From Candidatus Accumulibacter aalborgensis (lineage in GTDB: Bacteria; Pseudomonadota; Gammaproteobacteria; Burkholderiales; Rhodocyclaceae): a stretch of DNA of 64,000 nucleotides. The position numbers were made by a program, and so were the translations under genes. Below the pieces are notes generated by a model that saw only the letters and a list, made by a program, of their open reading frames with translations, was not told where the DNA came from and made no database searches. The stretch's first letter is position 1; each line of letters begins with the position of its first letter. The DNA lies in contig NZ_FLQX01000094.1 in NCBI RefSeq assembly GCF_900089955.1, forward strand, positions 62,001-126,000. Direction: 5' to 3'. Positions 1 to 64,000 of this stretch are shown here, piece after piece.

Positions 1-2
1 GC

Positions 3-1259
3 TCACGCGTCCAGACGCTGACCCAGTCGCTCAATTTCGCCCGTTCGCTGGCCGCGATTTGCATGGCCACCGAGGAGTCGCGCTGGAGCCTCCTGCCCGG
101 TCTCCTGACCCGAGCGGCACGCCTGGGAATCAGCGGTGATGCCTTGAACGACATGGTCGACCGGATCGTGCGCCGCTGGCGTGAGTGGGGATCCATGCTC
201 CAGGTGCGCACCCCGGAGATGCCCCCTTTTGCCGAGGTCCTTGCCGCCAGCCCACCTAGCCGACGCGTCAGCACCAGCCCATGCGAAGAGAACGGAACCG
301 TCGCTTCCCCTCGCCTGCAGATCCAGTTGTTCGGCATCCCGTCGGCCGAACTTCCCGCCCTCCGGCAGCAGATCGAAAGTCTGGGTCATCTGCCCGTGGT
401 GGTCGAGACGACTGCCGAAGCCATCAAACAGGCCCTGCGCCAGCCGGCGCAGATCATCATCGCCGACCTGACGATGCCGGGGCTGAAACCGGCCCTGTTC
501 TGCCGTATCCTTCGCCAGACGGCCGCGGGCAAGGAGACTTACGCCCTCCTGCTGGCTTCGCCGGACAGCGAAGGCCACGTTCTCGAGGCCATCGATTCCG
601 GGGCGGATGATGTTCTGGTCAAACCACTGACCATCCAGACCTTACGGGTGCGCCTCAATACCGCGACCCGCATGCTGCTCCTGCGCGAAGAAATCCAGCG
701 CGAGCGCCGCGGCATCATGCGCTCGACAGACGAGTTTGCCGTGGCCCACAAGCGCCTGCTGCGCGATGCGCTCACGGACACCCTGACACAACTCCCCAAC
801 CGTCGCCACGGGCTCGATTTCCTCGCCTCCGAATGGACATTTGCCCAGGGCAACGCCTTGCCGATGGCCTGCCTGCTGCTCGATATAGACCACTTCAAGC
901 GGATCAACGACACTTACGGCCATGCTGCCGGCGATGCCGTCCTGCAGCAGCTCGCAGACCTCCTCAAACGCGCCTCACGCGCCGAAGACCTGGTCTTTCG
1001 CTATGGCGGCGAGGAGTTCGCCGCCGTTCTGCCCAAAGCCAATATCCACACCGCGCTGCAGATCGCCGAGCGCATCCGCGCTTTGGTTGAGAAATACGAC
1101 TTCCTCTGGCAGAGTCGGTCGATCCCCCTTACCGTGAGCATCGGCCTGGCCACACTCAAGAGCGCTGAAACGACCAGCCAGGCGCTCATCCAGGCGGCCG
1201 ACGCTGCGCTCTACCAAGCCAAGAACGGCGGCCGCAACCGCGTCACTGTCGCCACCTGA
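3..1259 (+). CDS. GGDEF diguanylate cyclase with degenerate receiver domain (5' end outside window)
   Basis: Likely makes cyclic di-GMP from GTP. The C-terminal GGDEF domain carries the active-site motif GGEEF (bases 1005-1019), preceded at the usual five-residue distance by an RxxD inhibitory site (RAED). Before it lies a receiver-like domain with an apparent phosphoacceptor Asp (IADLTMPG) and the conserved Lys (LVKPL), but the acidic pair expected after the first strand is not seen, so phosphorylation is doubtful. The frame stays open to the window edge. The first ATG is at 63, but the residues before it look like coding sequence, so I treat the gene as 5'-partial. The helical N-terminal part resembles the tail of HDOD proteins, which is only a guess. 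It is convergent with fghA. Confidence 0.85.
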   Translation, partial: SRVQTLTQSLNFARSLAAICMATEESRWSLLPGLLTRAARLGISGDALNDMVDRIVRRWREWGSMLQVRTPEMPPFAEVLAASPPSRRVSTSPCEENGTVASPRLQIQLFGIPSAELPALRQQIESLGHLPVVVETTAEAIKQALRQPAQIIIADLTMPGLKPALFCRILRQTAAGKETYALLLASPDSEGHVLEAIDSGADDVLVKPLTIQTLRVRLNTATRMLLLREEIQRERRGIMRSTDEFAVAHKRLLRDALTDTLTQLPNRRHGLDFLASEWTFAQGNALPMACLLLDIDHFKRINDTYGHAAGDAVLQQLADLLKRASRAEDLVFRYGGEEFAAVLPKANIHTALQIAERIRALVEKYDFLWQSRSIPLTVSIGLATLKSAETTSQALIQAADAALYQAKNGGRNRVTVAT

Positions 1260-1269
1260 GGGGGTAGAT

Positions 1270-2127
1270 TCAGGTCAGCAAGGCTGCCGCGTGATGGTGC
1301 AGGTGATCGTCGATGAAGCTGGCGATGAAGAAATAGCTGTGGTCGTAGCCCGCTTGCAGGCGCAGCTTGAGCGGATGTCCGGCGGCGGCACAGGCCTGGC
1401 GTAGCGTCTCCGGCTGCAACTGCTCAAGCAGAAAACCGTCGGCTCCGCCCTGATCGACCAGCAGAGGCAGACGTTCGCTGGCCCCGGCGATCAGTTCACA
1501 GGCGTCCCATGCCTTCCAGGCGGCACGATCCTCGCCGAGATAGCGCGCAAAAGCCTTCTGCCCCCAGGGACTGGCCAGCGCGTGGCTGATCGGTGCCAGT
1601 GCAGACAGCGAGCGATAGCGACCGGGATTGCGCAAGGCACAGACCAGAGCGCCGTGACCACCCATTGAATGGCCACTGATTCCCCGCCGCGCGTCGATCG
1701 GCAGATTCGCCTCGATCAAAGCCGGCAATTCGTACACCACGTAGTCGTGCATCCGATAGTGCTCCGCCCACGGTGCCCTGGTCGCGTTCACATAGAAGCC
1801 GGCACCGTGGCCGAAATCCCAGGCTCCCTCCGGGTCGCCCGGCACCGCGGCGCCGCGCGGACTGGTGTCGGGCGCGACAATGGCCATCCCCAGTGCCGCC
1901 GCGACGCGCATGGCGCCGGCTTTGTGCATGAAGTTCTCGTCGTTGCAGGTCAACCCGGAAAGCCAGTACAGCGCCGGCACCGTCCCGCTTGCCGCCTGTG
2001 GCGGCAGATAGACGGCAAACACCATGTCGCAATGCAGCGTCGCCGAACGATGGCGGTAACGCCGGTGCCAACCGCCGAAACAGCGGTTGACGGCGACCTC
2101 CTCAAGCGTGCCGGGAACCAAGTTCAT
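1270..2127 (-). CDS. fghA: S-formylglutathione hydrolase
   Basis: Hydrolyses S-formylglutathione to formate and glutathione, the second step of glutathione-dependent formaldehyde detoxification in the cytoplasm. It is an esterase D-type alpha/beta hydrolase of 285 residues, the usual length. The nucleophile elbow is GHSMGGHGAL, with Ser near residue 147; the C-terminal GYDHSYFF segment supplies the catalytic His, and an Asp lies in DQGGADGF. It follows frmA by 6 bases on the same strand, so the two consecutive enzymes are probably one operon. No formaldehyde regulator of the FrmR type is seen next to them. The symbols fghA and frmB are both used for this family. Confidence 0.93.
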   Translation of the reverse strand: MNLVPGTLEEVAVNRCFGGWHRRYRHRSATLHCDMVFAVYLPPQAASGTVPALYWLSGLTCNDENFMHKAGAMRVAAALGMAIVAPDTSPRGAAVPGDPEGAWDFGHGAGFYVNATRAPWAEHYRMHDYVVYELPALIEANLPIDARRGISGHSMGGHGALVCALRNPGRYRSLSALAPISHALASPWGQKAFARYLGEDRAAWKAWDACELIAGASERLPLLVDQGGADGFLLEQLQPETLRQACAAAGHPLKLRLQAGYDHSYFFIASFIDDHLHHHAAALLT

Positions 2128-2133
2128 CGCCCC

Positions 2134-3258
<1,125 letters not shown>

Positions 3259-3361
3259 TCAGGTGGGTCCACAGGGCAGATGGCGGCTGCGTGCCGTCGC
3301 GAACAGCAGCAACTCACCAGCGATGAGCGCCTCCTCCCGGCAACACCAACCGGACGGGGCA

Positions 3362-3823
3362 CTAGTGCAGATCGCCGCGCTTCAGGCGCGGCAGGCGAAG
3401 CACTTCGATCCCCTCCTCACAGAGCGACTCGTACTCCTCGGCACTGGCCTGACCGCGAATCGAGCGCCGGCGCGCCTCCAGATAGTGAATCCTTCTCGCC
3501 TCTTCGGCAAAGTGGGTACCTACATCCTCGCAGTTGGCCAGCAGAACTTCGGCTAATTCGGTCAACTGCCGATAGGCAGCGCGAGCGCCAGCACGCTTGT
3601 CGCCGGCGAGCGATTCCTCTGGCTGCGCTGGCGGCAATGCGGTTGGCGGCAACGGTGCTGGCCTGGCGAGATGGACCGCCGACGGCACGCGACGAATCGC
3701 CCTCGAGCCGCACTGCGGGCAGGCGGTCAGGCCGCGCGCGAGTTGGCCATCAAAGTCCTCGCGAGACTGGAACCAGCCTTCGAAGCGATGGTCGTGCGGG
3801 CAGGCAAGGTCAAAAATGATCAT
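3362..3823 (-). CDS. DUF1178 family protein with zinc-ribbon-like cysteines
   Basis: A 153-residue protein of the DUF1178 family, whose function is unknown. The N-terminus MIIFDLACPHDHRFEGWF and the following CPQCGSRAIRRVPS are the family's hallmark, and the paired cysteines suggest a small zinc ribbon. The remainder is charged and predicted helical. It starts 33 bases after the tRNA-Leu gene on the same strand with no evident terminator between them, so it may be transcribed together with the tRNA. Confidence 0.85.
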   Translation of the reverse strand: MIIFDLACPHDHRFEGWFQSREDFDGQLARGLTACPQCGSRAIRRVPSAVHLARPAPLPPTALPPAQPEESLAGDKRAGARAAYRQLTELAEVLLANCEDVGTHFAEEARRIHYLEARRRSIRGQASAEEYESLCEEGIEVLRLPRLKRGDLH

Positions 3824-3856
3824 TGGGGATCAAGGCTGTAAACCTGCAGTGAAGGA

Positions 3857-3943
3857 TGGTACCCGGAGCCGGGATCGAACCGGCACAGCCGCAAGGCCGA
3901 GAGATTTTAAGTCTCTTGTGTCTACCTGTTTCACCATCCGGGC
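3857..3943 (-). tRNA. tRNA-Leu (anticodon UAA)
   Basis: The minus strand folds as an 87-nt type II tRNA with an encoded CCA end. The acceptor stem pairs GCCCGGA with TCCGGGT. The anticodon stem AGAGA/TCTCT encloses the loop CTTAAAA, giving anticodon UAA. A long variable arm and the T-loop GGTTCGATCC are present. It lies between the small membrane protein gene and DUF1178, all on the minus strand. No separate strong promoter was identified. Confidence 0.96.
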
Positions 3944-3955
3944 GTATTGCCAATA

Positions 3956-4219
3956 TCAGAAGAACTGCTTGGCGAAGTTGGCCAGGGCCACGGCCAGCAC
4001 GGTGCCCAGAATCCAGCGGATCAACACCAGTTCAGCCCTGACTTCGGCGACCGATGCTTTCACGTCGGAAATGTCCGTTTTGGTGGCCAACTGGCCTTGC
4101 AAAGCCTCGGAAAAGGCTTCCCGTTGCGCCTCGGCCATCGCTTCAGCCAGTTGCGCAGAGGCGCCAGCGGCTTCAAGCCGTTTGGCAAATTTGAGCGTGT
4201 CGAAGGTTACTGTACTCAT
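3956..4219 (-). CDS. Small coiled-coil protein with C-terminal membrane anchor (DUF1640-like)
   Basis: An 87-residue protein if it starts at the ATG at 4219. It has a helical region rich in Ala, Glu and Gln (residues about 12-60, including the segment LATKTDISDVKASVAEVRAEL) followed by one hydrophobic segment near the C-terminus (WILGTVLAVALANF). This layout resembles the DUF1640/CCDC90-like coiled-coil proteins of bacteria; the function is unknown. The frame extends upstream to 4591, but that part runs through the tRNA-Gly gene and its terminator and is not credible coding. It sits between two tRNA genes. Confidence 0.6.
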   Translation of the reverse strand: MSTVTFDTLKFAKRLEAAGASAQLAEAMAEAQREAFSEALQGQLATKTDISDVKASVAEVRAELVLIRWILGTVLAVALANFAKQFF

Positions 4220-4390
4220 CGCCCGCATCGTAACCCACTTGACAGCCTGCCAGCAACCGGGGACCTGTCGCGCGCAGGGCTGAGCCACTATGCAAGGGGT
4301 GAGGTCAATGCCGGCAACACACTTGTCGCTGTCAGTACGGCACAGAAACGGCACAAGGGGCGGCAACTGACGATTCACAAGCTGTACATT

Positions 4391-4427
4391 GAGCCTCTTG
4401 TGCCCGTCTGTTTCACCATCCCGGCAC
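4391..4427 (-). repeat. Partial degenerate copy of the tRNA-Leu 5' half
   Basis: On the minus strand this stretch repeats most of the 5' part of the tRNA-Leu gene: the block GATGGTGAAACAG (13 bases) is identical, and so is CACAAGAG, with a few differences between them. The 3' half of the tRNA is absent. It is about 470 bases from the intact gene. It may be a relic of gene duplication or an attachment-site remnant left by an element that used the tRNA. Confidence 0.5.
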
Positions 4428-4454
4428 TCCCGGCAACCATGCCAGCCCGGAATG

Positions 4455-4487
4455 AAAAAAAGGGAAAGTGCGGCTTCACACTTTCCC
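4455..4487 (-). terminator. Rho-independent terminator downstream of tRNA-Gly
   Basis: On the minus strand a 9-bp stem (GGGAAAGTG pairing with CACTTTCCC, 4462-4487) is followed at once by a run of seven T. It begins about 10 bases after the 3' end of tRNA-Gly, so it most likely ends that single-gene transcript. Confidence 0.85.
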
Positions 4488-4496
4488 TTCGATATC

Positions 4497-4572
4497 TGGA
4501 GCGGGAGAAGAGTCTCGAACTCTCGACCTATACCTTGGCAAGGTATCGCTCTACCAACTGAGCTACTCCCGC
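4497..4572 (-). tRNA. tRNA-Gly (anticodon GCC)
   Basis: A 76-nt minus-strand tRNA with encoded CCA. The acceptor stem is GCGGGAG/CTCCCGC, the D-arm is AGCTCAGTTGGTAGAGC, the anticodon loop is TTGCCAA (anticodon GCC), and the T-loop is GAGTTCGAGAC. It has its own promoter (4643-4671) and terminator (4455-4487). Confidence 0.97.
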
Positions 4573-4642
4573 AATCAATCCTGCTGACCACGCTGGCCCG
4601 ATTTCAACGACCGAAACGACCGTGCGCAAGCCAGCGCAGCGA

Positions 4643-4671
4643 ATTATCCGTATGCCGAGGCAGGCTGTCAA
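4643..4671 (-). promoter_or_regulatory. Sigma70 promoter of tRNA-Gly
   Basis: On the minus strand a consensus -35 TTGACA is followed by a 17-base spacer and GATAAT as the -10. The region after the -10 is GC-rich (TCGCTGCGC), the discriminator type common at stable-RNA promoters under stringent control. The tRNA begins about 64 bases beyond the predicted start site. Confidence 0.8.
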
Positions 4672-4799
4672 GCGCAAGCCTTTTCCAATGTGGTATGAGC
4701 CTGAACGAGGCGCGTATTTCCACCCAGGAATGAGCCTGAGGGAAAGAAATTGAGGGTGAACTGAAGTGTGGGTTGATCATCGCAAGGATGGTGATCAAC

Positions 4800-5078
4800 A
4801 TGAACGAAACACGGCTGTGTGCGATCGAGCAGATCGAACAATTTCTCAGCGCCAGCGCGTCAATCGAGTTCTCGGCGACGGGCGACGACAGTGAGCGGAT
4901 GGGCACATCAGTCGCGTACTCACACGCTTTGATTACCCTGGGCGGAGCAAACGGGAGCGGGGCGTGCTGCACAGGTACCTGCAGCTACAGCCGGGCTCAG
5001 GTCATGCGTCTGGTGACCCGGTGGCATCGCAACCGACTGGCCTCCGTTCCCATGGCGAAGGGCTGCAGCAGGCCTTGA
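4800..5078 (+). pseudogene. Integrase/transposase N-terminal remnant with frameshifts
   Basis: The reading starts as MNETRLCAIEQIEQFLSAS, then recognisable residues move to the next frame (HISRVLTRFDYPGRSKRERG, about 4897-4960) and return to the first frame (YSRAQVMRLVTRWHRNRLAS, about 4986-5050) before a stop at 5078. I recall this order of segments from the N-terminus of integrase proteins common in environmental betaproteobacteria. Two frameshifts and the loss of everything beyond about 90 residues, including any catalytic domain, make it non-functional. It lies about 100 bases from the inverted repeat that borders the glk scar. Confidence 0.65.
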
Positions 5079-5182
5079 TCATCGTTTCGGCCACCTACCG
5101 AGAAGCGTCGCCCCCAGTCCGGAGTGGTCCATCCGCGGTACGCAATGCCAAGGTCGCCGGCAAGGCAGTGCCGAACGAATAG

Positions 5183-5243
5183 CGTTTATCTGCCGCCCCG
5201 AGGACGTTCGGTCCAAGCGCAGGCGTATCGCGGCAGATAAACG
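5183..5243. repeat. 14-bp perfect inverted repeat at the glk truncation point
   Basis: CGTTTATCTGCCGC (5183-5196) and its exact reverse complement (5230-5243) enclose 33 bases. The right arm ends 3 bases before the premature stop of the truncated glucokinase gene. No T-run follows, so it does not look like a terminator. The placement suggests the ends of a tiny mobile element or a recombination site. Confidence 0.6.
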
Positions 5244-5246
5244 TGG

Positions 5247-5411
5247 TTAACATTGGTCATGCGCGCACAGTCCCGGCAGATCGCCGGCGCTGCTGCGCGC
5301 CAGGGTCAGGACATTGGTGAACAATCGACCCCCTTGCGCCAGACCGAAGCGCGCGAAGGTGCCGCCGATATCGGCGACGAGGATGGCCGAAGAGCGCGTC
5401 GCATTGCTCAT
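5247..5411 (-). pseudogene. glk: Truncated glucokinase, N-terminal 54 residues only
   Basis: The ATG at 5411 overlaps the mscS stop as ATGA, so it was translationally coupled. The product begins MSNATRSSAILVADIGGTFA, matching the phosphate-binding LVxDIGGTxAR start of proteobacterial glucokinases, and continues as plausible glucokinase for about 50 residues. It then ends in a stop beside the inverted repeat. A full glucokinase has about 320-340 residues, so the sugar-binding and catalytic parts are gone. This is a deletion or insertion scar. An intact copy may exist elsewhere. Confidence 0.7.
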
Positions 5412-6514
5412 TCCACTGTGCCGCAAGGCGCGTGCGACGGTGATAGGGGCGCATCATCCGTAATGCGATCGAACGAAGCACGCAGCCGCGGCAGATAGCT
5501 CGCGTATCCCTCCTGCACGAACACGACCAATGCCTCACGCACCCGACAGCGCAGATCCCAGGCATTGGACGCATCACGGGCGCTAACCAGCGCGCGAACC
5601 TGCATCGCGCGCTCGGTCGTTTCGGTGACCTGCAACAGGCACACGCGGCCATCCCATTCCGGTGCGGCGCGGCAGACGCGCTCCAGCTCCTGCCGCAAGG
5701 GTTCGAGCGGCATGGCGTAGTCCACCCACAAAAGCACCGTGCCGATAAGTTGTGAGGTCGATCGTGTCCAGTTCTGGAACGGATGCTGGATGAACCATTC
5801 CAGCGGCACGATCAGCCGGCGCTCGTCCCAGATGCGCACCACGACGTAGCTTCCTGTGATCTCCTCGACCTTGCCCCACTCTCCTTCGACGATCAGTACG
5901 TCGTCGATGCGGATCGGTTGCGTGAGAGCGATCTGCAGCCCGGCAATCAGGTTCCCCAGCACCGGTCGGGCAGCGATGCCCGCAACCAGCCCGGCGACGC
6001 CGGCCGAGGCGAGAAGGCTGGCGCCGATCTGGCGCACGCCGGGGAAGGTCATCAGAATCGAAGCTACGCCAACCAGCCCGACAAGGCTCATCACGGTGCG
6101 TGATAGCACCCTCGCCTGGGTGTGCACGCTGCGCGCCCGCAGGTTGTCGGCGATATCGGCCGGATGCAGGCTGATCACCGCCTCGGCCATGCCCTTGACA
6201 AGGCGGATGCAAAGAAAGGTCAGAACGGCGATCAGGGCGATGCTCAGAAGATGGCGCAGCGGATTGATCAGGAACAGGGAATCCGGTGCATCGCCTGCCG
6301 CGATCTGGACCAGGAGCAATGGCAGAAGCAGTTGCACGGGACGCCGGCCGTAGGTAACCAGGCTGCCGGCGACGACGAAACCGCTGGAAACGCGGCATGC
6401 TATCCGATGCAGCAGGGCATGGACGAGCAAGCCGATCAGGATCGCCAGCGAGCACTGCAGCCCCAGTTCCAGCCATGGCCGGCTATTCGCCAGCGAAAAT
6501 TCAAGCCAGTTCAT
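5408..6514 (-). CDS. MscS-family mechanosensitive ion channel
   Basis: Probably a tension-gated inner-membrane channel that releases solutes on osmotic downshock. With the start at 6514 the protein has 368 residues; this start is preferred because GGAGGAGG lies directly before it, while a weaker ATG lies at 6532. Several membrane helices fill the first half. The pore-lining and beta-domain region is typical (GNLIAGLQIALTQPIRIDDV, then EGEWGKVEEITG and RRLIVPLEWF). It lies between a truncated glk, with which it overlaps by four bases, and an nhaA remnant, and appears to be the only intact gene in this eroded patch. Confidence 0.85.
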   Translation of the reverse strand: MNWLEFSLANSRPWLELGLQCSLAILIGLLVHALLHRIACRVSSGFVVAGSLVTYGRRPVQLLLPLLLVQIAAGDAPDSLFLINPLRHLLSIALIAVLTFLCIRLVKGMAEAVISLHPADIADNLRARSVHTQARVLSRTVMSLVGLVGVASILMTFPGVRQIGASLLASAGVAGLVAGIAARPVLGNLIAGLQIALTQPIRIDDVLIVEGEWGKVEEITGSYVVVRIWDERRLIVPLEWFIQHPFQNWTRSTSQLIGTVLLWVDYAMPLEPLRQELERVCRAAPEWDGRVCLLQVTETTERAMQVRALVSARDASNAWDLRCRVREALVVFVQEGYASYLPRLRASFDRITDDAPLSPSHAPCGTVE

Positions 6515-6547
6515 CGCCTCCTCCAGTTTCATAGAGAACGCGCCACG

Positions 6548-6886
6548 CTAAAGCTCGGTCCGGCAGCGGTGCCAGGCACGGAGCGCCGGAATGTCGCCGC
6601 GGTCGCCGACCCCGGAAAATCTAGTCTGAATGCGCCTCTCGCCGCCAGTACGTTCTCCATACTTGCCAAAAAATCTCAGCCAGACAAAGCCAAATACGCC
6701 GGCTGCCAGGGAAGCCAATAAAATTGTCATCTTCGAGGCGTTTATGGTCTCCGGACTAGCTGGAAAAGCGAGATTGGTGATGAAGATCGATATCGTAAAG
6801 CCGATGCCGCCAAAAATCCCCGCGCCAACCAGATGCGACCACTTCAACTCGGATGGCAAACGGCACATTCCGCTCGCCGCCGCCAA
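6548..6886 (-). pseudogene. nhaA: C-terminal remnant of Na+/H+ antiporter NhaA
   Basis: About 70 residues match the end of NhaA: the segment LVGAGIFGGIGFTISIFITN and the following NLAFPASPETINASKMTILL correspond to the last two helices of that antiporter. The upstream three quarters of the gene (a normal NhaA has roughly 390-440 residues) are absent, because slyX begins less than 90 bases further on. There is no ATG and no credible start; only a TTG opens the frame. It is read as a 5'-deleted relic that ends shortly before mscS. Confidence 0.7.
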
Positions 6887-6972
6887 GTGGGTCCACTTTA
6901 CCTTGACGACAAGGTCGAGAACAAGCCGCCGCGCTCCTCCACCCGCCCCTGTACAGCGGCGGGGGACCGCGC

Positions 6973-7170
6973 TCAGTAATGCGGCGGAATCTGCTCGCGC
7001 GGGTTTTCGGCAACGACCGGCCCCTCCTGCAGTTGCTGGTAAAGATGGCGCAGTTGCTGCTGCAGCAGTTCGATCTGCTGCTGTTGCCGGTAGACCGCGA
7101 GATTGAGTTCGTCGACCAGATCCTCGGTAAGGCTGATCCTGGTTTCGAGTTCCGTGAGGCGTTCTTCCAT
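6973..7170 (-). CDS. slyX: SlyX family protein
   Basis: A 65-residue coiled-coil protein of the SlyX family. It has the typical N-terminus MEERLTELETRISLTEDLVD, a heptad-like Leu/Gln region (QQQQIELLQQQLRHLYQQL) and the proline-rich C-terminal tail ending PPHY. The family's role is undefined. It follows the phosphoesterase gene by 41 bases on the same strand. Downstream lies a GC-rich imperfect hairpin (about 6930-6968) that may stop transcription. Confidence 0.88.
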   Translation of the reverse strand: MEERLTELETRISLTEDLVDELNLAVYRQQQQIELLQQQLRHLYQQLQEGPVVAENPREQIPPHY

Positions 7171-7211
7171 CAGTGACTCCCTGGATTCGATTGGCTTTGC
7201 GGTTGACGGGG

Positions 7212-8657
7212 TTACAGGGCGTTGATGATCGACGTCAAGGCGTCCACCGGGTAGCTCAGCGGAATCATGGTGTGGTCAACGCGGGTGAAGACGCCGACCT
7301 GCTCGGGATGGGCGCTGAACAGCACGTGGTGATTGGCAATCCCGTCCACATCGAGCCAAAGAGTTCCCTCGCGGTCGATCGGCGTATGGCCCACGATGAA
7401 CGGCGTATCCGCTGCAACCTGCAGCGCGCGGCGAAAGCGCTTGACATCACGCCGGTTATAGCCCTGCGGCCGGTTCTGCCGATACAGGCGATTGTTGATC
7501 AACTCGGAGATCAGCGCCGGGTAACGATGGATCTGCACCAGCATCTCCAGGCTGACTTTGGACTTCGGCGCCGCAGCATGACAGGCGACGAAGTCGGACG
7601 ACACGACCACATAGGGCAAGAGCCCGTAAAACTCGGCCATGGCTTTCAGATAGACCGTTCCCCGTCGCTCACTCAGTTCCTTTGCCCATAGGAGGCCCTG
7701 CGGAATCCCGTCCTTGGCAATATTCTCGGAGAACGAATCGTGGTTGCCGCGCACATAGAACACCTGCTCCGGAAAATGCAGCTTGAGGCGGAAAATGAGA
7801 TCCATCAGCAACATCGAGCCTTCCATTTCCCTGAGTTGCCCGTCGACCTCGCAATGCACCGCGTCACCGAGGATGACCAGGGCTGCACTGCCTGCCTCCA
7901 GCGCATCGAGGAAGGCATTCTGGCTGAGCACGGTCAACAAATTGTCGACCTGGGCATGCAGGTCGGCGACCACGATAGGCGTCAGCTCCTGGGGCAGGGC
8001 CAGCACTCCGCCGGGTAGTCCGCGATCGTCCCTGGGGCGATGAACTTCCTGACGCAATACTTCGTTGACCTGCGCAATGAGCGGCAAAGCCTCGTCTCTC
8101 GGCAGTAACTGAATCGGGCCGCCGAAGATCTCGCGCAGCAGCCGAAGCTTGTTCACCCGAATCGACTTGACTTCGTCGCGTACCGGCGCGATGGCGGTGC
8201 CGGCGTCGCTCAGGTTGCGAAATACCAGCGCGTCGCGGCCGTAGATCACGACCAGGTGCTGCTCGTCAATCGCCGACGGATAATCAAAGAGCGCTTGCTG
8301 GACAGCATCCGCCGACCCCAGGGCCAGCCAACTCTTTGGGGTCAGGCGCAGGAAGCCGCTGATCCGGCGCAGATGGGTGCGCGGATCGACGATGATGAAG
8401 CTGCCGACACTGGTCGGCTCGCCGCGCGAGTTCAGACGGGTTTCCGGGTAGAGATGAAGCCGCCTGTCGTTCAGACCGAGGGTGATTTCGATCGGAATAC
8501 CGTCGAGCGGAACCCGTACCTTGGTGCTGCCGAGCCGATAGGCATCGCCCAGCTTGAGGTTGTGACCCCAGCCGAAGCCCAGCCGGGCAGAAAGTGCTTT
8601 CAGCCAGGCGAGAAGGCTCGAAATACTGAACAGTCGTCGCGTGGCGGTCCTTTTCAC
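7212..8657 (-). CDS. Metallophosphoesterase with FHA-like N-terminal domain
   Basis: A 481-residue cytoplasmic protein. The C-terminal half has the calcineurin-like phosphoesterase motifs in order: VVADLHA (D-x-H), ILGDAVHCE (GD), RGNHDSF (GNHD), an isolated His in FVACHAAAP, and VGHTP. This order is like PPP-type protein phosphatases and ApaH relatives. The region around residues 110-165 looks like an FHA fold: LGS, then DEQHLVV, then FRNLSDAGTAI. The substrate is unknown. Its ATG overlaps the stop of the upstream P-loop gene by four bases, so the two are translationally coupled and may act together as a kinase/phosphatase or NTPase/phosphatase pair. The FHA assignment is by eye. Confidence 0.75.
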   Translation of the reverse strand: MKRTATRRLFSISSLLAWLKALSARLGFGWGHNLKLGDAYRLGSTKVRVPLDGIPIEITLGLNDRRLHLYPETRLNSRGEPTSVGSFIIVDPRTHLRRISGFLRLTPKSWLALGSADAVQQALFDYPSAIDEQHLVVIYGRDALVFRNLSDAGTAIAPVRDEVKSIRVNKLRLLREIFGGPIQLLPRDEALPLIAQVNEVLRQEVHRPRDDRGLPGGVLALPQELTPIVVADLHAQVDNLLTVLSQNAFLDALEAGSAALVILGDAVHCEVDGQLREMEGSMLLMDLIFRLKLHFPEQVFYVRGNHDSFSENIAKDGIPQGLLWAKELSERRGTVYLKAMAEFYGLLPYVVVSSDFVACHAAAPKSKVSLEMLVQIHRYPALISELINNRLYRQNRPQGYNRRDVKRFRRALQVAADTPFIVGHTPIDREGTLWLDVDGIANHHVLFSAHPEQVGVFTRVDHTMIPLSYPVDALTSIINAL

Positions 8658-9268
8658 GGCTGTGATGGCGGATCGAGGAAGCGTCGCGGACAGAGATCCA
8701 TTCCCTCACGGAGATAGACCGTGAAGCCCTTCTGGTGCAGATGCTCGGCCACGCGACGGAAGACTTCGAGCTGCGCAGTGCAGATGTCGAGGCTGAGCTG
8801 CGCATCTACCGGGTGGGTACTCTGCTGCGCCCGGTCCGCGCGGCGCTCGAAGACTACTTCCGGTGGCGGCAGCAGAAATTCGAACGTATAACGGCGATAC
8901 CAATCGACGGACAGGAAACTGCGTTTGCGCGGCGGCAAAACCAGGCGCGAGAAATCGACCGGCGGCAAGGGGTCGCAATCGAGGAACTCGGCATCAAAAA
9001 CCGATACCGCGTTCTCCAGGCCTAGAAACGGCATGCCGAGATGGATCTCCCGCGGCCGCACCGACAGAATCTCGGATCGCCACCAATGTTTCTGGCCCAG
9101 GTCCAGGTAACCCTCTTCCGACCAGCCACCGAGACGCATGATAAGGGTGCTTTTGCCGGCGCCGGGGGGACCGGTCACCAGGAGCTGGCGATAGCGCACG
9201 TCGCTGGGGAAACCGATCCCTTTGAAGTGCTGCAGCGACTCGACGGGCTGGGTGGGCAGATCCGGCAC
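8654..9268 (-). CDS. P-loop NTPase or kinase-like protein coupled to the phosphoesterase
   Basis: About 204 residues if the GTG at 9268 is the start; the start is uncertain because no ATG or strong ribosome-binding site is seen. The Walker A motif GPPGAGKSTL lies near residue 30. Later features are LDLGQKHWWRSEIL, and a C-terminal region with SLDICTAQLEVFRRVAEHL and FTVYLREGMD. The size and the early P-loop fit an AAA-like ATPase or a small-molecule or polynucleotide kinase, but the family was not recognised. It is the first gene of the pair and overlaps the phosphoesterase by four bases. Confidence 0.65.
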   Translation of the reverse strand: MPDLPTQPVESLQHFKGIGFPSDVRYRQLLVTGPPGAGKSTLIMRLGGWSEEGYLDLGQKHWWRSEILSVRPREIHLGMPFLGLENAVSVFDAEFLDCDPLPPVDFSRLVLPPRKRSFLSVDWYRRYTFEFLLPPPEVVFERRADRAQQSTHPVDAQLSLDICTAQLEVFRRVAEHLHQKGFTVYLREGMDLCPRRFLDPPSQP

Positions 9269-9339
9269 GGTTCGACGCTCAATCCATCGCTGGTGCAATG
9301 GCCGGCATGGAGCAGGCGGCTGGACTGAGCGCGGCCATT

Positions 9340-10602
9340 TCAGGAAAGAATCGCTCTCAGGATTTGGAAGGTGCCGGCCGCCACTAGCGCCCCGACCGGA
9401 ACGGTGATGAACCAGGAAACCACGATGCCGCTGATGACCCTCAGGTCCAGGGCACCGATGCCGCGCGCGATTCCGACGCCGATCACGGCACCGACCGCAA
9501 TGTGGGTGGTCGACACCGGCAATCCCAGACCGGAAGCCGCGACGGTCACCAACGAAGCGGCGATGGTCGCGCAGTAAGCTCGGGTTGGCGTCAATTGAGT
9601 AATCTTGTAACCCAGCGTGGCCATCACCCGGTAGCCATAGGTGGTCACCCCGGCGACGATGCCCAGACCCCCGATGAACAACAGGAACGGCGTTACCGGC
9701 GAGGTGGCCGACACCGCCTTGGTCTCGATGATCTGAATGGCCGCAGCCATCGGGCCGATGCCATTGGCGACATCGTTGGAGCCGTGGGCGAAGGCCATCG
9801 CCGCGCCGGTGAACACCATCTGCGGGACGAACAAGCGCTCGACGGTGGCGTACTGGAAGGCTCGGTCGGCCCCCTCGTCGTTCCCGACACGGTTCATCAT
9901 CAGCCTGGCGCTGACGGCCAGGACAACGCCGATCGCGACGGCGAGGAACTGACCATCGAGCTTGCCGAGATTGATATCGACGTGCTTGAGACCCTGGCTG
10001 ATGGCGATCAGCGAAACGATCCAGCCGACCAGGAAGGCATACAGCGGCCCCCACTTGCGCGCCTGGCCGACAGGATCGCCGGTGTTGAAGATCAGCCTGC
10101 GAATGCTCATGGTCAACAACAGCGAGACACTGCCACCGAGCACCGGCGAGACGAACCAACTGGCGACGATTTCGCCCATCATGTACCATTGCACGGCGTC
10201 GACGCCGTGCGCCGCGACGCCGACCCCGCAGACGGCGCCGACGATCGTATGCGTCGCGGACACCGGCCAGCCACGCAGCGTGGCGACCATTAGCCAGATG
10301 CCGGCGGCGAGCAGCGCGGAGAGCATTCCGAGCAACAGTAGATGCGGCACCGGCGCAAAAAGCTCGCCGTCGATGAGGCCATGCGAGATCGTATCGGCGA
10401 CGCCGCCGCCGGCCAGATAGGCGCCGAGGAATTCCATGACCGCGGCCAGGACAACCGCCTGCCTGACCGTGATGGCGCCGGAACCGACCGTGGTGCCCAT
10501 GGCGTTGGCCACGTCGTTGGCGCCGATCCCCCAGGTCATGTAGAGGCCAAAAGTCAAAGCCAGGACGTAAAACAGGGTTTGATGCTCGGCGATCATTTTC
10601 AT
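9340..10602 (-). CDS. pit: PiT family low-affinity inorganic phosphate transporter
   Basis: An inner-membrane phosphate (metal-phosphate):proton symporter of the PHO4/PiT family, 420 residues from the ATG at 10602. The two signature repeats are visible: GANDVANAMGTTVGSGAIT near the N-terminus and HGSNDVANGIGP in the second half. Each is followed by its partner motif, PVSATHTIVGA and PVSTTHIAVGA. About ten membrane segments are evident. It lies 101 bases downstream of a DUF47 gene on the same strand, the usual PiT partner. It is distinct in length and sequence from the second PiT at 12351-13349. Confidence 0.93.
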   Translation of the reverse strand: MKMIAEHQTLFYVLALTFGLYMTWGIGANDVANAMGTTVGSGAITVRQAVVLAAVMEFLGAYLAGGGVADTISHGLIDGELFAPVPHLLLLGMLSALLAAGIWLMVATLRGWPVSATHTIVGAVCGVGVAAHGVDAVQWYMMGEIVASWFVSPVLGGSVSLLLTMSIRRLIFNTGDPVGQARKWGPLYAFLVGWIVSLIAISQGLKHVDINLGKLDGQFLAVAIGVVLAVSARLMMNRVGNDEGADRAFQYATVERLFVPQMVFTGAAMAFAHGSNDVANGIGPMAAAIQIIETKAVSATSPVTPFLLFIGGLGIVAGVTTYGYRVMATLGYKITQLTPTRAYCATIAASLVTVAASGLGLPVSTTHIAVGAVIGVGIARGIGALDLRVISGIVVSWFITVPVGALVAAGTFQILRAILS

Positions 10603-10703
10603 GAGCCGACCCGCAAACGGACAGAGCACTGGCTGCGAGCGTGGCGCCGACGACCAGAGGCAGCGGGCGGACAAACTGGCTGGCACACTCTCTCGGTTCC
10701 TGC

Positions 10704-11387
10704 TTAGCGGCGGGCGATCAGCAGACGCAGGGTTTCGCCCACCTTCTCGGCGTAGTCGGCCAACGCGCCGACCCACTGAATCAACTGGTACCAGAACATC
10801 ACCGAAACCGGCTTGTGCTTGTCTTCCTCGGCGAAAAGTACCCTGGCAAGATGCATCCCCATGACGTCAGTATCACTTTCCATGCGCCCCAGTTCGACGA
10901 CCATCGCCTGTACCCCCTGCGCCCCGCGGCCACGGAAACCGCTCTCCAGCAGGTCGTCTAGTTCCTCGATGATCTGCTGCGCCAGTCCGCAGGCGTCGAC
11001 GCATCGGCTCACCAATCGCATCAGTGGTTCGGCCATTCCTGCCGGAACCTCCATCCTGCGCTCGACGAGCAGGCCGGCGATATCCTGGGCGGTGTCGGCA
11101 ATGGCATCCTGCATGGCCAGCAAGGCCAGCAGGTCCTGCCGATCTACCGCCAGGAGCAGACTGCGCGGCAGATGGTCGCACATATCCGCGCGCACCGCGT
11201 CAGCCTCGCCTTCCTTGATGAAGATCCGGTTCTTTTGCTCCTCAAGTCGGTCCTGATCGTCGTCGATCAGCGCCTGGAACAAGGCCGGCACTTCCGCCAC
11301 GCATTCCATCACGATGCGCATGTGCTGTTGCAGGGGCTTGAATGGCGATTTGCCAAACAGGGCCGCAATCGGGTTGGTCGATACCAT
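10704..11387 (-). CDS. DUF47 (PhoU-like) phosphate transport accessory protein
   Basis: A 227-residue all-helical protein of the TIGR00153/DUF47 family, distantly related to PhoU and thought to regulate PiT transporters. Typical segments are SPFKPLQQHMRIVMECV at the N-terminus, DAIADTAQDIAGLL in the middle and MFWYQLIQWVGALADYAE near the C-terminus. A GGAGG site precedes the ATG. It is paired with the pit gene downstream. It differs clearly from the other two DUF47 proteins in this window, so it is probably an older, separate lineage rather than a tandem copy. Confidence 0.88.
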   Translation of the reverse strand: MVSTNPIAALFGKSPFKPLQQHMRIVMECVAEVPALFQALIDDDQDRLEEQKNRIFIKEGEADAVRADMCDHLPRSLLLAVDRQDLLALLAMQDAIADTAQDIAGLLVERRMEVPAGMAEPLMRLVSRCVDACGLAQQIIEELDDLLESGFRGRGAQGVQAMVVELGRMESDTDVMGMHLARVLFAEEDKHKPVSVMFWYQLIQWVGALADYAEKVGETLRLLIARR

Positions 11388-11541
11388 CGTGTTCCTCCGC
11401 TAACGCAACTGAAGATGTGCTGCCGGCGTGGGAGGGCGAATCGTCACGCCCGGAGACGCCACCGACAAGCGCTTGCCGCGGCAGTCGATAACCCGGTCTT
11501 GGCTCCCGGCGCGAATTGTATGCCGAAGTTCAGCAAAAGAA

Positions 11542-11561
11542 ACGCCCCGTTGCCGGGGCGT
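11542..11561 (-). terminator. Rho-independent terminator after the second PiT operon
   Basis: On the minus strand an 8-bp stem (ACGCCCCG/CGGGGCGT) with a four-base loop is followed by TTTCTTTT. It lies 30 bases after the stop of the DUF47 gene ending at 11592, so it should end the DUF47-pit-DUF47 transcript and separate it from the other pit operon. Confidence 0.75.
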
Positions 11562-11591
11562 CCAGGGATGCAAAGCGAGCGCTCCAGGCGA

Positions 11592-12227
11592 TCAGGAGTT
11601 CTGCAGCAGGATCTCTTCGAGCGTTTGGGCCGATTTCTTGCTCGCCCGCAGAACCTTTTCCTGCAGCGAGTAGAACTGTCGCATGCGCATCGCCCGCAAG
11701 GCGGCGACATCGTCTCCCTCACGATCAAACAAGCCCTTGATCGCCTGATAGATGACCGCGACCGATTTCTCTTCGATGCGCTCGATTTCAACGCACAGGT
11801 CGACCGTCTCCTGGCTGCGCGCCCGCTCTTTCAGCGAAGCAATCGCTCGCGTCAGGCGCGCGCACGCGTCGACAGTCATCGCCGCCAACTCGCGCGACTG
11901 ACTGCTGGCCTCGGTGATGTTGTAGATACTGGCCGCCTGCGCGACATCCTGCACCGCATTCATCACGTTGTCGATGTCCAGCGTCAGTTTATAGACCTGG
12001 TCACGGTTGAGCGGCGTGACGAAGGATTTGTGCAGCATGGTCAGCAAATCCGCCTTGATCTGGTCTGCACTGGCCTCGTTCATGTTGATTTCCTCGACCA
12101 GGGCAGCAACGTCTTCCTTGCTGACCCCCAGACTGGTGATCAGACGCAGCATGGCATTGGCGCCGGCCAGAACGCGCTCGCTGTGCGCCGCGAGAAGCTC
12201 GAAAAACTCGGCTCGCTTCGGTAACAT
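11592..12227 (-). CDS. DUF47 (PhoU-like) protein
   Basis: A helical 211-residue protein of the DUF47 family, the PiT-associated PhoU relative. The start at 12227 is fixed by an AGGGAGG site seven bases upstream. It is a close paralogue of the product at 13378-14016: both begin with M(L)P(K/Q)R(A/K)EFFELLAAHSE and both end in an EEILxxNS motif. It is third in the operon DUF47-pit-DUF47 and is followed by a good terminator. It may modulate the transporter encoded just upstream or another transporter. Confidence 0.87.
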   Translation of the reverse strand: MLPKRAEFFELLAAHSERVLAGANAMLRLITSLGVSKEDVAALVEEINMNEASADQIKADLLTMLHKSFVTPLNRDQVYKLTLDIDNVMNAVQDVAQAASIYNITEASSQSRELAAMTVDACARLTRAIASLKERARSQETVDLCVEIERIEEKSVAVIYQAIKGLFDREGDDVAALRAMRMRQFYSLQEKVLRASKKSAQTLEEILLQNS

Positions 12228-12297
12228 ATGAAAAACCTCCCTTGATTGACTGTGGTGACGACTATTGACCGGTTCCGATGGCCTGTACTGAGCGAGC

Positions 12298-12329
12298 TGA
12301 GTGACTCCCCGTCGCAGGGGAGTCACTCA
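12298..12329. repeat. Perfect 13-bp hairpin between pit and the DUF47 gene
   Basis: TGAGTGACTCCCC pairs perfectly with its complement across a six-base loop. No T-run is present on either side, so it is a weak terminator candidate at best. It lies in the 123-base gap inside the operon and could stabilise the upstream pit message or cause partial termination, setting the transporter to DUF47 ratio. Confidence 0.6.
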
Positions 12330-12350
12330 GGCGAATGAAACGCTCGCTAC

Positions 12351-13349
12351 CTACATGACTTTGGTCCCGATATACCAGAAGATCGCGGCGATCAGGCCCG
12401 CGGCCGGAATCGTCAGCACCCAGGCAACCATCAGGTTGGCGGTGATGGCCCAGCGCACCGCCTTGACATCGGTGGCCGCACCGACTCCGATGATCGCACC
12501 GGTGATGGTATGCGTCGTCGACACCGGAATGCCGCCAAACGTCGCCAGCGCCAAGGTGATCGCCCCGCCCATCGAAGCGCACGAACCACTGACCGCATTG
12601 AGCTTGGTGATCTTGGTGCCCATGGTCTTGACGATTCGCCAGCCACCGAGATACGTTCCCCAGGAGATCGCGAAATAGCACGCATAAATCACCCAGTTCG
12701 GCAGCGTCGCGACGTCCTTGGTTGCCACCCCGGCAGTGATCATCAGCAGCCAGATGATGCCGATCGTTTTTTGCGCATCATTCCCGCCGTGTGCCAGGCT
12801 GTAGGCACCGGCGGCGAACAACTGCGCCCCCTTGAAAAACTTCCCGGCCTTATACGGCGAGGTGCCTCGGAAGATCCAGGCCACCAGCACCATCAGCAAG
12901 CCGCCAATGATCACCCCGACCAGCGGCGAGATGATGATGAAAGCGAGGATCTTGCCGAAACCATCCCAGACGATCGGCGCCCCCGAACCGGCCTTGGCCA
13001 CGGTCGCTCCGACCAGGCCACCGACCAGCGCGTGCGACGACGACGACGGAATACCGTAGTACCACGTAATGATGTTCCAGGCCAGCGCCCCCACCAGCGC
13101 CCCGAAAATCACGTAATAATCGACGAAGGTCGGGTCAACCGTTCCCTTGCCGATCGTCGCCGCCACCTTGAGCTGGAACACCCACAGTGCGGCAAAGTTG
13201 AAGAACGCGGCAAACAACACCGCCTGTTTCGGGGTCAGGGCACCGGTCGCGACGATCGTCGAAATCGAGTTCGCGCCATCATGAAACCCGTTCATGAAGT
13301 CGAACGCCAGCGCGATTGCGATCAGCAACGCCAGCGTCCAGATGCTCAT
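12351..13349 (-). CDS. pit: PiT family inorganic phosphate transporter (second copy)
   Basis: A shorter PiT transporter of 332 residues from the ATG at 13349, chosen because GGAAGG lies just before it; an in-frame ATG at 13364 is possible. The signatures are FDFMNGFHDGANSISTIV at the N-terminus, HGGNDAQKTIGI in the second repeat, and the partner motifs PSSSSHALVGG and PVSTTHTITGA. The GFHDGAN form and the short length place it in a different PiT subfamily from the protein at 9340-10602. It is flanked on both sides by paralogous DUF47 genes on the same strand. Confidence 0.94.
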   Translation of the reverse strand: MSIWTLALLIAIALAFDFMNGFHDGANSISTIVATGALTPKQAVLFAAFFNFAALWVFQLKVAATIGKGTVDPTFVDYYVIFGALVGALAWNIITWYYGIPSSSSHALVGGLVGATVAKAGSGAPIVWDGFGKILAFIIISPLVGVIIGGLLMVLVAWIFRGTSPYKAGKFFKGAQLFAAGAYSLAHGGNDAQKTIGIIWLLMITAGVATKDVATLPNWVIYACYFAISWGTYLGGWRIVKTMGTKITKLNAVSGSCASMGGAITLALATFGGIPVSTTHTITGAIIGVGAATDVKAVRWAITANLMVAWVLTIPAAGLIAAIFWYIGTKVM

Positions 13350-13377
13350 ATTTAGGCCTTCCATTTTCCGCAGCCTC

Positions 13378-14016
13378 TCAGGAATTTTCGATCAGGATCT
13401 CTTCGATCATCTTGGCCGCTTCCTGGCAAGAGTCGAGGACCGCTTCCTGAAGAGAGTAGAACTCCCTCATCTTCATCGTCTGCCAGATGTTGGCGCCGTC
13501 CGCGAACAAAGCGGTGATCGCCTTGTGCTGCACTTTGTCGGCTTTCGACTCGATGGCCTCGATCTCCTTGCACAGATTGAGCGTTTCCGCACCGCGAGCC
13601 TTGTCGCCCAGAGCAGCCACCGCACGGTTGAGGCGCAGGCACGCGTCGGCGCTCAAGGACGCCATTTCGCGCGCCTCCACCGTCGACTGTGTGATGCTGT
13701 ACATTCCCAGCGCATTGGCCACGCTCTGCAGCATATTGAGCGTCGTGTCGAGATCGGTGATCAGCGCGTGGATCTGATCGCGGTTGATCGGCGTGGTGAA
13801 CGACTGGTGCAAGCGCCCGATCACCTTGGCCTTGATCTGATCGCCATTCTGCTCATGTTGATTGACTTCCGCGACCAGCGCGGAAACGTCGGCACTGCCA
13901 TCGCCCAGCCCATTAATCAGACGCAAGGTTGCGTTGGCCCCGGCCACCACCTGCTCCGAGTGCGCGGCGAGAAGTTCAAAGAATTCCTTGCGTTGCGGCA
14001 TCAAACTACTAAACAT
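13378..14016 (-). CDS. DUF47 (PhoU-like) protein, first gene of the second PiT operon
   Basis: A 212-residue DUF47 protein, paralogous to 11592-12227 (shared start EFFELLAAHSE, shared helical pattern, matching end EEILIENS). A GGGAGG site at the correct distance fixes the ATG at 14016. It leads the operon DUF47-pit-DUF47; the pit start is 28 bases away. Having two near-identical accessory proteins around one transporter suggests a local duplication. They may form hetero-oligomers or respond to different signals. Confidence 0.87.
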   Translation of the reverse strand: MFSSLMPQRKEFFELLAAHSEQVVAGANATLRLINGLGDGSADVSALVAEVNQHEQNGDQIKAKVIGRLHQSFTTPINRDQIHALITDLDTTLNMLQSVANALGMYSITQSTVEAREMASLSADACLRLNRAVAALGDKARGAETLNLCKEIEAIESKADKVQHKAITALFADGANIWQTMKMREFYSLQEAVLDSCQEAAKMIEEILIENS

Positions 14017-14034
14017 ACGACCTCCCTTGGTTAT

Positions 14035-14050
14035 CTGTTCTTGCGAACAG
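14035..14050 (-). promoter_or_regulatory. Leader hairpin with GNRA tetraloop before the DUF47-pit-DUF47 operon
   Basis: In the minus-strand transcript CUGUUC and GAACAG pair perfectly around GCAA, a GNRA-type tetraloop. The hairpin sits about 10 bases before the ribosome-binding site of the first gene. It might affect translation start or RNA stability. No clear Pho box was seen. Confidence 0.4.
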
Positions 14051-14183
14051 CTCACGTAAAAAATCTCTGCCGGTCAATTGTCGGCACGTCTTGAACGGCT
14101 CCTGGATTTCAGCCCGCAACACCACACCCCGAAGGCAAAGGCCCGCCGCCTCGACGACGACGAGCCGTGCGGTTTCGTACCGA

Positions 14184-14732
14184 TCAGCCCTTCTTCTTGC
14201 GTTTGTCGCCCTTCTGTTTGGCCGCCTTGTCGATTTTCTTTACCGGCTCCGCCTTGGCAGATTTCTTGCCAACCGCATCTCTTGCGGTCACTCGCGAGGA
14301 CTTCGCCTGCGCCTTGGCCGGCTTCTGCGCCCCAACCGGCTGAGCTTCGACGACAGCTTGCCGCCGGGTCGGCTGCGCTTGTGCAGCAGCCACCGGCGCA
14401 GCGACGGGATCGGCAGATCTCACGGCGCCTGCCCTTGCCGCTGTGACCTTCTTCCCGGCCTTGGCGGGCGCATTCGTAGTAGTAGGGGTCGGCGCCACCT
14501 CGGCAACCGGGCTGGCGCCCACCTTGCGAGTCGGTGCAGCGGCAGCCGGGCGCGGCCGTGCCTGCTCAGCACCGGGCTGGCTCGCCGGCGCGGCGGCCGG
14601 AGCTTGGTCCTCCGGTGCGGCGACAAGCGGAATGTCGGTGGCCAACAGACGCTGGGCGAGCGACTCGTCTTCCTTCTTCAGGCTGGCCCGCAGAGCGGTC
14701 TTGTTGGTGTTGGCGGGTGTGGTTGTGGTCAT
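14184..14732 (-). CDS. Disordered Ala/Pro/Lys-rich basic protein coupled to ParA
   Basis: A 182-residue protein of very low complexity. Residues 1-45 are mixed (ALRASLKKEDESLAQRLLAT may form a helix). The rest is dominated by Ala, Pro, Lys, Thr and Arg, and it ends in a strongly basic tail (AAKQKGDKRKKKG). No fold, signal or membrane segment is evident. Its ATG overlaps the parA stop by one base (TGATG), so the two products are made together. By position and composition it could be an adaptor that lets the ParA ATPase position a cargo, or a histone H1/PhaM-like DNA- or granule-binding protein. These are inferences. Confidence 0.7.
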   Translation of the reverse strand: MTTTTPANTNKTALRASLKKEDESLAQRLLATDIPLVAAPEDQAPAAAPASQPGAEQARPRPAAAAPTRKVGASPVAEVAPTPTTTNAPAKAGKKVTAARAGAVRSADPVAAPVAAAQAQPTRRQAVVEAQPVGAQKPAKAQAKSSRVTARDAVGKKSAKAEPVKKIDKAAKQKGDKRKKKG

Positions 14733-15397
14733 CAGGATTCTCCCAGTTGTTCAAGAACGGCAGCAATCAGCTTGCGAACTTCTTGCTGTGCGGCTATGGC
14801 GGCGCTGCCGAGCTGAAAGACTGATGCGCCGATGACCGCACTCTGCGCATAAGCGTTACGCTGGGAAAGCATCACATCGAGTATGGGCAACGTAAATTCA
14901 TGTAACAAGTCAAGCACATCGACGGCCAGCGCGGTGTTCTGCACGCGGTTGGGGAGAATGCAGCCGTGCAGGCGATGGCTTTGTTCCATGCGATTGAGGA
15001 TCAGTCGTTCGACGGCGAGCGTCGACCACAGGTCGGTCGGGCTCGGCACCGCAGGGATGATCGCCAGATGCGCCACGGCCAGCGCAGCCAGCGTAGACGG
15101 GTGGTAGATCGACGGTGGAGTGTCGAGAACGACGTAATCCGCTTCGGTCTGCAACTCAGTAACGTGCTTGATCAGTTCCAGGCCCGACATCTTGCGGACA
15201 TCGAGTTGCAGATCGGAATCGAGCAAGGGAGCCGACTCCGCCCAGCGAAAAGCGCTTTCCTGCGGGTCGAGATCAACCAGCAGCACCGAGGCACCGATAG
15301 CGTGAAAACCGCCCCCCAGTTGCATCGCGACGGTGGTCTTGCCGGCGCCACCCTTTTGCGAGACGACAGCGATCACCCGGCCTAGCGACATTGACAT
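14732..15397 (-). CDS. Orphan ParA/MinD-type ATPase
   Basis: A 221-residue ParA-family ATPase. The deviant Walker A is QKGGAGKTT near the N-terminus, followed by switch region LLVDLDPQESA and the Walker B-like segment VVLDTPPS. There is no N-terminal helix-turn-helix, as in small chromosomal or cargo-positioning ParAs. No parB gene or parS-like cluster is nearby; the only partner is the disordered protein downstream. The start at 15397 is preferred over an open frame to 15592, because a promoter (15450-15477) and palindromes occupy that longer region. Likely role: ATP-driven positioning of a plasmid-like, chromosomal or granule cargo on the nucleoid. Confidence 0.85.
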   Translation of the reverse strand: MSMSLGRVIAVVSQKGGAGKTTVAMQLGGGFHAIGASVLLVDLDPQESAFRWAESAPLLDSDLQLDVRKMSGLELIKHVTELQTEADYVVLDTPPSIYHPSTLAALAVAHLAIIPAVPSPTDLWSTLAVERLILNRMEQSHRLHGCILPNRVQNTALAVDVLDLLHEFTLPILDVMLSQRNAYAQSAVIGASVFQLGSAAIAAQQEVRKLIAAVLEQLGES

Positions 15398-15449
15398 GGC
15401 ACCCGTTTCATAAGGAATTTGTTGATGTGAAGAGTCTGCATAACTTTCA

Positions 15450-15477
15450 ATTATGCCAGCATGCGGAAGAGCGACAA
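15450..15477 (-). promoter_or_regulatory. Probable sigma70 promoter of the parA pair
   Basis: On the minus strand TTGTCG (-35) and CATAAT (-10) are spaced by 16 bases. The predicted start site is about 46 bases before the parA ATG at 15397. GGCCC-containing palindromes lie immediately upstream and could be operators. Confidence 0.5.
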
Positions 15478-15483
15478 GCCTGA

Positions 15484-15519
15484 AATGGCCCGGAAAAGGG
15501 CCATGAAATGGGCCATTTT
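15484..15519. repeat. GGGCCAT palindromes upstream of parA
   Basis: ATGGCCC and GGGCCAT form a hairpin around GGAAAA, and a third copy of the unit (AAATGGGCCATTT) follows within five bases. The group lies directly upstream of the parA -35 element. A run of six T on the plus strand would suit a plus-strand terminator, but no plus-strand gene ends here, so an operator or binding site for the parA promoter is more likely. Confidence 0.5.
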
Positions 15520-15676
15520 TTGCCGAATCGCCCAGCGCCTGACTTAAGTCAAGGAAAACGGGCGCCACACCTAGTGATTGCCTAAAAACCATATCGTCAG
15601 AATGCCCAAACGGTGATGACTTTCAAGACGCGCCCGATCATCAAAATCATGACCGTTTCCCTCCCTTGCAGGGCGC

Positions 15677-15783
15677 ATTCCGGCTTGCACGCCGGAATCG
15701 CTCGATGGGCACGGAGCATGCTCCGTGAATTCCCCATCTCCCCCCCAACCCCTCTCCCGCAATGCGGGAGAGGGGTTGGGGGG
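15677..15783. repeat. Cluster of three palindromes (REP-like) between the LuxR gene and parA
   Basis: Three perfect inverted repeats lie in 107 bases: an 8-bp stem (15677-15698), an 18-bp palindrome (CACGGAGCATGCTCCGTG, 15710-15727), and a 20-bp stem with a three-base loop (15741-15783) made of C-rich and G-rich arms. The gap from 15398 to 15860 holds no convincing gene; besides these repeats it has the parA promoter and GGCCC palindromes. The C-rich hairpin resembles the dispersed intergenic repeats of many betaproteobacteria and may also end the LuxR-gene transcript. Confidence 0.65.
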
Positions 15784-15860
15784 GACGCGACTTTCATCGT
15801 AAGCGAAGCGCCAGCGGGTGGCCTGAACGCGACTCCAGGAAGCGTTGCGACCGAGGAAAA

Positions 15861-18581
15861 TCAGCCGTCGGCGAGCAGGTTGAGCGTTCTGGCCCTGAAT
15901 ACCGCGTCGTGGCGACTCGAGGCGCGCAGCTTGCGGTAGATGTTCTGCGTATGCCGCTTGACGGTCGCCCGAGAAATACACAGTTCCTCCGAGATTTCAA
16001 CGTTACTCAGCCGGGCCGCGAGCAGTTTGAGAATTTTCAGCTCCCGCCGCGTCAGGTCGGTGCCCACCCGTTGACGACCGGCGCTCACCAGCCAGTCGTC
16101 TTTGAACGCCGAAAGAATCTGGGCAACGTAGCGCGCCTGCCCCTTGTCGGCTTCCAGGCGCTTGAGCAGCGGCGCGAGTTCCTGCCCCAGATCGACAAAC
16201 AGGCGAATGAAGCCCCCCGGCTGCGCGACTGCCAGTGCACGACCGAGCAGGTCGGTGGCTGCCGCCTCCTCGCCCTGGGCATGGTGCAGCAAGGCCTGCA
16301 AGGCCAGCACTTCGATCAGGAACCTGAGGTTATGCCTGGCCGAAAGCCTTGCCGCCAGCAGTTGCAGCAGGCGACCGGCCTGCTCGCGGCTATCGACCGT
16401 TCCCTCGGCCATCCACACCCGGATCAGCGTCAGGTGGGGAGCGCTGAAGAAGCGGTAGTCGAACTGAACTGGGCCCGGATCAAAGCTCCGCGCCCAGTCC
16501 AGCGCGTCGTTGATCCGGCCCTGACGCAGCGCGAGGTCTGCCTGACAGGCCCGAGCGCGAAACAGTGCCGGAGAATTCTTGTTTTGTACAAGACGCTCGC
16601 AGACCGCATCGACGATCTCGCGCGCCCGCTCCGCCTGGCCGAGCGCCTGGTAGACGGCAGCCAGGGCGAACGAGATTTCAGTCCGGTAGCCAAGCTGCGG
16701 CGCCTGCTGGGCGGCAATTGCCGGCAGCAGCGTAGCCTCCGCCGGCGCGAGTTCATTCCGCTGATACTGCACCAGGCCAAGAAAGTAGCGCCCCAGCGCC
16801 GAGTTGATTTGACTGCCGAAGCTGGCATCACTCAGCGGGTGCTTGAGATTGGCGGTCCACTGGAGCGCCGACAGGTCGGCAGCCATCCAGTCGATAAAAC
16901 ACAGCGCGACCACCAAGCTTGCCTGACAGATATCAATCGGACCCGATGCCCGGACCAGGGCATCATGGATGCTCTGACGCGCGCCGCCCAGGTCGCCGCT
17001 GAGCTGCCGCGCTCCAGCCAGAACCGCCTGTGCCGTGACGCGCGCCTGCACGCAGTCGGTCGCCAATCGTTGCAGGGCTTGCTCGGCACACGCCAGGGCC
17101 AGGTCGGCGCACCCCTCCAGATAGTGTTGCAGGCTGCGCAGCGCGAGAACATTGCCGTGCAGCCAATCCGAGCGCAGCGTGTCGGGAGCGGGGTCATGGC
17201 TATCGAGCAAGGCCTCGATACGGTCGAGAACGGCAGGCGTCTCGCGGTGGCGGCCCTGGTGATGCATCAGCCAGGCCTTGAGCAGCAGCAGTTGGGGATC
17301 GTCCTCGACGGCGTCAAGCGGCAACAGGCGCAGGCAACGGTCGAGGCGCTGTCGTTGCTCGCGGTTGATGAGCAGGTTGTGATGGCGGGCCAGCAGCTCC
17401 GTCGCCGCCGCTACGCCGGCGCCGGCGAGCATCTGCGGGATCGCTTCCTCCAGCAGACCCTGCGTCTCCAGCCAGGCGGCTGCCCGTTGATGCAGCTCGG
17501 CGATCTCGGCCGCGGCATGGTGCATCCGTAGTTCCCGCTGCAGAAACTCTCCGAAAAGGCGGTGGTAGCGATGCCACTCGAGCCGATCGTCAACGGCGCT
17601 GGCGAGCACTGCCCCGCTGACCACCAGGTGCATGAAAGCCTGGCCGCCAAATTCTTCACCGCCCGCCGCCGTCCCTTTGCCGAGCAAGGCGTCGCACAAG
17701 GGGGCACAGAAGCGGTCGACGACCGATGTCCTGAGCAGGCAATCACGCACGACTGCGGGCTGCTGGGAGAGCACCTCCTCGACGAAATAGGGCTGCAAAG
17801 GCGGCATTTGACCGCTGATGCAGCGCCCGTAATCGTTCTCGTCACACTCCCCTGACGCGTCGACGGCGCGTCCCTGGCGCAGCGCCAAACCCGCCAGGCG
17901 AACAGCAACCGGCCATCCGTCGGTGGCGTTCTGCAGGCTGGCCAGTGCCGCTCCCGGGACGGCGCGTCCGGCGCAGCGCTCGATCAGGGTGGCGCTTTCC
18001 AGCGCTGAAAACTGGAGGTCCCGCGTACGAATGTCGCTCATCATCCCATGCACGCGTAGCGCCCCGAGAGACAAGCGGGGCTCCTGGCGCGTGATGATCA
18101 CCAGATGAAGAGCGCTCGACGGGCGCGCCAGCAAGCGATCGAGCAAGGCGTGTGCTCCTGACGAGTGGAGGCGATGAAAGTCGTCGAGGACGACGACAAG
18201 GGGCGCAGACAACGCGTCCAGATCGTTGCTCAGGCTGCTGGCGAGAACCGGCAACGGCAACCGCTGCCCGGAATTGAGGTGGTCCAGAGTCTCGCCACAA
18301 GCGTCGACAAACGCGCTCCGCACGGCGGCCACCAAGTAGCCGAGAAGGACCAGCGGATCGCTGTCTTCACTGTCTAGCGAGAGCCAGACGGACGAACCGT
18401 CGCGGCGGCCGAGCCAGTCGGCAACCAGGGAAGTCTTGCCATAGCCGGCCGGTGCCGAGAGCAAGGTCAAGGGTAGTTCACTGCCCGCTTCCAGCCGGGC
18501 CAGCAACTCGCTGCGGACGACGAAGTCATGGACGATCCGGGGACAGTGCAGCTTGCTGCACGTGATGTGGACCAATGGCAT
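15861..18581 (-). CDS. MalT-type ATP-binding LuxR family transcriptional regulator (LAL)
   Basis: A 906-residue regulator with MalT architecture. The N-terminal STAND-type NTPase has Walker A in LLSAPAGYGKTSLV (about residues 40-53) and Walker B in VVLDDFHRLH. A long helical, TPR-like middle region, about residues 330-830, is likely to sense a ligand. The C-terminal LuxR helix-turn-helix contains LTRRELKILKLLA and CISRATVKRHTQNIYRKL. Such proteins activate genes when an inducer and ATP drive assembly; the inducer here is unknown. It starts 2 bases after the acyltransferase gene, so it is the last gene of a ylqF-acyltransferase operon, an unusual place for this regulator class. Confidence 0.9.
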   Translation of the reverse strand: MPLVHITCSKLHCPRIVHDFVVRSELLARLEAGSELPLTLLSAPAGYGKTSLVADWLGRRDGSSVWLSLDSEDSDPLVLLGYLVAAVRSAFVDACGETLDHLNSGQRLPLPVLASSLSNDLDALSAPLVVVLDDFHRLHSSGAHALLDRLLARPSSALHLVIITRQEPRLSLGALRVHGMMSDIRTRDLQFSALESATLIERCAGRAVPGAALASLQNATDGWPVAVRLAGLALRQGRAVDASGECDENDYGRCISGQMPPLQPYFVEEVLSQQPAVVRDCLLRTSVVDRFCAPLCDALLGKGTAAGGEEFGGQAFMHLVVSGAVLASAVDDRLEWHRYHRLFGEFLQRELRMHHAAAEIAELHQRAAAWLETQGLLEEAIPQMLAGAGVAAATELLARHHNLLINREQRQRLDRCLRLLPLDAVEDDPQLLLLKAWLMHHQGRHRETPAVLDRIEALLDSHDPAPDTLRSDWLHGNVLALRSLQHYLEGCADLALACAEQALQRLATDCVQARVTAQAVLAGARQLSGDLGGARQSIHDALVRASGPIDICQASLVVALCFIDWMAADLSALQWTANLKHPLSDASFGSQINSALGRYFLGLVQYQRNELAPAEATLLPAIAAQQAPQLGYRTEISFALAAVYQALGQAERAREIVDAVCERLVQNKNSPALFRARACQADLALRQGRINDALDWARSFDPGPVQFDYRFFSAPHLTLIRVWMAEGTVDSREQAGRLLQLLAARLSARHNLRFLIEVLALQALLHHAQGEEAAATDLLGRALAVAQPGGFIRLFVDLGQELAPLLKRLEADKGQARYVAQILSAFKDDWLVSAGRQRVGTDLTRRELKILKLLAARLSNVEISEELCISRATVKRHTQNIYRKLRASSRHDAVFRARTLNLLADG

Positions 18582-18583
18582 CT

Positions 18584-19501
18584 CTATCTGACCCGCCTGG
18601 CGTCGGCAGGACAGGACAGCAGCCTGGCGATCTGCTCATCCTTGTCCTGCCAGATTTGCTGCATCCACTGCTGAAATGCTTCGCGTACCGCCGGGTCGTT
18701 GGCGTAGTCGCCGGTCGCCAGGTCTGTCGGCACCGGCAGGGTCTGCACCCGCACGCGCGCCCGCTTCATCCGGCCGCTCAAGAACTGCCAGAAATCGGGA
18801 GCTCCGTCGGGATAGACGATGGTGACATCGAGAACAGCGTGAAACCGGTCGCCCATCACATTCAAGGCCAGCGCGATACCGCCCGCTTTCGGCTTCAGCA
18901 GGTGCCTATACGGCGACCGTTGCCGCTGATGCTTCACCTGAGTGAAGCGTGTGCCCTCGCAGAAATTCATGACGCTGGTCGGGATCAGCGAAAACTTCTC
19001 GCACGCCCGGCGAGTTGTCTCGCGGTCCTTGCTGCGCAATTTCGGATGCTTGTTGAGAACTTCTTCGCTGTGCCGGCGCATGAAGGGGAAATCGAGCGCC
19101 CACCAGGCCAGTCCCATGACCGGTACCCAGACCAGTTGCTGCTTGAGGAAAAACTTGAGCAAGGGAATACGCCGCGTGAACAGGTGCTGCAGCACCAGAA
19201 TGTCGGCCCAGCTCTGATGGTTGCAGTTCACCAGGTACCAGCCGCGCGGATCGAGACCGTGGATCCCCTGGACATCCCAGGACACTTTCTGCGTCAGTGC
19301 CATCCAGGCGCTGTTGCAAGCAATCCAGGCCTCGGCGATGGAGACCAGAAGCGGGTCCAGGCGCAGGCGAACGGCCTTGAACGGCAGGATCAGCTTGGCG
19401 ATCGCCACCAGCACCAGGATCGGCACCCAGAACAGCGAGTTGATCCCAAGCAGGCACCCAGCGATCAGGCCGATCAGCGGTGCCGGCAGGAAACTAAGCA
19501 T
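18584..19501 (-). CDS. 1-acyl-sn-glycerol-3-phosphate acyltransferase-like protein (PlsC/YihG family)
   Basis: A 305-residue membrane-bound acyltransferase. The catalytic NHX4D block is NHQSWAD, followed by the substrate-binding FCEGTRFT block. A hydrophobic N-terminal segment (LPAPLIGLIAGCLLGINSLF and onwards) anchors it in the inner membrane. The length and the FCEGTRF block fit the YihG/YcjQ-like subgroup rather than the shorter essential PlsC, so it probably adjusts acyl composition of phosphatidic acid. It overlaps ylqF upstream by 8 bases and abuts the LuxR gene downstream. Confidence 0.85.
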   Translation of the reverse strand: MLSFLPAPLIGLIAGCLLGINSLFWVPILVLVAIAKLILPFKAVRLRLDPLLVSIAEAWIACNSAWMALTQKVSWDVQGIHGLDPRGWYLVNCNHQSWADILVLQHLFTRRIPLLKFFLKQQLVWVPVMGLAWWALDFPFMRRHSEEVLNKHPKLRSKDRETTRRACEKFSLIPTSVMNFCEGTRFTQVKHQRQRSPYRHLLKPKAGGIALALNVMGDRFHAVLDVTIVYPDGAPDFWQFLSGRMKRARVRVQTLPVPTDLATGDYANDPAVREAFQQWMQQIWQDKDEQIARLLSCPADARRVR

Positions 19502-20378
19502 GCTCCGCCAGTTCCGCGGCCAGCATGACGCGGCGCGTCGCCGGCGTCTCGAGACTGATGCGGCCGAGCACGCCGTTGCGATAATCCTGCAGTAGCGCCT
19601 TGGCCGCCTTTTCGAGGTCGGCTTCGCCGCCGCGCATGCGCAGGCCGCGACGTCCGGCGATGGCCTCGATGACGCTCACTGCATCGACACCCGCCGGCTC
19701 CTCGACCGGGCAACCGTAGCGACTGGCGAGCAATTGCGGATAACGCGCCAGCAACACGCCGGCGAGAAAGATCGCCACATCGAGGTCGATCATCGCATTC
19801 CGACCGACGGCATTGCTGGCCGCCAGCATCAGGCCATCACTCGGGTATTCGATTTTCGGCCACAGCAAGCCGGGCGTATCGGTCAGCCAATGACGGATAT
19901 CGAGTTGCAGCGTCTGCTGCGACTTGGTCACCGCCGGCTCGTCGCCGACCTTGGCCATCCTGCGCCTGAGCAGGACATTCATCAGCGTCGATTTGCCGAC
20001 GTTCGGGATACCCATGATCATCATCCGCAAGGGCTTCGTATTGTCCTTGCGATGCGGCGCCAGGCTCTGGCAGAGGCTGGGCAGACGCGCCAGTTCGCCG
20101 GGCTTCTTGCACGACAGCGCCACGGCGCGCACCCCGTCCTGCCGGTTGTAATCCGCGATCCACGCCTGCGTCACCAGCGGATCGGCCAGATCGGCCTTGT
20201 TGAGCACTTTGATACACGGACGCTGCCGGTGCAAGCGCAGTTCGTGCACCATCGGATTGGTGCTTGCTGCCGGCAGGCGCGCATCAACCACCTCGATGAC
20301 CACGTCGATCGACGCCATCGTCTCGGCCGCCTTTTTGCGCGCCGAAGTCATGTGACCGGGATACCACTGAATGGCCAT
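19494..20378 (-). CDS. ylqF: Ribosome biogenesis GTPase YlqF/RbgA
   Basis: A 294-residue circularly permuted GTPase that assists late assembly of the large ribosomal subunit. The motif order is permuted as expected: NKADL (G4) precedes GIPNVGKST (G1), which precedes DTPG (G3). The N-terminus IQWYPGHM is the family hallmark. It is the first gene of a minus-strand operon with an acyltransferase and a LuxR regulator. The methyltransferase gene at 20494 diverges from it. Confidence 0.95.
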   Translation of the reverse strand: MAIQWYPGHMTSARKKAAETMASIDVVIEVVDARLPAASTNPMVHELRLHRQRPCIKVLNKADLADPLVTQAWIADYNRQDGVRAVALSCKKPGELARLPSLCQSLAPHRKDNTKPLRMMIMGIPNVGKSTLMNVLLRRRMAKVGDEPAVTKSQQTLQLDIRHWLTDTPGLLWPKIEYPSDGLMLAASNAVGRNAMIDLDVAIFLAGVLLARYPQLLASRYGCPVEEPAGVDAVSVIEAIAGRRGLRMRGGEADLEKAAKALLQDYRNGVLGRISLETPATRRVMLAAELAEHA

Positions 20379-20493
20379 GCGCAGTCCGAATAGCTTGAAG
20401 ATCCATCATTATCCCACCAGTTCCGCTCCCCTGCTCCGTTGGCAGCGGCCGCAACGGTCGGCAAAGCGCTAGAATGCCGATCTCTCCTCACCC

Positions 20494-21330
20494 ATGTCAG
20501 GAAAAAGCTTGTCGGTGATCCCCGAAATCAGGCCCGGGCAGTCGATCGAACTGCTCAAGGAACTGCACATCCTGACGCGCGACGGCAAGCTCAACCAGGA
20601 CAGCCGGCGCAAACTCAAGCAGGTCTATCACCTGGTTCACTTCATCGAGCCGCTGCTCGCCGAACTCGCCAGCAAGGACAACTGCCTGTCGCTGGCCGAT
20701 CATGGTGCCGGCAAATCGTACCTGGGTTTCATCCTCTACGACCTGTTCTTCAAAGCCAGAGAGACCGGCCACATCTACGGCGTCGAAGCGCGCGCGGAAC
20801 TCGTCGATGGATCGCGCCGACTGGCCAACCGACTCGGTTTCGCGCGCATGTCCTTCCTCGACCTGCGCGTCGCGCAGGCGATAGCCTCACCGGCCTTGCC
20901 CGAGCGGATCGACATGGTGACCGCGCTGCATGCCTGCGACACCGCGACTGACGACGCGATCCGCTTTGCGCTCGACAAGCAGGCCCAGTTCATCGTTCTC
21001 GTCCCCTGCTGCCAGGCTGAAGTCGCCACGCTGCTGCGCAGCAAGAAAAACGCATCCTTGGCCAAGACGCCGCTGTCGGAACTCTGGCGTCACCCCCTCC
21101 ACACCCGCGAATTCGGTAGCCAGGTGACCAATGCCCTACGCTGCCTGCAACTCGAAGCACACGGCTACCAACTGACGGTCACCGAACTCGTCGGCTGGGA
21201 GCACTCGCTGAAAAACGAGCTGATCATCGCCAGGCACAGCGGCGTCGCGCGCAGCAACGCCGGCGCTCGCCTCGCACAGATCCTGGATCTGCTCGATCTC
21301 GACGAGTTGCGCGATCGTTTCATCTATTGA
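20494..21330 (+). CDS. SAM-dependent methyltransferase (Methyltransf_32-like)
   Basis: A 278-residue protein with a nucleotide-binding start unlike usual motif I (LSLADHGAGKSYLGFIL), then IYGVEARAELV, the acidic LHACDTATDDAI block and VPCCQAE. This set (HGAGKSYL, HACDTATD, PCC) matches the Methyltransf_32 family (PF13679) and the GSTCD/METTL25-type proteins as I remember them, whose bacterial substrate is unknown. The DHGAGKS segment can be mistaken for a P-loop. It is followed 12 bases later by a small membrane protein gene. Confidence 0.75.
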   Translation: MSGKSLSVIPEIRPGQSIELLKELHILTRDGKLNQDSRRKLKQVYHLVHFIEPLLAELASKDNCLSLADHGAGKSYLGFILYDLFFKARETGHIYGVEARAELVDGSRRLANRLGFARMSFLDLRVAQAIASPALPERIDMVTALHACDTATDDAIRFALDKQAQFIVLVPCCQAEVATLLRSKKNASLAKTPLSELWRHPLHTREFGSQVTNALRCLQLEAHGYQLTVTELVGWEHSLKNELIIARHSGVARSNAGARLAQILDLLDLDELRDRFIY

Positions 21331-21342
21331 CGAGGAAACTCA

Positions 21343-21660
21343 ATGGAACAATGGATCACCCGCGTCGTCGCCGCGCTCTGCGCCGCGGGTAGTAACGCGC
21401 TGTTCTGGACCTTCGGCATGTTTCTCGCCGTACCCTGGCGCGAGAGCCGCATGCTGTCGCTCAACAGCGTCGAACTACAGGTACTCGCCGTTCCGCTGGT
21501 CACCGGGCTGGCCGTGGCCTGGGGCGCCCTGCACGTCCTGGCGATCGCCGACCGCGTTAGCCATCCAAGGACGTACTACACGATCTGCGTCGCGCTGCTG
21601 ATCATATCCGTGCTGGCGGTGTCCGGCGGCATGTCGTGGACCGCCGCGCGCATGGCTTGA
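21343..21660 (+). CDS. Small hypothetical membrane protein
   Basis: A 105-residue protein with about three hydrophobic helices (around residues 5-30, 46-68 and 79-98). No family was recognised. A GAGGAAA site precedes the ATG, and the gene follows the methyltransferase gene closely, so they are probably co-transcribed. It ends 1 base before the stop of the convergent fliE gene. Confidence 0.65.
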   Translation: MEQWITRVVAALCAAGSNALFWTFGMFLAVPWRESRMLSLNSVELQVLAVPLVTGLAVAWGALHVLAIADRVSHPRTYYTICVALLIISVLAVSGGMSWTAARMA

Positions 21661-21661
21661 A

Positions 21662-21985
21662 CTAGACCTGCATGTTCATCACATCGTGATAAGCCGAGAC
21701 GAGCTTGTTGCGCACCTGGACCATCTCCTGAAAAGAGATATTGGCCTTCTGCAAGGCAATCATCACCTCGTGCAGGTTCTCGGTACTATTGCCGGCGGCA
21801 AAATCTGCCGCCATCACTTCTGCCTGCTGCTGCGTCTGACTGACCTGGGCAATCGAATTCTGCAATACCTGCGCGAAGTCGGTGCCGGCCACAGGAACGC
21901 CCTGCACGTCGGCCAGACGACCACCCGCCGCGGCCGAGGTGGCTCGCAACATGCTCAACATCTGGTCAATACCCTTGGTTTCCAT
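21662..21985 (-). CDS. fliE: Flagellar hook-basal body complex protein FliE
   Basis: The 107-residue FliE joins the MS ring to the rod and is exported early by the flagellar type III system. The conserved C-terminal part is complete: NLHEVMIALQKANISFQEMV, then VRNKLVSAYHDVMNMQV. It is a single gene with its own sigma54-type promoter 30 bases upstream, transcribed away from flrC. In many relatives fliE leads the fliF operon; here it is separated from fliF by flrB and flrC. Confidence 0.96.
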   Translation of the reverse strand: METKGIDQMLSMLRATSAAAGGRLADVQGVPVAGTDFAQVLQNSIAQVSQTQQQAEVMAADFAAGNSTENLHEVMIALQKANISFQEMVQVRNKLVSAYHDVMNMQV

Positions 21986-22014
21986 TCATTTCTCCCAACG
22001 CCACCCGCTCTATC

Positions 22015-22032
22015 AAAGCAAGAAATGCGCCT
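22015..22032 (-). promoter_or_regulatory. Sigma54 -24/-12 promoter of fliE
   Basis: On the minus strand AGGCGCATTTCTTGCTTT fits the TGGCAC-N5-TTGC pattern, with exactly ten bases between GG and GC. The predicted start is about 20 bases before the fliE ATG. Activation by the adjacent FlrC-like regulator is expected. Confidence 0.6.
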
Positions 22033-22053
22033 GACCACCCTTCTAGCGGAGCA

Positions 22054-23427
22054 TCAACCTTTCAGAAAACCGTCCAGGCGGTACTGTCGCAACTTGTAAC
22101 GCAGCGTTCTCTCGGGCATGCCGAGGCGCTCACCCGCCAGCTTTCGTGAGCCGCCGGCAGAGGCCAGCGTATCAAGGATATGCTCGCGCTCCACTTCCCG
22201 CATCTTGTCGCCTTTCTGGGTCTCGGCCGGCAGAACCGTCGTCGCTGCCGGCACCGTGGCTGCCGGCGACTGCCCGGCGGCCGGATCGACGCGTATCGCC
22301 GCCAGATGCAAGGCATCCACTTCGACGACATCGCCGGCAGCAAGGATGACCGCCCGCTGCATGACGTTTTCCAGCTCGCGGACGTTGCCTGGCCAGGCGT
22401 GCGACTGCAGGGCCGCCTCGGCAGCCGCCGACAGGCGCAGCCCCGGCCGCGCCGCGCGTCCGCCATGCTCGGCCAGCAAATGGCGCGCCAGAGGGATGAT
22501 ATCCTCGCCCCGCTGGCGCAGAGCCGGGATCAAGAGGGGAAAAACATTGAGCCGATAGAACAGATCCTCGCGAAAGAGACCCTTGGCCACCGCGTCCGCC
22601 ATGTCTCGATTGGACGTGGCGACGATTCGAATATCGAGGGCTATTGGCCTCTTGCCGCCAACCCGCTCGACTTCGCGCTCCTGTAGCACGCGCAGCAGCT
22701 TGGCCTGCAGACCGAGCTGCATTTCGGTGACTTCGTCGAGCAACAGCGTACCGTGCTGCGCCTGTTCGAACTTCCCCGCCTGCGCCTGCTGAGCACCACT
22801 GAAAGCGCCCTTTTCATGGCCAAAGAGCGTGGTTTCGAGCAGGGTGTCCGGAATCGCCGCGCAGTTGATGGCCACGAACGGGCCCTTGCGCCGCGCCGAG
22901 TGCTGGTGGATAAAACGCGCCACGACCTCCTTGCCGACGCCACTCTCGCCGGTCAGCAGGACCGTGGTATCGCTCTGCGCCACACGCGCAGCCAGCGCAA
23001 AGAGGTGGCGACTGAGCGGATCGCTGGCGATCACTCCATCGTCATCGAGCACGGCCGGCAGACGATAACGCTGGACATGCTCGAGCAGCGCCTTCGGTTC
23101 GAAGGGCTTGAGGAGAAAGTCGCACGCGCCTGCCCGCATCGCTTCCACGGCCCGGTCGACGTCGGCGAAGGCGGTCATCAGGACCACCGGAAGGTGCGGA
23201 AAGCGAGTGCGGACCTCCTTCAGCAAGGCGATGCCGTCGATCGGCACCATCCGTACATCACTGACCACCAGCGAGACCGCCTGCCTGGCGAGCAACTGCA
23301 GCGCCTCGTCGCCGCCGGCAGCGGCGACGACCGCCTGCCCCGCCAGTTCGAGGGTATCGCAGACCGCTTCGCGCAAAGCTGCGTCGTCTTCAACCACCAG
23401 TATGGGCAATCCAAATCCTTGTGCCAT
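22054..23427 (-). CDS. flrC: Sigma54-dependent flagellar response regulator (FlrC/FleR-type)
   Basis: A 457-residue NtrC-family activator. It has an N-terminal receiver domain with phosphoacceptor Asp in VVSDVRM and an AAA+ domain with Walker A GESGVGKE. The sigma54-contact loop reads GAFSGA instead of GAFTGA, a tolerated variant. The C-terminal Fis-type helix-turn-helix contains SRKLAGERLGMPERTLRYKL. It lies next to its sensor kinase gene flrB and between fliE and fliF, both of which have sigma54 elements. It should switch on mid-stage flagellar genes when phosphorylated. The symbol flrC rather than fleR is by analogy. Confidence 0.92.
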   Translation of the reverse strand: MAQGFGLPILVVEDDAALREAVCDTLELAGQAVVAAAGGDEALQLLARQAVSLVVSDVRMVPIDGIALLKEVRTRFPHLPVVLMTAFADVDRAVEAMRAGACDFLLKPFEPKALLEHVQRYRLPAVLDDDGVIASDPLSRHLFALAARVAQSDTTVLLTGESGVGKEVVARFIHQHSARRKGPFVAINCAAIPDTLLETTLFGHEKGAFSGAQQAQAGKFEQAQHGTLLLDEVTEMQLGLQAKLLRVLQEREVERVGGKRPIALDIRIVATSNRDMADAVAKGLFREDLFYRLNVFPLLIPALRQRGEDIIPLARHLLAEHGGRAARPGLRLSAAAEAALQSHAWPGNVRELENVMQRAVILAAGDVVEVDALHLAAIRVDPAAGQSPAATVPAATTVLPAETQKGDKMREVEREHILDTLASAGGSRKLAGERLGMPERTLRYKLRQYRLDGFLKG

Positions 23428-23442
23428 GCGCTCCGCGTTCCC

Positions 23443-24645
23443 TCAGTTTTCCAGATCCACCGTCGTCTTGATGGGCAGCATGATCGCGAACTCCGAACCC
23501 TCTCCCGCTGCCGAACTGACCTCTATGGTACCCCCATGGGCACGAGCGACACCCAGCGCAATCGCCAGACCGAGCCCGGTCCCCTGGCCGCGCGTTGTGA
23601 AGAAAGGCTCGAAGACGCGCACCTGTATCTCTGGAGCGATTCCGCAACCGGTGTCGACGACGCCGATGCACAACTGTCCGTCGACCGCACTCGCCGTCAG
23701 TGTCACTTTGCCACCCGCGGCGCAGGCCTGCAGCGCATTCTCGAGCAGATTGACCAGCGCGCCGGCCAGAGCTTTTCGGCTACCGGTCAGCACCGCGCTG
23801 TCTGTCGTGCAGATCACCCGGAAAGCCACCTTCCGCTCGGTGAACAACGGCTCAACGATCTGCGTGGCGTCGGCCAGCAATTGCCTGACCGGAATCCTGT
23901 CGCGGCCAACGCTTTCGCCGCGCGCAAAGAGCAGCACCTCCTGGATCAGGCGTTCGAGCCGTTTGAGTTGCGCGGTAGCCTTGCCGGCAAAGCGAATGCG
24001 CGCCGCATCGGCAAGCTCGGGCTGACAGAGATTGGCGCTATAGAGCAAAGCCGTTGCCAGCGGGGTCCGCAACTGGTGGGCCAACGAAGCGGCCAGCTCG
24101 CCCATCGCCGCCAAACGCCGATTACGTTCAAGTTCCGCCTTGAGGATGTGCGCTGCCGTCACATCGTGGATCAGTAGAATTCGTCCGCCGGATGAATCCA
24201 ACGGGCTTTCGGCAATCGTCAGGCGCCGCGAATCTAGCGGCAAGTCGATCTGCGAAGCGATCTGCCATTCGTCCGGCATCTCGGTCGCCACCAGGCTTGC
24301 CTGTACCAGCGTCGGCCAACGTGCACCGATGATCGCCTCTCCGAATATCCGGCGGGCTGCCGGGTTGGCCTCACTGACGCAGGCCGCGCTGTCAAGCACC
24401 ACTACGCCGGCCGGCAGTGCGTTGAGCAACAGCGACAGGCGTTCGGAAAGCGCCTCTTTGGCCTCATATTGCCGGCGTAGCTCGCCATTGGCGACCGCCA
24501 GCTCAGCGGTCAAGGACTCAACGCGGCCCTGCAGACCCTGGTAGGACTGGGTCAGGGCCAAAGAGACCTGGTTGAAGACGTCGAAAGCGCGCTGGAGCTC
24601 CTGCGCCTTCAGTTCAGGGCCGGGTATTTGTGCGACTTCGTTCAT
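23443..24645 (-). CDS. flrB: Flagellar sensor histidine kinase (FlrB/FleS-type)
   Basis: A 400-residue cytoplasmic histidine kinase; no membrane segment is seen. The N-terminal coiled-coil leads to a PAS-like region (LLNALPAGVVVLD to ANPAARRIFG), the His-containing dimerisation box LAHQLRTPL and the ATPase boxes NALQAC, DTGCGI and GTGLGLAIA. The start at 24645 is preferred to 24666, because the extra residues overlap the fliF promoter. It lies 15 bases before flrC as a two-component pair and is divergent from fliF. Confidence 0.9.
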   Translation of the reverse strand: MNEVAQIPGPELKAQELQRAFDVFNQVSLALTQSYQGLQGRVESLTAELAVANGELRRQYEAKEALSERLSLLLNALPAGVVVLDSAACVSEANPAARRIFGEAIIGARWPTLVQASLVATEMPDEWQIASQIDLPLDSRRLTIAESPLDSSGGRILLIHDVTAAHILKAELERNRRLAAMGELAASLAHQLRTPLATALLYSANLCQPELADAARIRFAGKATAQLKRLERLIQEVLLFARGESVGRDRIPVRQLLADATQIVEPLFTERKVAFRVICTTDSAVLTGSRKALAGALVNLLENALQACAAGGKVTLTASAVDGQLCIGVVDTGCGIAPEIQVRVFEPFFTTRGQGTGLGLAIALGVARAHGGTIEVSSAAGEGSEFAIMLPIKTTVDLEN

Positions 24646-24649
24646 CCGA

Positions 24650-24667
24650 TGGCAAGTCCGGTGCAAT
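24650..24667 (+). promoter_or_regulatory. Sigma54 -24/-12 promoter of the fliF operon
   Basis: TGGCAAGTCCGGTGCAAT matches TGGCAC-N5-TTGCW, with ten bases between GG and GC. It points toward fliF and gives a leader of about 95 bases before the ATG at 24771. It lies directly upstream of the flrB start codon on the other strand. Confidence 0.75.
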
Positions 24668-24770
24668 TAACCGCTACAATAGCTCCGCAATTATCAGCGT
24701 TTTTTCGCTTTCTGCTTGCTTTATTGCCGGTTTATCACGTATTTCACACGCCTTTACCCCCCTCACGAGC

Positions 24771-26507
24771 ATGGCGACAGCAGCAATCGAAACCACAGAG
24801 ACCGTCGATACGGGCAACCCGCTCGATCGCGCGCGCGCGGCGCTGGCGCGTTTGACCAACCAGCAGAAAGTGCTTCTAATGGTCTCGATCGCCGCCGTCA
24901 TCGCCTTGCTCGTAGCGGCCGGCACATTGCTCAGGCAAAGCGAGTTTCGCGTCCTTTTCTCGAACATCGGCGAGCGCGACGGGGGCGCGATCATCGCCTC
25001 GCTGGAACAGATGAACATTCCGTTCAAGTTCAACGACTCGGGTAGCGCGATCCTCGTTCCGGACAGCAGGGTTCATGATGTACGCTTGCGCCTCGCCGCG
25101 CAGGGACTGCCCAGAGGCGGTGCAGTCGGCTTCGAGTTGATGGAAAGCCAGAAGTTCGGCATTAGCCAGTTTGCCGAACAGGTCAATTATCAGCGCGGTC
25201 TGGAAGGGGAACTTGCGCGCACCATCCAGTCGATTGCGGCCGTTCAGGCGGCGCGGGTACACCTGGCAATTCCGAAGCCGAGTGTTTTCATGCGCGAAGA
25301 GCTCAGGCCATCAGCGTCGGTCCTGGTCAACCTATACCCCGGACGTTCACTCGATAGCGCGCAGATCGCCGGTATCCAGAACCTGGTCGCCGCCAGCGTG
25401 CCGCAACTCGCCTCCGCCAGCGTCACCCTGCTCGACCAGAGCGGTGCGCTGCTCTCACAGATGAAGAGCAAGCTGCTGGAGGCGGGCCTCGATCCGACGC
25501 AGGTCAAGTACGTCCACGAAGTCGAGGGCAGCGTCATCAAGCGCATTGAAGACATCCTCGCGCCGATCGTCGGCGTCGGCAATTCCCGCGTGCAGATCGC
25601 TGCCGACATCGATTTCTCGCAGAGCGAACAGACGGCCGAAACGCATCGACCCAATACGACGCCACCCGAGATCAGCATTCGCAGCCAGCAGACCAGCGAA
25701 ACGGCCAGCACCAGTCCGTCGGCGCAGGGAATTCCCGGCGCACTCAGCAATCAGCCGCCGGTCCCGGCAACCGCTCCGCTGACCCAACCCCCCGTCCCTG
25801 GTGCTGGCGGGAGGGCCACTGCGGCTCCACCGCTGCCAGGGCAGATCAACGCGGCCGGTGTCCAGGCGCCGATCGCCAGCGTCGGCCAACCACTCAACAC
25901 CAGCAAGAACTCGACGATCAACTACGAGATCGACAAGACCATCCGGCACGTCAAGCAATCGGTCGGGACAATCAAGCGCCTGTCCGCAGCCGTGGTCGTC
26001 AATCAGCGCAGAGAAATTGCCAAGGACGGCAAATCGATCACCAAGGCGCTGCCCGACGCCGAGCTGAAGCAGATCAGCGACCTCGTCAAGGAGGCCATGG
26101 GCTTCAACAAGGATCGCGGCGACACCATTTCAGTCGCCAACGCGCCATTTGCGGTGATCGAAAAGGACGAAGCACTACCGCCGTGGCGAGACCCGGAAGC
26201 GGTTTCACTGGTCAAGGATCTGCTCAAGTATGGCGCCATTGCCGGCATCATCGCCTATCTACTCCTCGGCGTCGTTCGCCCGCTGCTCAAGACCATGTTC
26301 GAACGCCCCGCAGTAGCCGAGAGCGCCGTCGGCGGCCAGATCGACGTCGTCGCCGGTGACGAAGAAGAAGCGGAAGCTCACGAACATGTTCCGACCGGCG
26401 CCGAGCTGCTTGAGAAGAGCATCGCCGAAGCGCGAGCCCTGGCGCAGCAGGATCCGCAAATCGTGGCCAACATCATCAAGGAATGGATGGGAGTCAATGG
26501 CAGCTGA
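24771..26507 (+). CDS. fliF: Flagellar MS-ring protein FliF
   Basis: A 578-residue inner-membrane protein that forms the MS ring, the base for rotor and export gate. The first membrane helix lies at about residues 35-57 and the second near residues 500-520. Between them is the periplasmic YscJ/FliF domain (AEQVNYQRGLEGELARTIQS; VHLAIPKPSVF). A Pro/Ala-rich linker (about residues 325-360) and a C-terminal FliG-binding tail ending IIKEWMGVN follow. The start at 24771 removes a spurious hydrophobic extension. It is first in a fliFGHIJ run and overlaps fliG by 11 bases. Confidence 0.97.
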   Translation: MATAAIETTETVDTGNPLDRARAALARLTNQQKVLLMVSIAAVIALLVAAGTLLRQSEFRVLFSNIGERDGGAIIASLEQMNIPFKFNDSGSAILVPDSRVHDVRLRLAAQGLPRGGAVGFELMESQKFGISQFAEQVNYQRGLEGELARTIQSIAAVQAARVHLAIPKPSVFMREELRPSASVLVNLYPGRSLDSAQIAGIQNLVAASVPQLASASVTLLDQSGALLSQMKSKLLEAGLDPTQVKYVHEVEGSVIKRIEDILAPIVGVGNSRVQIAADIDFSQSEQTAETHRPNTTPPEISIRSQQTSETASTSPSAQGIPGALSNQPPVPATAPLTQPPVPGAGGRATAAPPLPGQINAAGVQAPIASVGQPLNTSKNSTINYEIDKTIRHVKQSVGTIKRLSAAVVVNQRREIAKDGKSITKALPDAELKQISDLVKEAMGFNKDRGDTISVANAPFAVIEKDEALPPWRDPEAVSLVKDLLKYGAIAGIIAYLLLGVVRPLLKTMFERPAVAESAVGGQIDVVAGDEEEAEAHEHVPTGAELLEKSIAEARALAQQDPQIVANIIKEWMGVNGS

Positions 26508-27495
26508 CGAGAGCGTCGAGAAGAGCGCCATCCTGCTGATCGCTCTTGGCGAAGACTACGCCGCCGAGGTCCTCAAGCACCTCGGCCCAAAGGAGGTGCA
26601 GAAGCTTGGCCACGCCATGGCGGCGCTGAAATCGGTACCGCGCGCGCGCGTCGAAGAGGTGCTTAGCGACTTCAAGAAGACCGCCGACGAATCCGCTGCG
26701 GTGCACGTGGATACGGACGCCTACGTCCGCTCGGTGCTCACCAAGGCTCTCGGTGACGACAAGGCGTCGAACCTCATTTCGCGCATTCTGCAGCCTGGCG
26801 AGACCAATGGAATTGAAGGCCTCAAGTGGATGGATGCGCCCACCGTCGCCGATCTGATCAAGAACGAGCATCCGCAGATCATCGCCACGATACTCGTGCA
26901 CCTCGAACACGATCACGCCGGGGACATACTAAACCAGTTCACTGAACGCCTGCGTAACGATGTGGTCCTGCGCATCGCGACGCTCGAAGGGATTCAGCCG
27001 GAAGCCTTGAAGGAGTTGAACGACGTCATGCTGCGGCTCCTCTCGGGTTCGGCGAGCATGAAACAGGCCGCCAAGGGTGGTGCCGGGGCGGTCGCCGAAA
27101 TCCTCAATTTCATGGGCACGGCCAACGAGACCGCGATTCTGGATTCGATCCGCGAATATGACCCCGACCTGGCGCAGAAGATTCTCGACGAGATGTTCGT
27201 CTTCGAGAACCTTCTCGACCTCGATGATCGTGCCATCCAGTTGCTGCTGCGCGAGATTCAGTCCGAGTCGCTGATCCTGGCCATGAAGGGAGCCAACGAA
27301 ACCCTGCGCGAGAAGATCTTCAAGAACATGTCGCAGCGCGCCTCGGAAATGCTGCGCGAAGATCTCGATTCCCGCGGCCCGGTACGCCTCTCGGAGGTCG
27401 AGAACGAGCAGAAGGAAATCCTCAAGATCGTCCGCCGCCTGGCCGACGAAGGCCAGATCGTGCTTGGTGGTGCGGGTGGCGAGGAAATGATCTGA
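26497..27495 (+). CDS. fliG: Flagellar motor switch protein FliG
   Basis: A 332-residue rotor protein that transmits torque from the stators. The N-terminal part binds FliF (EKSAILLIALGEDYAAEVLK), the middle domain has the EHPQIIATIL motif, and the C-terminal torque helix carries charged residues around ESLILAMKGANETLREKIF. The length is standard. The start lies inside the fliF coding end, which suggests coupled translation. Confidence 0.97.
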   Translation: MAADESVEKSAILLIALGEDYAAEVLKHLGPKEVQKLGHAMAALKSVPRARVEEVLSDFKKTADESAAVHVDTDAYVRSVLTKALGDDKASNLISRILQPGETNGIEGLKWMDAPTVADLIKNEHPQIIATILVHLEHDHAGDILNQFTERLRNDVVLRIATLEGIQPEALKELNDVMLRLLSGSASMKQAAKGGAGAVAEILNFMGTANETAILDSIREYDPDLAQKILDEMFVFENLLDLDDRAIQLLLREIQSESLILAMKGANETLREKIFKNMSQRASEMLREDLDSRGPVRLSEVENEQKEILKIVRRLADEGQIVLGGAGGEEMI

Positions 27496-27502
27496 ACGCG
27501 GA

Positions 27503-28231
27503 ATGGTCATGACCCACTGGATTCCAAAGGAGAAACTGACCGCCTACCAACGCTGGGAAGTCGCCGCCTTCGACGAGCAGGAACGGACGACGGCGGCTCC
27601 GCCGCCGGCCGAACCGCCGCCCGAGAGACCTCCCGTCGAGGCGTCCATCGAACCCGAAAGTCAGCCACAGGAACCGCTGCTTGCCTTGCCAACCGCTGAA
27701 GCGATCGAGCGCATGCATCGCGAGGCACATGCGTCGGGCTATGCCGATGGCTATCAGGAAGGCAGCCTTGCAGCGCAGGCAGAGGTGGCGAAAATCACTA
27801 CCTTGATGAACCACCTGCAGGAGGCGCTGGGCGGTATCGATCAAGGTGTCGCCGATCAGTTGCTGGCTCTGGCCATTGAGATTGCCAACCAGGTCTTGCG
27901 CCAGAGCCTGCGCGTGCAGCCGGATTTGCTCCTGCCGGTGGTCAGGGAAGCGGTCACCACGCTGCATACCCATCACGGCCAGCCGCTACTGTTTGTACAC
28001 CCTGACGATGCCACGCTGGTGCGCAGCCATCTTGGCGATCAGCTCTCGCACCACCACTGGCGGATCGTCGAAGACGCGACGCTGACGGCGGGTGGTTGTC
28101 GCGTTGAACTGGGCGACAGCGAAGTCGACGCGACCGTCGAGACGCGCTGGCGACGTGTCATCGAGGCCATCGGCGTCAGCGACGAATGGCTCAACGCTGC
28201 CGACCGGGACAGCAAAGCGATGGCGCGATGA
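27503..28231 (+). CDS. fliH: Flagellar export apparatus regulator FliH
   Basis: A 242-residue peripheral protein that binds and restrains the FliI ATPase. It has a proline-rich N-terminal stretch (about residues 33-55), a glycine-spaced helix (ASGYADGYQEG) and the C-terminal FliH/SctL fold (GVADQLLALAIEIANQVL). Two possible starts (27503 or 27509) differ by two residues. It sits between fliG and fliI. Confidence 0.93.
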   Translation: MVMTHWIPKEKLTAYQRWEVAAFDEQERTTAAPPPAEPPPERPPVEASIEPESQPQEPLLALPTAEAIERMHREAHASGYADGYQEGSLAAQAEVAKITTLMNHLQEALGGIDQGVADQLLALAIEIANQVLRQSLRVQPDLLLPVVREAVTTLHTHHGQPLLFVHPDDATLVRSHLGDQLSHHHWRIVEDATLTAGGCRVELGDSEVDATVETRWRRVIEAIGVSDEWLNAADRDSKAMAR

Positions 28232-28234
28232 GTG

Positions 28235-29647
28235 ATGAGTGACGGTTTTGACAAGCACATCGCCGGCTGGCGTGACTTTCTCGACGGCTGCCGACAGGCC
28301 GCCAGCCAAGTCAATTCGCTGCTCCCGAGCGGCCACCTGACGCGCATCAACGGCCTGGTCATGGAGGCTTGCGGGCTCAAGTTGCCCCTGGGCAGTTCGT
28401 GCCGGATCATGCCGCTTGGCGGATCGCCAATCGAAGCCGAAGTGGTCGGTTTCAACGGCGAGCGGCTTTTCCTGATGCCCTCGGAGGATGTCTATGGGCT
28501 GTCGCCGGGCGCCCGGGTCGTGGCCCTCGAAACCCGCAACCAGCCACCGCGGATCGGCCAGCCGCCACCCGCCCGCCGACGCTCGATCGACCGCGCCAAG
28601 CTGGTGCCGGTCGGCGAATCGCTCCTTGGCCGCATCCTGGACGGCGCAGGCCGCCCGCTCGACAGGCTCGGGCCGCTGCACGCAGGGTCGCTTCGCCCGC
28701 TGCAGAGCCGGCCGGTGAACCCGATGTCCAGAGCAGCGATCGACCAGACGCTCGATGTCGGGGTCCGGGCCATCAATGGACTGCTCTGCGTCGGCCGCGG
28801 GCAGCGCATGGGGCTTTTTGCCGGATCAGGTGTCGGCAAAAGCGTGCTGCTCGGCATGATGGCCCGCTACACGGAGGCGGAAGTCATTGTCGTCGGCCTG
28901 ATTGGTGAGCGGGGCCGCGAAGTCAAGGAGTTCATCGAGCAGATTCTTGGCCAGGAAGGCCTTCGCCGCTCGGTTGTCGTCGCTGCACCGGCTGACGTCA
29001 GCCCCCTGATGCGGCTGCAAGGGGCGGCCTATGCGACGTGCATTGCCGAATTCTTCCGCGATCGCGGCCGACATGTGCTGCTGATCATGGACTCTCTGAC
29101 GCGCTACGCCATGGCGCAGCGCGAAATCGCTCTGGCCATCGGCGAGCCGCCGGTCACGCGCGGCTATCCACCCTCGGTTTTCGCACGTCTGCCACAACTG
29201 GTCGAGCGCGCTGGCAATGGCTCCGATGGCGGCGGTTCGATCACTGCCTTCTACACTGTGCTCGCAGAAGGTGACGACCAACAGGATCCCGTCGCCGATG
29301 CCGCCCGAGCCATCCTTGACGGTCACATTGTGCTGTCGCGGACGCTGGCCGATGCTGGCCACTATCCGGCCATCGACATTGAGCAGTCGATCTCGCGGGC
29401 GATGGTCAACCTGGTCGAGCCTTCGCATCTCGACCACATTCGCCGCTTCAAGAGCCTCTTTTCGCGCTATCAGCGGTCGCGCGATCTGATCACTGTCGGC
29501 GCTTATGCCGCCGGTTCCGACCCCCACCTCGACCAGGCGATCGCCATTTATCCTCGGTTCGAGGCATTCTTGCAGCAAAACCTCACCGAGCGAGCGGACT
29601 TCACCAGCAGCGTCGCGCAGTTGCATGCCTTGTTTGCTGCCGCCTGA
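28235..29647 (+). CDS. fliI: Flagellum-specific export ATPase FliI
   Basis: A 470-residue ATPase of the flagellar type III export machine. Walker A is GSGVGKS in the segment [17 protein letters not shown], and Walker B lies around [18 protein letters not shown]. The family signature is near [16 protein letters not shown]. It starts 3 bases after the fliH stop; a GTG one codon earlier is possible. Confidence 0.97.
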
Positions 29648-29698
29648 CCCCTAGCGCGCTAGAGCCCATCCCACCGTCTCGAACCTGCCGACATTGTC

Positions 29699-30145
29699 GT
29701 GGCCAGCCCCTTCTCCCTGCAAACCGTGCTCGAACTGATGCATGACCGTGCCGACAAGGCGACGCAAGGGCTTGCCCGTCTGATTGCAGCGGAGGGTGAT
29801 GCGAAAAGGAAGCTCGCCATGCTGCAGCAGTATCGCGACGAATACGCAGAGCGTTTTGGGCAGGCAGCGCGAAATGGACTCGGGCAACCCGAATGGCGCA
29901 ACTATCAGGAGTTCCTGAACCGTCTCGATGAGGCGGTCACCCTGCAACTGCAGGCCATCCGTATCCAGGAGACACGCACCGCCGCCGGCCAGGCCGAGTG
30001 GCAGCAGCAGCGAGCCCGGTTGAAAGCCTTCGATGCTCTCTCCGAACGTCACCGCACCAGCGAAGCGCGCATTGAACATCGTCAGGAGCAGAAGGCTCAG
30101 GACGAGCTTGCCGCACGCCCCAAAGACGATGAGCACGAAGCTTGA
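29699..30145 (+). CDS. fliJ: Flagellar export protein FliJ
   Basis: A 148-residue helical coiled-coil protein that acts as the stalk of the export ATPase and escorts chaperones. Typical are the start SPFSLQTVLELMHDRADKA and the Glu/Gln/Arg-rich helices. It starts with GTG. It is last of the tight fliFGHIJ group, before fliK. Confidence 0.88.
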   Translation: MASPFSLQTVLELMHDRADKATQGLARLIAAEGDAKRKLAMLQQYRDEYAERFGQAARNGLGQPEWRNYQEFLNRLDEAVTLQLQAIRIQETRTAAGQAEWQQQRARLKAFDALSERHRTSEARIEHRQEQKAQDELAARPKDDEHEA

Positions 30146-30216
30146 CCGGCTGTTAGCACGATTATTGCTTCAGTCACTCCCAGACGCACGGCATTCCTGC
30201 CGAGAATGGACCCATC

Positions 30217-31449
30217 ATGACCATTGCCATCATTTCAAGTTTCGTCAAGCCCACCACTCTGGCAAAAGCCGCCGAAAGCGAAGCCAGCACGGGGCGATTG
30301 GCTGCCGACGGCAGCACGAACGCGACCTTTGCCAGACTGCTGCTCGGTCTGCCGGCCGGCACGGCGCCAGCGTCGCCTAGAGACGACGCGTCCGCCGACC
30401 GCGAGAAAGGCGAGAAACACCTGGCCGAGGCCGGCCCGGCGGCCACCGATGGAGCGTTCCTGGCGGCACTCGGTCTGACTCCCTCGCTGCACTCGCGCCG
30501 TTCTGAAGCCGCCGAGGACGCAGTGATCAGGCCGGCCGACCCGCTACCGAAAGACCTGGCCGAGGCCAGCCCAGCGGCCACCGATGGAGCGTTCCTGGCG
30601 GCACTCGGCCTGACTGTTGCGCCGAAGGTAGAGAGCAGGCTGGCAGACCCGCGGCGCAGCGACCCCTTGCCGGCACCGGAATCAATCACAAGCGCAGCGA
30701 GATCCCTGGGAGTGACGACGCCGGCCGTCGACGACACACGCTCGTCGGCATCGCCATCGATCACCACCGCAACGAGATCTTTGGCAGTAACGACGCAGGC
30801 CATCGACGAGACGCGCTCGTCGGCAGCTGCGGCAGTGGGCGTCGACGAGCAGCCGGCAAAACTTGCCGCTGCCGCCTTCGCCGCGGCGGTATCCGAGCGC
30901 GTCGAACCGGCATCGACAGCTAAGCGCCTGCCACCAGTGGCAGAGACCAGCGACCTGGCCACGCTGGCTGCGCCGCAGCCTCCTGTCCCGCAGGGCGTTG
31001 CGGACAGCCACGAGATTCCGACACACCTGCGTGACGCCTCCTGGGCGAGTGACTTTGGCCACAAGCTGCTGTGGTTCGCCGGCAACGATAAGCAAGTGGC
31101 GCAGCTGACGCTGAACCCACCACATCTGGGGTCGATAGAGGTCACTCTCGACATGAGCAAGGGCAGTGCCAATGCTCATTTTGCCTCGGCAAACGCAGAG
31201 GTGCGCAGCACCATCGAAACTGCTGTGCCGCGACTGCGCGAAATGTTCGCCAGTGCCGGTATTGAACTGGGCCAGGTCAGCGTCGGCAGCGAATCGTTCG
31301 GTCAGCAGTCGAACGGTCAGCCGCAACCGTCATACCCACCCCGCCAGTTGGCCGATAAGGCTATACTTGGCATCGATTCGGCGGGCGGATTCCTGGCTGA
31401 GCCCTCCGCCACGCAGCGCGGGAGCGCGATGATCGATATTTTCGCGTAG
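30217..31449 (+). CDS. fliK: Flagellar hook-length control protein FliK
   Basis: A 410-residue secreted ruler protein. The C-terminal hook-switching domain is recognisable (LNPPHLGSIEVTLDM, then HFASANAEVRSTIETAVPRL). The N-terminal ruler is rich in Ala, Thr and Ser and has two internal duplications: LAEAGPAATDGAFLAALGLT at about residues 70-89 recurs with one change at about 110-129, and an ARSLGVTTPAVDDTRSSA segment recurs in changed form about 30 residues later. Since ruler length sets hook length, such repeats may tune hook size. Confidence 0.9.
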   Translation: MTIAIISSFVKPTTLAKAAESEASTGRLAADGSTNATFARLLLGLPAGTAPASPRDDASADREKGEKHLAEAGPAATDGAFLAALGLTPSLHSRRSEAAEDAVIRPADPLPKDLAEASPAATDGAFLAALGLTVAPKVESRLADPRRSDPLPAPESITSAARSLGVTTPAVDDTRSSASPSITTATRSLAVTTQAIDETRSSAAAAVGVDEQPAKLAAAAFAAAVSERVEPASTAKRLPPVAETSDLATLAAPQPPVPQGVADSHEIPTHLRDASWASDFGHKLLWFAGNDKQVAQLTLNPPHLGSIEVTLDMSKGSANAHFASANAEVRSTIETAVPRLREMFASAGIELGQVSVGSESFGQQSNGQPQPSYPPRQLADKAILGIDSAGGFLAEPSATQRGSAMIDIFA

Positions 31450-31530
31450 CAGCTGCCGCCTGGCCCCATCGAAGGTCGCGCCCGCCGCATATTTGGATAC
31501 CACCGCAACGTCCAGGGAGAGCAGTGCTGA

Positions 31531-32085
31531 ATGGTCAAGGATGCCAAGCCACCGGTTACCGGCACGGAAGCGGTACCATCGAAGAGCAGCAAGAAGCTGC
31601 TCATCATCATCGTCGCTGCGGTCGTGCTCGTGCTCGGCATAGGTGGGGTGACCGCCTTCGTGCTGTTGAAGCCTGCTGCCGAGCACGAGGTGGACGACGG
31701 CGAAGTCGCGCCTGAAAAGGCAAGACCCGCCAAGAAGAAAAAGGCCGATCGGGAAGCGGCACCGATCTATGTGGCCCTTGATCCGTTCACCGTCAATCTC
31801 GTTCCGGAAGGCAGCGACCAGTTTCTGCAGCTGATTCTTTCGGTAGAGGTAGACGACCCACAGACGGGCGATCAACTCAAGCTGTACAGCCCCAAGCTGC
31901 GCAACGACGTCACCTTGCTCCTGTCGGGCAAGAAGGCTTCGGAGTTGATGAGCAAGGACGGCAAGGAACTCCTCGCCCGGGAGATCAAGGAGCAGATCAA
32001 CGGCGTTCTCGATCCCGCTGGCAAGGGGAAGAAGCGTGACTCGCCGGTCAAGGAAGTGCTGTTCACCTCGTTCATCATTCAATGA
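31531..32085 (+). CDS. fliL: Flagellar basal body-associated protein FliL
   Basis: A 184-residue single-pass inner-membrane protein near the stators. The membrane helix LLIIIVAAVVLVLGIGGVTA lies at about residues 24-45. It is followed by a charged Glu/Lys linker and the periplasmic domain (YVALDPFTVNLVPEG; EVLFTSFIIQ at the C-terminus). It heads the run fliL-M-N-O-P-Q-R. Confidence 0.94.
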   Translation: MVKDAKPPVTGTEAVPSKSSKKLLIIIVAAVVLVLGIGGVTAFVLLKPAAEHEVDDGEVAPEKARPAKKKKADREAAPIYVALDPFTVNLVPEGSDQFLQLILSVEVDDPQTGDQLKLYSPKLRNDVTLLLSGKKASELMSKDGKELLAREIKEQINGVLDPAGKGKKRDSPVKEVLFTSFIIQ

Positions 32086-32101
32086 GCTTCGATGAGCCAC
32101 A

Positions 32102-33106
32102 ATGAGCGCCGATTTCCTCTCTCAGGATGAAGTCGACGCCCTGCTCAAGGGCGTCAGTGGCGAGGCCGATGAACCGGAAGCCGCCGCAAGCGCTGACACC
32201 GGCCCTCGCCCGTACAATCTGGGAACGCAGGAGCGGATTGTACGTGGGCGAATGCCGACGCTCGAACTGGTCAATGAACGCTTTGCCCGTTACCTGCGTA
32301 TCGGCCTTTTCAACTACATGCATCGCAGCGTCGAGATCTCGGTTGGCACGATACGCGTGCAAAAATACAGCGAGTTCACCCGCAATCTGGTCGTACCGAC
32401 CAACCTCAATCTGGTCGGCGCCAAGCCCTTGCGCGGCACCGCACTGTTTGTCTTCGACCCCAGCCTGGTTTTTCTGGTCATCGATAACATGTTCGGTGGC
32501 GACGGTCGCTTTCACACGCGAGTGGAAGGCCGAGATTTCACGGCGACTGAACAAAGAATCATCCGGGGGCTGCTGGGTGTCGTTTTCAGCGAGTACTCGC
32601 GCTCGTGGAAACCGGTGTATGACCTGACTTTTGAGTACATGCGATCGGAGATGAATTCGCAGTTCGCCAACATTGCGACACCTTCCGAGATTGTCGTGTC
32701 GACGACCTTTTCGCTCGAATTTGGCGGTTCGAGCGCGGACCTGCACATCTGCTTTCCGTACTCGATGATCGAACCGATTCGCGACCTGCTTTTCAGCACC
32801 ATGCAGAGTGATCAACTGTCAAGCGACCGGCGCTGGATCATCATGTTGCGCAAGCAACTGAAGAACGCCGAAGTCGAGATCTCGGCCAGACTGGCAACGG
32901 CGACGGTGACCCTGCGCCAGATTCTGAAGATGAAGGTCGGCGACATCATCGCCATCGACATTCCCGAAAAAGTCGTCGCTTTGGTAGACAATGTACCGCT
33001 GATGGAATGCCGCTATGGGCAGCAGGGCGGGCAATACGCGCTCAAGGTCGAGCACTTCATCGCTTCCGAAAACCAGGAGTCCCCTCTGGGAGAACGTAAT
33101 GGCTAG
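32102..33106 (+). CDS. fliM: Flagellar motor switch protein FliM
   Basis: A 334-residue C-ring protein. Its N-terminus SADFLSQDEVDALLKGV is the CheY-phosphate binding motif, the middle domain spans about residues 45-230, and the C-terminal SpoA-like domain binds FliN. It overlaps fliN by 8 bases. The presence of CheY-P binding residues agrees with cheY in the same island. Confidence 0.97.
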   Translation: MSADFLSQDEVDALLKGVSGEADEPEAAASADTGPRPYNLGTQERIVRGRMPTLELVNERFARYLRIGLFNYMHRSVEISVGTIRVQKYSEFTRNLVVPTNLNLVGAKPLRGTALFVFDPSLVFLVIDNMFGGDGRFHTRVEGRDFTATEQRIIRGLLGVVFSEYSRSWKPVYDLTFEYMRSEMNSQFANIATPSEIVVSTTFSLEFGGSSADLHICFPYSMIEPIRDLLFSTMQSDQLSSDRRWIIMLRKQLKNAEVEISARLATATVTLRQILKMKVGDIIAIDIPEKVVALVDNVPLMECRYGQQGGQYALKVEHFIASENQESPLGERNG

Positions 33107-33536
33107 AGACACCGAGGACTTCGGACTTCCGGCGGCCGACGACAACGGCCTTGACGATGACTGGGCTGCGGCGATGGCCGAACAGGCAATCGCCGAAGCC
33201 ACACCGGGCGCCAATGCCCAGGCGGCCAACATCTTCCCCAGCTTCACCGAACAGGGAAACAAGCCCTCGCTGATGAACGAACTCGACATGATCCTGGATA
33301 TCCCCGTCCAGATCGCAGTCGAACTCGGGCGCACGAAGATCGCCATCAAGAACCTGCTGCAACTCGCGCACGGCTCTGTCGTCGAACTGGACGCGATGGC
33401 TGGCGAGCCGCTGAGTGTTTTCGTCAATGGCACACTGATCGCGCAGGGCGAGGTGGTGGTGGTCAACGACAAGTTCGGCATTCGCCTGACCGATATCGTG
33501 ACACCGGCCGAGCGGGCTCGCAATCTCGGACATTGA
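33099..33536 (+). CDS. fliN: Flagellar motor switch protein FliN
   Basis: A 145-residue C-ring protein. An acidic, variable N-terminal part (residues 1-55) precedes the conserved SpoA domain (LDMILDIPVQIAVELGRTK, then GEVVVVNDKFGIRLTDIV). The start at 33099 is supported by GGGAG upstream; a longer open frame from 33015 lies inside fliM. Confidence 0.96.
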   Translation: MARDTEDFGLPAADDNGLDDDWAAAMAEQAIAEATPGANAQAANIFPSFTEQGNKPSLMNELDMILDIPVQIAVELGRTKIAIKNLLQLAHGSVVELDAMAGEPLSVFVNGTLIAQGEVVVVNDKFGIRLTDIVTPAERARNLGH

Positions 33537-33540
33537 TGTG

Positions 33541-33978
33541 ATGCATTCATTTAAATCATACCTTTCCAGCGGTGTGAGCGTCGTTCCGTTCGCACTGTTT
33601 GCGAGCCGCGTTTTTGCGCAAACCGCTGCCGCAGAGCAAGTGGGCATTTCCACGGCAACCATGCTGCAAACAGCGCTCGGTCTGGCAGTGGTCATCGGTG
33701 TTCTTTTTCTCGCCGCTTACCTGTTGCGCAAACTCAACGGGGGTCGAGGCTTCGGCAGCAATGGTCCGCTGCGCGTCGTTGGCGGACTGATGATCGGCAC
33801 CCGCGAGCGCATCGTTCTCGTCGAGGTCGGCGATACCTGGCTGGTCGTTGGACTGGTTCCAGGGCAGATCCGTACCTTGCATACCTTGCCCAAGGGCGAG
33901 CTCAAGACGCCTGGCGATGGCGACCGACTTTTTGCCCAGTGGCTGAAGCAGATCACCGAGCGCAAGAATGAAGGTTGA
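33541..33978 (+). CDS. fliO: Flagellar biosynthetic protein FliO
   Basis: A 145-residue membrane protein that helps assemble FliP rings. It has an N-terminal signal-like segment, then one membrane helix ([17 protein letters not shown], about residues 48-64) and a cytoplasmic domain ending in charged residues (ERKNEG). A GTG one codon upstream (33538) is an alternative start. It overlaps fliP by 11 bases. Confidence 0.9.
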
Positions 33979-34741
33979 CCTGCACTCATCCAGACCAGGC
34001 CTCTGGCTTGGACTGCTTGCACTGCTTGGAGTGGTCTTGCCGATGACTGCCTGGGCGCAGGCTGGTCCTCTGCCGATGCTGACCAGCACACCCGGCGCCG
34101 ACGGCAGCCAGACCTACACGCTGTCGATCCAGACTCTGTTGACCCTCACCGCGCTGACCTTCATTCCCGCGGCGCTGCTGATGATGACCAGCTTCACGCG
34201 GATCATCATCGTTCTCTCCCTGCTGCGACACGCACTGGGCACGCAAACCTCGCCGCCGAATCAGGTGCTCCTTGGTCTCTCGCTTTTCCTGACCTTCTTC
34301 ATCATGTCGCCGGTTCTTGATGCTGTGTACACCGATGCCTATCTGCCCTTGGCGGAGAACAAGATCGGCTACGTCCAGGCGATCGAACGAGCCTCTGTGC
34401 CGCTGCGCAAGTTCATGCTCAAACAGACTCGCGAGGCCGATATCGCCCTCTTCGCGCGCATGACGCAAGCGCCCAGGTTCCAGTCTGCCGATGAGATTCC
34501 CATGCGCCTGCTGATCCCGGCCTTCGTGACCAGCGAACTGAAGACGGCTTTTCAGATCGGCTTCATCATCTTCATCCCCTTCCTGATCGTCGACATGGTC
34601 GTAGCCAGCGTACTGATGTCGATGGGCATGATGATGATGTCGCCGGTGATGGTCGCCATGCCTCTCAAGCTGATGCTGTTCGTTCTCGTCGACGGCTGGC
34701 ATTTGCTGCTCGGCTCACTGGTCGCCAGCTTCGCCACATGA
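33968..34741 (+). CDS. fliP: Flagellar biosynthetic protein FliP
   Basis: A 257-residue core component of the export gate, with a cleavable signal-like N-terminus (ending about AWAQAGP). The family pattern is clear: [36 protein letters not shown] and, near the C-terminus, [20 protein letters not shown]. It overlaps fliQ by 4 bases. Confidence 0.97.
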
Positions 34742-35007
34742 CGCCTGAAGTGGTCATGGACATCGGGCGGCAAGCGGTCGAGATGACCTTGCTGCTCGCG
34801 GCACCGCTGCTCGTGACTGCGCTGGTCATCGGTCTGGTGGTCAGCGTCTTTCAGGCGGCGACGCAGATCAACGAGCAGACGCTCGCCTTCATTCCCAAGC
34901 TGGTGGGCATGTTCCTGATGGTTCTTGTCGCCGGCCCGTGGATGCTGCAGTTGATGGTCGACTATGTTCGGCGGCTGTTCGAGAGCATCCCGCAGTTGAT
35001 CGGTTGA
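34738..35007 (+). CDS. fliQ: Flagellar biosynthetic protein FliQ
   Basis: An 89-residue export-gate protein with two membrane helices. It contains the family motif [20 protein letters not shown] between the helices. Size and position between fliP and fliR are standard. Confidence 0.97.
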
Positions 35008-35014
35008 GCGCCCG

Positions 35015-35797
35015 GTGATCAGCCTGACCGCGGCCGAGATCAATTCCTGGGTGGTGGCTTTCTTTTTCCCGTTGACGCGCGTTCTCGCCGTACTGCTCAC
35101 CGCCCCACCATTCGACAATGCGGCCCTGACGGTAAACATCCGCCTGCTCCTCGGCCTGGCGATCACCTTCGCCATTTCCCCGCTATTGCCACCCATGCCG
35201 GCGCTTGACCCGGCGTCGGCGGCAGGCCTTCTGATCCTTGCCCAGCAACTGGTCATTGGCGCCAGCATGGGTTTCGCCATGCGCCTGGTCTTTACCGCCG
35301 TTGACCTTGCCGGCAACGTCATCAGTCTGGAGATGGGTCTAGGTTTTGCCACCGCCTATGACCCGCAGACGGCCGGCCAGACGGCGGTCATTTCCGAGTT
35401 CATGGGACTCCTGGCGCTGCTGATATTCATGGCCATCAACGGTCATCTGATGGTAATCGCCACGTTGACGCACAGTTTCACGGTTCTGCCGATCGGCGCC
35501 GCCCACCTGACTGCGAGTTCCTGGTGGAACCTGGCCAATGCCGGCGCAATCGTCTTTTCCGCCGGGCTGCTCCTCGCCCTACCCATCCTGGTCACCTTGA
35601 TGATCGGCAACCTCGCACTGGCCATTCTGAGCCGCGCGGCGCCACAACTCAACCTGATGGCCATTGGCTTTCCGCTCAGCATTGCGCTCGGTTTTGCCGC
35701 CCTGATGTTCGGTCTGTCGCATCTGGGCGTGCCCTTGCAGCAGTTCTTCGAATACGGGCTACAGTCGATGCTCGGGCATTTCGCCGCGGCAAACTAG
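35015..35797 (+). CDS. fliR: Flagellar biosynthetic protein FliR
   Basis: A 260-residue export-gate membrane protein with about six membrane segments. Conserved features include FFFPLTRVLAVLLTAPPF near the start and MGLGFATAYDPQTAGQTAVI in the middle. It starts with GTG. It is the last gene of the plus-strand fli block and converges with the lipoprotein gene. Confidence 0.96.
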   Translation: MISLTAAEINSWVVAFFFPLTRVLAVLLTAPPFDNAALTVNIRLLLGLAITFAISPLLPPMPALDPASAAGLLILAQQLVIGASMGFAMRLVFTAVDLAGNVISLEMGLGFATAYDPQTAGQTAVISEFMGLLALLIFMAINGHLMVIATLTHSFTVLPIGAAHLTASSWWNLANAGAIVFSAGLLLALPILVTLMIGNLALAILSRAAPQLNLMAIGFPLSIALGFAALMFGLSHLGVPLQQFFEYGLQSMLGHFAAAN

Positions 35798-35807
35798 GGC
35801 TCAGGGT

Positions 35808-36347
35808 TCAGGGCTTCTTGCCAGGATCAGCGCGAACCATCTGAATCGTTCCCTCGGCATAGCGATGGGTGAACGGCGTGCTCGATTCCACACCCTCGGA
35901 ATAGTCGAGAATGCGGTAGCCTGGAAAGCCCCGTTCGCGCTGCAGTTGAAGCGCTCGCCGGCGAAGAATCAGCCCTGACTCGCCGTCACCGCCAGTGCGA
36001 AAACTCTTGGCACGCATGGACAGGAGGTAGGTGTCATTGTTGACCATCCTCTCCTCGATGGTCCAGTTGGGGGCCAGCGGATCGTAGATGGCGTAGGCAG
36101 CGACCACCGCGGCAGCGGCCATCCCCAGGTTGACTGCCGGGCCGGCATACTCGCTGGCTGCATAGCCTACTGCGCCGACCAGAGCGACAACCCTGGTGGG
36201 CTCCACGCTGACCGTCGGGTTCGGCGACTGGGTATAGGAATAATCTGCCGGGCTCACGTCGGCGCGCGGCGGTGCTTGCCAATTGACGCTGCCACAGGCA
36301 GCGAGCAACAACACCAGTGTGCAACCAGCAACAGTGCGCACGGCCAT
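35808..36347 (-). CDS. Hypothetical lipoprotein at the end of the flg operon
   Basis: A 179-residue protein with a signal peptide ending in a lipobox (LLAAC, Cys about residue 18). After the Cys comes a proline-rich stretch, then a glycine/alanine-rich hydrophobic region (about residues 53-90) and a soluble C-terminal part with TYLLSMRAKSFRTGGDGES and ALQLQRERGFPGYRIL. No family was recognised. It starts 9 bases after flgL on the same strand, so it is probably co-transcribed with the hook and junction genes. It could be an outer-membrane or periplasmic basal-body accessory protein; that is inference. Confidence 0.7.
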   Translation of the reverse strand: MAVRTVAGCTLVLLLAACGSVNWQAPPRADVSPADYSYTQSPNPTVSVEPTRVVALVGAVGYAASEYAGPAVNLGMAAAAVVAAYAIYDPLAPNWTIEERMVNNDTYLLSMRAKSFRTGGDGESGLILRRRALQLQRERGFPGYRILDYSEGVESSTPFTHRYAEGTIQMVRADPGKKP

Positions 36348-36356
36348 CCTGGTCGA

Positions 36357-37706
36357 TCACAGATACTTGAAAAGACTCAGGCCGGTCACCTGGACAAAGG
36401 ACTTCTGTGCCGCTTCAAGGGTCACCTGTTGCCTGGTGAAGTCCGAGAGGGCCTGCACGATATCCAGATCCTGGATATTGGACAAGCTCTGCTGGTACTG
36501 AACATCCAGCGAAGACGAGGTACTGCTCAGACTGTCCAGCTCGTTCAAACGCGCACCAACGGTCGACTGCACGCGGCTGACATTGGCCAATGCCTGGTCG
36601 AGATTGCCCAGGTGCCCCTGCAACTGGCTGGAGAAGTCTGTCGTTGACGTGCCCGAACCCAGCGGTGAACGCAGGAGGTCGATCAGCCCCTGCATAGTCT
36701 CAAAGACACTCTTGTTGGCACTCGGTTTGACCGTGAAGCTATCCCCGGCGGCGGGCGACCCCGTGATCACTACTTGCGCGCCAAAGTCGGTCGTCACCGG
36801 CGCCGCCGGTGGCTGCGTCGTGGTCAGCAGGGAAATGGCCTGTCCCGGCGTGAACGGCAGCACGGCGCTGACCGCCAGGGCGGGCAAGGCGGCACTGGGC
36901 GGCGGCGGGCTCGACACATCGAACAACTGGTAACTGCTCACCCCGGCAACAGACGAGAACTGGATCTGCAGCCCGAGATTGCTTGTCCCCTGCCAGGGAA
37001 AGGCGTTCACGGCACTTTGCCACTTCTGCGGATCAAGCACGGAACCGGCGTCAATCACCCCTGATCCCTGATTGGGGCTGCCTGAGCCATTGCCGGCGGC
37101 GCTGGTCGCAAAGCTGCCGTTTCCGTCGCGGATATTCATGAACAAATCGCTGCCGGCGACGTTGATCGCCATTTGCTGCGAAGAACTCACCTGCAGCAGC
37201 CGCTGGCCATCGTCACCAGAATAGCTGACTGACGAGGTGGTCGCCGGCGGGACCGCTGCGCTGCGTGCAAACGGCGACGTCGCGCCTTGGTAACCTGAAA
37301 ACAGGTCGTCTCCGCCCGCGTCGCGGCCGTTGGCGATCCCCAGGACTTCTTCAAAGCGCGCCGCAAGCTCGGTGGCAATCGCCTGACGGTCGCTGTCCTG
37401 GAGGATTGTGTTGCCGGCCTGGACAACGCGGTCGCGGACACTCCGGAGCGATTCGGTGAGGGACGTGAGTTGGCTGTCGATCAGACTGAGCCGGTCGCTT
37501 GCGTTGCCCTGATTCTTTGCGTATTGATTCCCGACCGCCTTCGTTTGAGTGATGGTCAGGGAACGGGCGGCGGCAACAGGGTCATCCGCTGCGCTCAGCA
37601 TCCGTCGGTTACTCGAAATCTGGTTCTGCAGTGTGGTCAGCAAATCCTGGTTGCGCTCTATGCTGCGCACACCCGCGTCATACATCTGATTGGTACTGAT
37701 ACGCAT
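36357..37706 (-). CDS. flgL: Flagellar hook-filament junction protein FlgL
   Basis: A roughly 449-residue junction protein linking hook cap to filament. It has the flagellin-like N-terminus (MRISTNQMYDAGVRSIERN) and C-terminal helix (IVQALSDFTRQQVTLEAAQK). The middle has a proline-rich insert (SSPPPPSAALPAL). The ATG at 37706 follows flgK by 10 bases. No fliC or fliD gene follows in the window. Confidence 0.94.
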   Translation of the reverse strand: MRISTNQMYDAGVRSIERNQDLLTTLQNQISSNRRMLSAADDPVAAARSLTITQTKAVGNQYAKNQGNASDRLSLIDSQLTSLTESLRSVRDRVVQAGNTILQDSDRQAIATELAARFEEVLGIANGRDAGGDDLFSGYQGATSPFARSAAVPPATTSSVSYSGDDGQRLLQVSSSQQMAINVAGSDLFMNIRDGNGSFATSAAGNGSGSPNQGSGVIDAGSVLDPQKWQSAVNAFPWQGTSNLGLQIQFSSVAGVSSYQLFDVSSPPPPSAALPALAVSAVLPFTPGQAISLLTTTQPPAAPVTTDFGAQVVITGSPAAGDSFTVKPSANKSVFETMQGLIDLLRSPLGSGTSTTDFSSQLQGHLGNLDQALANVSRVQSTVGARLNELDSLSSTSSSLDVQYQQSLSNIQDLDIVQALSDFTRQQVTLEAAQKSFVQVTGLSLFKYL

Positions 37707-37716
37707 TTGATGCCCC

Positions 37717-39771
37717 TTAGGCCGCGACGATGGCGAGAATCGTGTCGAACAGACTGTTGCCGATCTGCAAGGCTTTGGCTGATGCTTGATAGGCCTGTTG
37801 ATAGCTGAGCAAATTGGCTGCTTCCTCGTCGAGATTGACCGCCGAGAACGAGTCGAGACTCGATCTGGCCTGATCAAGGATGGACTTCTGCGCCTGCCCG
37901 CTGACCTGAATCTGGCGTGTTTTGCTGCCGGTGTCGCTGACCAACTGCGCATACGCATCCTGGAAGGACGTCGTTTGGCCGGACATGGTGTGCTGCGTCT
38001 GGAGCTGACCGAGGGCCAGCATGTTTCGTCCATCGGCAGTGCCCCCGGCATTGCGGGCAAGCGAAAACGTATCGCCATTGTTTGGCAGGCCGGCGATCGT
38101 GAAGCTGAATCCGGAGGGTGGCGTGCTGACCACCGAGCCAACCAGCGTGATGCTCGCGCCACTGGTGTAGGGCACGACATCGGTGGGCGCAGCGATGGTC
38201 ACCGGCACACCGCCATTGATCGACACTTGCGCACCGACCGGAAAGTTCTGCAACCCGCCAGATTGATAGACCAGAGACATCGGTGCCGCTGCCACAGCCG
38301 CGGCATAGCCTGGTCCAGCACTGCCTGCCGAAACCGTCGCCGCACCGGTATTGGCCTTCGCTGCCGAGCTGATCATCGGTCCCGCAGCCGCGATCAGGCG
38401 AGGATCCGCGGCGACTACCGCATTGACCGAGATGTGTTGGGCAGCGTTACGGGTTGGCTGGACGAGATAGCTCGAACCAGCCACCAGTGGGGCTGATGCA
38501 GCCAGCGTAAACCCCTGCGGATCGAGCGCCAGCTTGGCATTGACCGCCGTCACGTCGCTGCCTGTCCACAGCATGTTGTCAGTCAGCCGAGTCAGCGTAA
38601 CGGTTGTCCCATCGGAACTGATCTGGTAGTCACTGCGACCGAGATCGGTGTAGAAGTTGCCGCTGAACGGTGGCGGACTGACAAAGGTGGCGCTGAGCGT
38701 CGGGCTGGTAGCCGGGTTCCCGTGGTCCGCAATCACCGTTGGTTGGGCAAGTGAAAAGAAGTTTGGCGTAAAACTACTGAGTGCGGGAGGCGCGGGAAAC
38801 GCCGCCGACTGGCCAAGAAGATCCTGACCGAGCGCGCTTTGCGCATTGAAGGTCAGCGCCAACGATGCGGCCTGGCGCCCCAGATCGTTGCTCGTCTGAT
38901 CCAGCGACTCGCGGCGAAATGCCAGCAAACCGCCCAGACTGCCACCGCTGATCAGAGACTCCGGCATCTCCTGAATTCCCGCCGTGGTCTTCCGGCCAAT
39001 GACCAGCCGAGAAGGATCAGCGGAAGACCGCGTGGTGGTCAGGTCGACCACCAGCGAGCCGACGACCAGTTGTTGACCGCTGCCGATGAGGACGTTGATA
39101 CTGCCATCGCCATTCGTGCTGGTTGTGGTTTTGATCAGCTTGTTCAGATCGAGAAGCGCCTGGTCTCGAAGGTCACGCAAATCGTTGGCCGGCTGGCCGA
39201 CAGAGGCCTCGGCGATGCCGATCTTCTGATTCAGCGCAGCAATCTGTTCAGCGCCGGAATTGATCCCGGCAACGGTGGCCGCGATCTGGCCGTTGACGTC
39301 AGCGTACATCTGCGCGAGCTGACCGCCCACTGACTGATATTGGGCGCTCAGCGTCTGCGCCGATGAGATCATCGCCTGGCGGCTCGACAACTGCCCGGGA
39401 TCGGCAGCGACATCCTGAACACTCTGGAAGAAACCCTGCAGCGCCGGCGACACTCCGGTGGTCGGATCAGCCAGCAGATTGTCGATCTGCTTGACTTGCG
39501 CGTAGTAGCTGTCGAGTTCGCTCGCACTGCTCTGGGAACGGGTGACCTGGTTGGTCAGAAACTGGCTATAAACCCGCTCGATGGTCGCCACGTGGGTGCC
39601 CTGGCCAACAAAACCGGCACCGGTCTTCATTGCGTCATTGCTCGCCTGCACCGTCTGCTGTCGCGTATATCCGGCGGTCTTGGCATTGGCGATATTGTGC
39701 TGGGTGGTTTGCAGGCCGAGCTGAGCGGCCTGCAAACCACTGAGACTGCTACCGATCATTCCTGTGCTCAT
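37717..39771 (-). CDS. flgK: Flagellar hook-associated protein FlgK
   Basis: A 684-residue junction protein, at the long end for the family. The conserved N-terminus is SSLSGLQAAQLGLQTTQHNI, then NAKTAGYTRQ; the C-terminus ends YQQAYQASAKALQIGNSLFD. The enlarged middle is rich in Ala, Ser, Gly and Pro. It lies between flgJ and flgL. Confidence 0.95.
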   Translation of the reverse strand: MSTGMIGSSLSGLQAAQLGLQTTQHNIANAKTAGYTRQQTVQASNDAMKTGAGFVGQGTHVATIERVYSQFLTNQVTRSQSSASELDSYYAQVKQIDNLLADPTTGVSPALQGFFQSVQDVAADPGQLSSRQAMISSAQTLSAQYQSVGGQLAQMYADVNGQIAATVAGINSGAEQIAALNQKIGIAEASVGQPANDLRDLRDQALLDLNKLIKTTTSTNGDGSINVLIGSGQQLVVGSLVVDLTTTRSSADPSRLVIGRKTTAGIQEMPESLISGGSLGGLLAFRRESLDQTSNDLGRQAASLALTFNAQSALGQDLLGQSAAFPAPPALSSFTPNFFSLAQPTVIADHGNPATSPTLSATFVSPPPFSGNFYTDLGRSDYQISSDGTTVTLTRLTDNMLWTGSDVTAVNAKLALDPQGFTLAASAPLVAGSSYLVQPTRNAAQHISVNAVVAADPRLIAAAGPMISSAAKANTGAATVSAGSAGPGYAAAVAAAPMSLVYQSGGLQNFPVGAQVSINGGVPVTIAAPTDVVPYTSGASITLVGSVVSTPPSGFSFTIAGLPNNGDTFSLARNAGGTADGRNMLALGQLQTQHTMSGQTTSFQDAYAQLVSDTGSKTRQIQVSGQAQKSILDQARSSLDSFSAVNLDEEAANLLSYQQAYQASAKALQIGNSLFDTILAIVAA

Positions 39772-39818
39772 GGCGTGCGATCCTCGTTAATTCCGTCAAC
39801 GGCCGTTGCGCCGAGATC

Positions 39819-40805
39819 TTAAGTGGCAGTGCGTTGATTCGGTCCAGCCGCGGCGATCGCCTGACGCAGCGTGCTGCTGCTGATGATCCGCGCCAGCTTG
39901 TCGGCGTACATCGGGTCAGTAGCATAGCCGGCCTGCTGCAGGGAACGAGCAAACTGCGTGCCATCCTGCTGGCCGAGGACCTCGGAAAAGCGTGGCTTGC
40001 TCTGCAGAAGCATGGCATAGTCGCGAAAGGCCTCGCCGTAGGACCCATAGGCGCGGAACGTTGCGCGTGTGGACTGCGCCACACCATTGACGAACTCGGT
40101 CGTTTGCACCTCGGCGGTCGGTCCCGACCAGTTGCGCCCGGCCTTGATGCCGAAGATATTGAAGCTTGGCGAACCATTGGCCATCGTGATCTCGTGCTTG
40201 CCCCAGCCACTCTCAAGCGCCGAGTGGGCGACCAGGAAATGCGCCGGCACGCCGGTCAGCGCAGCCGCCTCGACGGCATGTGGCCAGACGCGATCGACGA
40301 AGGCGCGCGCGCCTGGCGGGGACGACGCAGCGCTGGTCCCCACCTCGGCTGTCGTGCCGGCTTGCGTGACCGCCGGCGTCACGGGCGTCCGCCGGGCAGG
40401 TCCCGCCGCACGCGCAGCGGCGCTCGCGGCCTGCTGCGCAAGCAGCGACTGCTGGAGCGCGTCGAGTGGCGAACTCACCGCGGCACCTGTGTGAGTGGTC
40501 ATCTGGCTCGCCAACTGCTTCTCGATCATTCCGGCGAAGCCCAGCGGCGCTTGCGCAGCCAGGTTCTGCGCCAACTGCTGGTCGCCAAGGGTGGTGAAGA
40601 AACGGCTCTGCTCGCTGCCCAGCAGGCCATCCGTCGGGGTCGCGTCACGCATGCTTTTCAGCATCAGGTGCAGCAGCAGGCCCTCGAACTGTTGCGCCGT
40701 CTGCTTCAGCCCGGCTTGCGGGTCGTCTCTGAGCCTGGCGCGCAGATCCGCACCCGCGGCCGGGTCGATGGCGAGACGATTGGTGACGGCGTCTGTGGGT
40801 TTCAT
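39819..40805 (-). CDS. flgJ: Rod-assembly protein and peptidoglycan hydrolase FlgJ
   Basis: A 328-residue two-domain protein. The N-terminal rod-capping domain contains QFEGLLLHLMLKSMRDATP. The C-terminal glucosaminidase domain has the catalytic Glu in SALESGWGK and continues to the YADKLARII end. Between them lies an Ala/Thr-rich linker (about residues 110-165). It locally opens the cell wall for the rod. The dual-domain form is usual in beta- and gammaproteobacteria. Confidence 0.95.
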   Translation of the reverse strand: MKPTDAVTNRLAIDPAAGADLRARLRDDPQAGLKQTAQQFEGLLLHLMLKSMRDATPTDGLLGSEQSRFFTTLGDQQLAQNLAAQAPLGFAGMIEKQLASQMTTHTGAAVSSPLDALQQSLLAQQAASAAARAAGPARRTPVTPAVTQAGTTAEVGTSAASSPPGARAFVDRVWPHAVEAAALTGVPAHFLVAHSALESGWGKHEITMANGSPSFNIFGIKAGRNWSGPTAEVQTTEFVNGVAQSTRATFRAYGSYGEAFRDYAMLLQSKPRFSEVLGQQDGTQFARSLQQAGYATDPMYADKLARIISSSTLRQAIAAAGPNQRTAT

Positions 40806-40837
40806 GCGCTGCTTCCTGCTTCTGGTTGACCGGCGGA

Positions 40838-41974
40838 TCAGATGATTTCAAGCTCTGCGCGCAAAGCACCGGCGGCTTTCATCGACTGCAGGATGGAGAG
40901 CAGATCCTGCGGCCCGGCACCGAGCGCGTTGATCGCTTTCACCACGTCGGAGAGATTGACGCCAGCCTTCAACTGGATCAGAGAGGCCCCACCCTGTTTG
41001 ATATCGATCTCGCTCTGCGTCGTGGTCACCGTTTGTCCGCCGGCCAGCGCATTGGGCTGGCTGACTTTCTGCTCGGTATTGATGACCACCGATAGACTGC
41101 CATGCGCGACCGCGCAGGACTCGATGGTCACCGTCTGATTCATGACCACCGAACCGGTACGCGGATTGATGATGACTTTGGCGGCTGTCTTGACCGGACG
41201 CACATCGAGATTCTCGAGCCTCCCCAGGAAAGCCACCCGGCTACTGGGATCCTCGGGGGCGATGACGCGAATGAGCCTGCCGTCAACGGCCTGCGCCGTG
41301 CCTGGGCCAACCTCGCGATTGATCACCTCGACCACGCGCTGGGTCGTGCCGAAGTCGGTGTTCCCCATCTCGTAATGAATGAACGGGCCCTGCCCCAGCG
41401 CCGTCGGCACCTCACGCTCAACGGTCGCCCCACCGATCACCCGACCAGCGGAAAGGTGGTTGATGGCCACCTTGCTGCCGGCCGCCGATGCTCCGGCACC
41501 ACCGACCAGCAGGCTGCCCTGCGCCTGAGCGTAAATCTGGCCATCGGCGCCTTTCATCGGCGTCATCACCAAGGTACCACCACGCAGGCTCTTGGCATTG
41601 CCCATCGACGATACGGTGACGTCTATCTGCTGCCCGATTCGAGAGAAGGGCGGCAAACTGGCAGTGACCATCACGGCAGCCACATTCTTGAGCTGCAACG
41701 ACTGGGTCGTCGCCAGCGTGGTGCCGAGTTGGGCGAGCATATTGATGATGCTCTGCGTGGTAAAAGGCGTCTGCGTCGTCTGGTCACCGGTCCCATCGAG
41801 ACCGAAAACAAGGCCGTAGCCGACGAGCTGGTTGTTGCGAACCCCCTGCACGGACGCCAGATCCTTGATCCGTTCGGCCGCAGCCGAAAAGCTCAGCAGC
41901 GCGAGAATCAGCCCGGCGAGGACTGCCGTCCAGGGGAGAACCCTGCTCGCTTGACTACCGATGGTCGGGGACAT
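40838..41974 (-). CDS. flgI: Flagellar P-ring protein FlgI
   Basis: A 378-residue periplasmic protein that forms the P ring in peptidoglycan. A signal peptide (cleavage after about FSAAA) precedes the conserved [20 protein letters not shown]. The C-terminus [20 protein letters not shown] is typical. GAGGAGG before the ATG supports the start at 41974. Confidence 0.96.
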
Positions 41975-41986
41975 CCACGGACCTCC

Positions 41987-42673
41987 TCAGAATGGCAGTA
42001 CACTAAGGAAGAACCGTGCCAACCAGCCCATGATCTGCGCTTCACTGATGGCACCACTTTCCTTGTATTCGATACGCGCATCAGCGATCTGTGATGACGC
42101 AACGGTATTAGCCGCGTTGATGAAATAAGGATTGACCACGCCTGACAGACGAATGTATTCCTGTCCATGACCAATTGCCACCTGCTTCTCGCCGGAGACG
42201 AGCAGGTTGCCGTTCGGCAGCACCTCGATCACGGTCACCGTGATGGTGCCGGTAAAGACATTGTTGGCCGCCGCATCGCCCTTGCCAGCAGCGACGTTGC
42301 TGCTGCTGCCTTTCAGCTCGGTGAGCGTCTTGCCGGGTAGATTGAGGTTGGGCCCCAGCGAAGCGTTGAGGCTACCGGTCTTGCTGACGTTGGCATTCGA
42401 CTTGGTCGCCGCTGATGTATTTTCGGTAATCGTCACCGTGATGGTATCGCCGACATAACGAGCCCGCCGATCTTCGTACAACGTTCGCGAAGCCCCTGCC
42501 TGGTAGATAGTGCCCGTCGCTGCAAGGCTGGCAGCGAGCGCTTCCGGCCGGTGCATGGGACGCGCCGTCATCGGCTGATGCACGTTGGTCGGCGGTACGG
42601 TCGTGCAGCCAAGCACGAAAAGCAGCGCCGGCATGACCGGTAGCCACTTATTGACGATCGAGCCATGACTCAT
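41987..42673 (-). CDS. flgH: Flagellar L-ring lipoprotein FlgH
   Basis: A 228-residue outer-membrane lipoprotein. The lipobox is FVLGC at about residues 18-22. The conserved core contains RYVGDTITVTITENTSA and, later, NGNLLVSGEKQVAI and ISEAQIMGWLARFFLSVLPF at the C-terminus. It lies between flgG and flgI. Confidence 0.96.
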   Translation of the reverse strand: MSHGSIVNKWLPVMPALLFVLGCTTVPPTNVHQPMTARPMHRPEALAASLAATGTIYQAGASRTLYEDRRARYVGDTITVTITENTSAATKSNANVSKTGSLNASLGPNLNLPGKTLTELKGSSSNVAAGKGDAAANNVFTGTITVTVIEVLPNGNLLVSGEKQVAIGHGQEYIRLSGVVNPYFINAANTVASSQIADARIEYKESGAISEAQIMGWLARFFLSVLPF

Positions 42674-42683
42674 GATCAGTCCC

Positions 42684-43466
42684 TTACAATTGGGTCAAAC
42701 GCGCCAGCATCTGGTCCGAGGTCGACACCACCTTGGCGTTCGCCTCGTAAGCACGTTGCGTCTGGATCATCAGTACCAGTTCCTGCGCGACGTTGACGTT
42801 TGACGCCTCGACATAGTTCTGCACCACGACCCCTGAGCCGTTCGTTCCCGGGGTATTGGGCGTCGCTGTGCCACTTGACGCTGTCTCCAGAAAGAGGTTT
42901 TCGCCGACGCTCTGCAGGCCGCCGTTGTTGACGAAGGTGGCGACTTGTATGGTCCCGACCTGTACCGGCGCCGTTACATTCGGCAGCGTGATGCTGACCA
43001 CGCCATCCGGCGCCACGGTGACCGTCAAGGCTTGTGCGGCGATCGTGATCGCCGGCTGCAAGGGATAGCCATTGGCGGTGACTATCTGCCCCTGATTGTC
43101 CTTCTGAAATGAGCCATCACGTGTATAGGCGGTCGTCCCATCTGGCAGCAGCACCTGGAAAAAACCCGCTCCGTCAATCGCCATATCGAGACTGTTGCCG
43201 GTTTGCTGCAATGAGCCCTGCGTGAAAATACGCCCGGTGGACACCGGTGTCACTCCTAAACCGATCTGCAGACCATCGGGAATCTGGGTCGTCAGTGACG
43301 ACTGTGCTCCAGGCTGACGCAGCGTCTGGTAGAGGAGGTCGGCGAAAATGCCGCGCGCCTGTTTGAAGCCGTTGGTGCTCACGTTGGCCAGATTGTTGGC
43401 AATGATGTCGATCTGCACCTGTTGCGCAGTGAGGCCCGTACTGGCGGTCCATAGCGAGGTGATCAT
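42684..43466 (-). CDS. flgG: Flagellar distal rod protein FlgG
   Basis: A 260-residue rod protein with the standard length. The N-terminal motif is [20 protein letters not shown], and the C-terminal motif is [19 protein letters not shown]. It follows flgF by 16 bases. Confidence 0.97.
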
Positions 43467-43482
43467 TCGGTTGTCGTCTCCA

Positions 43483-44232
43483 TTAGCCGTTCATCGTGAG
43501 AATCTTGGTGGCCGCAGTCGCATTGGCATCGGCCGTCTGCAACATCTTGATCTGCATCTCGAACTGACGCGCCAGGCTGATCATTCTGACCATCGCATCG
43601 ACCGAGTTGACGTTGCTGCCCTCAAGCGCCTCGGGGACAATCTTCACATTGTCGTCGACCGCTGCCGGAACCCCGTTACGAGTCCGAAACAAGCCGTCAT
43701 CGCCGCGGACCAGATCATTTTCCGGTGGATTGACCAGCTTGATGCGGCCCACCACGTTGACGTTATTGATCGCCCCGGCACCCAGACGCGGAATGCTCGA
43801 TACCGTCCCGTCGGTGGCAATGGCAATGTTGTTGTCCGGCGGCAGCGCGATCGGCCCGCCCTCGCCGAGCACATTGAAGCCGCTACTGGTCTGCAGCACG
43901 CCATTGACATCGGTCTTGAGGTTGCCGGCACGGCTGTACGCCTCGCGACCGTCGGCGCCCTCCACGGCAATCCAGCCGACGCCCCGGAGCGCGACGTCGA
44001 GCGGCCGACCGGTGGTCATCACCGGCCCCTGTTCAAAGTCGTTGGCCACCGAAGCGTCGACCGCGAAAGCACGTGTCGGCGCACCCTCGCCAAGAACCTG
44101 CACAGCGCGGGAGCGGTTCTCCAGGGCGCGATAGCCAGTCGTCGTGGCATTGGCCAGATTCTGCGCGACGCTCGCCTGCTGCACGAAAACCTGCTTGGCG
44201 CCAGTCATTGCGGTGTAGATCAGATGATCCAT
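43483..44232 (-). CDS. flgF: Flagellar proximal rod protein FlgF
   Basis: A 249-residue rod protein. The N-terminus ([20 protein letters not shown]) and the C-terminal [18 protein letters not shown] helix are typical. It lies between flgE and flgG. Confidence 0.95.
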
Positions 44233-44261
44233 AGGCCCCCCGCGCGATTCAGTTCAGCGCC

Positions 44262-45542
44262 TTAGCGCAAATTCAACAGCGTCTGCAAGATCGCATCCTG
44301 CGTCTTGATCGTCTGCGCGCTGGCCTGATAACTGCGCTGCGCAGTGATCATGGCGACCAGTTGCTTGGTCAGATCGACGTTCGATTCCTCAACCGAAGCC
44401 GACTGGAGAAGTCCGCGGCCTCCGGTTCCCGGCACACCGATCACTTCCGACCCTGACTCCGAGGTGAGACTCCACTGATTGTTACCGACATTCGCCAGAC
44501 CATTCGGAGCCGCAAAAGTGGAGAGTAACACCTGCCCCAGTGTAAAGGCCGCGCCATTGCTGTAGCGCCCCTGAATGAGGCCATCGCTGCCAATACCGAG
44601 GGCAGCGAGGCTACCCGAGGTATATCCGTTCTGGTCAACGCTGTTGACCGTCGACGCACTACCGAACTGCGTTGTATCGGTGAAATTCAGGGTGGCCGTC
44701 CATGGTGTCGAGGCACCATTGGTCAACTTGTAGTCTTGAAGCTGGACCGTCGGTGATGAAGTCATCGTACCCGAGGAATCGAAAGTAATCGGCACGGGAG
44801 CGGGAAGGGTCCCTGCTGCCATGCTCGCATCGTCAAATTTGTCATCGAGTGTGGCGTACATATTCCACGTACCAGGGCTTACGAAAACGTAGTAAGTATT
44901 AAAAACATGAGAATTCCCCAACGAGTCGAAGACCGTCGCGGGAGATGCAAAATTGTACGATGTCGTCGGCGGCTGAACAGAGGGCAGCGGAGGGACTGCG
45001 GGGACTGGGGGAGGGGGAAAAGCCACTGACGGAACCGTGGCCCCGGAGTCGAGATTGAGGCCGATCGTGATGTTGCTTGTCGGCTTCGCCGGAAGCAGGC
45101 TGGAAGACAGCTTCAGATCGGTCAGCGTAGGCACCAGAGCGCCAACCTTGGGGTCGTAGTTATAGCCGGTCAGACGAAGGTTCTGGTCGTTGACCACATA
45201 ACCGCTCTTGTCGGTTTTCATCTGACCATCGCGCGAGTAGGTGATCGTCCCACTGCCGCTGTTTCTCATGCGAAAGAAGCCGCCGCCATTGATCGCCAGG
45301 TCGAGCGGATTGCTGGTCGTCGTCAGATTACCCTGGGTGAATTGCGACCTGATCGCCGCCACGCCGACCCCACTACCAACCTGGGAAGCGCTGGACGTGC
45401 TCAACGAAGCCGCGTAGAGATCCGCAAAATCCGCCGTGGCGCTCTTGAATCCGACGGTACTCGAATTGGCCACATTGTTGCCGATTACATCCAGCGCGGT
45501 ACCCGCAGCAGCCAGACCGCTTAACGCCTGTTGGAAACTCAT
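44262..45542 (-). CDS. flgE: Flagellar hook protein FlgE
   Basis: A 426-residue hook subunit. The N-terminal rod-like motif (SFQQALSGLAAAGTALDVIG) and C-terminal QRSYQASAQTIKTQDAILQT are conserved. The exposed middle has a proline-rich insert (PPPPVPAVPPLPSVQPPT, bases about 44965-45015) and locally AT-richer DNA (about 44830-44960). It follows flgD by 16 bases. Confidence 0.95.
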   Translation of the reverse strand: MSFQQALSGLAAAGTALDVIGNNVANSSTVGFKSATADFADLYAASLSTSSASQVGSGVGVAAIRSQFTQGNLTTTSNPLDLAINGGGFFRMRNSGSGTITYSRDGQMKTDKSGYVVNDQNLRLTGYNYDPKVGALVPTLTDLKLSSSLLPAKPTSNITIGLNLDSGATVPSVAFPPPPVPAVPPLPSVQPPTTSYNFASPATVFDSLGNSHVFNTYYVFVSPGTWNMYATLDDKFDDASMAAGTLPAPVPITFDSSGTMTSSPTVQLQDYKLTNGASTPWTATLNFTDTTQFGSASTVNSVDQNGYTSGSLAALGIGSDGLIQGRYSNGAAFTLGQVLLSTFAAPNGLANVGNNQWSLTSESGSEVIGVPGTGGRGLLQSASVEESNVDLTKQLVAMITAQRSYQASAQTIKTQDAILQTLLNLR

Positions 45543-45558
45543 ACTTGTCCCCCTGTTC

Positions 45559-46245
45559 CTAGAGAATCTGTTGCACCTTGTCCAAACTTACTCTTCCGAG
45601 CTCGCCGAGGTCGAGCTGGAAGGTGGCCCCGTTCCTGACCAAAGCAGAAACCGTGCCAAGCTGCAAAGTGTCTGCGCTCACTTTTTCGGTGCCGCGCAGG
45701 GCGCTGACCGTGAAGCTGTAAGTCCCCGCAGGTACACCGACACCAGAATCGGTCTTGCCGTCCCACGTAAAGGTGAAGCTGCCTGCGTCGCGCGCACCGA
45801 GGTTCTGACTTTGCACCGTTTTGCCCGCAGCGTCGAGAATCTTCAGCATCACACTGTCGGCCGGCCCGGCGAGATTGACGCCACCTTCCGCTTCGCCACT
45901 GGCAAGAGCGAGTTTTGAACCCGCCACGAGAACATTCTTGCCGATCAAACCGGCCGCCTGCGTGGCCTGAGTCTCGTGGTAAGTGCTTAGCAGCGTCTCG
46001 AGGGTCGTATTGAGCTTCTCGATTCCGGTCGCGGTATTGATCTGGGCGATCTGCGTGGTAACCGCCGAGTTGTCCAGCGGGTTGAGGGGGTCCTGATTCT
46101 GTAGCTGCGTCACCAGCAGCTTGAGGAAACGATCCTGTACCGCGGCCCCGCTCGTCGAGGTCGAATCAGTCGATTTGGCCCTGGACTGGGCGTTGAGCGA
46201 GGCAAAGACATCGCTCGCTGAATTGCTTGATTGCACGGCTGCCAT
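45559..46245 (-). CDS. flgD: Flagellar hook cap protein FlgD
   Basis: A 228-residue hook-capping scaffold. The conserved N-terminal part reads FLKLLVTQLQNQDPLNPLDN. The C-terminal half holds the FlgD Ig-like and tudor-like region (SFTFTWDGKTDSGVGVPAGT). It lies between flgC and flgE. Confidence 0.95.
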   Translation of the reverse strand: MAAVQSSNSASDVFASLNAQSRAKSTDSTSTSGAAVQDRFLKLLVTQLQNQDPLNPLDNSAVTTQIAQINTATGIEKLNTTLETLLSTYHETQATQAAGLIGKNVLVAGSKLALASGEAEGGVNLAGPADSVMLKILDAAGKTVQSQNLGARDAGSFTFTWDGKTDSGVGVPAGTYSFTVSALRGTEKVSADTLQLGTVSALVRNGATFQLDLGELGRVSLDKVQQIL

Positions 46246-46270
46246 CTATTCCTCCTTGAGTGTTCGCTGG

Positions 46271-46675
46271 TTACTGGCCAAGCGTCAGCGTTTTGAGTAG
46301 CAATTGCTTGGCGGTGTTCATCACTTCGACGTTGGTCTGGTACGAGCGCGCCGCCGAGATCATGTTGGTCATTTCCTCAACGACGCTCACGTTGGGCATC
46401 GTGACGTAGCCTTTTTCATCAGCGGCAGGATTACGTGGCTCATAAACCATGCGCCCCGGACTGCCGTCCTGAACCACTTGCATGACCCGCACACCCTGCG
46501 CCGCAGCGCTGCCCATCGGCGTGGCCGCGAATACGACTTGTTTGGCACGATAAGGCTGGCCATCCGAGCCGACCACACTGTCGGCATTCGCCAGGTTGCT
46601 GGCTACCGCGTTCAGGCGGATCGACTGCGCCGTCATGGCGCTTCCGGCAATCTGAAAGGTATTGAAAATGCTCAT
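46271..46675 (-). CDS. flgC: Flagellar basal-body rod protein FlgC
   Basis: A 134-residue rod protein of standard length. The motifs are [18 protein letters not shown] at the N-terminus and [20 protein letters not shown] at the C-terminus. It follows flgB by 5 bases. Confidence 0.97.
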
Positions 46676-46680
46676 GCTGA

Positions 46681-47082
46681 TTACGGCTGAAGGGCTGCCA
46701 ACTGGGTTTTGATCTGAAGCGTTAGGAAGGTCAGGCCGGCGTCGTAGTAAACAGCGTTTTCGGCGAACTGCGCCCGCTCAACATCCATCTCGACCGTATT
46801 GCCATCGGCACTGGGTTGCCCTGCCTGGCGATACATCAGGCGCACGGGGCCGGATCCCGCACTCCCCTGCAAATGGCCCGGAGACGTGCTGGCGAGTGCC
46901 AGCTTGCCGGCGCCGCGGCCGCCGACCGCACTGTGCAGCGCCGCGGTGAAATCGAAATCCTTCGCCTGATAGTGCGGCGTGTCGGCGTTGGCGATATTTC
47001 CCGCCAGCACCTGCTGCCGATTGGCGCGCAAGGTCAGTGCCTGCTTCTGGAAGAATAACGCATTGTCAAGCTTGCTGACCAC
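46681..47082 (-). CDS. flgB: Flagellar basal-body rod protein FlgB
   Basis: A 133-residue rod protein starting with GTG at 47082, preceded by AGAGG. Conserved residues: [20 protein letters not shown] near the N-terminus. It is first in the flgBCDEFGHIJKL-lipoprotein operon and lies 42 bases from a sigma54 promoter. Confidence 0.95.
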
Positions 47083-47123
47083 GATGACCTCTTTTGGCGG
47101 TGTGATGTGACGTGGAACAACCT

Positions 47124-47140
47124 AAGCAATATTCATGCCA
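47124..47140 (-). promoter_or_regulatory. Sigma54 -24/-12 promoter of the flgB operon
   Basis: On the minus strand TGGCATGAATATTGCTT is close to the consensus, with ten bases between GG and GC. The predicted start is about 33 bases before the flgB GTG. The rest of the 215-base flgB-flgA gap holds a small hairpin (GCAAGGG/CCCTTGC) and no other clear site. Confidence 0.8.
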
Positions 47141-47297
47141 TTATTACGGAACGAAGGCCGGCAAGGGTTTCGCCCTTGCTTTGCCGACGCGCCACACAGG
47201 CCATTGCCGGATTGCCGGCAAATCTTGCCGCTGACCGCGAAGGCTGTGGGTCAGTCAGTATTTTCGCTACCGCGCCAGAATCAGGCAGAATGGCGGC

Positions 47298-48002
47298 ATG
47301 TCCATTCTTTACCTCATCGACCGCCCTGACCGCGTCTTGAAGCTCCTGTGCGGACTGTTGGCGGCCATCACGAGCGGGGTGTGCGCCGAGACATCCCTAT
47401 CCAGCACGCTGGATCAATACCTGCGCACCCAGACCCAGGGGTTGCCGGGCCAGGTGAGTTACAGCGTCGGCCCGCTTGATCAACACGCTCAGCGCGCGCC
47501 ATGCAGCGCGTTCGAGCCGTTCCTGCCGCCGGGCGGTCAGCTATGGGGAAGGACGACCGTCGGCATACGTTGCCTGGCGCCAAGCGCGTGGACGGTCTAT
47601 GTGGCGGTGCAGGTCAAGGTCTCCGGAAGCTACCTGCTGACCGCACGACAACTGACTGCCGGCCAGATCGTCAGCGCCACCGACGTGCGCACGCAAAGCG
47701 GCGACCTCGGTGCTTTGCCGGCCAGCGTACTAACCGACCCGGCGCAAGCCGTGGGAAAGACGGTCAGGAATGGCGTCGCTGCCGGCCAGCCACTGCGCGG
47801 CGATCTATTGATCGCCCCGTGGGCGGTTCAGCAGGGGCAGAGCGTCAAGCTGCTCTCGTCGGGCACCGGCTTCACGGTCAGCAATGAGGGCAAGGCGCTG
47901 AACAACGCCACCGAAGGACAGATCGCCCAGGTCAGGACAGCCACCGGGCAGGTGGTCAGCGGCGTTGCCCGTGCCGGCGGCATCGTTGAGGTGACGTACT
48001 GA
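47298..48002 (+). CDS. flgA: Flagellar P-ring assembly chaperone FlgA
   Basis: A 234-residue periplasmic protein needed to assemble the P ring. A signal-type segment (LLCGLLAAITSGVCA, about residues 17-31) follows a short basic start. The SAF domain includes LLTARQLTAGQIVSATDVRT, and the C-terminus has GQVVSGVARAGGIVEVTY. It is divergent from flgB and is followed by flgM. Confidence 0.93.
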   Translation: MSILYLIDRPDRVLKLLCGLLAAITSGVCAETSLSSTLDQYLRTQTQGLPGQVSYSVGPLDQHAQRAPCSAFEPFLPPGGQLWGRTTVGIRCLAPSAWTVYVAVQVKVSGSYLLTARQLTAGQIVSATDVRTQSGDLGALPASVLTDPAQAVGKTVRNGVAAGQPLRGDLLIAPWAVQQGQSVKLLSSGTGFTVSNEGKALNNATEGQIAQVRTATGQVVSGVARAGGIVEVTY

Positions 48003-48032
48003 CGCATTTCGTCCGCTGTGACGAAAAACTGC

Positions 48033-48059
48033 TAAAGTTCTACCGATGTTCGCCGATAC
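48033..48059 (+). promoter_or_regulatory. Sigma28 (FliA) promoter of flgM
   Basis: TAAAGTTC, an 11-base spacer, then GCCGATAC: only the last base of each element departs from the consensus TAAAGTTT-N11-GCCGATAA. It lies 35 bases before the flgM ATG. FliA-dependent flgM expression matches the known feedback loop. Confidence 0.85.
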
Positions 48060-48093
48060 TGGAATTGAGCACAACCGTTGAAGGGGCAGCACC

Positions 48094-48375
48094 ATGAAGA
48101 TCGACAGCACAACGAGCACGGCGACCACTGTCGGTGAGACGAGAAATCGTGGCACCATCAGCAAACCGACGGGCGGCAATGCCGCGGAAGTCCACCTGAG
48201 CGAGCTTGCCTCGCAGTTACAGGCGACCGCTGACCCAGCGACCTTCGACGCCAACCGGGTGACAGAAATCAAGCAGGCCATCGCGGACGGTCGCTTCACG
48301 ATCAATACCGGCGCGATCGCCGACCGCCTGATCACCTCGGCCAGCGAGCTCGTCGGCTCTCAACGGCAGGCTTGA
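48094..48375 (+). CDS. flgM: Anti-sigma28 factor FlgM
   Basis: A 93-residue, partly disordered protein that holds FliA inactive until it is exported through the finished hook. The conserved C-terminal part includes FDANRVTEIKQAIADGRFTI and IADRLITSASEL. It is directly preceded by a sigma28 promoter and is followed by flgN. Confidence 0.93.
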   Translation: MKIDSTTSTATTVGETRNRGTISKPTGGNAAEVHLSELASQLQATADPATFDANRVTEIKQAIADGRFTINTGAIADRLITSASELVGSQRQA

Positions 48376-48389
48376 ACGCTGGAACCTTG

Positions 48390-48866
48390 ATGGCGGCGGC
48401 AACACTGGATTTCGTTCCCATCATCGAGGCAGAGCTTGCTGCGGTACGGCACTTCGTGGCCCTCCTGGGGCTGGAACAGGAGATGCTGATCACCGGTGAA
48501 GTCGGCACGCTGATCGCCCTGGTCGGTGAGAAGAATGGCCTTGCCTCCGAACTCACCGCCCTCGCGGCCCGGCGCAACGAGTCTCTCGCGGCAGCGGGGC
48601 TCACCCTGGACAGAGCTGGAATGGCCGCCTGGTTTGCTGCTCACCCCAAGGAGATCCATGCGCGCGCCATCTGGTCATCGCTGCTGTCGCTCGCCAGCCA
48701 GGCGCGCGAACTCAATCGATCGAATGGTGAGTTGATCCAGATTCGCATGCAACACAACGCGCTGGCCCTGGAAACTCTGCTCGGCACGAGCACCTCCCTC
48801 AGCCTGTATGGCCCGGACGGTCAAAGTACGCCTCCCAGCGGCCGCTGCATTACCGACAGCGCCTAG
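48390..48866 (+). CDS. flgN: Flagellar export chaperone FlgN
   Basis: A helical protein of 158 residues from the ATG at 48390, preceded by GGAA; an upstream TTG at 48372 that overlaps the flgM stop is possible. FlgN chaperones FlgK and FlgL, both encoded nearby. It has helical Leu/Ala-rich stretches and the end segment NALALETLLGTSTSLSLYGP, typical of FlgN. It converges on motD. Confidence 0.88.
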   Translation: MAAATLDFVPIIEAELAAVRHFVALLGLEQEMLITGEVGTLIALVGEKNGLASELTALAARRNESLAAAGLTLDRAGMAAWFAAHPKEIHARAIWSSLLSLASQARELNRSNGELIQIRMQHNALALETLLGTSTSLSLYGPDGQSTPPSGRCITDSA

Positions 48867-48877
48867 CTGGAACCCGT

Positions 48878-49705
48878 CTAGCGAGTTGATTGCTGCGGCG
48901 CAGCCTCTTTTGATGCCGGCGCTTCGCTGGTCTCGGCGGACTGCCCGCGAAGATTCAGCTCCGTTCCCTTCTCTGGAATCTGCGAGTCGATCAGGATCGT
49001 CACCCGACGATTGCGCGCCCGCCCATCAGCCAAGAGATTAGGCTCCACCGGCCGCGTATCGGCGTAGCCGATCGCCGTCAGGCGCTCGGCGGCGATGCCT
49101 GCGTCGGCAAACAGGCGCAAGACGGTCGTCGCACGCACTGCAGAAAGCTCCCAGTTCGAGGGGAACTGAACGCTCTTGATCGGAACGTTGTCGGTGTGCC
49201 CCTCAATGGTGATTGGAAAGTCAGTGGCGACGAGTACCTCGGCCACCGACTGCATGGCTGTGATCAACTGCGGCTGGAGCAAGGCCTGCCCCGGCGAAAA
49301 GAGGATGCTGTCATTGATTTCGATGGTCACACCGCGGCTGGTTTCAAGAATGCGAACCTTTCCCTGTGCGACCAGCGGCGCCATCACGTCGAGAATCGCC
49401 TTTGCGGCGTTGCGCATCTTCTCGCGCTGCTTGTGTTTGCTGGCCTCCTGCGTGTTGCTCTCGGTAAGCGTCGGTAATGGCACCGGCGGCGGCATGACCA
49501 CGATGTTCTGTCCGCTGCTATTGACCGCAACGTTGCGAAAGGCGCTGACCATCGAATTGCTCAGTACGCGGTACTTTCCCTCATTGACCGAAGAAAGCGC
49601 GTACATCACGACGAAGAAGGCGAACAGCAGGGTGATGAAGTCAGCATAGGACACCAGCCAGCGATCGTGGTTCTCCGTTTCGTCTTCGCGTTTTCGACGT
49701 GTCAT
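48878..49705 (-). CDS. motD: Flagellar stator protein MotD (MotB-like)
   Basis: A 275-residue stator subunit. The single membrane helix WLVSYADFITLLFAFFVVMY contains the proton-carrying Asp (about residue 22). The C-terminal OmpA-like domain (IEGHTDNVPI; TTVLRLFADAGI) binds peptidoglycan. The N-terminal MTRRKREDETENHDRW form is the MotD type known from pseudomonads. It follows motC by 3 bases, so the two form one stator unit. Confidence 0.9.
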   Translation of the reverse strand: MTRRKREDETENHDRWLVSYADFITLLFAFFVVMYALSSVNEGKYRVLSNSMVSAFRNVAVNSSGQNIVVMPPPVPLPTLTESNTQEASKHKQREKMRNAAKAILDVMAPLVAQGKVRILETSRGVTIEINDSILFSPGQALLQPQLITAMQSVAEVLVATDFPITIEGHTDNVPIKSVQFPSNWELSAVRATTVLRLFADAGIAAERLTAIGYADTRPVEPNLLADGRARNRRVTILIDSQIPEKGTELNLRGQSAETSEAPASKEAAPQQSTR

Positions 49706-49708
49706 GAG

Positions 49709-50449
49709 TTACAAGAAATACCCTCGAAGGCGACTTTCAATGATCCGTGGATTATCGCCATTGGCGATTCCGACCAGCCCGTCGACAATCATCTCGCGCT
49801 GTACGATCAGGCGATTGATGTGTGTCTTGAGCTTGTTGGCCACCGGCAGGTAGACCAGATTGGCGAGGCCCACGCCATAGATCGTCGCGACGAAAGCAAC
49901 CGCAATACCGGCACCAAGTTTGGAAGGATCCGAGAGATTCTCCATCACCTGTATCAATCCCATTACGGCGCCCAGGATGCCGATGGTTGGCGAATACCCG
50001 CCGGCAGCCTCCCAGACTCGTGCCGAAAGCTTCATTTCCTGTTCAAAGGTGCTGATCTCGACCTCTAGAACCTCTCGCAGCCGTTCTGGTTCTGCGCCGT
50101 CAACCAGCAGTTGCAGCCCTTTGCGCGTGAAGTCATCCTTGAGTTCGTTGACCACCGAGTCCAGGGCCAGCAAACCCTCTCGGCGCGACACCTGGCTCCA
50201 GCCAGAGATCTGCTGGATCAGTTGCTGATGATTGACCACGGGGGGATACCAAACCCATTTCACCATTCTGGCCCCGCGCAGGAAAGTCGCGTAGGGGCTC
50301 TGCAGCATGACCGCGCCAAGCGTACCTCCGACGACAATCAACATCGCCGTCGGTTGCGACAGCGATCCGACATGTCCTCCCTCGAGAATCTGACCACCAA
50401 CGATAGCCACGAAGCCGATCAGCAGGCCCAGGATGCTCGTCCTATCCAT
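49709..50449 (-). CDS. motC: Flagellar stator protein MotC (MotA-like)
   Basis: A 246-residue four-helix membrane protein that with MotD forms the torque-generating proton channel. It has MDRTSILGLLIGFVAIVGGQ at the start, and later GILGAVMGLIQVMENL and AVAFVATIYGVGLANLVYL. The start at 50449 overlaps the fliA end by 8 bases. It is in the flh-fliA operon. Confidence 0.92.
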   Translation of the reverse strand: MDRTSILGLLIGFVAIVGGQILEGGHVGSLSQPTAMLIVVGGTLGAVMLQSPYATFLRGARMVKWVWYPPVVNHQQLIQQISGWSQVSRREGLLALDSVVNELKDDFTRKGLQLLVDGAEPERLREVLEVEISTFEQEMKLSARVWEAAGGYSPTIGILGAVMGLIQVMENLSDPSKLGAGIAVAFVATIYGVGLANLVYLPVANKLKTHINRLIVQREMIVDGLVGIANGDNPRIIESRLRGYFL

Positions 50450-51188
50450 GGACCTCGGCTTTCGTCGCCTTGCGCTCACCGCCGCCAAACAAGCGGGCAC
50501 GTAATCGGATTACCGCCTGACTGTGCAACTGGCAAGCCCGCGATTCGGTCACCCCCATCACCGCTCCGACCTCGCGCAGATTGAGATCCTGCTCGTAGTA
50601 AAGCGCCATCAGCAGTCTTTCGCGCTCTGGCAGAGCCTCGATCGCCTCTACCAATGACTGACGTAGATGCTGATCCTGGAGAAGCTTCGCGGGATCGGCG
50701 TCACCGTCGATCAGATGATGTTCCAGGAAATCCTCACCACTTTCGGCAACCAGGTCCTCAAGGTAGACGAGCTGATGCCCGCGCGCGTCCTGGAGCATTT
50801 TCTGGTAGTCGCCAAGCGCCATACCGAGGCAATCGGCAAGTTCCCTTTCGCTCGGCGGACGGCCATTTTCCTGCTCGAGTCGAGCAATGGCGACCTCGAT
50901 TCGCCGAAAATCACGACGCAAGCTGCGTGGCAACCAGTCGTTCTCGCGCAAACCATCGAGCATCGCACCACGCACCCGCTGCGCCGCGTAGGTTTCGAAC
51001 TGAGCGCCCATTCCCGCTTCGAAACGGTTGCTCGCGTCGAGCAGACCAAGCATTCCGTTCTGTACCAGATCGTCGACCTGAACACTGGCTGGAAGGCGGG
51101 CCATGAGATGACAAGCGATTCGCTTCACCAGCGGCGCGAAGCGCTGGATCAGCTGATCCTTGTTGAGCTGACCAGCAGCGTTATACAT
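50442..51188 (-). CDS. fliA: Flagellar sigma factor FliA (sigma28)
   Basis: A 248-residue sigma factor for late flagellar and chemotaxis genes. Region 2 contains QVDDLVQNGMLGLLDASNRF and FETYAAQRVRGAMLDGLREN; region 4 has NLREVGAVMGVTESRACQLH. It lies between flhG and motC. At least two matching promoters (flgM, mcp) are in this window. Confidence 0.97.
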   Translation of the reverse strand: MYNAAGQLNKDQLIQRFAPLVKRIACHLMARLPASVQVDDLVQNGMLGLLDASNRFEAGMGAQFETYAAQRVRGAMLDGLRENDWLPRSLRRDFRRIEVAIARLEQENGRPPSERELADCLGMALGDYQKMLQDARGHQLVYLEDLVAESGEDFLEHHLIDGDADPAKLLQDQHLRQSLVEAIEALPERERLLMALYYEQDLNLREVGAVMGVTESRACQLHSQAVIRLRARLFGGGERKATKAEVHG

Positions 51189-51209
51189 TCATTCGTGTGC
51201 CGGAGGCTA

Positions 51210-52094
51210 TCAGGCGTAGATCGCGACGGGATCTATGTGTTGGCTCAAGTGTAACAGTTGTTCTACGAAATGTTCGAGCCCCCCTCGATCATCGTCGACC
51301 GGTGGCCAATTCAGCAGATCATTGGCCATGGCATGAAACGCCTGTGCTGCCGGCGAATCCGGAAACAGACCATCCACAGGCTGACACAACCGGGAAGCCT
51401 GTCGCAACTGCTCATCGAAAGGCACATAGCCCGCGTATTCGAGGCGTGCAAGCCCGCGACTGCTGGTCACCCGGGCGATGTTGTCATGGATCGCCTGCGC
51501 CTCGCTGGCCAAACGTGCCCTGTTCACCAGAATGCGGAAATGCTTGCGCGAGTAACCCAGACTGACCTTCTTGATCAACGCGTAGGCGTCGGTGATGGCG
51601 GCGCCATTCGGCGAAACGACGACCACGGTCTCGTGGGCAGCCAGACCGAGCGGCGAGAAGCCGAGCGGATGATCAGGCGACGCGTCGACCAGAACAACGT
51701 CGGCTGGCCGGCCGATTTCCGTGATGCACTCGACCAGGCTCCGCTGCTGAGCAGCGTTTAACCTGGCAAGTTGCTGGACGATCCTGGCGGCCGGCAGAAC
51801 ACGGATCCCCGGCGCTACCGAGACGATTACTTCCGACGACGACTTTTCGCGATCGACGACCTGCTGCAGATCGTGGACGGCAGACGCCCCGTAGAACGCG
51901 GCGATGCTGTCGTCCGTGTTCTCGTCAACCACCAGCACTTCCCTCCCCTGGCGGGCCAGTGCAGCCGCCAGATTGGCTACCGACATGCTCTTGCCCACTC
52001 CCACGCGGCCAGCGACAAAGGTCACGATACGGACCTGTCGAGTAGCGAAGAGGCGACGCAGACCAGCCGCCTGGTCTCCCCGAAACTCAGCCAC
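51210..52094 (-). CDS. flhG: Flagellar number regulator FlhG (FleN), MinD/ParA family
   Basis: A 294-residue ATPase that limits flagellar number and works with FlhF at the pole. The GTG at 52094 is chosen because AGGAGG lies five bases upstream; an ATG at 52124 is possible. The P-loop is FVAGRVGVGKSMSVANLAA: the usual signature Lys of the KGGxGK motif is replaced, giving GRVGVGKS. Walker B-like VVLVDASPDH and LLVNRA-type residues (RILVNRARL) are present. The altered signature Lys could change ATP-driven dimerisation; it may be common in betaproteobacterial FlhG. Confidence 0.9.
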   Translation of the reverse strand: MAEFRGDQAAGLRRLFATRQVRIVTFVAGRVGVGKSMSVANLAAALARQGREVLVVDENTDDSIAAFYGASAVHDLQQVVDREKSSSEVIVSVAPGIRVLPAARIVQQLARLNAAQQRSLVECITEIGRPADVVLVDASPDHPLGFSPLGLAAHETVVVVSPNGAAITDAYALIKKVSLGYSRKHFRILVNRARLASEAQAIHDNIARVTSSRGLARLEYAGYVPFDEQLRQASRLCQPVDGLFPDSPAAQAFHAMANDLLNWPPVDDDRGGLEHFVEQLLHLSQHIDPVAIYA

Positions 52095-52095
52095 A

Positions 52096-53424
52096 CTAGC
52101 CTCCTGCAGACAACATACTGGCACCGGAGCTGGCCATCATCAAGCCGGGCTCGACGCCTGCCAGGCGATGCGGCGAAGTCTCGGGCACATCCTTGAACGC
52201 ACGGTGCAGCAGATAGGGGCGATTGGGCAGATGCAGATCTTCCGGTACCCGCTGTCCATTGGAAACGTAGAACAGGCGCAAGCGGTGGCGGAGAATCACA
52301 TCCAGCGATGAGGCCAGGCCTGCAGCCTCGTCGACCTTGGTGAGCACACAACCGGCGAGATGCAACCCGCTGTAGGCTCTGACGACATCATCCAGTGTGT
52401 CACCACGGCTGGTCGCCGACAGGAGCAGCAGGGACTTGACTTGACTGTCACCAAACATCGCCACCTGCTCACTCACCAGTCGATCCCGCTGGCTCATACC
52501 CATCGTGTCGATCAGCACCATGTGTTTGTGCTGCAGATCATTGAGCGTGGCGCGCAGATCGTCGGCATCCCTGGCCAGATGTACCGATACGCCAAGGATG
52601 CGGCCATAGATGCGCAGTTGTTCGTGCGCTCCGATCCGGTAACCGTCGGTGGTGACCAGGGCGAGCTTCCTGGCCCCGTGACGCAGCACGCAGCGCGCCG
52701 CAAGCTTGGCCGTCGTCGTCGTCTTGCCCACCCCGGTGGGTCCGACCAGCGCGTAGATGCCGCCACGGTCGACGATGTCGGTTTCGCTATTGATGGTCAA
52801 CAAGCAACGGTCGGCACCACCCTTGACCCAGGCCAGCGCATTCCCGGTGTCGAGACCGCGAGGCAGATCAACCAGCAACTGGCGAGCAAACTGCGGCGAA
52901 AAGCCGGCGTCAAGCATCTGGCGCAGCATCTCCGTCTTCACCGGCTCGGCGCGCGCGGACTCCCCCCAGGCAAAGCCAGCCAGATGTTGTTCGACGATCC
53001 GGCGGAGCGTACGGATCTCCTCCATCATGGTCGCCGGAATGACTTCCGCCTCTGGCGTCGGCGCCTTCTGGGGGAGTGGCCGTGGCGCATCCAGCGACGG
53101 CAGCGCAGACACCGGCTGCGCGGACTGCAGCCCCGGCGCCTGGGTCGCTACGCGTACCTGCGGCCCGATGCCACGCCCTGGGCCGCTGTCGGTTGCCTGG
53201 CCAGCCGCGTAGCCGTAGTCCCCGTAGTCCTTTTTGCCCCGAGATGGCGCTTCACGTTCCGGAGTCGGCACGATCATCTCCATGTCTCGGGCGGCAACCG
53301 CCATGATCTCAACGCCTCCGGGAATGCCACGATTGGACAGAATGATGGCGTCCGGTCCCAGAGTCTCCCTGACCTTGCGCAAGGCGTCTCGCGCGGTCGC
53401 GGCGATGAATTTCCTGACGTTCAT
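52096..53424 (-). CDS. flhF: Flagellar GTPase FlhF
   Basis: A 442-residue SRP-type GTPase that places flagella, usually at the pole. The N-terminal basic B-domain (FIAATARDALRKVRETLGPD), a variable linker, and the NG domain are evident: GPTGVGKTTTTAKLA, then TTDGYRIGAHEQLRIYG, DTMG and TKVDEA. It overlaps flhA by 4 bases and lies next to flhG. FlhF plus FlhG suggests a polar flagellum. Confidence 0.95.
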   Translation of the reverse strand: MNVRKFIAATARDALRKVRETLGPDAIILSNRGIPGGVEIMAVAARDMEMIVPTPEREAPSRGKKDYGDYGYAAGQATDSGPGRGIGPQVRVATQAPGLQSAQPVSALPSLDAPRPLPQKAPTPEAEVIPATMMEEIRTLRRIVEQHLAGFAWGESARAEPVKTEMLRQMLDAGFSPQFARQLLVDLPRGLDTGNALAWVKGGADRCLLTINSETDIVDRGGIYALVGPTGVGKTTTTAKLAARCVLRHGARKLALVTTDGYRIGAHEQLRIYGRILGVSVHLARDADDLRATLNDLQHKHMVLIDTMGMSQRDRLVSEQVAMFGDSQVKSLLLLSATSRGDTLDDVVRAYSGLHLAGCVLTKVDEAAGLASSLDVILRHRLRLFYVSNGQRVPEDLHLPNRPYLLHRAFKDVPETSPHRLAGVEPGLMMASSGASMLSAGG

Positions 53425-55505
53425 ACCCTGCCCCCGATGATTGAGGTAACCTTGATGATCCTGCTCTCAGGTATTTCGCCATGGGCGAGTACCTTCAGTT
53501 GAGCAATGCTCCGCCGCAGAAAGCGGGACAACAGCGTGCGCAGGCTAGCGGGTACCAGGAGCACGGTGGGCAGCCCCCCTGCCTCCTGGCGCTGCGCCGC
53601 GGCAACGGCCTCGCGAACCAGCGTATCGGCAAGGCCCGGTTCGATGGCGGCACCATCGCCGCCGCCCGCCACCGCCTGCAGGAGAAGGCGCTCGAGCTGC
53701 GGGTCCAGCGACATCACCTGCATTTCAGCACCACCCGGGTAGAGATCCTGGACTATCGAACGACCCAGCGCAATGCGCACCTGTGCGGTCAGGAACTCCG
53801 GGTCCTGCGAGCGCGGCGCACTGTCCGCCAGGGTTTCGATGATCGTCCGCATGTCGCGAATCGGCACACCCTCTTCGAGCAGGCTGCGCAACACTTTCTG
53901 CAGAACACCGAGGGGCATGGCCTTGGGCACCACATCCTCGACCAGCTTGGGCATTTCCTTGGCCAGGTGGTCGAGCAATGCTTGCGTTTCCTGCCGCCCC
54001 AGAAGCTCCGCTGCGTGCGAGAGAATCAGGTGGTTGAGGTGTGTGGCGGTCACCGTACTGGCATCGACGACCGTATAACCATACGCCTGTGCCTGCTCCC
54101 GCAGCGCAGTCTCGATCCACACCGCCGGCAGACCAAAGGCGGGATCCTTGGTTGCCGTACCTGGCACCTGTCCCGCGACCCGGCCGGGGTTGATCGCCAG
54201 CAGGCTTCCTGGAAAGGCTTCTCCATTGCCGATTTCGACGCCCTTGAGGAGGATCTTGTAAGCGTTTGGCTTCAGTTCCAGATTATCGCGGATGTGAACG
54301 GGAGAGACCAGAAAACCCACCTCCTGAGCGAACTTCTTGCGCAAGCCACGGATACGGCGCAGCAACTCACCGTCCTGCCCCTTGTCAACCAAAGGGATAA
54401 GCCGATAGCCCACTTCGAGAGCGAGAACATCAAGAGGCGTCACATCCGCCCAAGTAGCCTCCTGTGTCTCCCGTGGCGCCACGGGTGCCGCGGCGACCAG
54501 CACCGGCGCGGCGGTCACCATGCGTTTCTCCATCCGCCAGGCCATGGCCGCCAGACCGCTGGCGAGCAGCAGGAAAACAAAATTCGGCATGCCGGGAATC
54601 AGGCCCAGCAAACCGATGATCGCCGCCGTCAGAAACAGAACGTTTGGCTTATTGAAGAGCTGGGCAACGAACTGCTGCGAAACATCCTGAGCATCCCCGA
54701 CGCGCGTCACGACCATGCCCGCGGCAATTGAGATGATCAGGGCCGGGAGCTGGGCGACCAGGCCATCACCAATCGCCAGCAAGGTATAGGTTCTCGCCGC
54801 CGTGCCGATATCCATGTCGTGCTGCAGAACGCCGACGAAGAGGCCACCAATCACATTGATCAGCATGATCAGTATGCCGGCGACCGCGTCGCCGCGAACG
54901 AACTTGGAAGCACCGTCCATGGACCCGAAGAATCCCGCCTCCTCGGCGATCGTCGCACGGCGCTTGCGCGCGTCGTCCTCGCCGATCAATCCGGCATTGA
55001 GGTCGGCATCAATGGCCATCTGTTTGCCCGGCATTGCGTCGAGGGTGAAGCGCGCCGCCACTTCAGCCACCCGACCCGCACCCTTGGTGATGACCACAAA
55101 ATTGATGACCACCAGAATCGTGAACACGATCAGTCCAATAACATAGTTTCCGCCGACCAGGAAGTGTCCGAATGCTTCGATGACCCGTCCTGCTGCACCC
55201 GGACCAGTATGCCCCTGGAGCAGAACGACGCGTGTCGAAGCAACGTTGAGTGACAGCCGCAGCAAAGTCGTGACCAGCAGCACCGTCGGAAAGACCGAGA
55301 AGTCAAGCGGCTTGATCACGCTCATGGCGACCAGCATGACAATCACCGAAATGGCAATATTGAAGGTGAAAAAAAGATCTAGGGCGAAAGCTGGCAGCGG
55401 CAGGACCATCATCGCCAGAATCAGCAGAATCAGTACCGGCCCGGCCATTTGCCGCTGGCCAAAGCGGACGAAGATATCCTGCAAAACCACGCTCGTGCTA
55501 GCCAT
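53421..55505 (-). CDS. flhA: Flagellar export gate protein FlhA
   Basis: A 694-residue export-gate protein with about eight N-terminal membrane helices (residues about 20-320). The FHIPEP signature region lies near RFTLDAMPGKQMAIDADLNA. The large cytoplasmic C-terminal domain receives chaperone-substrate complexes. It overlaps flhB by 8 bases and flhF by 4 bases. Confidence 0.97.
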   Translation of the reverse strand: MASTSVVLQDIFVRFGQRQMAGPVLILLILAMMVLPLPAFALDLFFTFNIAISVIVMLVAMSVIKPLDFSVFPTVLLVTTLLRLSLNVASTRVVLLQGHTGPGAAGRVIEAFGHFLVGGNYVIGLIVFTILVVINFVVITKGAGRVAEVAARFTLDAMPGKQMAIDADLNAGLIGEDDARKRRATIAEEAGFFGSMDGASKFVRGDAVAGILIMLINVIGGLFVGVLQHDMDIGTAARTYTLLAIGDGLVAQLPALIISIAAGMVVTRVGDAQDVSQQFVAQLFNKPNVLFLTAAIIGLLGLIPGMPNFVFLLLASGLAAMAWRMEKRMVTAAPVLVAAAPVAPRETQEATWADVTPLDVLALEVGYRLIPLVDKGQDGELLRRIRGLRKKFAQEVGFLVSPVHIRDNLELKPNAYKILLKGVEIGNGEAFPGSLLAINPGRVAGQVPGTATKDPAFGLPAVWIETALREQAQAYGYTVVDASTVTATHLNHLILSHAAELLGRQETQALLDHLAKEMPKLVEDVVPKAMPLGVLQKVLRSLLEEGVPIRDMRTIIETLADSAPRSQDPEFLTAQVRIALGRSIVQDLYPGGAEMQVMSLDPQLERLLLQAVAGGGDGAAIEPGLADTLVREAVAAAQRQEAGGLPTVLLVPASLRTLLSRFLRRSIAQLKVLAHGEIPESRIIKVTSIIGGRV

Positions 55506-56637
55506 TCACGACCTCCGGGACGAGTTCGCCGGGTACGGCAATGTCGCGCGGCGGCAGCGGATAACTGCCCCCGTTGTGACGCCAGCCGTTCAGTTGATAA
55601 ACATAGGCCAACACCTCGGCGACGGCCGCGTACAGGGCAGCCGGAATGTCCTGATCGAGCTCGGCGTGGCGATAGAGCGCGCGTGCCAGAGGAGCCGCCT
55701 CAATCATCGGCACATCGCTCTCGGTGCCCAGTTGACGGATCTTGAGGGCCACCTCGCCCATCCCTTTGGCCAGAACCTTGGGCGCTCGCATCCCACTCCG
55801 ATAGGCCAGGGCAATCGCGAAATGGGTCGGGTTGGTGACAATGACGTCGGCGGCAGGTACCGCTGCCATCATCCGCTTGCGAGCCGCCTCACGCTGCAAC
55901 TGCCGAATGCGGCCCTTTATTTCCGGATTTCCTTCTAGTTCCTTGCCTTCCTGCTTGACTTCCTGACGACTCATCTTGAGCTTGTCGTGATATTGCCAGA
56001 TCTGGAAAGGAACATCGACAGCGACGATCAGCAACATGGACGCAACGATCACGAAGAAGCTGAAACTGAGCAAATGACCGGCACTCGACAGGCCGACCTG
56101 GCTCGGTTGCGCGAACAGGGCGAGCAGGTCTTCCCGCTCGCGCCACAGGACCCAGACCGCAACGCCGCCGACCAGGAGGGCCTTGAATGCTGCTTTGACC
56201 AGTTCCACCAGACCGGTCACAGAAACCAGGCGAGCGAGGCCCTTTAGTGGATCCATGCGCGAGGCGTCAGGCAGCAGGGTCTTGGGGGAAAAATTCCAGC
56301 TACCGACAAAAAACGGCGAGAGCAGGGCAGCAACGACCAGTGCGACGCACAAAGGGGCGAAAGTCAAGCCCGCATCAAGCGAAATATCGGCCAGGCGAAG
56401 CAGCATCAACTGCGGTTCACGCGTCAATTCCTGATCGAAAACGAGACCGCGCCGGAAAATTGCTGCCCCCCGCTGCACCATCCAGGGACCGAGAAACCAG
56501 AACGCCGCCGCAGCAACGATCAGAATCAGGAAAGCGCCGACCTCACGCGAACGAGGAACCTGCCCCTCCTCGCGCGCCTGTTCCAGGCGTCGACCTGACG
56601 CCGGTTCGGTTCGTTCGAGATCGCTTTCCTCAGCCAT
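55498..56637 (-). CDS. flhB: Flagellar export switch protein FlhB
   Basis: A 379-residue export-gate protein with four membrane helices and a cytoplasmic autocleaved domain. The autocleavage site NPTH is present in VTNPTHFAIAL. The N-terminus carries the usual ERTEPASGRRLEQAREEGQV. It is first in the flhB-A-F-G-fliA-motC-motD operon and is preceded by a TATAAT element. Confidence 0.97.
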   Translation of the reverse strand: MAEESDLERTEPASGRRLEQAREEGQVPRSREVGAFLILIVAAAAFWFLGPWMVQRGAAIFRRGLVFDQELTREPQLMLLRLADISLDAGLTFAPLCVALVVAALLSPFFVGSWNFSPKTLLPDASRMDPLKGLARLVSVTGLVELVKAAFKALLVGGVAVWVLWREREDLLALFAQPSQVGLSSAGHLLSFSFFVIVASMLLIVAVDVPFQIWQYHDKLKMSRQEVKQEGKELEGNPEIKGRIRQLQREAARKRMMAAVPAADVIVTNPTHFAIALAYRSGMRAPKVLAKGMGEVALKIRQLGTESDVPMIEAAPLARALYRHAELDQDIPAALYAAVAEVLAYVYQLNGWRHNGGSYPLPPRDIAVPGELVPEVVNG

Positions 56638-56663
56638 GTCGCGCTTCCAGTGTAGGCTACGCC

Positions 56664-56669
56664 ATTATA
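56664..56669 (-). promoter_or_regulatory. Possible sigma70 -10 element upstream of flhB
   Basis: On the minus strand a perfect TATAAT lies 27 bases before the flhB ATG, within a locally AT-rich stretch (about 56661-56725). No clear -35 was found, and no sigma54 pattern is visible. The AT-rich spacer may aid promoter opening. Confidence 0.45.
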
Positions 56670-56761
56670 GAAAAAAACCATAATAAATAGAGATGTATGC
56701 CGTTTTATTTAGACCATTTCTCGGATAGTTGCGCGAAAGCAACATCTGTCGCGCTGACACC

Positions 56762-56791
56762 AAAAAATTCAGGGGGCCGCAGCCCCCTGAA
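56762..56791 (-). terminator. Rho-independent terminator of the che operon
   Basis: On the minus strand a perfect 10-bp stem (TTCAGGGGGC/GCCCCCTGAA) with a TGCG loop is followed by TTTTTT. It starts 20 bases after the cheA stop and separates the che operon from the flhB operon. Confidence 0.92.
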
Positions 56792-56810
56792 CAGCTTCCG
56801 GCCTCAACGC

Positions 56811-58730
56811 TCACGCCAGCAGATCAAGCGCCCTTGAATGGCCGCTGCGTGCATCGCGTTCGCTGTGCGAGGCCAGATCCGAAAGCAATTCCTTCATGTC
56901 GAGTATCAGGACGATCTGACCATTTGACAGCGTCGTCACCCCGGCCACCCCGCGTGGGCGGAAATCGTCCAGCGCCTTGATCACTGCATCATCACGGCCG
57001 GCAAAATTATCGACTGCGAGAATGAAGCTACGTTCCGCAATCTGCATCAGGACCCCATACTCGGGAGGCTGCACCTGCGGCCAGCCGAGCAAACGCGACA
57101 GTGCGATCACCGGCAGAATCTCGCCGCGGACGACTAGCGTCTCCTTGCCACCCACCTCCTGCATCCGCTCATGGTCGATCGGCAGGATCTCCCTGACCAT
57201 GGAAAGCGGCAGGGCGAATGGCTGCTTACCGAGCATGACGAGCAGAACTGGCAGAATGGCCAGGGTCAAAGGCAGGGAAATGATGAACACCGAGCCCTTG
57301 CCAGGCTCGGAACGAATCTCGACCGAACCATTTAGCTTCTGGATGTTGGTCTTGACCACATCCATGCCGACGCCGCGGCCCGACACCGCCGACGCCTGCG
57401 CCATCGTCGAGAAACCGGGCAGGAAAATAAGGTTAAGGCTTTGCCGATCGTCGAGCGTATTGGCTTCCTCTTCGCTGATGATGTTCTTCTCGACCGCCTT
57501 CGCCCTGATACGCTCCGCATTGATCCCGCGTCCGTCGTCGGCAATGATCAGGACGATGTGATCGCCTTCCTGTCGCGCCTCCAGACGGACCACGCTCTTC
57601 GCCGGCTTGCCGGCCGCCTGGCGCTCGTCGGGCGGCTCGACGCCATGATCAACCGCATTGCGAATCAGGTGGATGAGCGGGTCGGCGAGATCCTCGATCA
57701 TCGTCTTGTCTACTTCAGTCTCTTCGCCGACCAATGCCAACTCGACGTCCTTGCCCAATTGCCGAGCAAGGTCGCGGGCAATGCGCGGGTATTTCTGGAA
57801 CAGACGCCCGATGGGCTGCATGCGCGTCTTCATCACCGAATTCTGCAAGTCGGAAACCAGCAGATCGAGCTGGCTGACCGCCTGGTCAAGCGCCTGGAGA
57901 GTCTCCGTATCGGTCCTGCCGGCAAGTATGTCCGCACGCAGGCTGGTCAGGCGGTTCTTCGTCAGCCCGATCTCGCCGGACAGATTGAGCACCTGATCGA
58001 GCCGCGCGGTATCGACGCGAATCGTTGTCTCGCGAGCAGCCGCCTTTTCTTCCGCGCGGCGACCGGAGGGAGCACCGCTCACTACGGCGCCCGGCTTGTC
58101 CGTCACGCGGCGCCCCTCGGGCGGGAAGTGCGGCTGCAGGCCCGCGAGGTCAACCTCGGCCGGAAGCTCTGCAGATGGCGCGACTGTCGAAGGTGGCTGC
58201 TGCTGTCCGGTCAAGGTCGCGTGCAGTGCCTGCCAGTCCGGGCCCTGATCAGTCACCGCCTGGGCTGACGACGGCGCCGCCGACGCCTCGGGCGCAGCAC
58301 CAGCGGCTGCCAGTGACGTAGACGGCGGCACCGCATCGCCACCTTCGAGCGCAGCGCGCAGGGCCGCCACCACCTCACTAGCGGCCGCGTGTGGCTGCCG
58401 GCCCTGGGCAATCGTGCCAAACATCTGACGAACGCCTTGCGTCGCGGCCATGATGCTATCCAGCAACCCCGGCGTCAGCCTCATCTCGGCCGTGCGCAAC
58501 TTGTCGAAAAGGCTCTCTGTCAAGTGACACAGAGCCACCAGTTCGCCCGCGTTGAGAAAACCGGCGCCGCCCTTGATCGTGTGAAAGCCGCGGAAGATGT
58601 CGTTGAGCAGGCGACGATCGTCGGGACTGCGCTCCAGTTCGACGAGTCTATTATCCACATCCGACAGAAGTTCACCGGCTTCCTGCAGGAAATCCTGCAG
58701 CAGGTCTTCCATCCCGGCAAAATCGCTCAT
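56811..58730 (-). CDS. cheA: Chemotaxis histidine kinase CheA
   Basis: A 639-residue kinase that passes phosphate to CheY. An Hpt domain carries the phosphoacceptor His in FHTIKGGAGF (about residue 48). A long Ala/Pro-rich linker (about residues 140-240) follows, in which no clear P2 CheY-binding domain is visible. Then come the dimerisation helix, the ATPase domain (IRNAVDHGVEPPDER; ADDGRGIN; SGRGVGMDVVK) and the CheW-like regulatory domain. The ATG at 58730 with GGAGG upstream is the correct start. It is last in its operon, with a strong terminator after it. Confidence 0.95.
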   Translation of the reverse strand: MSDFAGMEDLLQDFLQEAGELLSDVDNRLVELERSPDDRRLLNDIFRGFHTIKGGAGFLNAGELVALCHLTESLFDKLRTAEMRLTPGLLDSIMAATQGVRQMFGTIAQGRQPHAAASEVVAALRAALEGGDAVPPSTSLAAAGAAPEASAAPSSAQAVTDQGPDWQALHATLTGQQQPPSTVAPSAELPAEVDLAGLQPHFPPEGRRVTDKPGAVVSGAPSGRRAEEKAAARETTIRVDTARLDQVLNLSGEIGLTKNRLTSLRADILAGRTDTETLQALDQAVSQLDLLVSDLQNSVMKTRMQPIGRLFQKYPRIARDLARQLGKDVELALVGEETEVDKTMIEDLADPLIHLIRNAVDHGVEPPDERQAAGKPAKSVVRLEARQEGDHIVLIIADDGRGINAERIRAKAVEKNIISEEEANTLDDRQSLNLIFLPGFSTMAQASAVSGRGVGMDVVKTNIQKLNGSVEIRSEPGKGSVFIISLPLTLAILPVLLVMLGKQPFALPLSMVREILPIDHERMQEVGGKETLVVRGEILPVIALSRLLGWPQVQPPEYGVLMQIAERSFILAVDNFAGRDDAVIKALDDFRPRGVAGVTTLSNGQIVLILDMKELLSDLASHSERDARSGHSRALDLLA

Positions 58731-58740
58731 CCTGAACCTC

Positions 58741-59616
58741 CTAGAATCCCAGGCTACCGAGCAGGTCATCGACCTGCTCTTGCGTGGCAACGACGTCGCT
58801 GCGCCCTTCGGCATTGATCACCGGCCCGTTGAGCAGACTCATCACCGAGTCGGTGCGCCGCTCGCCGGGCATGATTTCGATCAGCACGCCCATCAGTTGC
58901 GCCTCCAGTTCCTGCGCCATGACAATGATTTTCTTGATGACCTGGCCAGTCAGATCCTGGAAGTCCTGGGCCATCATGATCTCGAGCAACTGCGCTTTGG
59001 TCGCTTCTGTTTTCCGCGGCAATCCTTGTTTGAGGAAAGAACGCGTCTCCTCCGCCAGTCGCTTGAAGTCCTCAACGGCCATCTGGTTGTCAAACAACGC
59101 ATCCCACCTGGCCGCCAGCGCAGCGGCAGCCGACTCCAGCTCATCCTGCAAGGGATGGGCGATATCGGTCGCATTCAACACCCTGCAGGCCGCCTGCTCG
59201 GTGAGGTTGGCGACATAATTGAGCCGGTCCCTGGTATCCGGTATGGCTGCAACCGTACTTTCGAGAAGCTCATGGTAGCCCAGCCCACCGAGCGTGTCAT
59301 GCAACTGTCGGGCCATCTGACCGACGCGATGAAACACCTTGTCCTGATCCGGCCACGGGTCGGAACCCTCCGGCGATTCGGGGCCAGGACCTGCCGGAAT
59401 CTGAGTCTGCACTGCCACGACGGAATCGAACAAGGCCTGCAAGTCATCACTGTCGTCAGCCTCGCCACCGCCTTCGCGCAACTGCTGGATCAGTGACGGC
59501 GAGGAAGGTTTTGCTGGCTTTGGTAGCGGAGTTGCGGTGGTGTCACGTTGCGAGACGATGCTGTCGAACAGTGCTTCAAGATCATCCGAGTCGCCGGACC
59601 TGTTGGCGTCGTTCAT
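58741..59616 (-). CDS. cheZ: CheY-phosphate phosphatase CheZ
   Basis: A 291-residue phosphatase that removes phosphate from CheY-P. The catalytic helix has the active-site Asp-x-x-x-Gln pattern in MAQDFQDLTGQVIKKI, and the C-terminus ends with the CheY-binding amphipathic helix QEQVDDLLGSLGF. The protein is longer than the enterobacterial form (about 214). The N-terminal extension has two copies of an acidic SDD-L-x-ALFDS-x-V motif (residues about 10-20 and 55-66). It follows cheY by 1 base. Confidence 0.92.
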   Translation of the reverse strand: MNDANRSGDSDDLEALFDSIVSQRDTTATPLPKPAKPSSPSLIQQLREGGGEADDSDDLQALFDSVVAVQTQIPAGPGPESPEGSDPWPDQDKVFHRVGQMARQLHDTLGGLGYHELLESTVAAIPDTRDRLNYVANLTEQAACRVLNATDIAHPLQDELESAAAALAARWDALFDNQMAVEDFKRLAEETRSFLKQGLPRKTEATKAQLLEIMMAQDFQDLTGQVIKKIIVMAQELEAQLMGVLIEIMPGERRTDSVMSLLNGPVINAEGRSDVVATQEQVDDLLGSLGF

Positions 59617-59617
59617 C

Positions 59618-60007
59618 TCAGCCACCCATCTTCTCAAAAACCTTCTGCAGCTTCTCGGCGAGCGTCGCGGCAGTAAACGGTTTGACGATATAGCCGCTTG
59701 CTCCCGCCTGCGCAGCAGCAATGATGTTCTCCCGCTTGGCCTCGGCGGTGATCATCAGCACCGGCAGGTGCTTCAGCGTCGCCGTGCTGCGAATCGCCTG
59801 CAGGAGTTGCAAGCCGTCCATGTTCGGCATGTTCCAATCGGTAACCACAAACTCGAACCCGCCGGCCTGCAACTTCTGCAGCGCGGCTGCACCATCTTCA
59901 GCCTCGTCGACATTGGAGAAACCCAGTTCCTTGAGGAGATTCCTGACGATGCGTCGCATCGTCGAAAAATCATCCACCACCAGAATTCTCATCTTTGGAT
60001 CAGCCAT
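59618..60007 (-). CDS. cheY: Chemotaxis response regulator CheY
   Basis: A 129-residue single-domain receiver. The acidic pocket is [10 protein letters not shown], the phosphoacceptor Asp lies in [12 protein letters not shown], and the Lys in [11 protein letters not shown]. The CheY-type residues around the T/Y switch ([10 protein letters not shown]) are present. It passes the signal from CheA to FliM. It is followed at once by cheZ. Confidence 0.97.
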
Positions 60008-60036
60008 TCCTTACTCCTGGTTGCTTTTTGGTTCTC

Positions 60037-60975
60037 TCAGCGCTCGAGCAGGGGGCGCAGGGTATCGGCAAGGACTTCGGCGTCGAACTTGGCGACGTAA
60101 GCGTCGACTCCCACAGCTTTGCCCATCGCATGATTGGCCTCCGACGACAGCGATGAATGCATCACCACCGGAATGCCCGCAAAACGGGAATCGCTCTTGA
60201 TATTCTTGGTGAGAACATAGCCGTCCATCTCGGGCATTTCAGCATCGACAAGAATCATGCGGATCTCGTCGTGGACCGCGCGGCCGGTCTGCGTCGCGTG
60301 CGCCGCGATTCCCTGCAGCCGGCTCCATGCCTCGGCACCGTTCGTGGCATGCTTGTGCCTGACGCCAAGCTTGTCGAGCACTTCGCTGATCTTTCGCCGG
60401 GCGACAATCGAATCATCAGCGAAAAATATGCTGATATCCTCGTCGATGTTCATCGGCGGGATATCGACGATGATCGCCTCGCCAAAGGCATTGGCGAGAA
60501 TTTGCTCAACGTCGAGAATCGACACCAGTTTGCCATCGTCCAACTCGGTGATTGCCGTGATCAGCCCCTGGTTGGTCGACAAGACGCTTTCGGGAGCTTT
60601 CACCTTCTCCCAGTCCACGCGAATGATCCTGTCCACCTCGTGGACCAGGAACCCCAGCGTGCGTTTGGAATATTCGGCGACCATCATCGTCTTGCCGTAC
60701 TCGCGGACTTGGTCGTGGTGCTCAAGAAACGAAATCAGCGACAACACCGGGATCACATTGCCGCGCAGGGAAATCAGGCCCTCGACGCCGCGGGGCATGT
60801 TCGGTGTCTTGGTGATGTGGGGAGTTCGCCCGACTTCGCGCACCTTGAAAACGTTGATCCCGAAAGTCTCGCGCGTACCGAGGGAGAAGAGCAGAATCTC
60901 CATCTTGTTGGAGCCGGCAAGCCGGGTTCTCGCGTCAACGCCCTCGAGCAGGTTTTTCCGTTCTGCCAAATCCAT
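60037..60975 (-). CDS. cheV: Chemotaxis coupling protein CheV (copy 1)
   Basis: A 312-residue fusion of a CheW-like coupling domain (about residues 25-165) and a receiver domain (about residues 178-305, phosphoacceptor in ILVDAEMPEMDGYV). It links receptors to CheA and may act as a phosphate sink for adaptation. It is a paralogue of the next upstream gene. It may stand in for CheW, which is not present in the window. Confidence 0.92.
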   Translation of the reverse strand: MDLAERKNLLEGVDARTRLAGSNKMEILLFSLGTRETFGINVFKVREVGRTPHITKTPNMPRGVEGLISLRGNVIPVLSLISFLEHHDQVREYGKTMMVAEYSKRTLGFLVHEVDRIIRVDWEKVKAPESVLSTNQGLITAITELDDGKLVSILDVEQILANAFGEAIIVDIPPMNIDEDISIFFADDSIVARRKISEVLDKLGVRHKHATNGAEAWSRLQGIAAHATQTGRAVHDEIRMILVDAEMPEMDGYVLTKNIKSDSRFAGIPVVMHSSLSSEANHAMGKAVGVDAYVAKFDAEVLADTLRPLLER

Positions 60976-61001
60976 CTTTTCGCTCCAGAGAGATCCTGAA
61001 A

Positions 61002-61970
61002 TCAGGTCAACTGCATCACCTGACCAACACCCAGTAGCCTGCGCGTCAGGGTTTCCGACAAGCGCTGGGGTTCGAACTTGGGTACGTACTCATCGACGCC
61101 AACGGACTTGCCAAGCTGCTGGTTGGACATCCCGGACAAGGACGAGTGCATGATCACTGGTACGCCCGCAAAACGCGCGTCGGACTTGATCTTCTTGGTG
61201 AGAATGTAGCCATCCATCTCCGGCATTTCGATATCGGTCAGTACCAGACTGATCAGGTCGGTCACCTTCTGACCAGACGCCTGAGCATAGGTCGCCACTT
61301 TTTCGAGTTCATCCCAGGCCTCGCGACCGTTGATTGCCGCCATAGACGCTACGCCCATGGCGTCCAGGGTCCTCTGGATCTGCTTGCGCGCCACCGTCGA
61401 GTCATCGGCAAAGAACACCGTCAAGCCCGGGTTATTGAGAGGCTGGATGTTGCGATAGACGATCTCGTCGTCGTAGTTCGTCGTTTCGGACAGGATCTTC
61501 TCAACGTCCATGAGCATTACCAGACGACCGTCCGACAACTCGGTAACCGCCGTCACCAGACCGCCCATCTCAGCCAGGAGCATCGCCGGCGGCACCCTCA
61601 TCTGACTCCAGTCGAGACGCAGAATCGTATCCACGCCCTCAACGAGAAAACCTTGTGTGTGGCCAGCGTATTCCGTAACGATCATGATCGAGCGTGGTGT
61701 CTGGGTATCTACGCGTGCATAGCGGGCCAGATCGACAACCGGAACCAACGCGCCCCGCAGGCTGACCATCCCTTCCACCGAGGCAGGCATTTCAGGTGCC
61801 GCAGTAATCGGCGGCGTACGCATCACCTCACGTACCTTGAAGACATTGATGCCAAAGGTTTCGCATCGTCCGGTGCGGGCATCGGTCCCGAGCATGAACA
61901 GCAGAATTTCCAGCTTGTTGGTCCCCGCCAGCTTTGTACGGGCATCAATGTTCTTGAGTAGCTCTGACAT
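61002..61970 (-). CDS. cheV: Chemotaxis coupling protein CheV (copy 2)
   Basis: A 322-residue CheW-receiver fusion, starting at 61970 (MSELLKNIDARTKLAGTNKL). The phosphoacceptor Asp lies in VLTDIEMPEMDGYI. It is similar in order and content to the CheV at 60037-60975, which lies 26 bases downstream, so the two are tandem duplicates that have diverged. Different receptor preferences are likely. Confidence 0.92.
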   Translation of the reverse strand: MSELLKNIDARTKLAGTNKLEILLFMLGTDARTGRCETFGINVFKVREVMRTPPITAAPEMPASVEGMVSLRGALVPVVDLARYARVDTQTPRSIMIVTEYAGHTQGFLVEGVDTILRLDWSQMRVPPAMLLAEMGGLVTAVTELSDGRLVMLMDVEKILSETTNYDDEIVYRNIQPLNNPGLTVFFADDSTVARKQIQRTLDAMGVASMAAINGREAWDELEKVATYAQASGQKVTDLISLVLTDIEMPEMDGYILTKKIKSDARFAGVPVIMHSSLSGMSNQQLGKSVGVDEYVPKFEPQRLSETLTRRLLGVGQVMQLT

Positions 61971-62059
61971 TTTTCCATTCCCTCGCGCCAAGACCCGTAC
62001 GATCCGTGTCGCACGCATCCTAAACCAATAGACACCACCACGTCATGAACATCCGCGCA

Positions 62060-62086
62060 GACAAACTGAGCCGCACAGCGGCTCAG
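62060..62086 (-). terminator. Possible terminator overlapping the mcp stop
   Basis: On the minus strand a 9-bp stem (CTGAGCCGC/GCGGCTCAG) with a three-base loop is followed by TTTGTCT. The stop codon of the mcp gene lies inside the stem. It could end the mcp transcript or reduce read-through into the cheV genes. Confidence 0.55.
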
Positions 62087-63780
62087 ACCTCTGTCTTGTA
62101 GCCAATGCGGAAGCCACCCCAGTGTCGACCCTTGACGTAAACCGGCGCCGAAATGTCATGCAGCACCTCACCGGTATCGCGCCGGTAGGTCTGCAAGAGG
62201 AAGGGCTGTTGGTGCGCGCCGCAGCGCTTGCCCACCGGGTCATCGAAGATCCGCTTGCCGCGGCTATTCACGAAATCGACCTTCTCGTCGCCGGTCAGCG
62301 GCTGCGAGAATTTCCGGTTATGGGTGGGCACGTAAGCGTTGCGGTCGATAGCGATAGCGTAGATCAGCCAGTTGTATTGCTGCAGCAGACTCTCCTGCAG
62401 CGGCGGCGCGACTTGATCGGTGAAGGCGTCAAAACGTGTCTTGAACTTCGCCGGCCGGGTGTTGCCGATCGGCTGGTATTTGTCATCGAACAGTTCTTCG
62501 ATGGTCATCTTGCCCGAATCGACCGCCCTGTCGAAGAGCTGGCCGAGAGCACAAGCGGCCTGCCTGACGATTTCAGGCATTCTCGCGTGCGCTGCGACCG
62601 CCTGCTCGCCGGCTGACCCAAGCTTGAAGACATTTTGGATTTCCCTGAGATTTTCGGCCAGGCATTCGACACGATCGACCGCCAGCAGCGCCTCTGCCGT
62701 CACCGCGTTGTTCGTTTCGGCCATTTCCCTGATTCTGCCGACATGATCCGCGATCGCCTGCCCGGTGCGATTCTGCTGGGCGACGGAGGTAGCGATCATC
62801 TCGACTTTGGCCATCGTCTCTCGCGCTCCGTCGTTGATGCGCTCCAGCGAACTCGCCGCCTGCTGGGCGAGTTCAGCACCGTTCCTGGCCTGTCCGTTGC
62901 CCGCTTCAATGCTGGTAATCGCGCTCTGTGTCTCACCCTGAATCGAGCCAATCATGTGACTGATCTCGCCGGTCGCCTGCGAGGTCCGTTCAGCGAGTTT
63001 GCGGACCTCATCCGCGACAACGGCAAAACCACGCCCCTGGTCACCTGCGCGCGCAGCCTCGATCGCTGCATTGAGGGCCAGCAAATTGGTTTGGTCGGCA
63101 ATCTCCCGAATCGTCTGAACAATGCCGCTGATCGCCTTCGAACGATCGCCAAGCGCACATACCACCCTCGCCGACTGGGTCACCGACGCCGCGATTTGCT
63201 CCATCTCTGCCGAAGCGCTGCGCACGATCTTCATGCCTTCGGTCGACAGGCTACTCGAGGTCTCCGAAATGGCCGCCGTTTCGCTGGCACTCCGACTGAC
63301 CTGATTCATGTTTTCGGTCAATTCATCCATCGCGACGGCCGTCGCCAACGCGGCCTCGCGTTGCTGGTTCGACCCCGTGGCAACACGTTTGGCGTCGGAC
63401 ATCAACTGTCTTGAGGCGCTGGCCACCTCGACCGAGTTGAACAGCACTTTGCCGATAATCGTCGCGAAACTGCCGATCAGTCGGTTGAAATCCTCGGCCA
63501 CGGACGCGATTTCATCCCTACCCTCCACGGGCGCACGCTTGGTCAGATCGCCATCCGCATACATGCTCGCGATCGCGTGACGAAGCCCGTTCAGACGTCC
63601 GACCAGATTCCTCTCAAGAAGAAAAGCCAGCACGGCGGCGATGAGCACCAGCCCTCCCAAGGCGACCAGCCAGGCAAAGGTGCTGTCTCCCGATACGGCA
63701 TTCGCCGCCCAGCCAGCCACTGCAGCCGCAGCGACCTGAAGCAGCATCACGCTGCGAATCTTCCGAGCGACTCCGCTCAT
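62083..63780 (-). CDS. Methyl-accepting chemotaxis protein with C-terminal sensor-like domain
   Basis: A 565-residue chemoreceptor. Two closely spaced membrane helices lie at about residues 10-55 with almost no periplasmic part. They are followed by a HAMP region ([20 protein letters not shown]), the signalling hairpin ([20 protein letters not shown]) and methylation helices. A further domain of about 150 residues follows the signalling region, with [18 protein letters not shown] and the end [11 protein letters not shown], which resembles a cytoplasmic Cache-like sensor. The start at 63780 has AGGG upstream; ATGs lie 15 and 18 bases earlier. A sigma28 promoter precedes it. Confidence 0.9.
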
Positions 63781-63824
63781 CCCTGGCCCCTCCATCATTG
63801 TTGAACACTTTGCCGCCGCGTAGA

Positions 63825-63851
63825 TCTACGGCACCAGCAGCGTTTTCTTTA
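63825..63851 (-). promoter_or_regulatory. Sigma28 (FliA) promoter of the mcp gene
   Basis: On the minus strand TAAAGAAA is followed by 11 bases and GCCGTAGA, a good fit to TAAAGTTT-N11-GCCGATAA. The predicted start is about 40 bases before the ATG at 63780. Confidence 0.75.
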
Positions 63852-63933
63852 GCGCGTTCACCCAAGCTCCGGAAGAAGTCTTCCAAAGTTCCAAGCGCGG
63901 ACTAGAGCAAAGGCAATTTGCCGACAACCCGTA

Positions 63934-64000
63934 TCAGCGGGCGCGATAGAGCAGCGTCGGATGGACTTCCTGCAACACCTTCTGCATCGCCCGGCGATTC
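63934..64000 (-). CDS. C-terminal end of an unidentified gene (partial)
   Basis: The frame is open to the window edge and ends NRRAMQKVLQEVHPTLLYRAR before a stop at 63934-63936. Its last 21 residues look like natural coding sequence, but no family can be named. It lies upstream of the mcp gene on the same strand and may belong to the same chemotaxis cluster. Confidence 0.45.
   Translation of the reverse strand, partial: NRRAMQKVLQEVHPTLLYRAR

Follow-up and report, generated by a model that had tools for sequence, protein, structure and literature searches.

The described systems closest to the locus analysed here are the type Ib partition pair ParF-ParG of plasmid TP228 and the McdA-McdB pair of alpha-carboxysomes. 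ParG joins a flexible, arginine-bearing N terminus to a C-terminal RHH domain, as described in an excerpt of PMC7308502, and McdB proteins have a C terminus with an invariant tryptophan or aromatic residue, according to an excerpt of PMC11321042. Canonical chromosomal ParABS loci also use a ParA-class ATPase. The tether proteins AlgP, PhaF and PhaM, which are of Lys/Ala/Pro-rich make-up, act without a known ParA. They carry basic disordered or histone-like DNA-binding segments, as stated in part of PMC13052382.

The locus lies in a 64,000-nt stretch (hereafter the window) of contig NZ_FLQX01000094.1 of Candidatus Accumulibacter aalborgensis. On the minus strand, positions 14732 to 15397 encode a ParA-type ATPase of 221 amino acids, without an N-terminal HTH and with a deviant Walker A motif, QKGGAGKTT, that starts near residue 14. 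The protein matches Pfam AAA_31 with 65.2 bits, VirC1, CbiA and MipZ models match as well, and its score with the NCBIfam model ParA_partition (NF041546), 175.6 bits, falls just below the curated cut-off of 180; among proteins of solved structure, a ParA and ParF match it best (E about 4e-14). The parA stop codon shares one base (TGATG) with the start of a second minus-strand ORF, 14184 to 14732, which encodes an Ala/Pro/Lys-rich protein of 182 amino acids, here called the adaptor (A+P+K 48%, net charge +20, no F, W or Y residue). No parB lies next to this parA. The same genome holds a separate canonical parA-parB locus (L001), beside mnmG-rsmG as judged by inspection of the translations, and in both respects the window locus differs from ParABS. 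An earlier note on this DNA, which had described an orphan ParA with this Walker A motif joined through a one-base overlap to a 182-residue partner, was accurate on these points.

By its sequence, the architecture of the pair resembles that of ParF-ParG more than that of McdA-McdB. As in ParF-ParG, a small ParA without HTH is followed by a downstream partner that bears arginine in its N terminus and ends, in the copies of relatives but not in that of the window, in an RHH domain. Unlike ParF-ParG, the Accumulibacter pair is chromosomal and present in every genome examined of one genus, has an adaptor linker of 88 to 224 residues (24 loci), and possesses a ParA from a distinct clade. With alpha-McdA-McdB it shares a ParA that is about one-third identical and a short disordered adaptor with a basic N-terminal segment, and a basic disordered segment is also what the window adaptor has in common with the AlgP, PhaF and PhaM tethers. 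Unlike McdA-McdB, it adjoins no microcompartment genes among the nine neighbouring proteins profiled, and the adaptor lacks a C-terminal RVWPD or tryptophan motif, the relatives having an RHH domain instead; the window adaptor has no aromatic residue that could correspond to the one in McdB. The analogy to McdA-McdB drawn in the earlier note thus holds for a ParA with a disordered adaptor and extends to McdA relatives, but a McdB-like nature of the adaptor is not supported. With moderate confidence, we take the pair for a two-gene ParA-RHH module, fixed on the chromosome and operating in the manner of type Ib partition (ParF-ParG, delta-omega).

All 28 Candidatus Accumulibacter genomes contain this parA, 27 of them at 83 to 94% identity to the window copy. 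At this level of identity it is absent from 33 genomes outside the genus; 30%-identity matches were met in one of these 33 and, as a second gene, in one Accumulibacter. A search found the partner beside parA in 27 of the 28 genomes (56 of 140 first-look candidates scored). In every one of the 28 loci, the parA stop and the following start codon overlap, sharing a single base in 23 and four bases in 5. The 182-residue ORF is therefore a genuine gene, and co-conservation of the two genes, which the earlier note had suggested as a check, is borne out. Between the window ParA and that of L049, 14 of 221 codons differ non-synonymously and 80 synonymously, and this predominance of synonymous differences indicates that ParA is under purifying selection; three comparisons involving L058 were left out of the set as being out of register. 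Three adaptors are not readable whole, in L062 because of a contig end, in L066 because of a run of N and in L056 because of a frame shift at a poly-C run near the start of the adaptor gene. In L072, it is the ParA frame that is shifted near its start; the shifts in L056 and L072 may be sequencing errors or real changes. The pair is real and conserved, we found no description of it among open-licence PMC papers, and its function is what we infer below.

In the relatives, the adaptor continues past the linker for about 65 further residues that include a conserved domain, KLVRYTVELLKSEEAAIEALR.ELSKAAGWAASKSDILRAGVRLFAEQ, and a Lys-rich tail follows. Profile comparisons suggest that this is probably an RHH domain. 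A partner from another genus of the family, L092, scores 22.3 bits with Pfam RHH_1 (gathering score 20.5) over nearly the whole profile. A profile made from 19 Accumulibacter domains alone matches all 14 complete family partners, L092 at E 9e-7 and the rest at E 1e-14 to 0.003, so that the assignment carries over. At E<=0.1, 8 of the 18 domain rows have a match to ParD_antitoxin, which is an RHH family, and 5 have one to RHH_1, while two unrelated families match one row each in the same scan; no scanned domain except that of L092 reaches a Pfam gathering threshold. Among solved structures, ParD antitoxins are the best matches of the RHH-domain profile (E 0.0024 to 0.004). For 8 of 10 assorted domains, four of which came from proteins not chosen for a nearby ParA, RHH models gave no match at E<=1. 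Two AlphaFold2 monomer models of the C-terminal domain show two helices in a hairpin and lack a beta ribbon (pLDDT 74.7 and pTM 0.42 for the second), and Foldseek with the first of them returned nothing at E<=0.001. RHH is an obligate, intertwined dimer, and the alignments used for modelling were shallow (13 and 19 rows from 21 usable named adaptor sequences); for these reasons, we give the sequence evidence more weight than the models.

The RHH domain is present in 26 of 27 assessable Accumulibacter loci, whole in 24 and as its first part, the ribbon segment, in L056 and L066, and the window is the only one without it. The window adaptor ends in KGDKRKKKG, has one residue after KGDK where L049 has 65, and is in total 64 codons shorter than the L049 protein. 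The corresponding 192 nt were lost in frame at a junction between KGDK and RKKKG (positions 14199 to 14204, minus strand), removing the RHH domain. The low-complexity partner with a strongly basic tail that the earlier note described is thus the window version of a protein that has about 65 more residues in relatives; the tail is there, but as a deletion scar and not as the native end. Elsewhere in the window genome, neither a one-sequence search nor a profile search (24 of 65 first-look candidates scored) gave a match to the domain, and the same profile found it at E 2e-24 to 2e-28 in all eight other Accumulibacter genomes searched; misses are possible in such genome searches, here and in the search for the partner, where large candidate sets were scored in part. 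The loss could also be an artefact of the assembly, so that the real strain would carry a full adaptor, which is compatible with the ParA-RHH module. That the window is the sole exception among 27 assessable loci and comes from a fragmented genome (4.7 Mb in 181 contigs) gives this idea some substance, but the junction is clean and in frame, lacks long flanking repeats and lies inside a contig of 204,871 bases, and on balance we regard an artefact as unlikely, though well worth keeping in mind.

Toward its N terminus the window adaptor carries a conserved motif, NKTALRASLKKEDESLAQRL (14646 to 14705, minus strand), which is a candidate ParA-activating or arginine-finger segment. The partners of the family have in common a motif of the form ALRxxLxxEDxxLxxRL; in an alignment of 40 rows, L, E and the final R never vary, and the R of LR occurs in 39 rows. 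A helix spanning residues 8 to 33 is predicted in the model of a relative's adaptor. Type Ib partners have a flexible N-terminal tail with an arginine finger, and the conserved Arg-bearing segment is a candidate for such a finger. In some family members, for example L088 and L092, the linker that follows is short and has a lower A/P/K content; the whole partner of L092 measures 119 amino acids.

Of 249 family genomes, 58, representing 17 of 68 genera, encode a ParA homologue at E<=1e-25. When the 9 Accumulibacter genomes are set aside, 43 of the other 240, from 12 other genera, encode a ParA 48 to 60% identical to that of the window, and 6 further genomes encode one of 35 to 39% identity. We read 20 family loci from other genera (5 to 13 kb each), of which 17 belong to the window ParA clade. 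Within these 17, a complete adjacent partner is present in 14; in L084 the partner is cut by the contig end, the contig of L089 ends at parA, and L077 has no adjacent partner but an RHH ORF about 1.5 kb away. In the ParA tree, Accumulibacter and the 17 Rhodocyclaceae rows form one clade with support of 100/99, the McdA group and the phasin-like group described below each form one clade, and the plasmid ParF/ParG rows lie elsewhere, with the reservation that the deep order is poorly resolved, that the placement of ParF is unsure and that Soj, ParF, L096, L152, L094, L141 and L153 sit on long branches.

Of 399 genomes from the order, 34 encode a ParA homologue at E<=1e-30, and the type of partner varies by ParA clade. 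By inspection, partners are RHH-like in L115, L146 and L147. Short partners that end in RVWPD or RIWPD were found in L137, L139, L140, L141 and L145 and also in the family locus L095. Alpha-carboxysome McdAs are among these ParA relatives, at 33 to 39% identity to the window ParA, which provides the McdA analogy with an evolutionary basis. L136 is a carboxysome operon by its Pfam matches (CsoS2, BMC, ferritin and CbbQ), L139 and L141 are carboxysome-like by inspection and plasmid L150 by annotation, and L095, L137, L138, L140 and L145 are McdA-McdB-like by ParA clade or partner ending only. Linkage to a parB or to a plasmid replication module, which the earlier note named as an observation that would speak against a cargo-positioning pair, was not seen in the in-clade loci read; ParAs that pair with ParB (L143, L144 and L151 to L153) fall outside the clade. 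In L116 to L118 and L120 (family f43), ParA is about 40% identical and the adjacent downstream partner is not recognizable. A close plasmid relative of ParA was sought and not found, the best of 90 matched records having 39.7% identity; on one plasmid (L154, ParA 34% identical), an annotated ParG comes next. A viral origin was likewise set aside, since the scan met no viral contig encoding a close ParA relative.

The promoter region of parA contains candidate regulatory sites. A sigma-70-like promoter, TTGTCG-16-CATAAT with an extended -10 TG, is present at 15450 to 15477 (minus strand; one found versus 0.4 expected in shuffled sequences), and its -10 region stays conserved across the alignment of 28 loci. 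Over the -10 element lies a perfect inverted repeat, GCATAA-N7-TTATGC (15438 to 15456, minus strand). Outside the S-type loci, 19 of 22 have this repeat with at least five of six pairs, 13 of them perfect and 6 with five; the 22 comprise 20 loci whose ribbon carries R, the window, and L062, whose ribbon is unread. In the six S-type loci, where the ribbon has R replaced by S and E by K, the repeat is absent at this threshold (0/6), and a degenerate repeat with four of six pairs at N8 was seen by eye in five of them. The six S-type loci are related, so that few evolutionary events lie behind the match between repeat and ribbon. Genome-wide, all 10 perfect matches to GGCATAAT-N5-GTTATGC, in 10 genomes, are at parA promoters, as are 20 of 55 matches with up to two mismatches; the 35 remaining two-mismatch matches compare with 34 for a reversed control and give no sign of further operator sites. 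Upstream of parA in 7 of 20 loci from other genera we observed TAATA-N1-3-TATTA; the 230,180 nt searched beyond the 200 nt that precede parA contain no copy of it. We read both palindromes as candidate single RHH operators. Unlike the centromere of ParF-ParG, which consists of repeated partner-binding sites, the window promoter has one perfect palindrome, and we recognized no multi-copy centromere or repeated site array, although sites of other sequence could escape such a search. The statement in the earlier note that no parS-like cluster lies nearby was therefore too strong in view of the two promoter signals, even if no repeated array is present.

The second signal is a pair of boxes, ATGGCCC-N5-ATGGCCC, at 15498 to 15516 (minus strand). 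The exact sequence occurs in 16 of 28 genomes, once each and solely at parA, the reversed control giving 9 matches in 5 genomes. We dropped the boxes as the first choice for an RHH operator because they track a MalT-like (LAL) LuxR-family regulator gene, which lies upstream in the window (15861 to 18581, minus strand) and is a candidate controller of the parA operon. This gene is directly upstream of parA in 20 of 28 genus loci; the boxes, with mismatches allowed, are found in 20 of 20 loci with the gene and in 0 of 8 without it, and for this reason they are more likely the site of the MalT-like regulator than that of the adaptor. L056 and L069 lack the gene and the boxes but keep the GCATAA repeat and an R-type ribbon, which separates the two promoter signals. 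The MalT-like regulator evolves faster than parA (54 to 70% identity to relatives) and, together with the boxes, is missing from 8 of 28 loci.

If the pair works as a type Ib-like module, ParA in its ATP state would bind the nucleoid non-specifically, as other members of its family suggest, and the Arg-bearing N-terminal segment of the adaptor would stimulate ATP hydrolysis by ParA. The long Ala/Pro/Lys linker may act as a flexible spacer and weak DNA binder. The C-terminal RHH domain would dimerize and bind one palindromic operator over the adaptor's own promoter, and this binding could account for both autoregulation and the tethering of a chromosomal site or of associated complexes. The window allele would keep its contact with ParA and, since the RHH domain was lost in frame, should have lost specific DNA binding, provided that the assembly is correct at this point. 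DNA is the favoured cargo because of the RHH domain, and granules are a possible one. If this is right, an uncultured genus that is economically central through phosphorus removal keeps, apart from ParABS, a second and dedicated chromosomal ParA system of a kind otherwise known mainly from plasmids. Such a system would supply named proteins through which to study the positioning of a chromosomal locus or of cargo inside the cell, together with an allele that has naturally lost a domain.

As an alternative, the pair may position storage granules: the Lys/Ala/Pro linker would coat polyphosphate or PHA granules, the N terminus would engage ParA, the RHH domain would tether DNA or dimerize, and ParA would consequently space the granules on the nucleoid. 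The pair is present throughout the genus of an archetypal polyphosphate and PHA accumulator, the linker composition is as in AlgP or PhaF/PhaM-type proteins, and known PHB and polyphosphate positioners are nucleoid-binding proteins, of which the Pha ones are said to lack ParA homology (part of PMC13052382). The earlier note had linked such a cargo to the phosphate transport genes close by. Downstream of the window pair are two PiT (PHO4) and three DUF47 genes, beginning with a DUF47/PhoU-like gene (13378 to 14019, minus strand) and a PiT gene (12351 to 13364, minus strand), neither of which we judged to be part of the system; the other genes identified around the pair encode the MalT-like regulator, a methyltransferase, a GTPase and YihG. 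In 27 of 28 genus loci the pair is followed by PiT or DUF47 genes, the exception being L062, which ends too early; ylqF, yihG and the methyltransferase gene are the usual upstream genes, several loci being short. The PiT neighbourhood pointed out in the earlier note is thus correct for the window, but in the 20 loci of other genera none of the window's neighbour genes, including PiT and DUF47, is near parA. Short linkers of lower A/P/K content, as in L092 and L088, also count against a coating role. Nor does storage metabolism discriminate: phasins are encoded elsewhere in the window genome, and PhaC is found in 241 of 249 family genomes as against parA in 58, which makes their co-occurrence uninformative, and we discarded it as evidence on cargo (the 8 genomes without PhaC include none of the 58 with parA, against about 2 expected by chance). 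The polyphosphate or PHA cargo considered in the earlier note hence has no direct support, and we regard granule positioning by this pair as doubtful.

More distant ParAs bear on the same question. The carboxysome cousins with their McdB-like partners show that the broad group of ParAs can serve protein organelles. In one genus (g108, family f41; L128 to L135), the C terminus of the adaptor is not RHH but a helical, weakly phasin-like domain in seven loci (L128 to L131 and L133 to L135), L132 being short, and all 8 genomes encode PhaC; this pair is possibly a ParA-driven PHA granule positioner. Pfam Phasin_2 matches one of five phasin-like partners scanned at E 0.017, and in a genome search it matches proteins beside two of eight parAs at E 0.002 and 0.014, the latter being the protein of the Pfam match. 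Aligned by hhalign, seven of the eight partners score 29 (E 0.0012), or 22 (E 0.0003) under another option, at a probability of only 17 to 20%; as controls, 20 column-shuffled alignments score 8.4 to 12.7 and, under the other option, DUF47 scores 1.9 and RHH partners score 14.9. We treat the phasin-like partners, a weak match, as a lead only. Together with the carboxysome and ParB partners, they suggest exchangeable cargo domains, so that one ParA scaffold may be re-aimed at new cargos when the last domain of the adaptor is swapped.

Another reading takes the locus as the relic of a plasmid-type partition system, an autoregulated operon with little function whose decay is under way in the window genome. 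The missing RHH domain there, a single operator-like site in place of a centromere array, patchy presence across the family and the shifted ParA frame of L072 would fit this. However, ParA is 83 to 94% identical to that of 27 other genomes with mostly synonymous differences, the overlap and N-terminal motif are intact in the window, and the best plasmid match has 39.7% identity, which together leave a relic improbable. We put just as little faith in a joint reading of a modular adaptor superfamily. Its members would share a short Arg-bearing N-terminal segment that works a small ParA and a disordered spacer rich in Ala, Pro and Lys, and would differ in the cargo domain at the C terminus: RHH in Rhodocyclaceae, where DNA is the cargo, a tryptophan motif where it is the alpha-carboxysome, and in another family a phasin-like bundle directed at PHA granules. 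In this reading Accumulibacter would space storage granules on the nucleoid, and RHH loss would have turned the window adaptor from DNA cargo to binding of the polyanion polyphosphate.

The RHH profile also retrieved other RHH proteins (L097 to L102 and L104 to L110). Most of them are Lys/Pro/Ala-rich in their N-terminal part, many end in IKTGRPxK, and Accumulibacter itself has a shorter RHH protein of the same sort (L100, L101). In L103, two adaptor-like genes (5647 to 6165, plus strand, and 6799 to 7602, minus strand), each with the N-terminal motif and an RHH domain, lie beside one ParA, and perhaps two adaptors serve one ATPase there.
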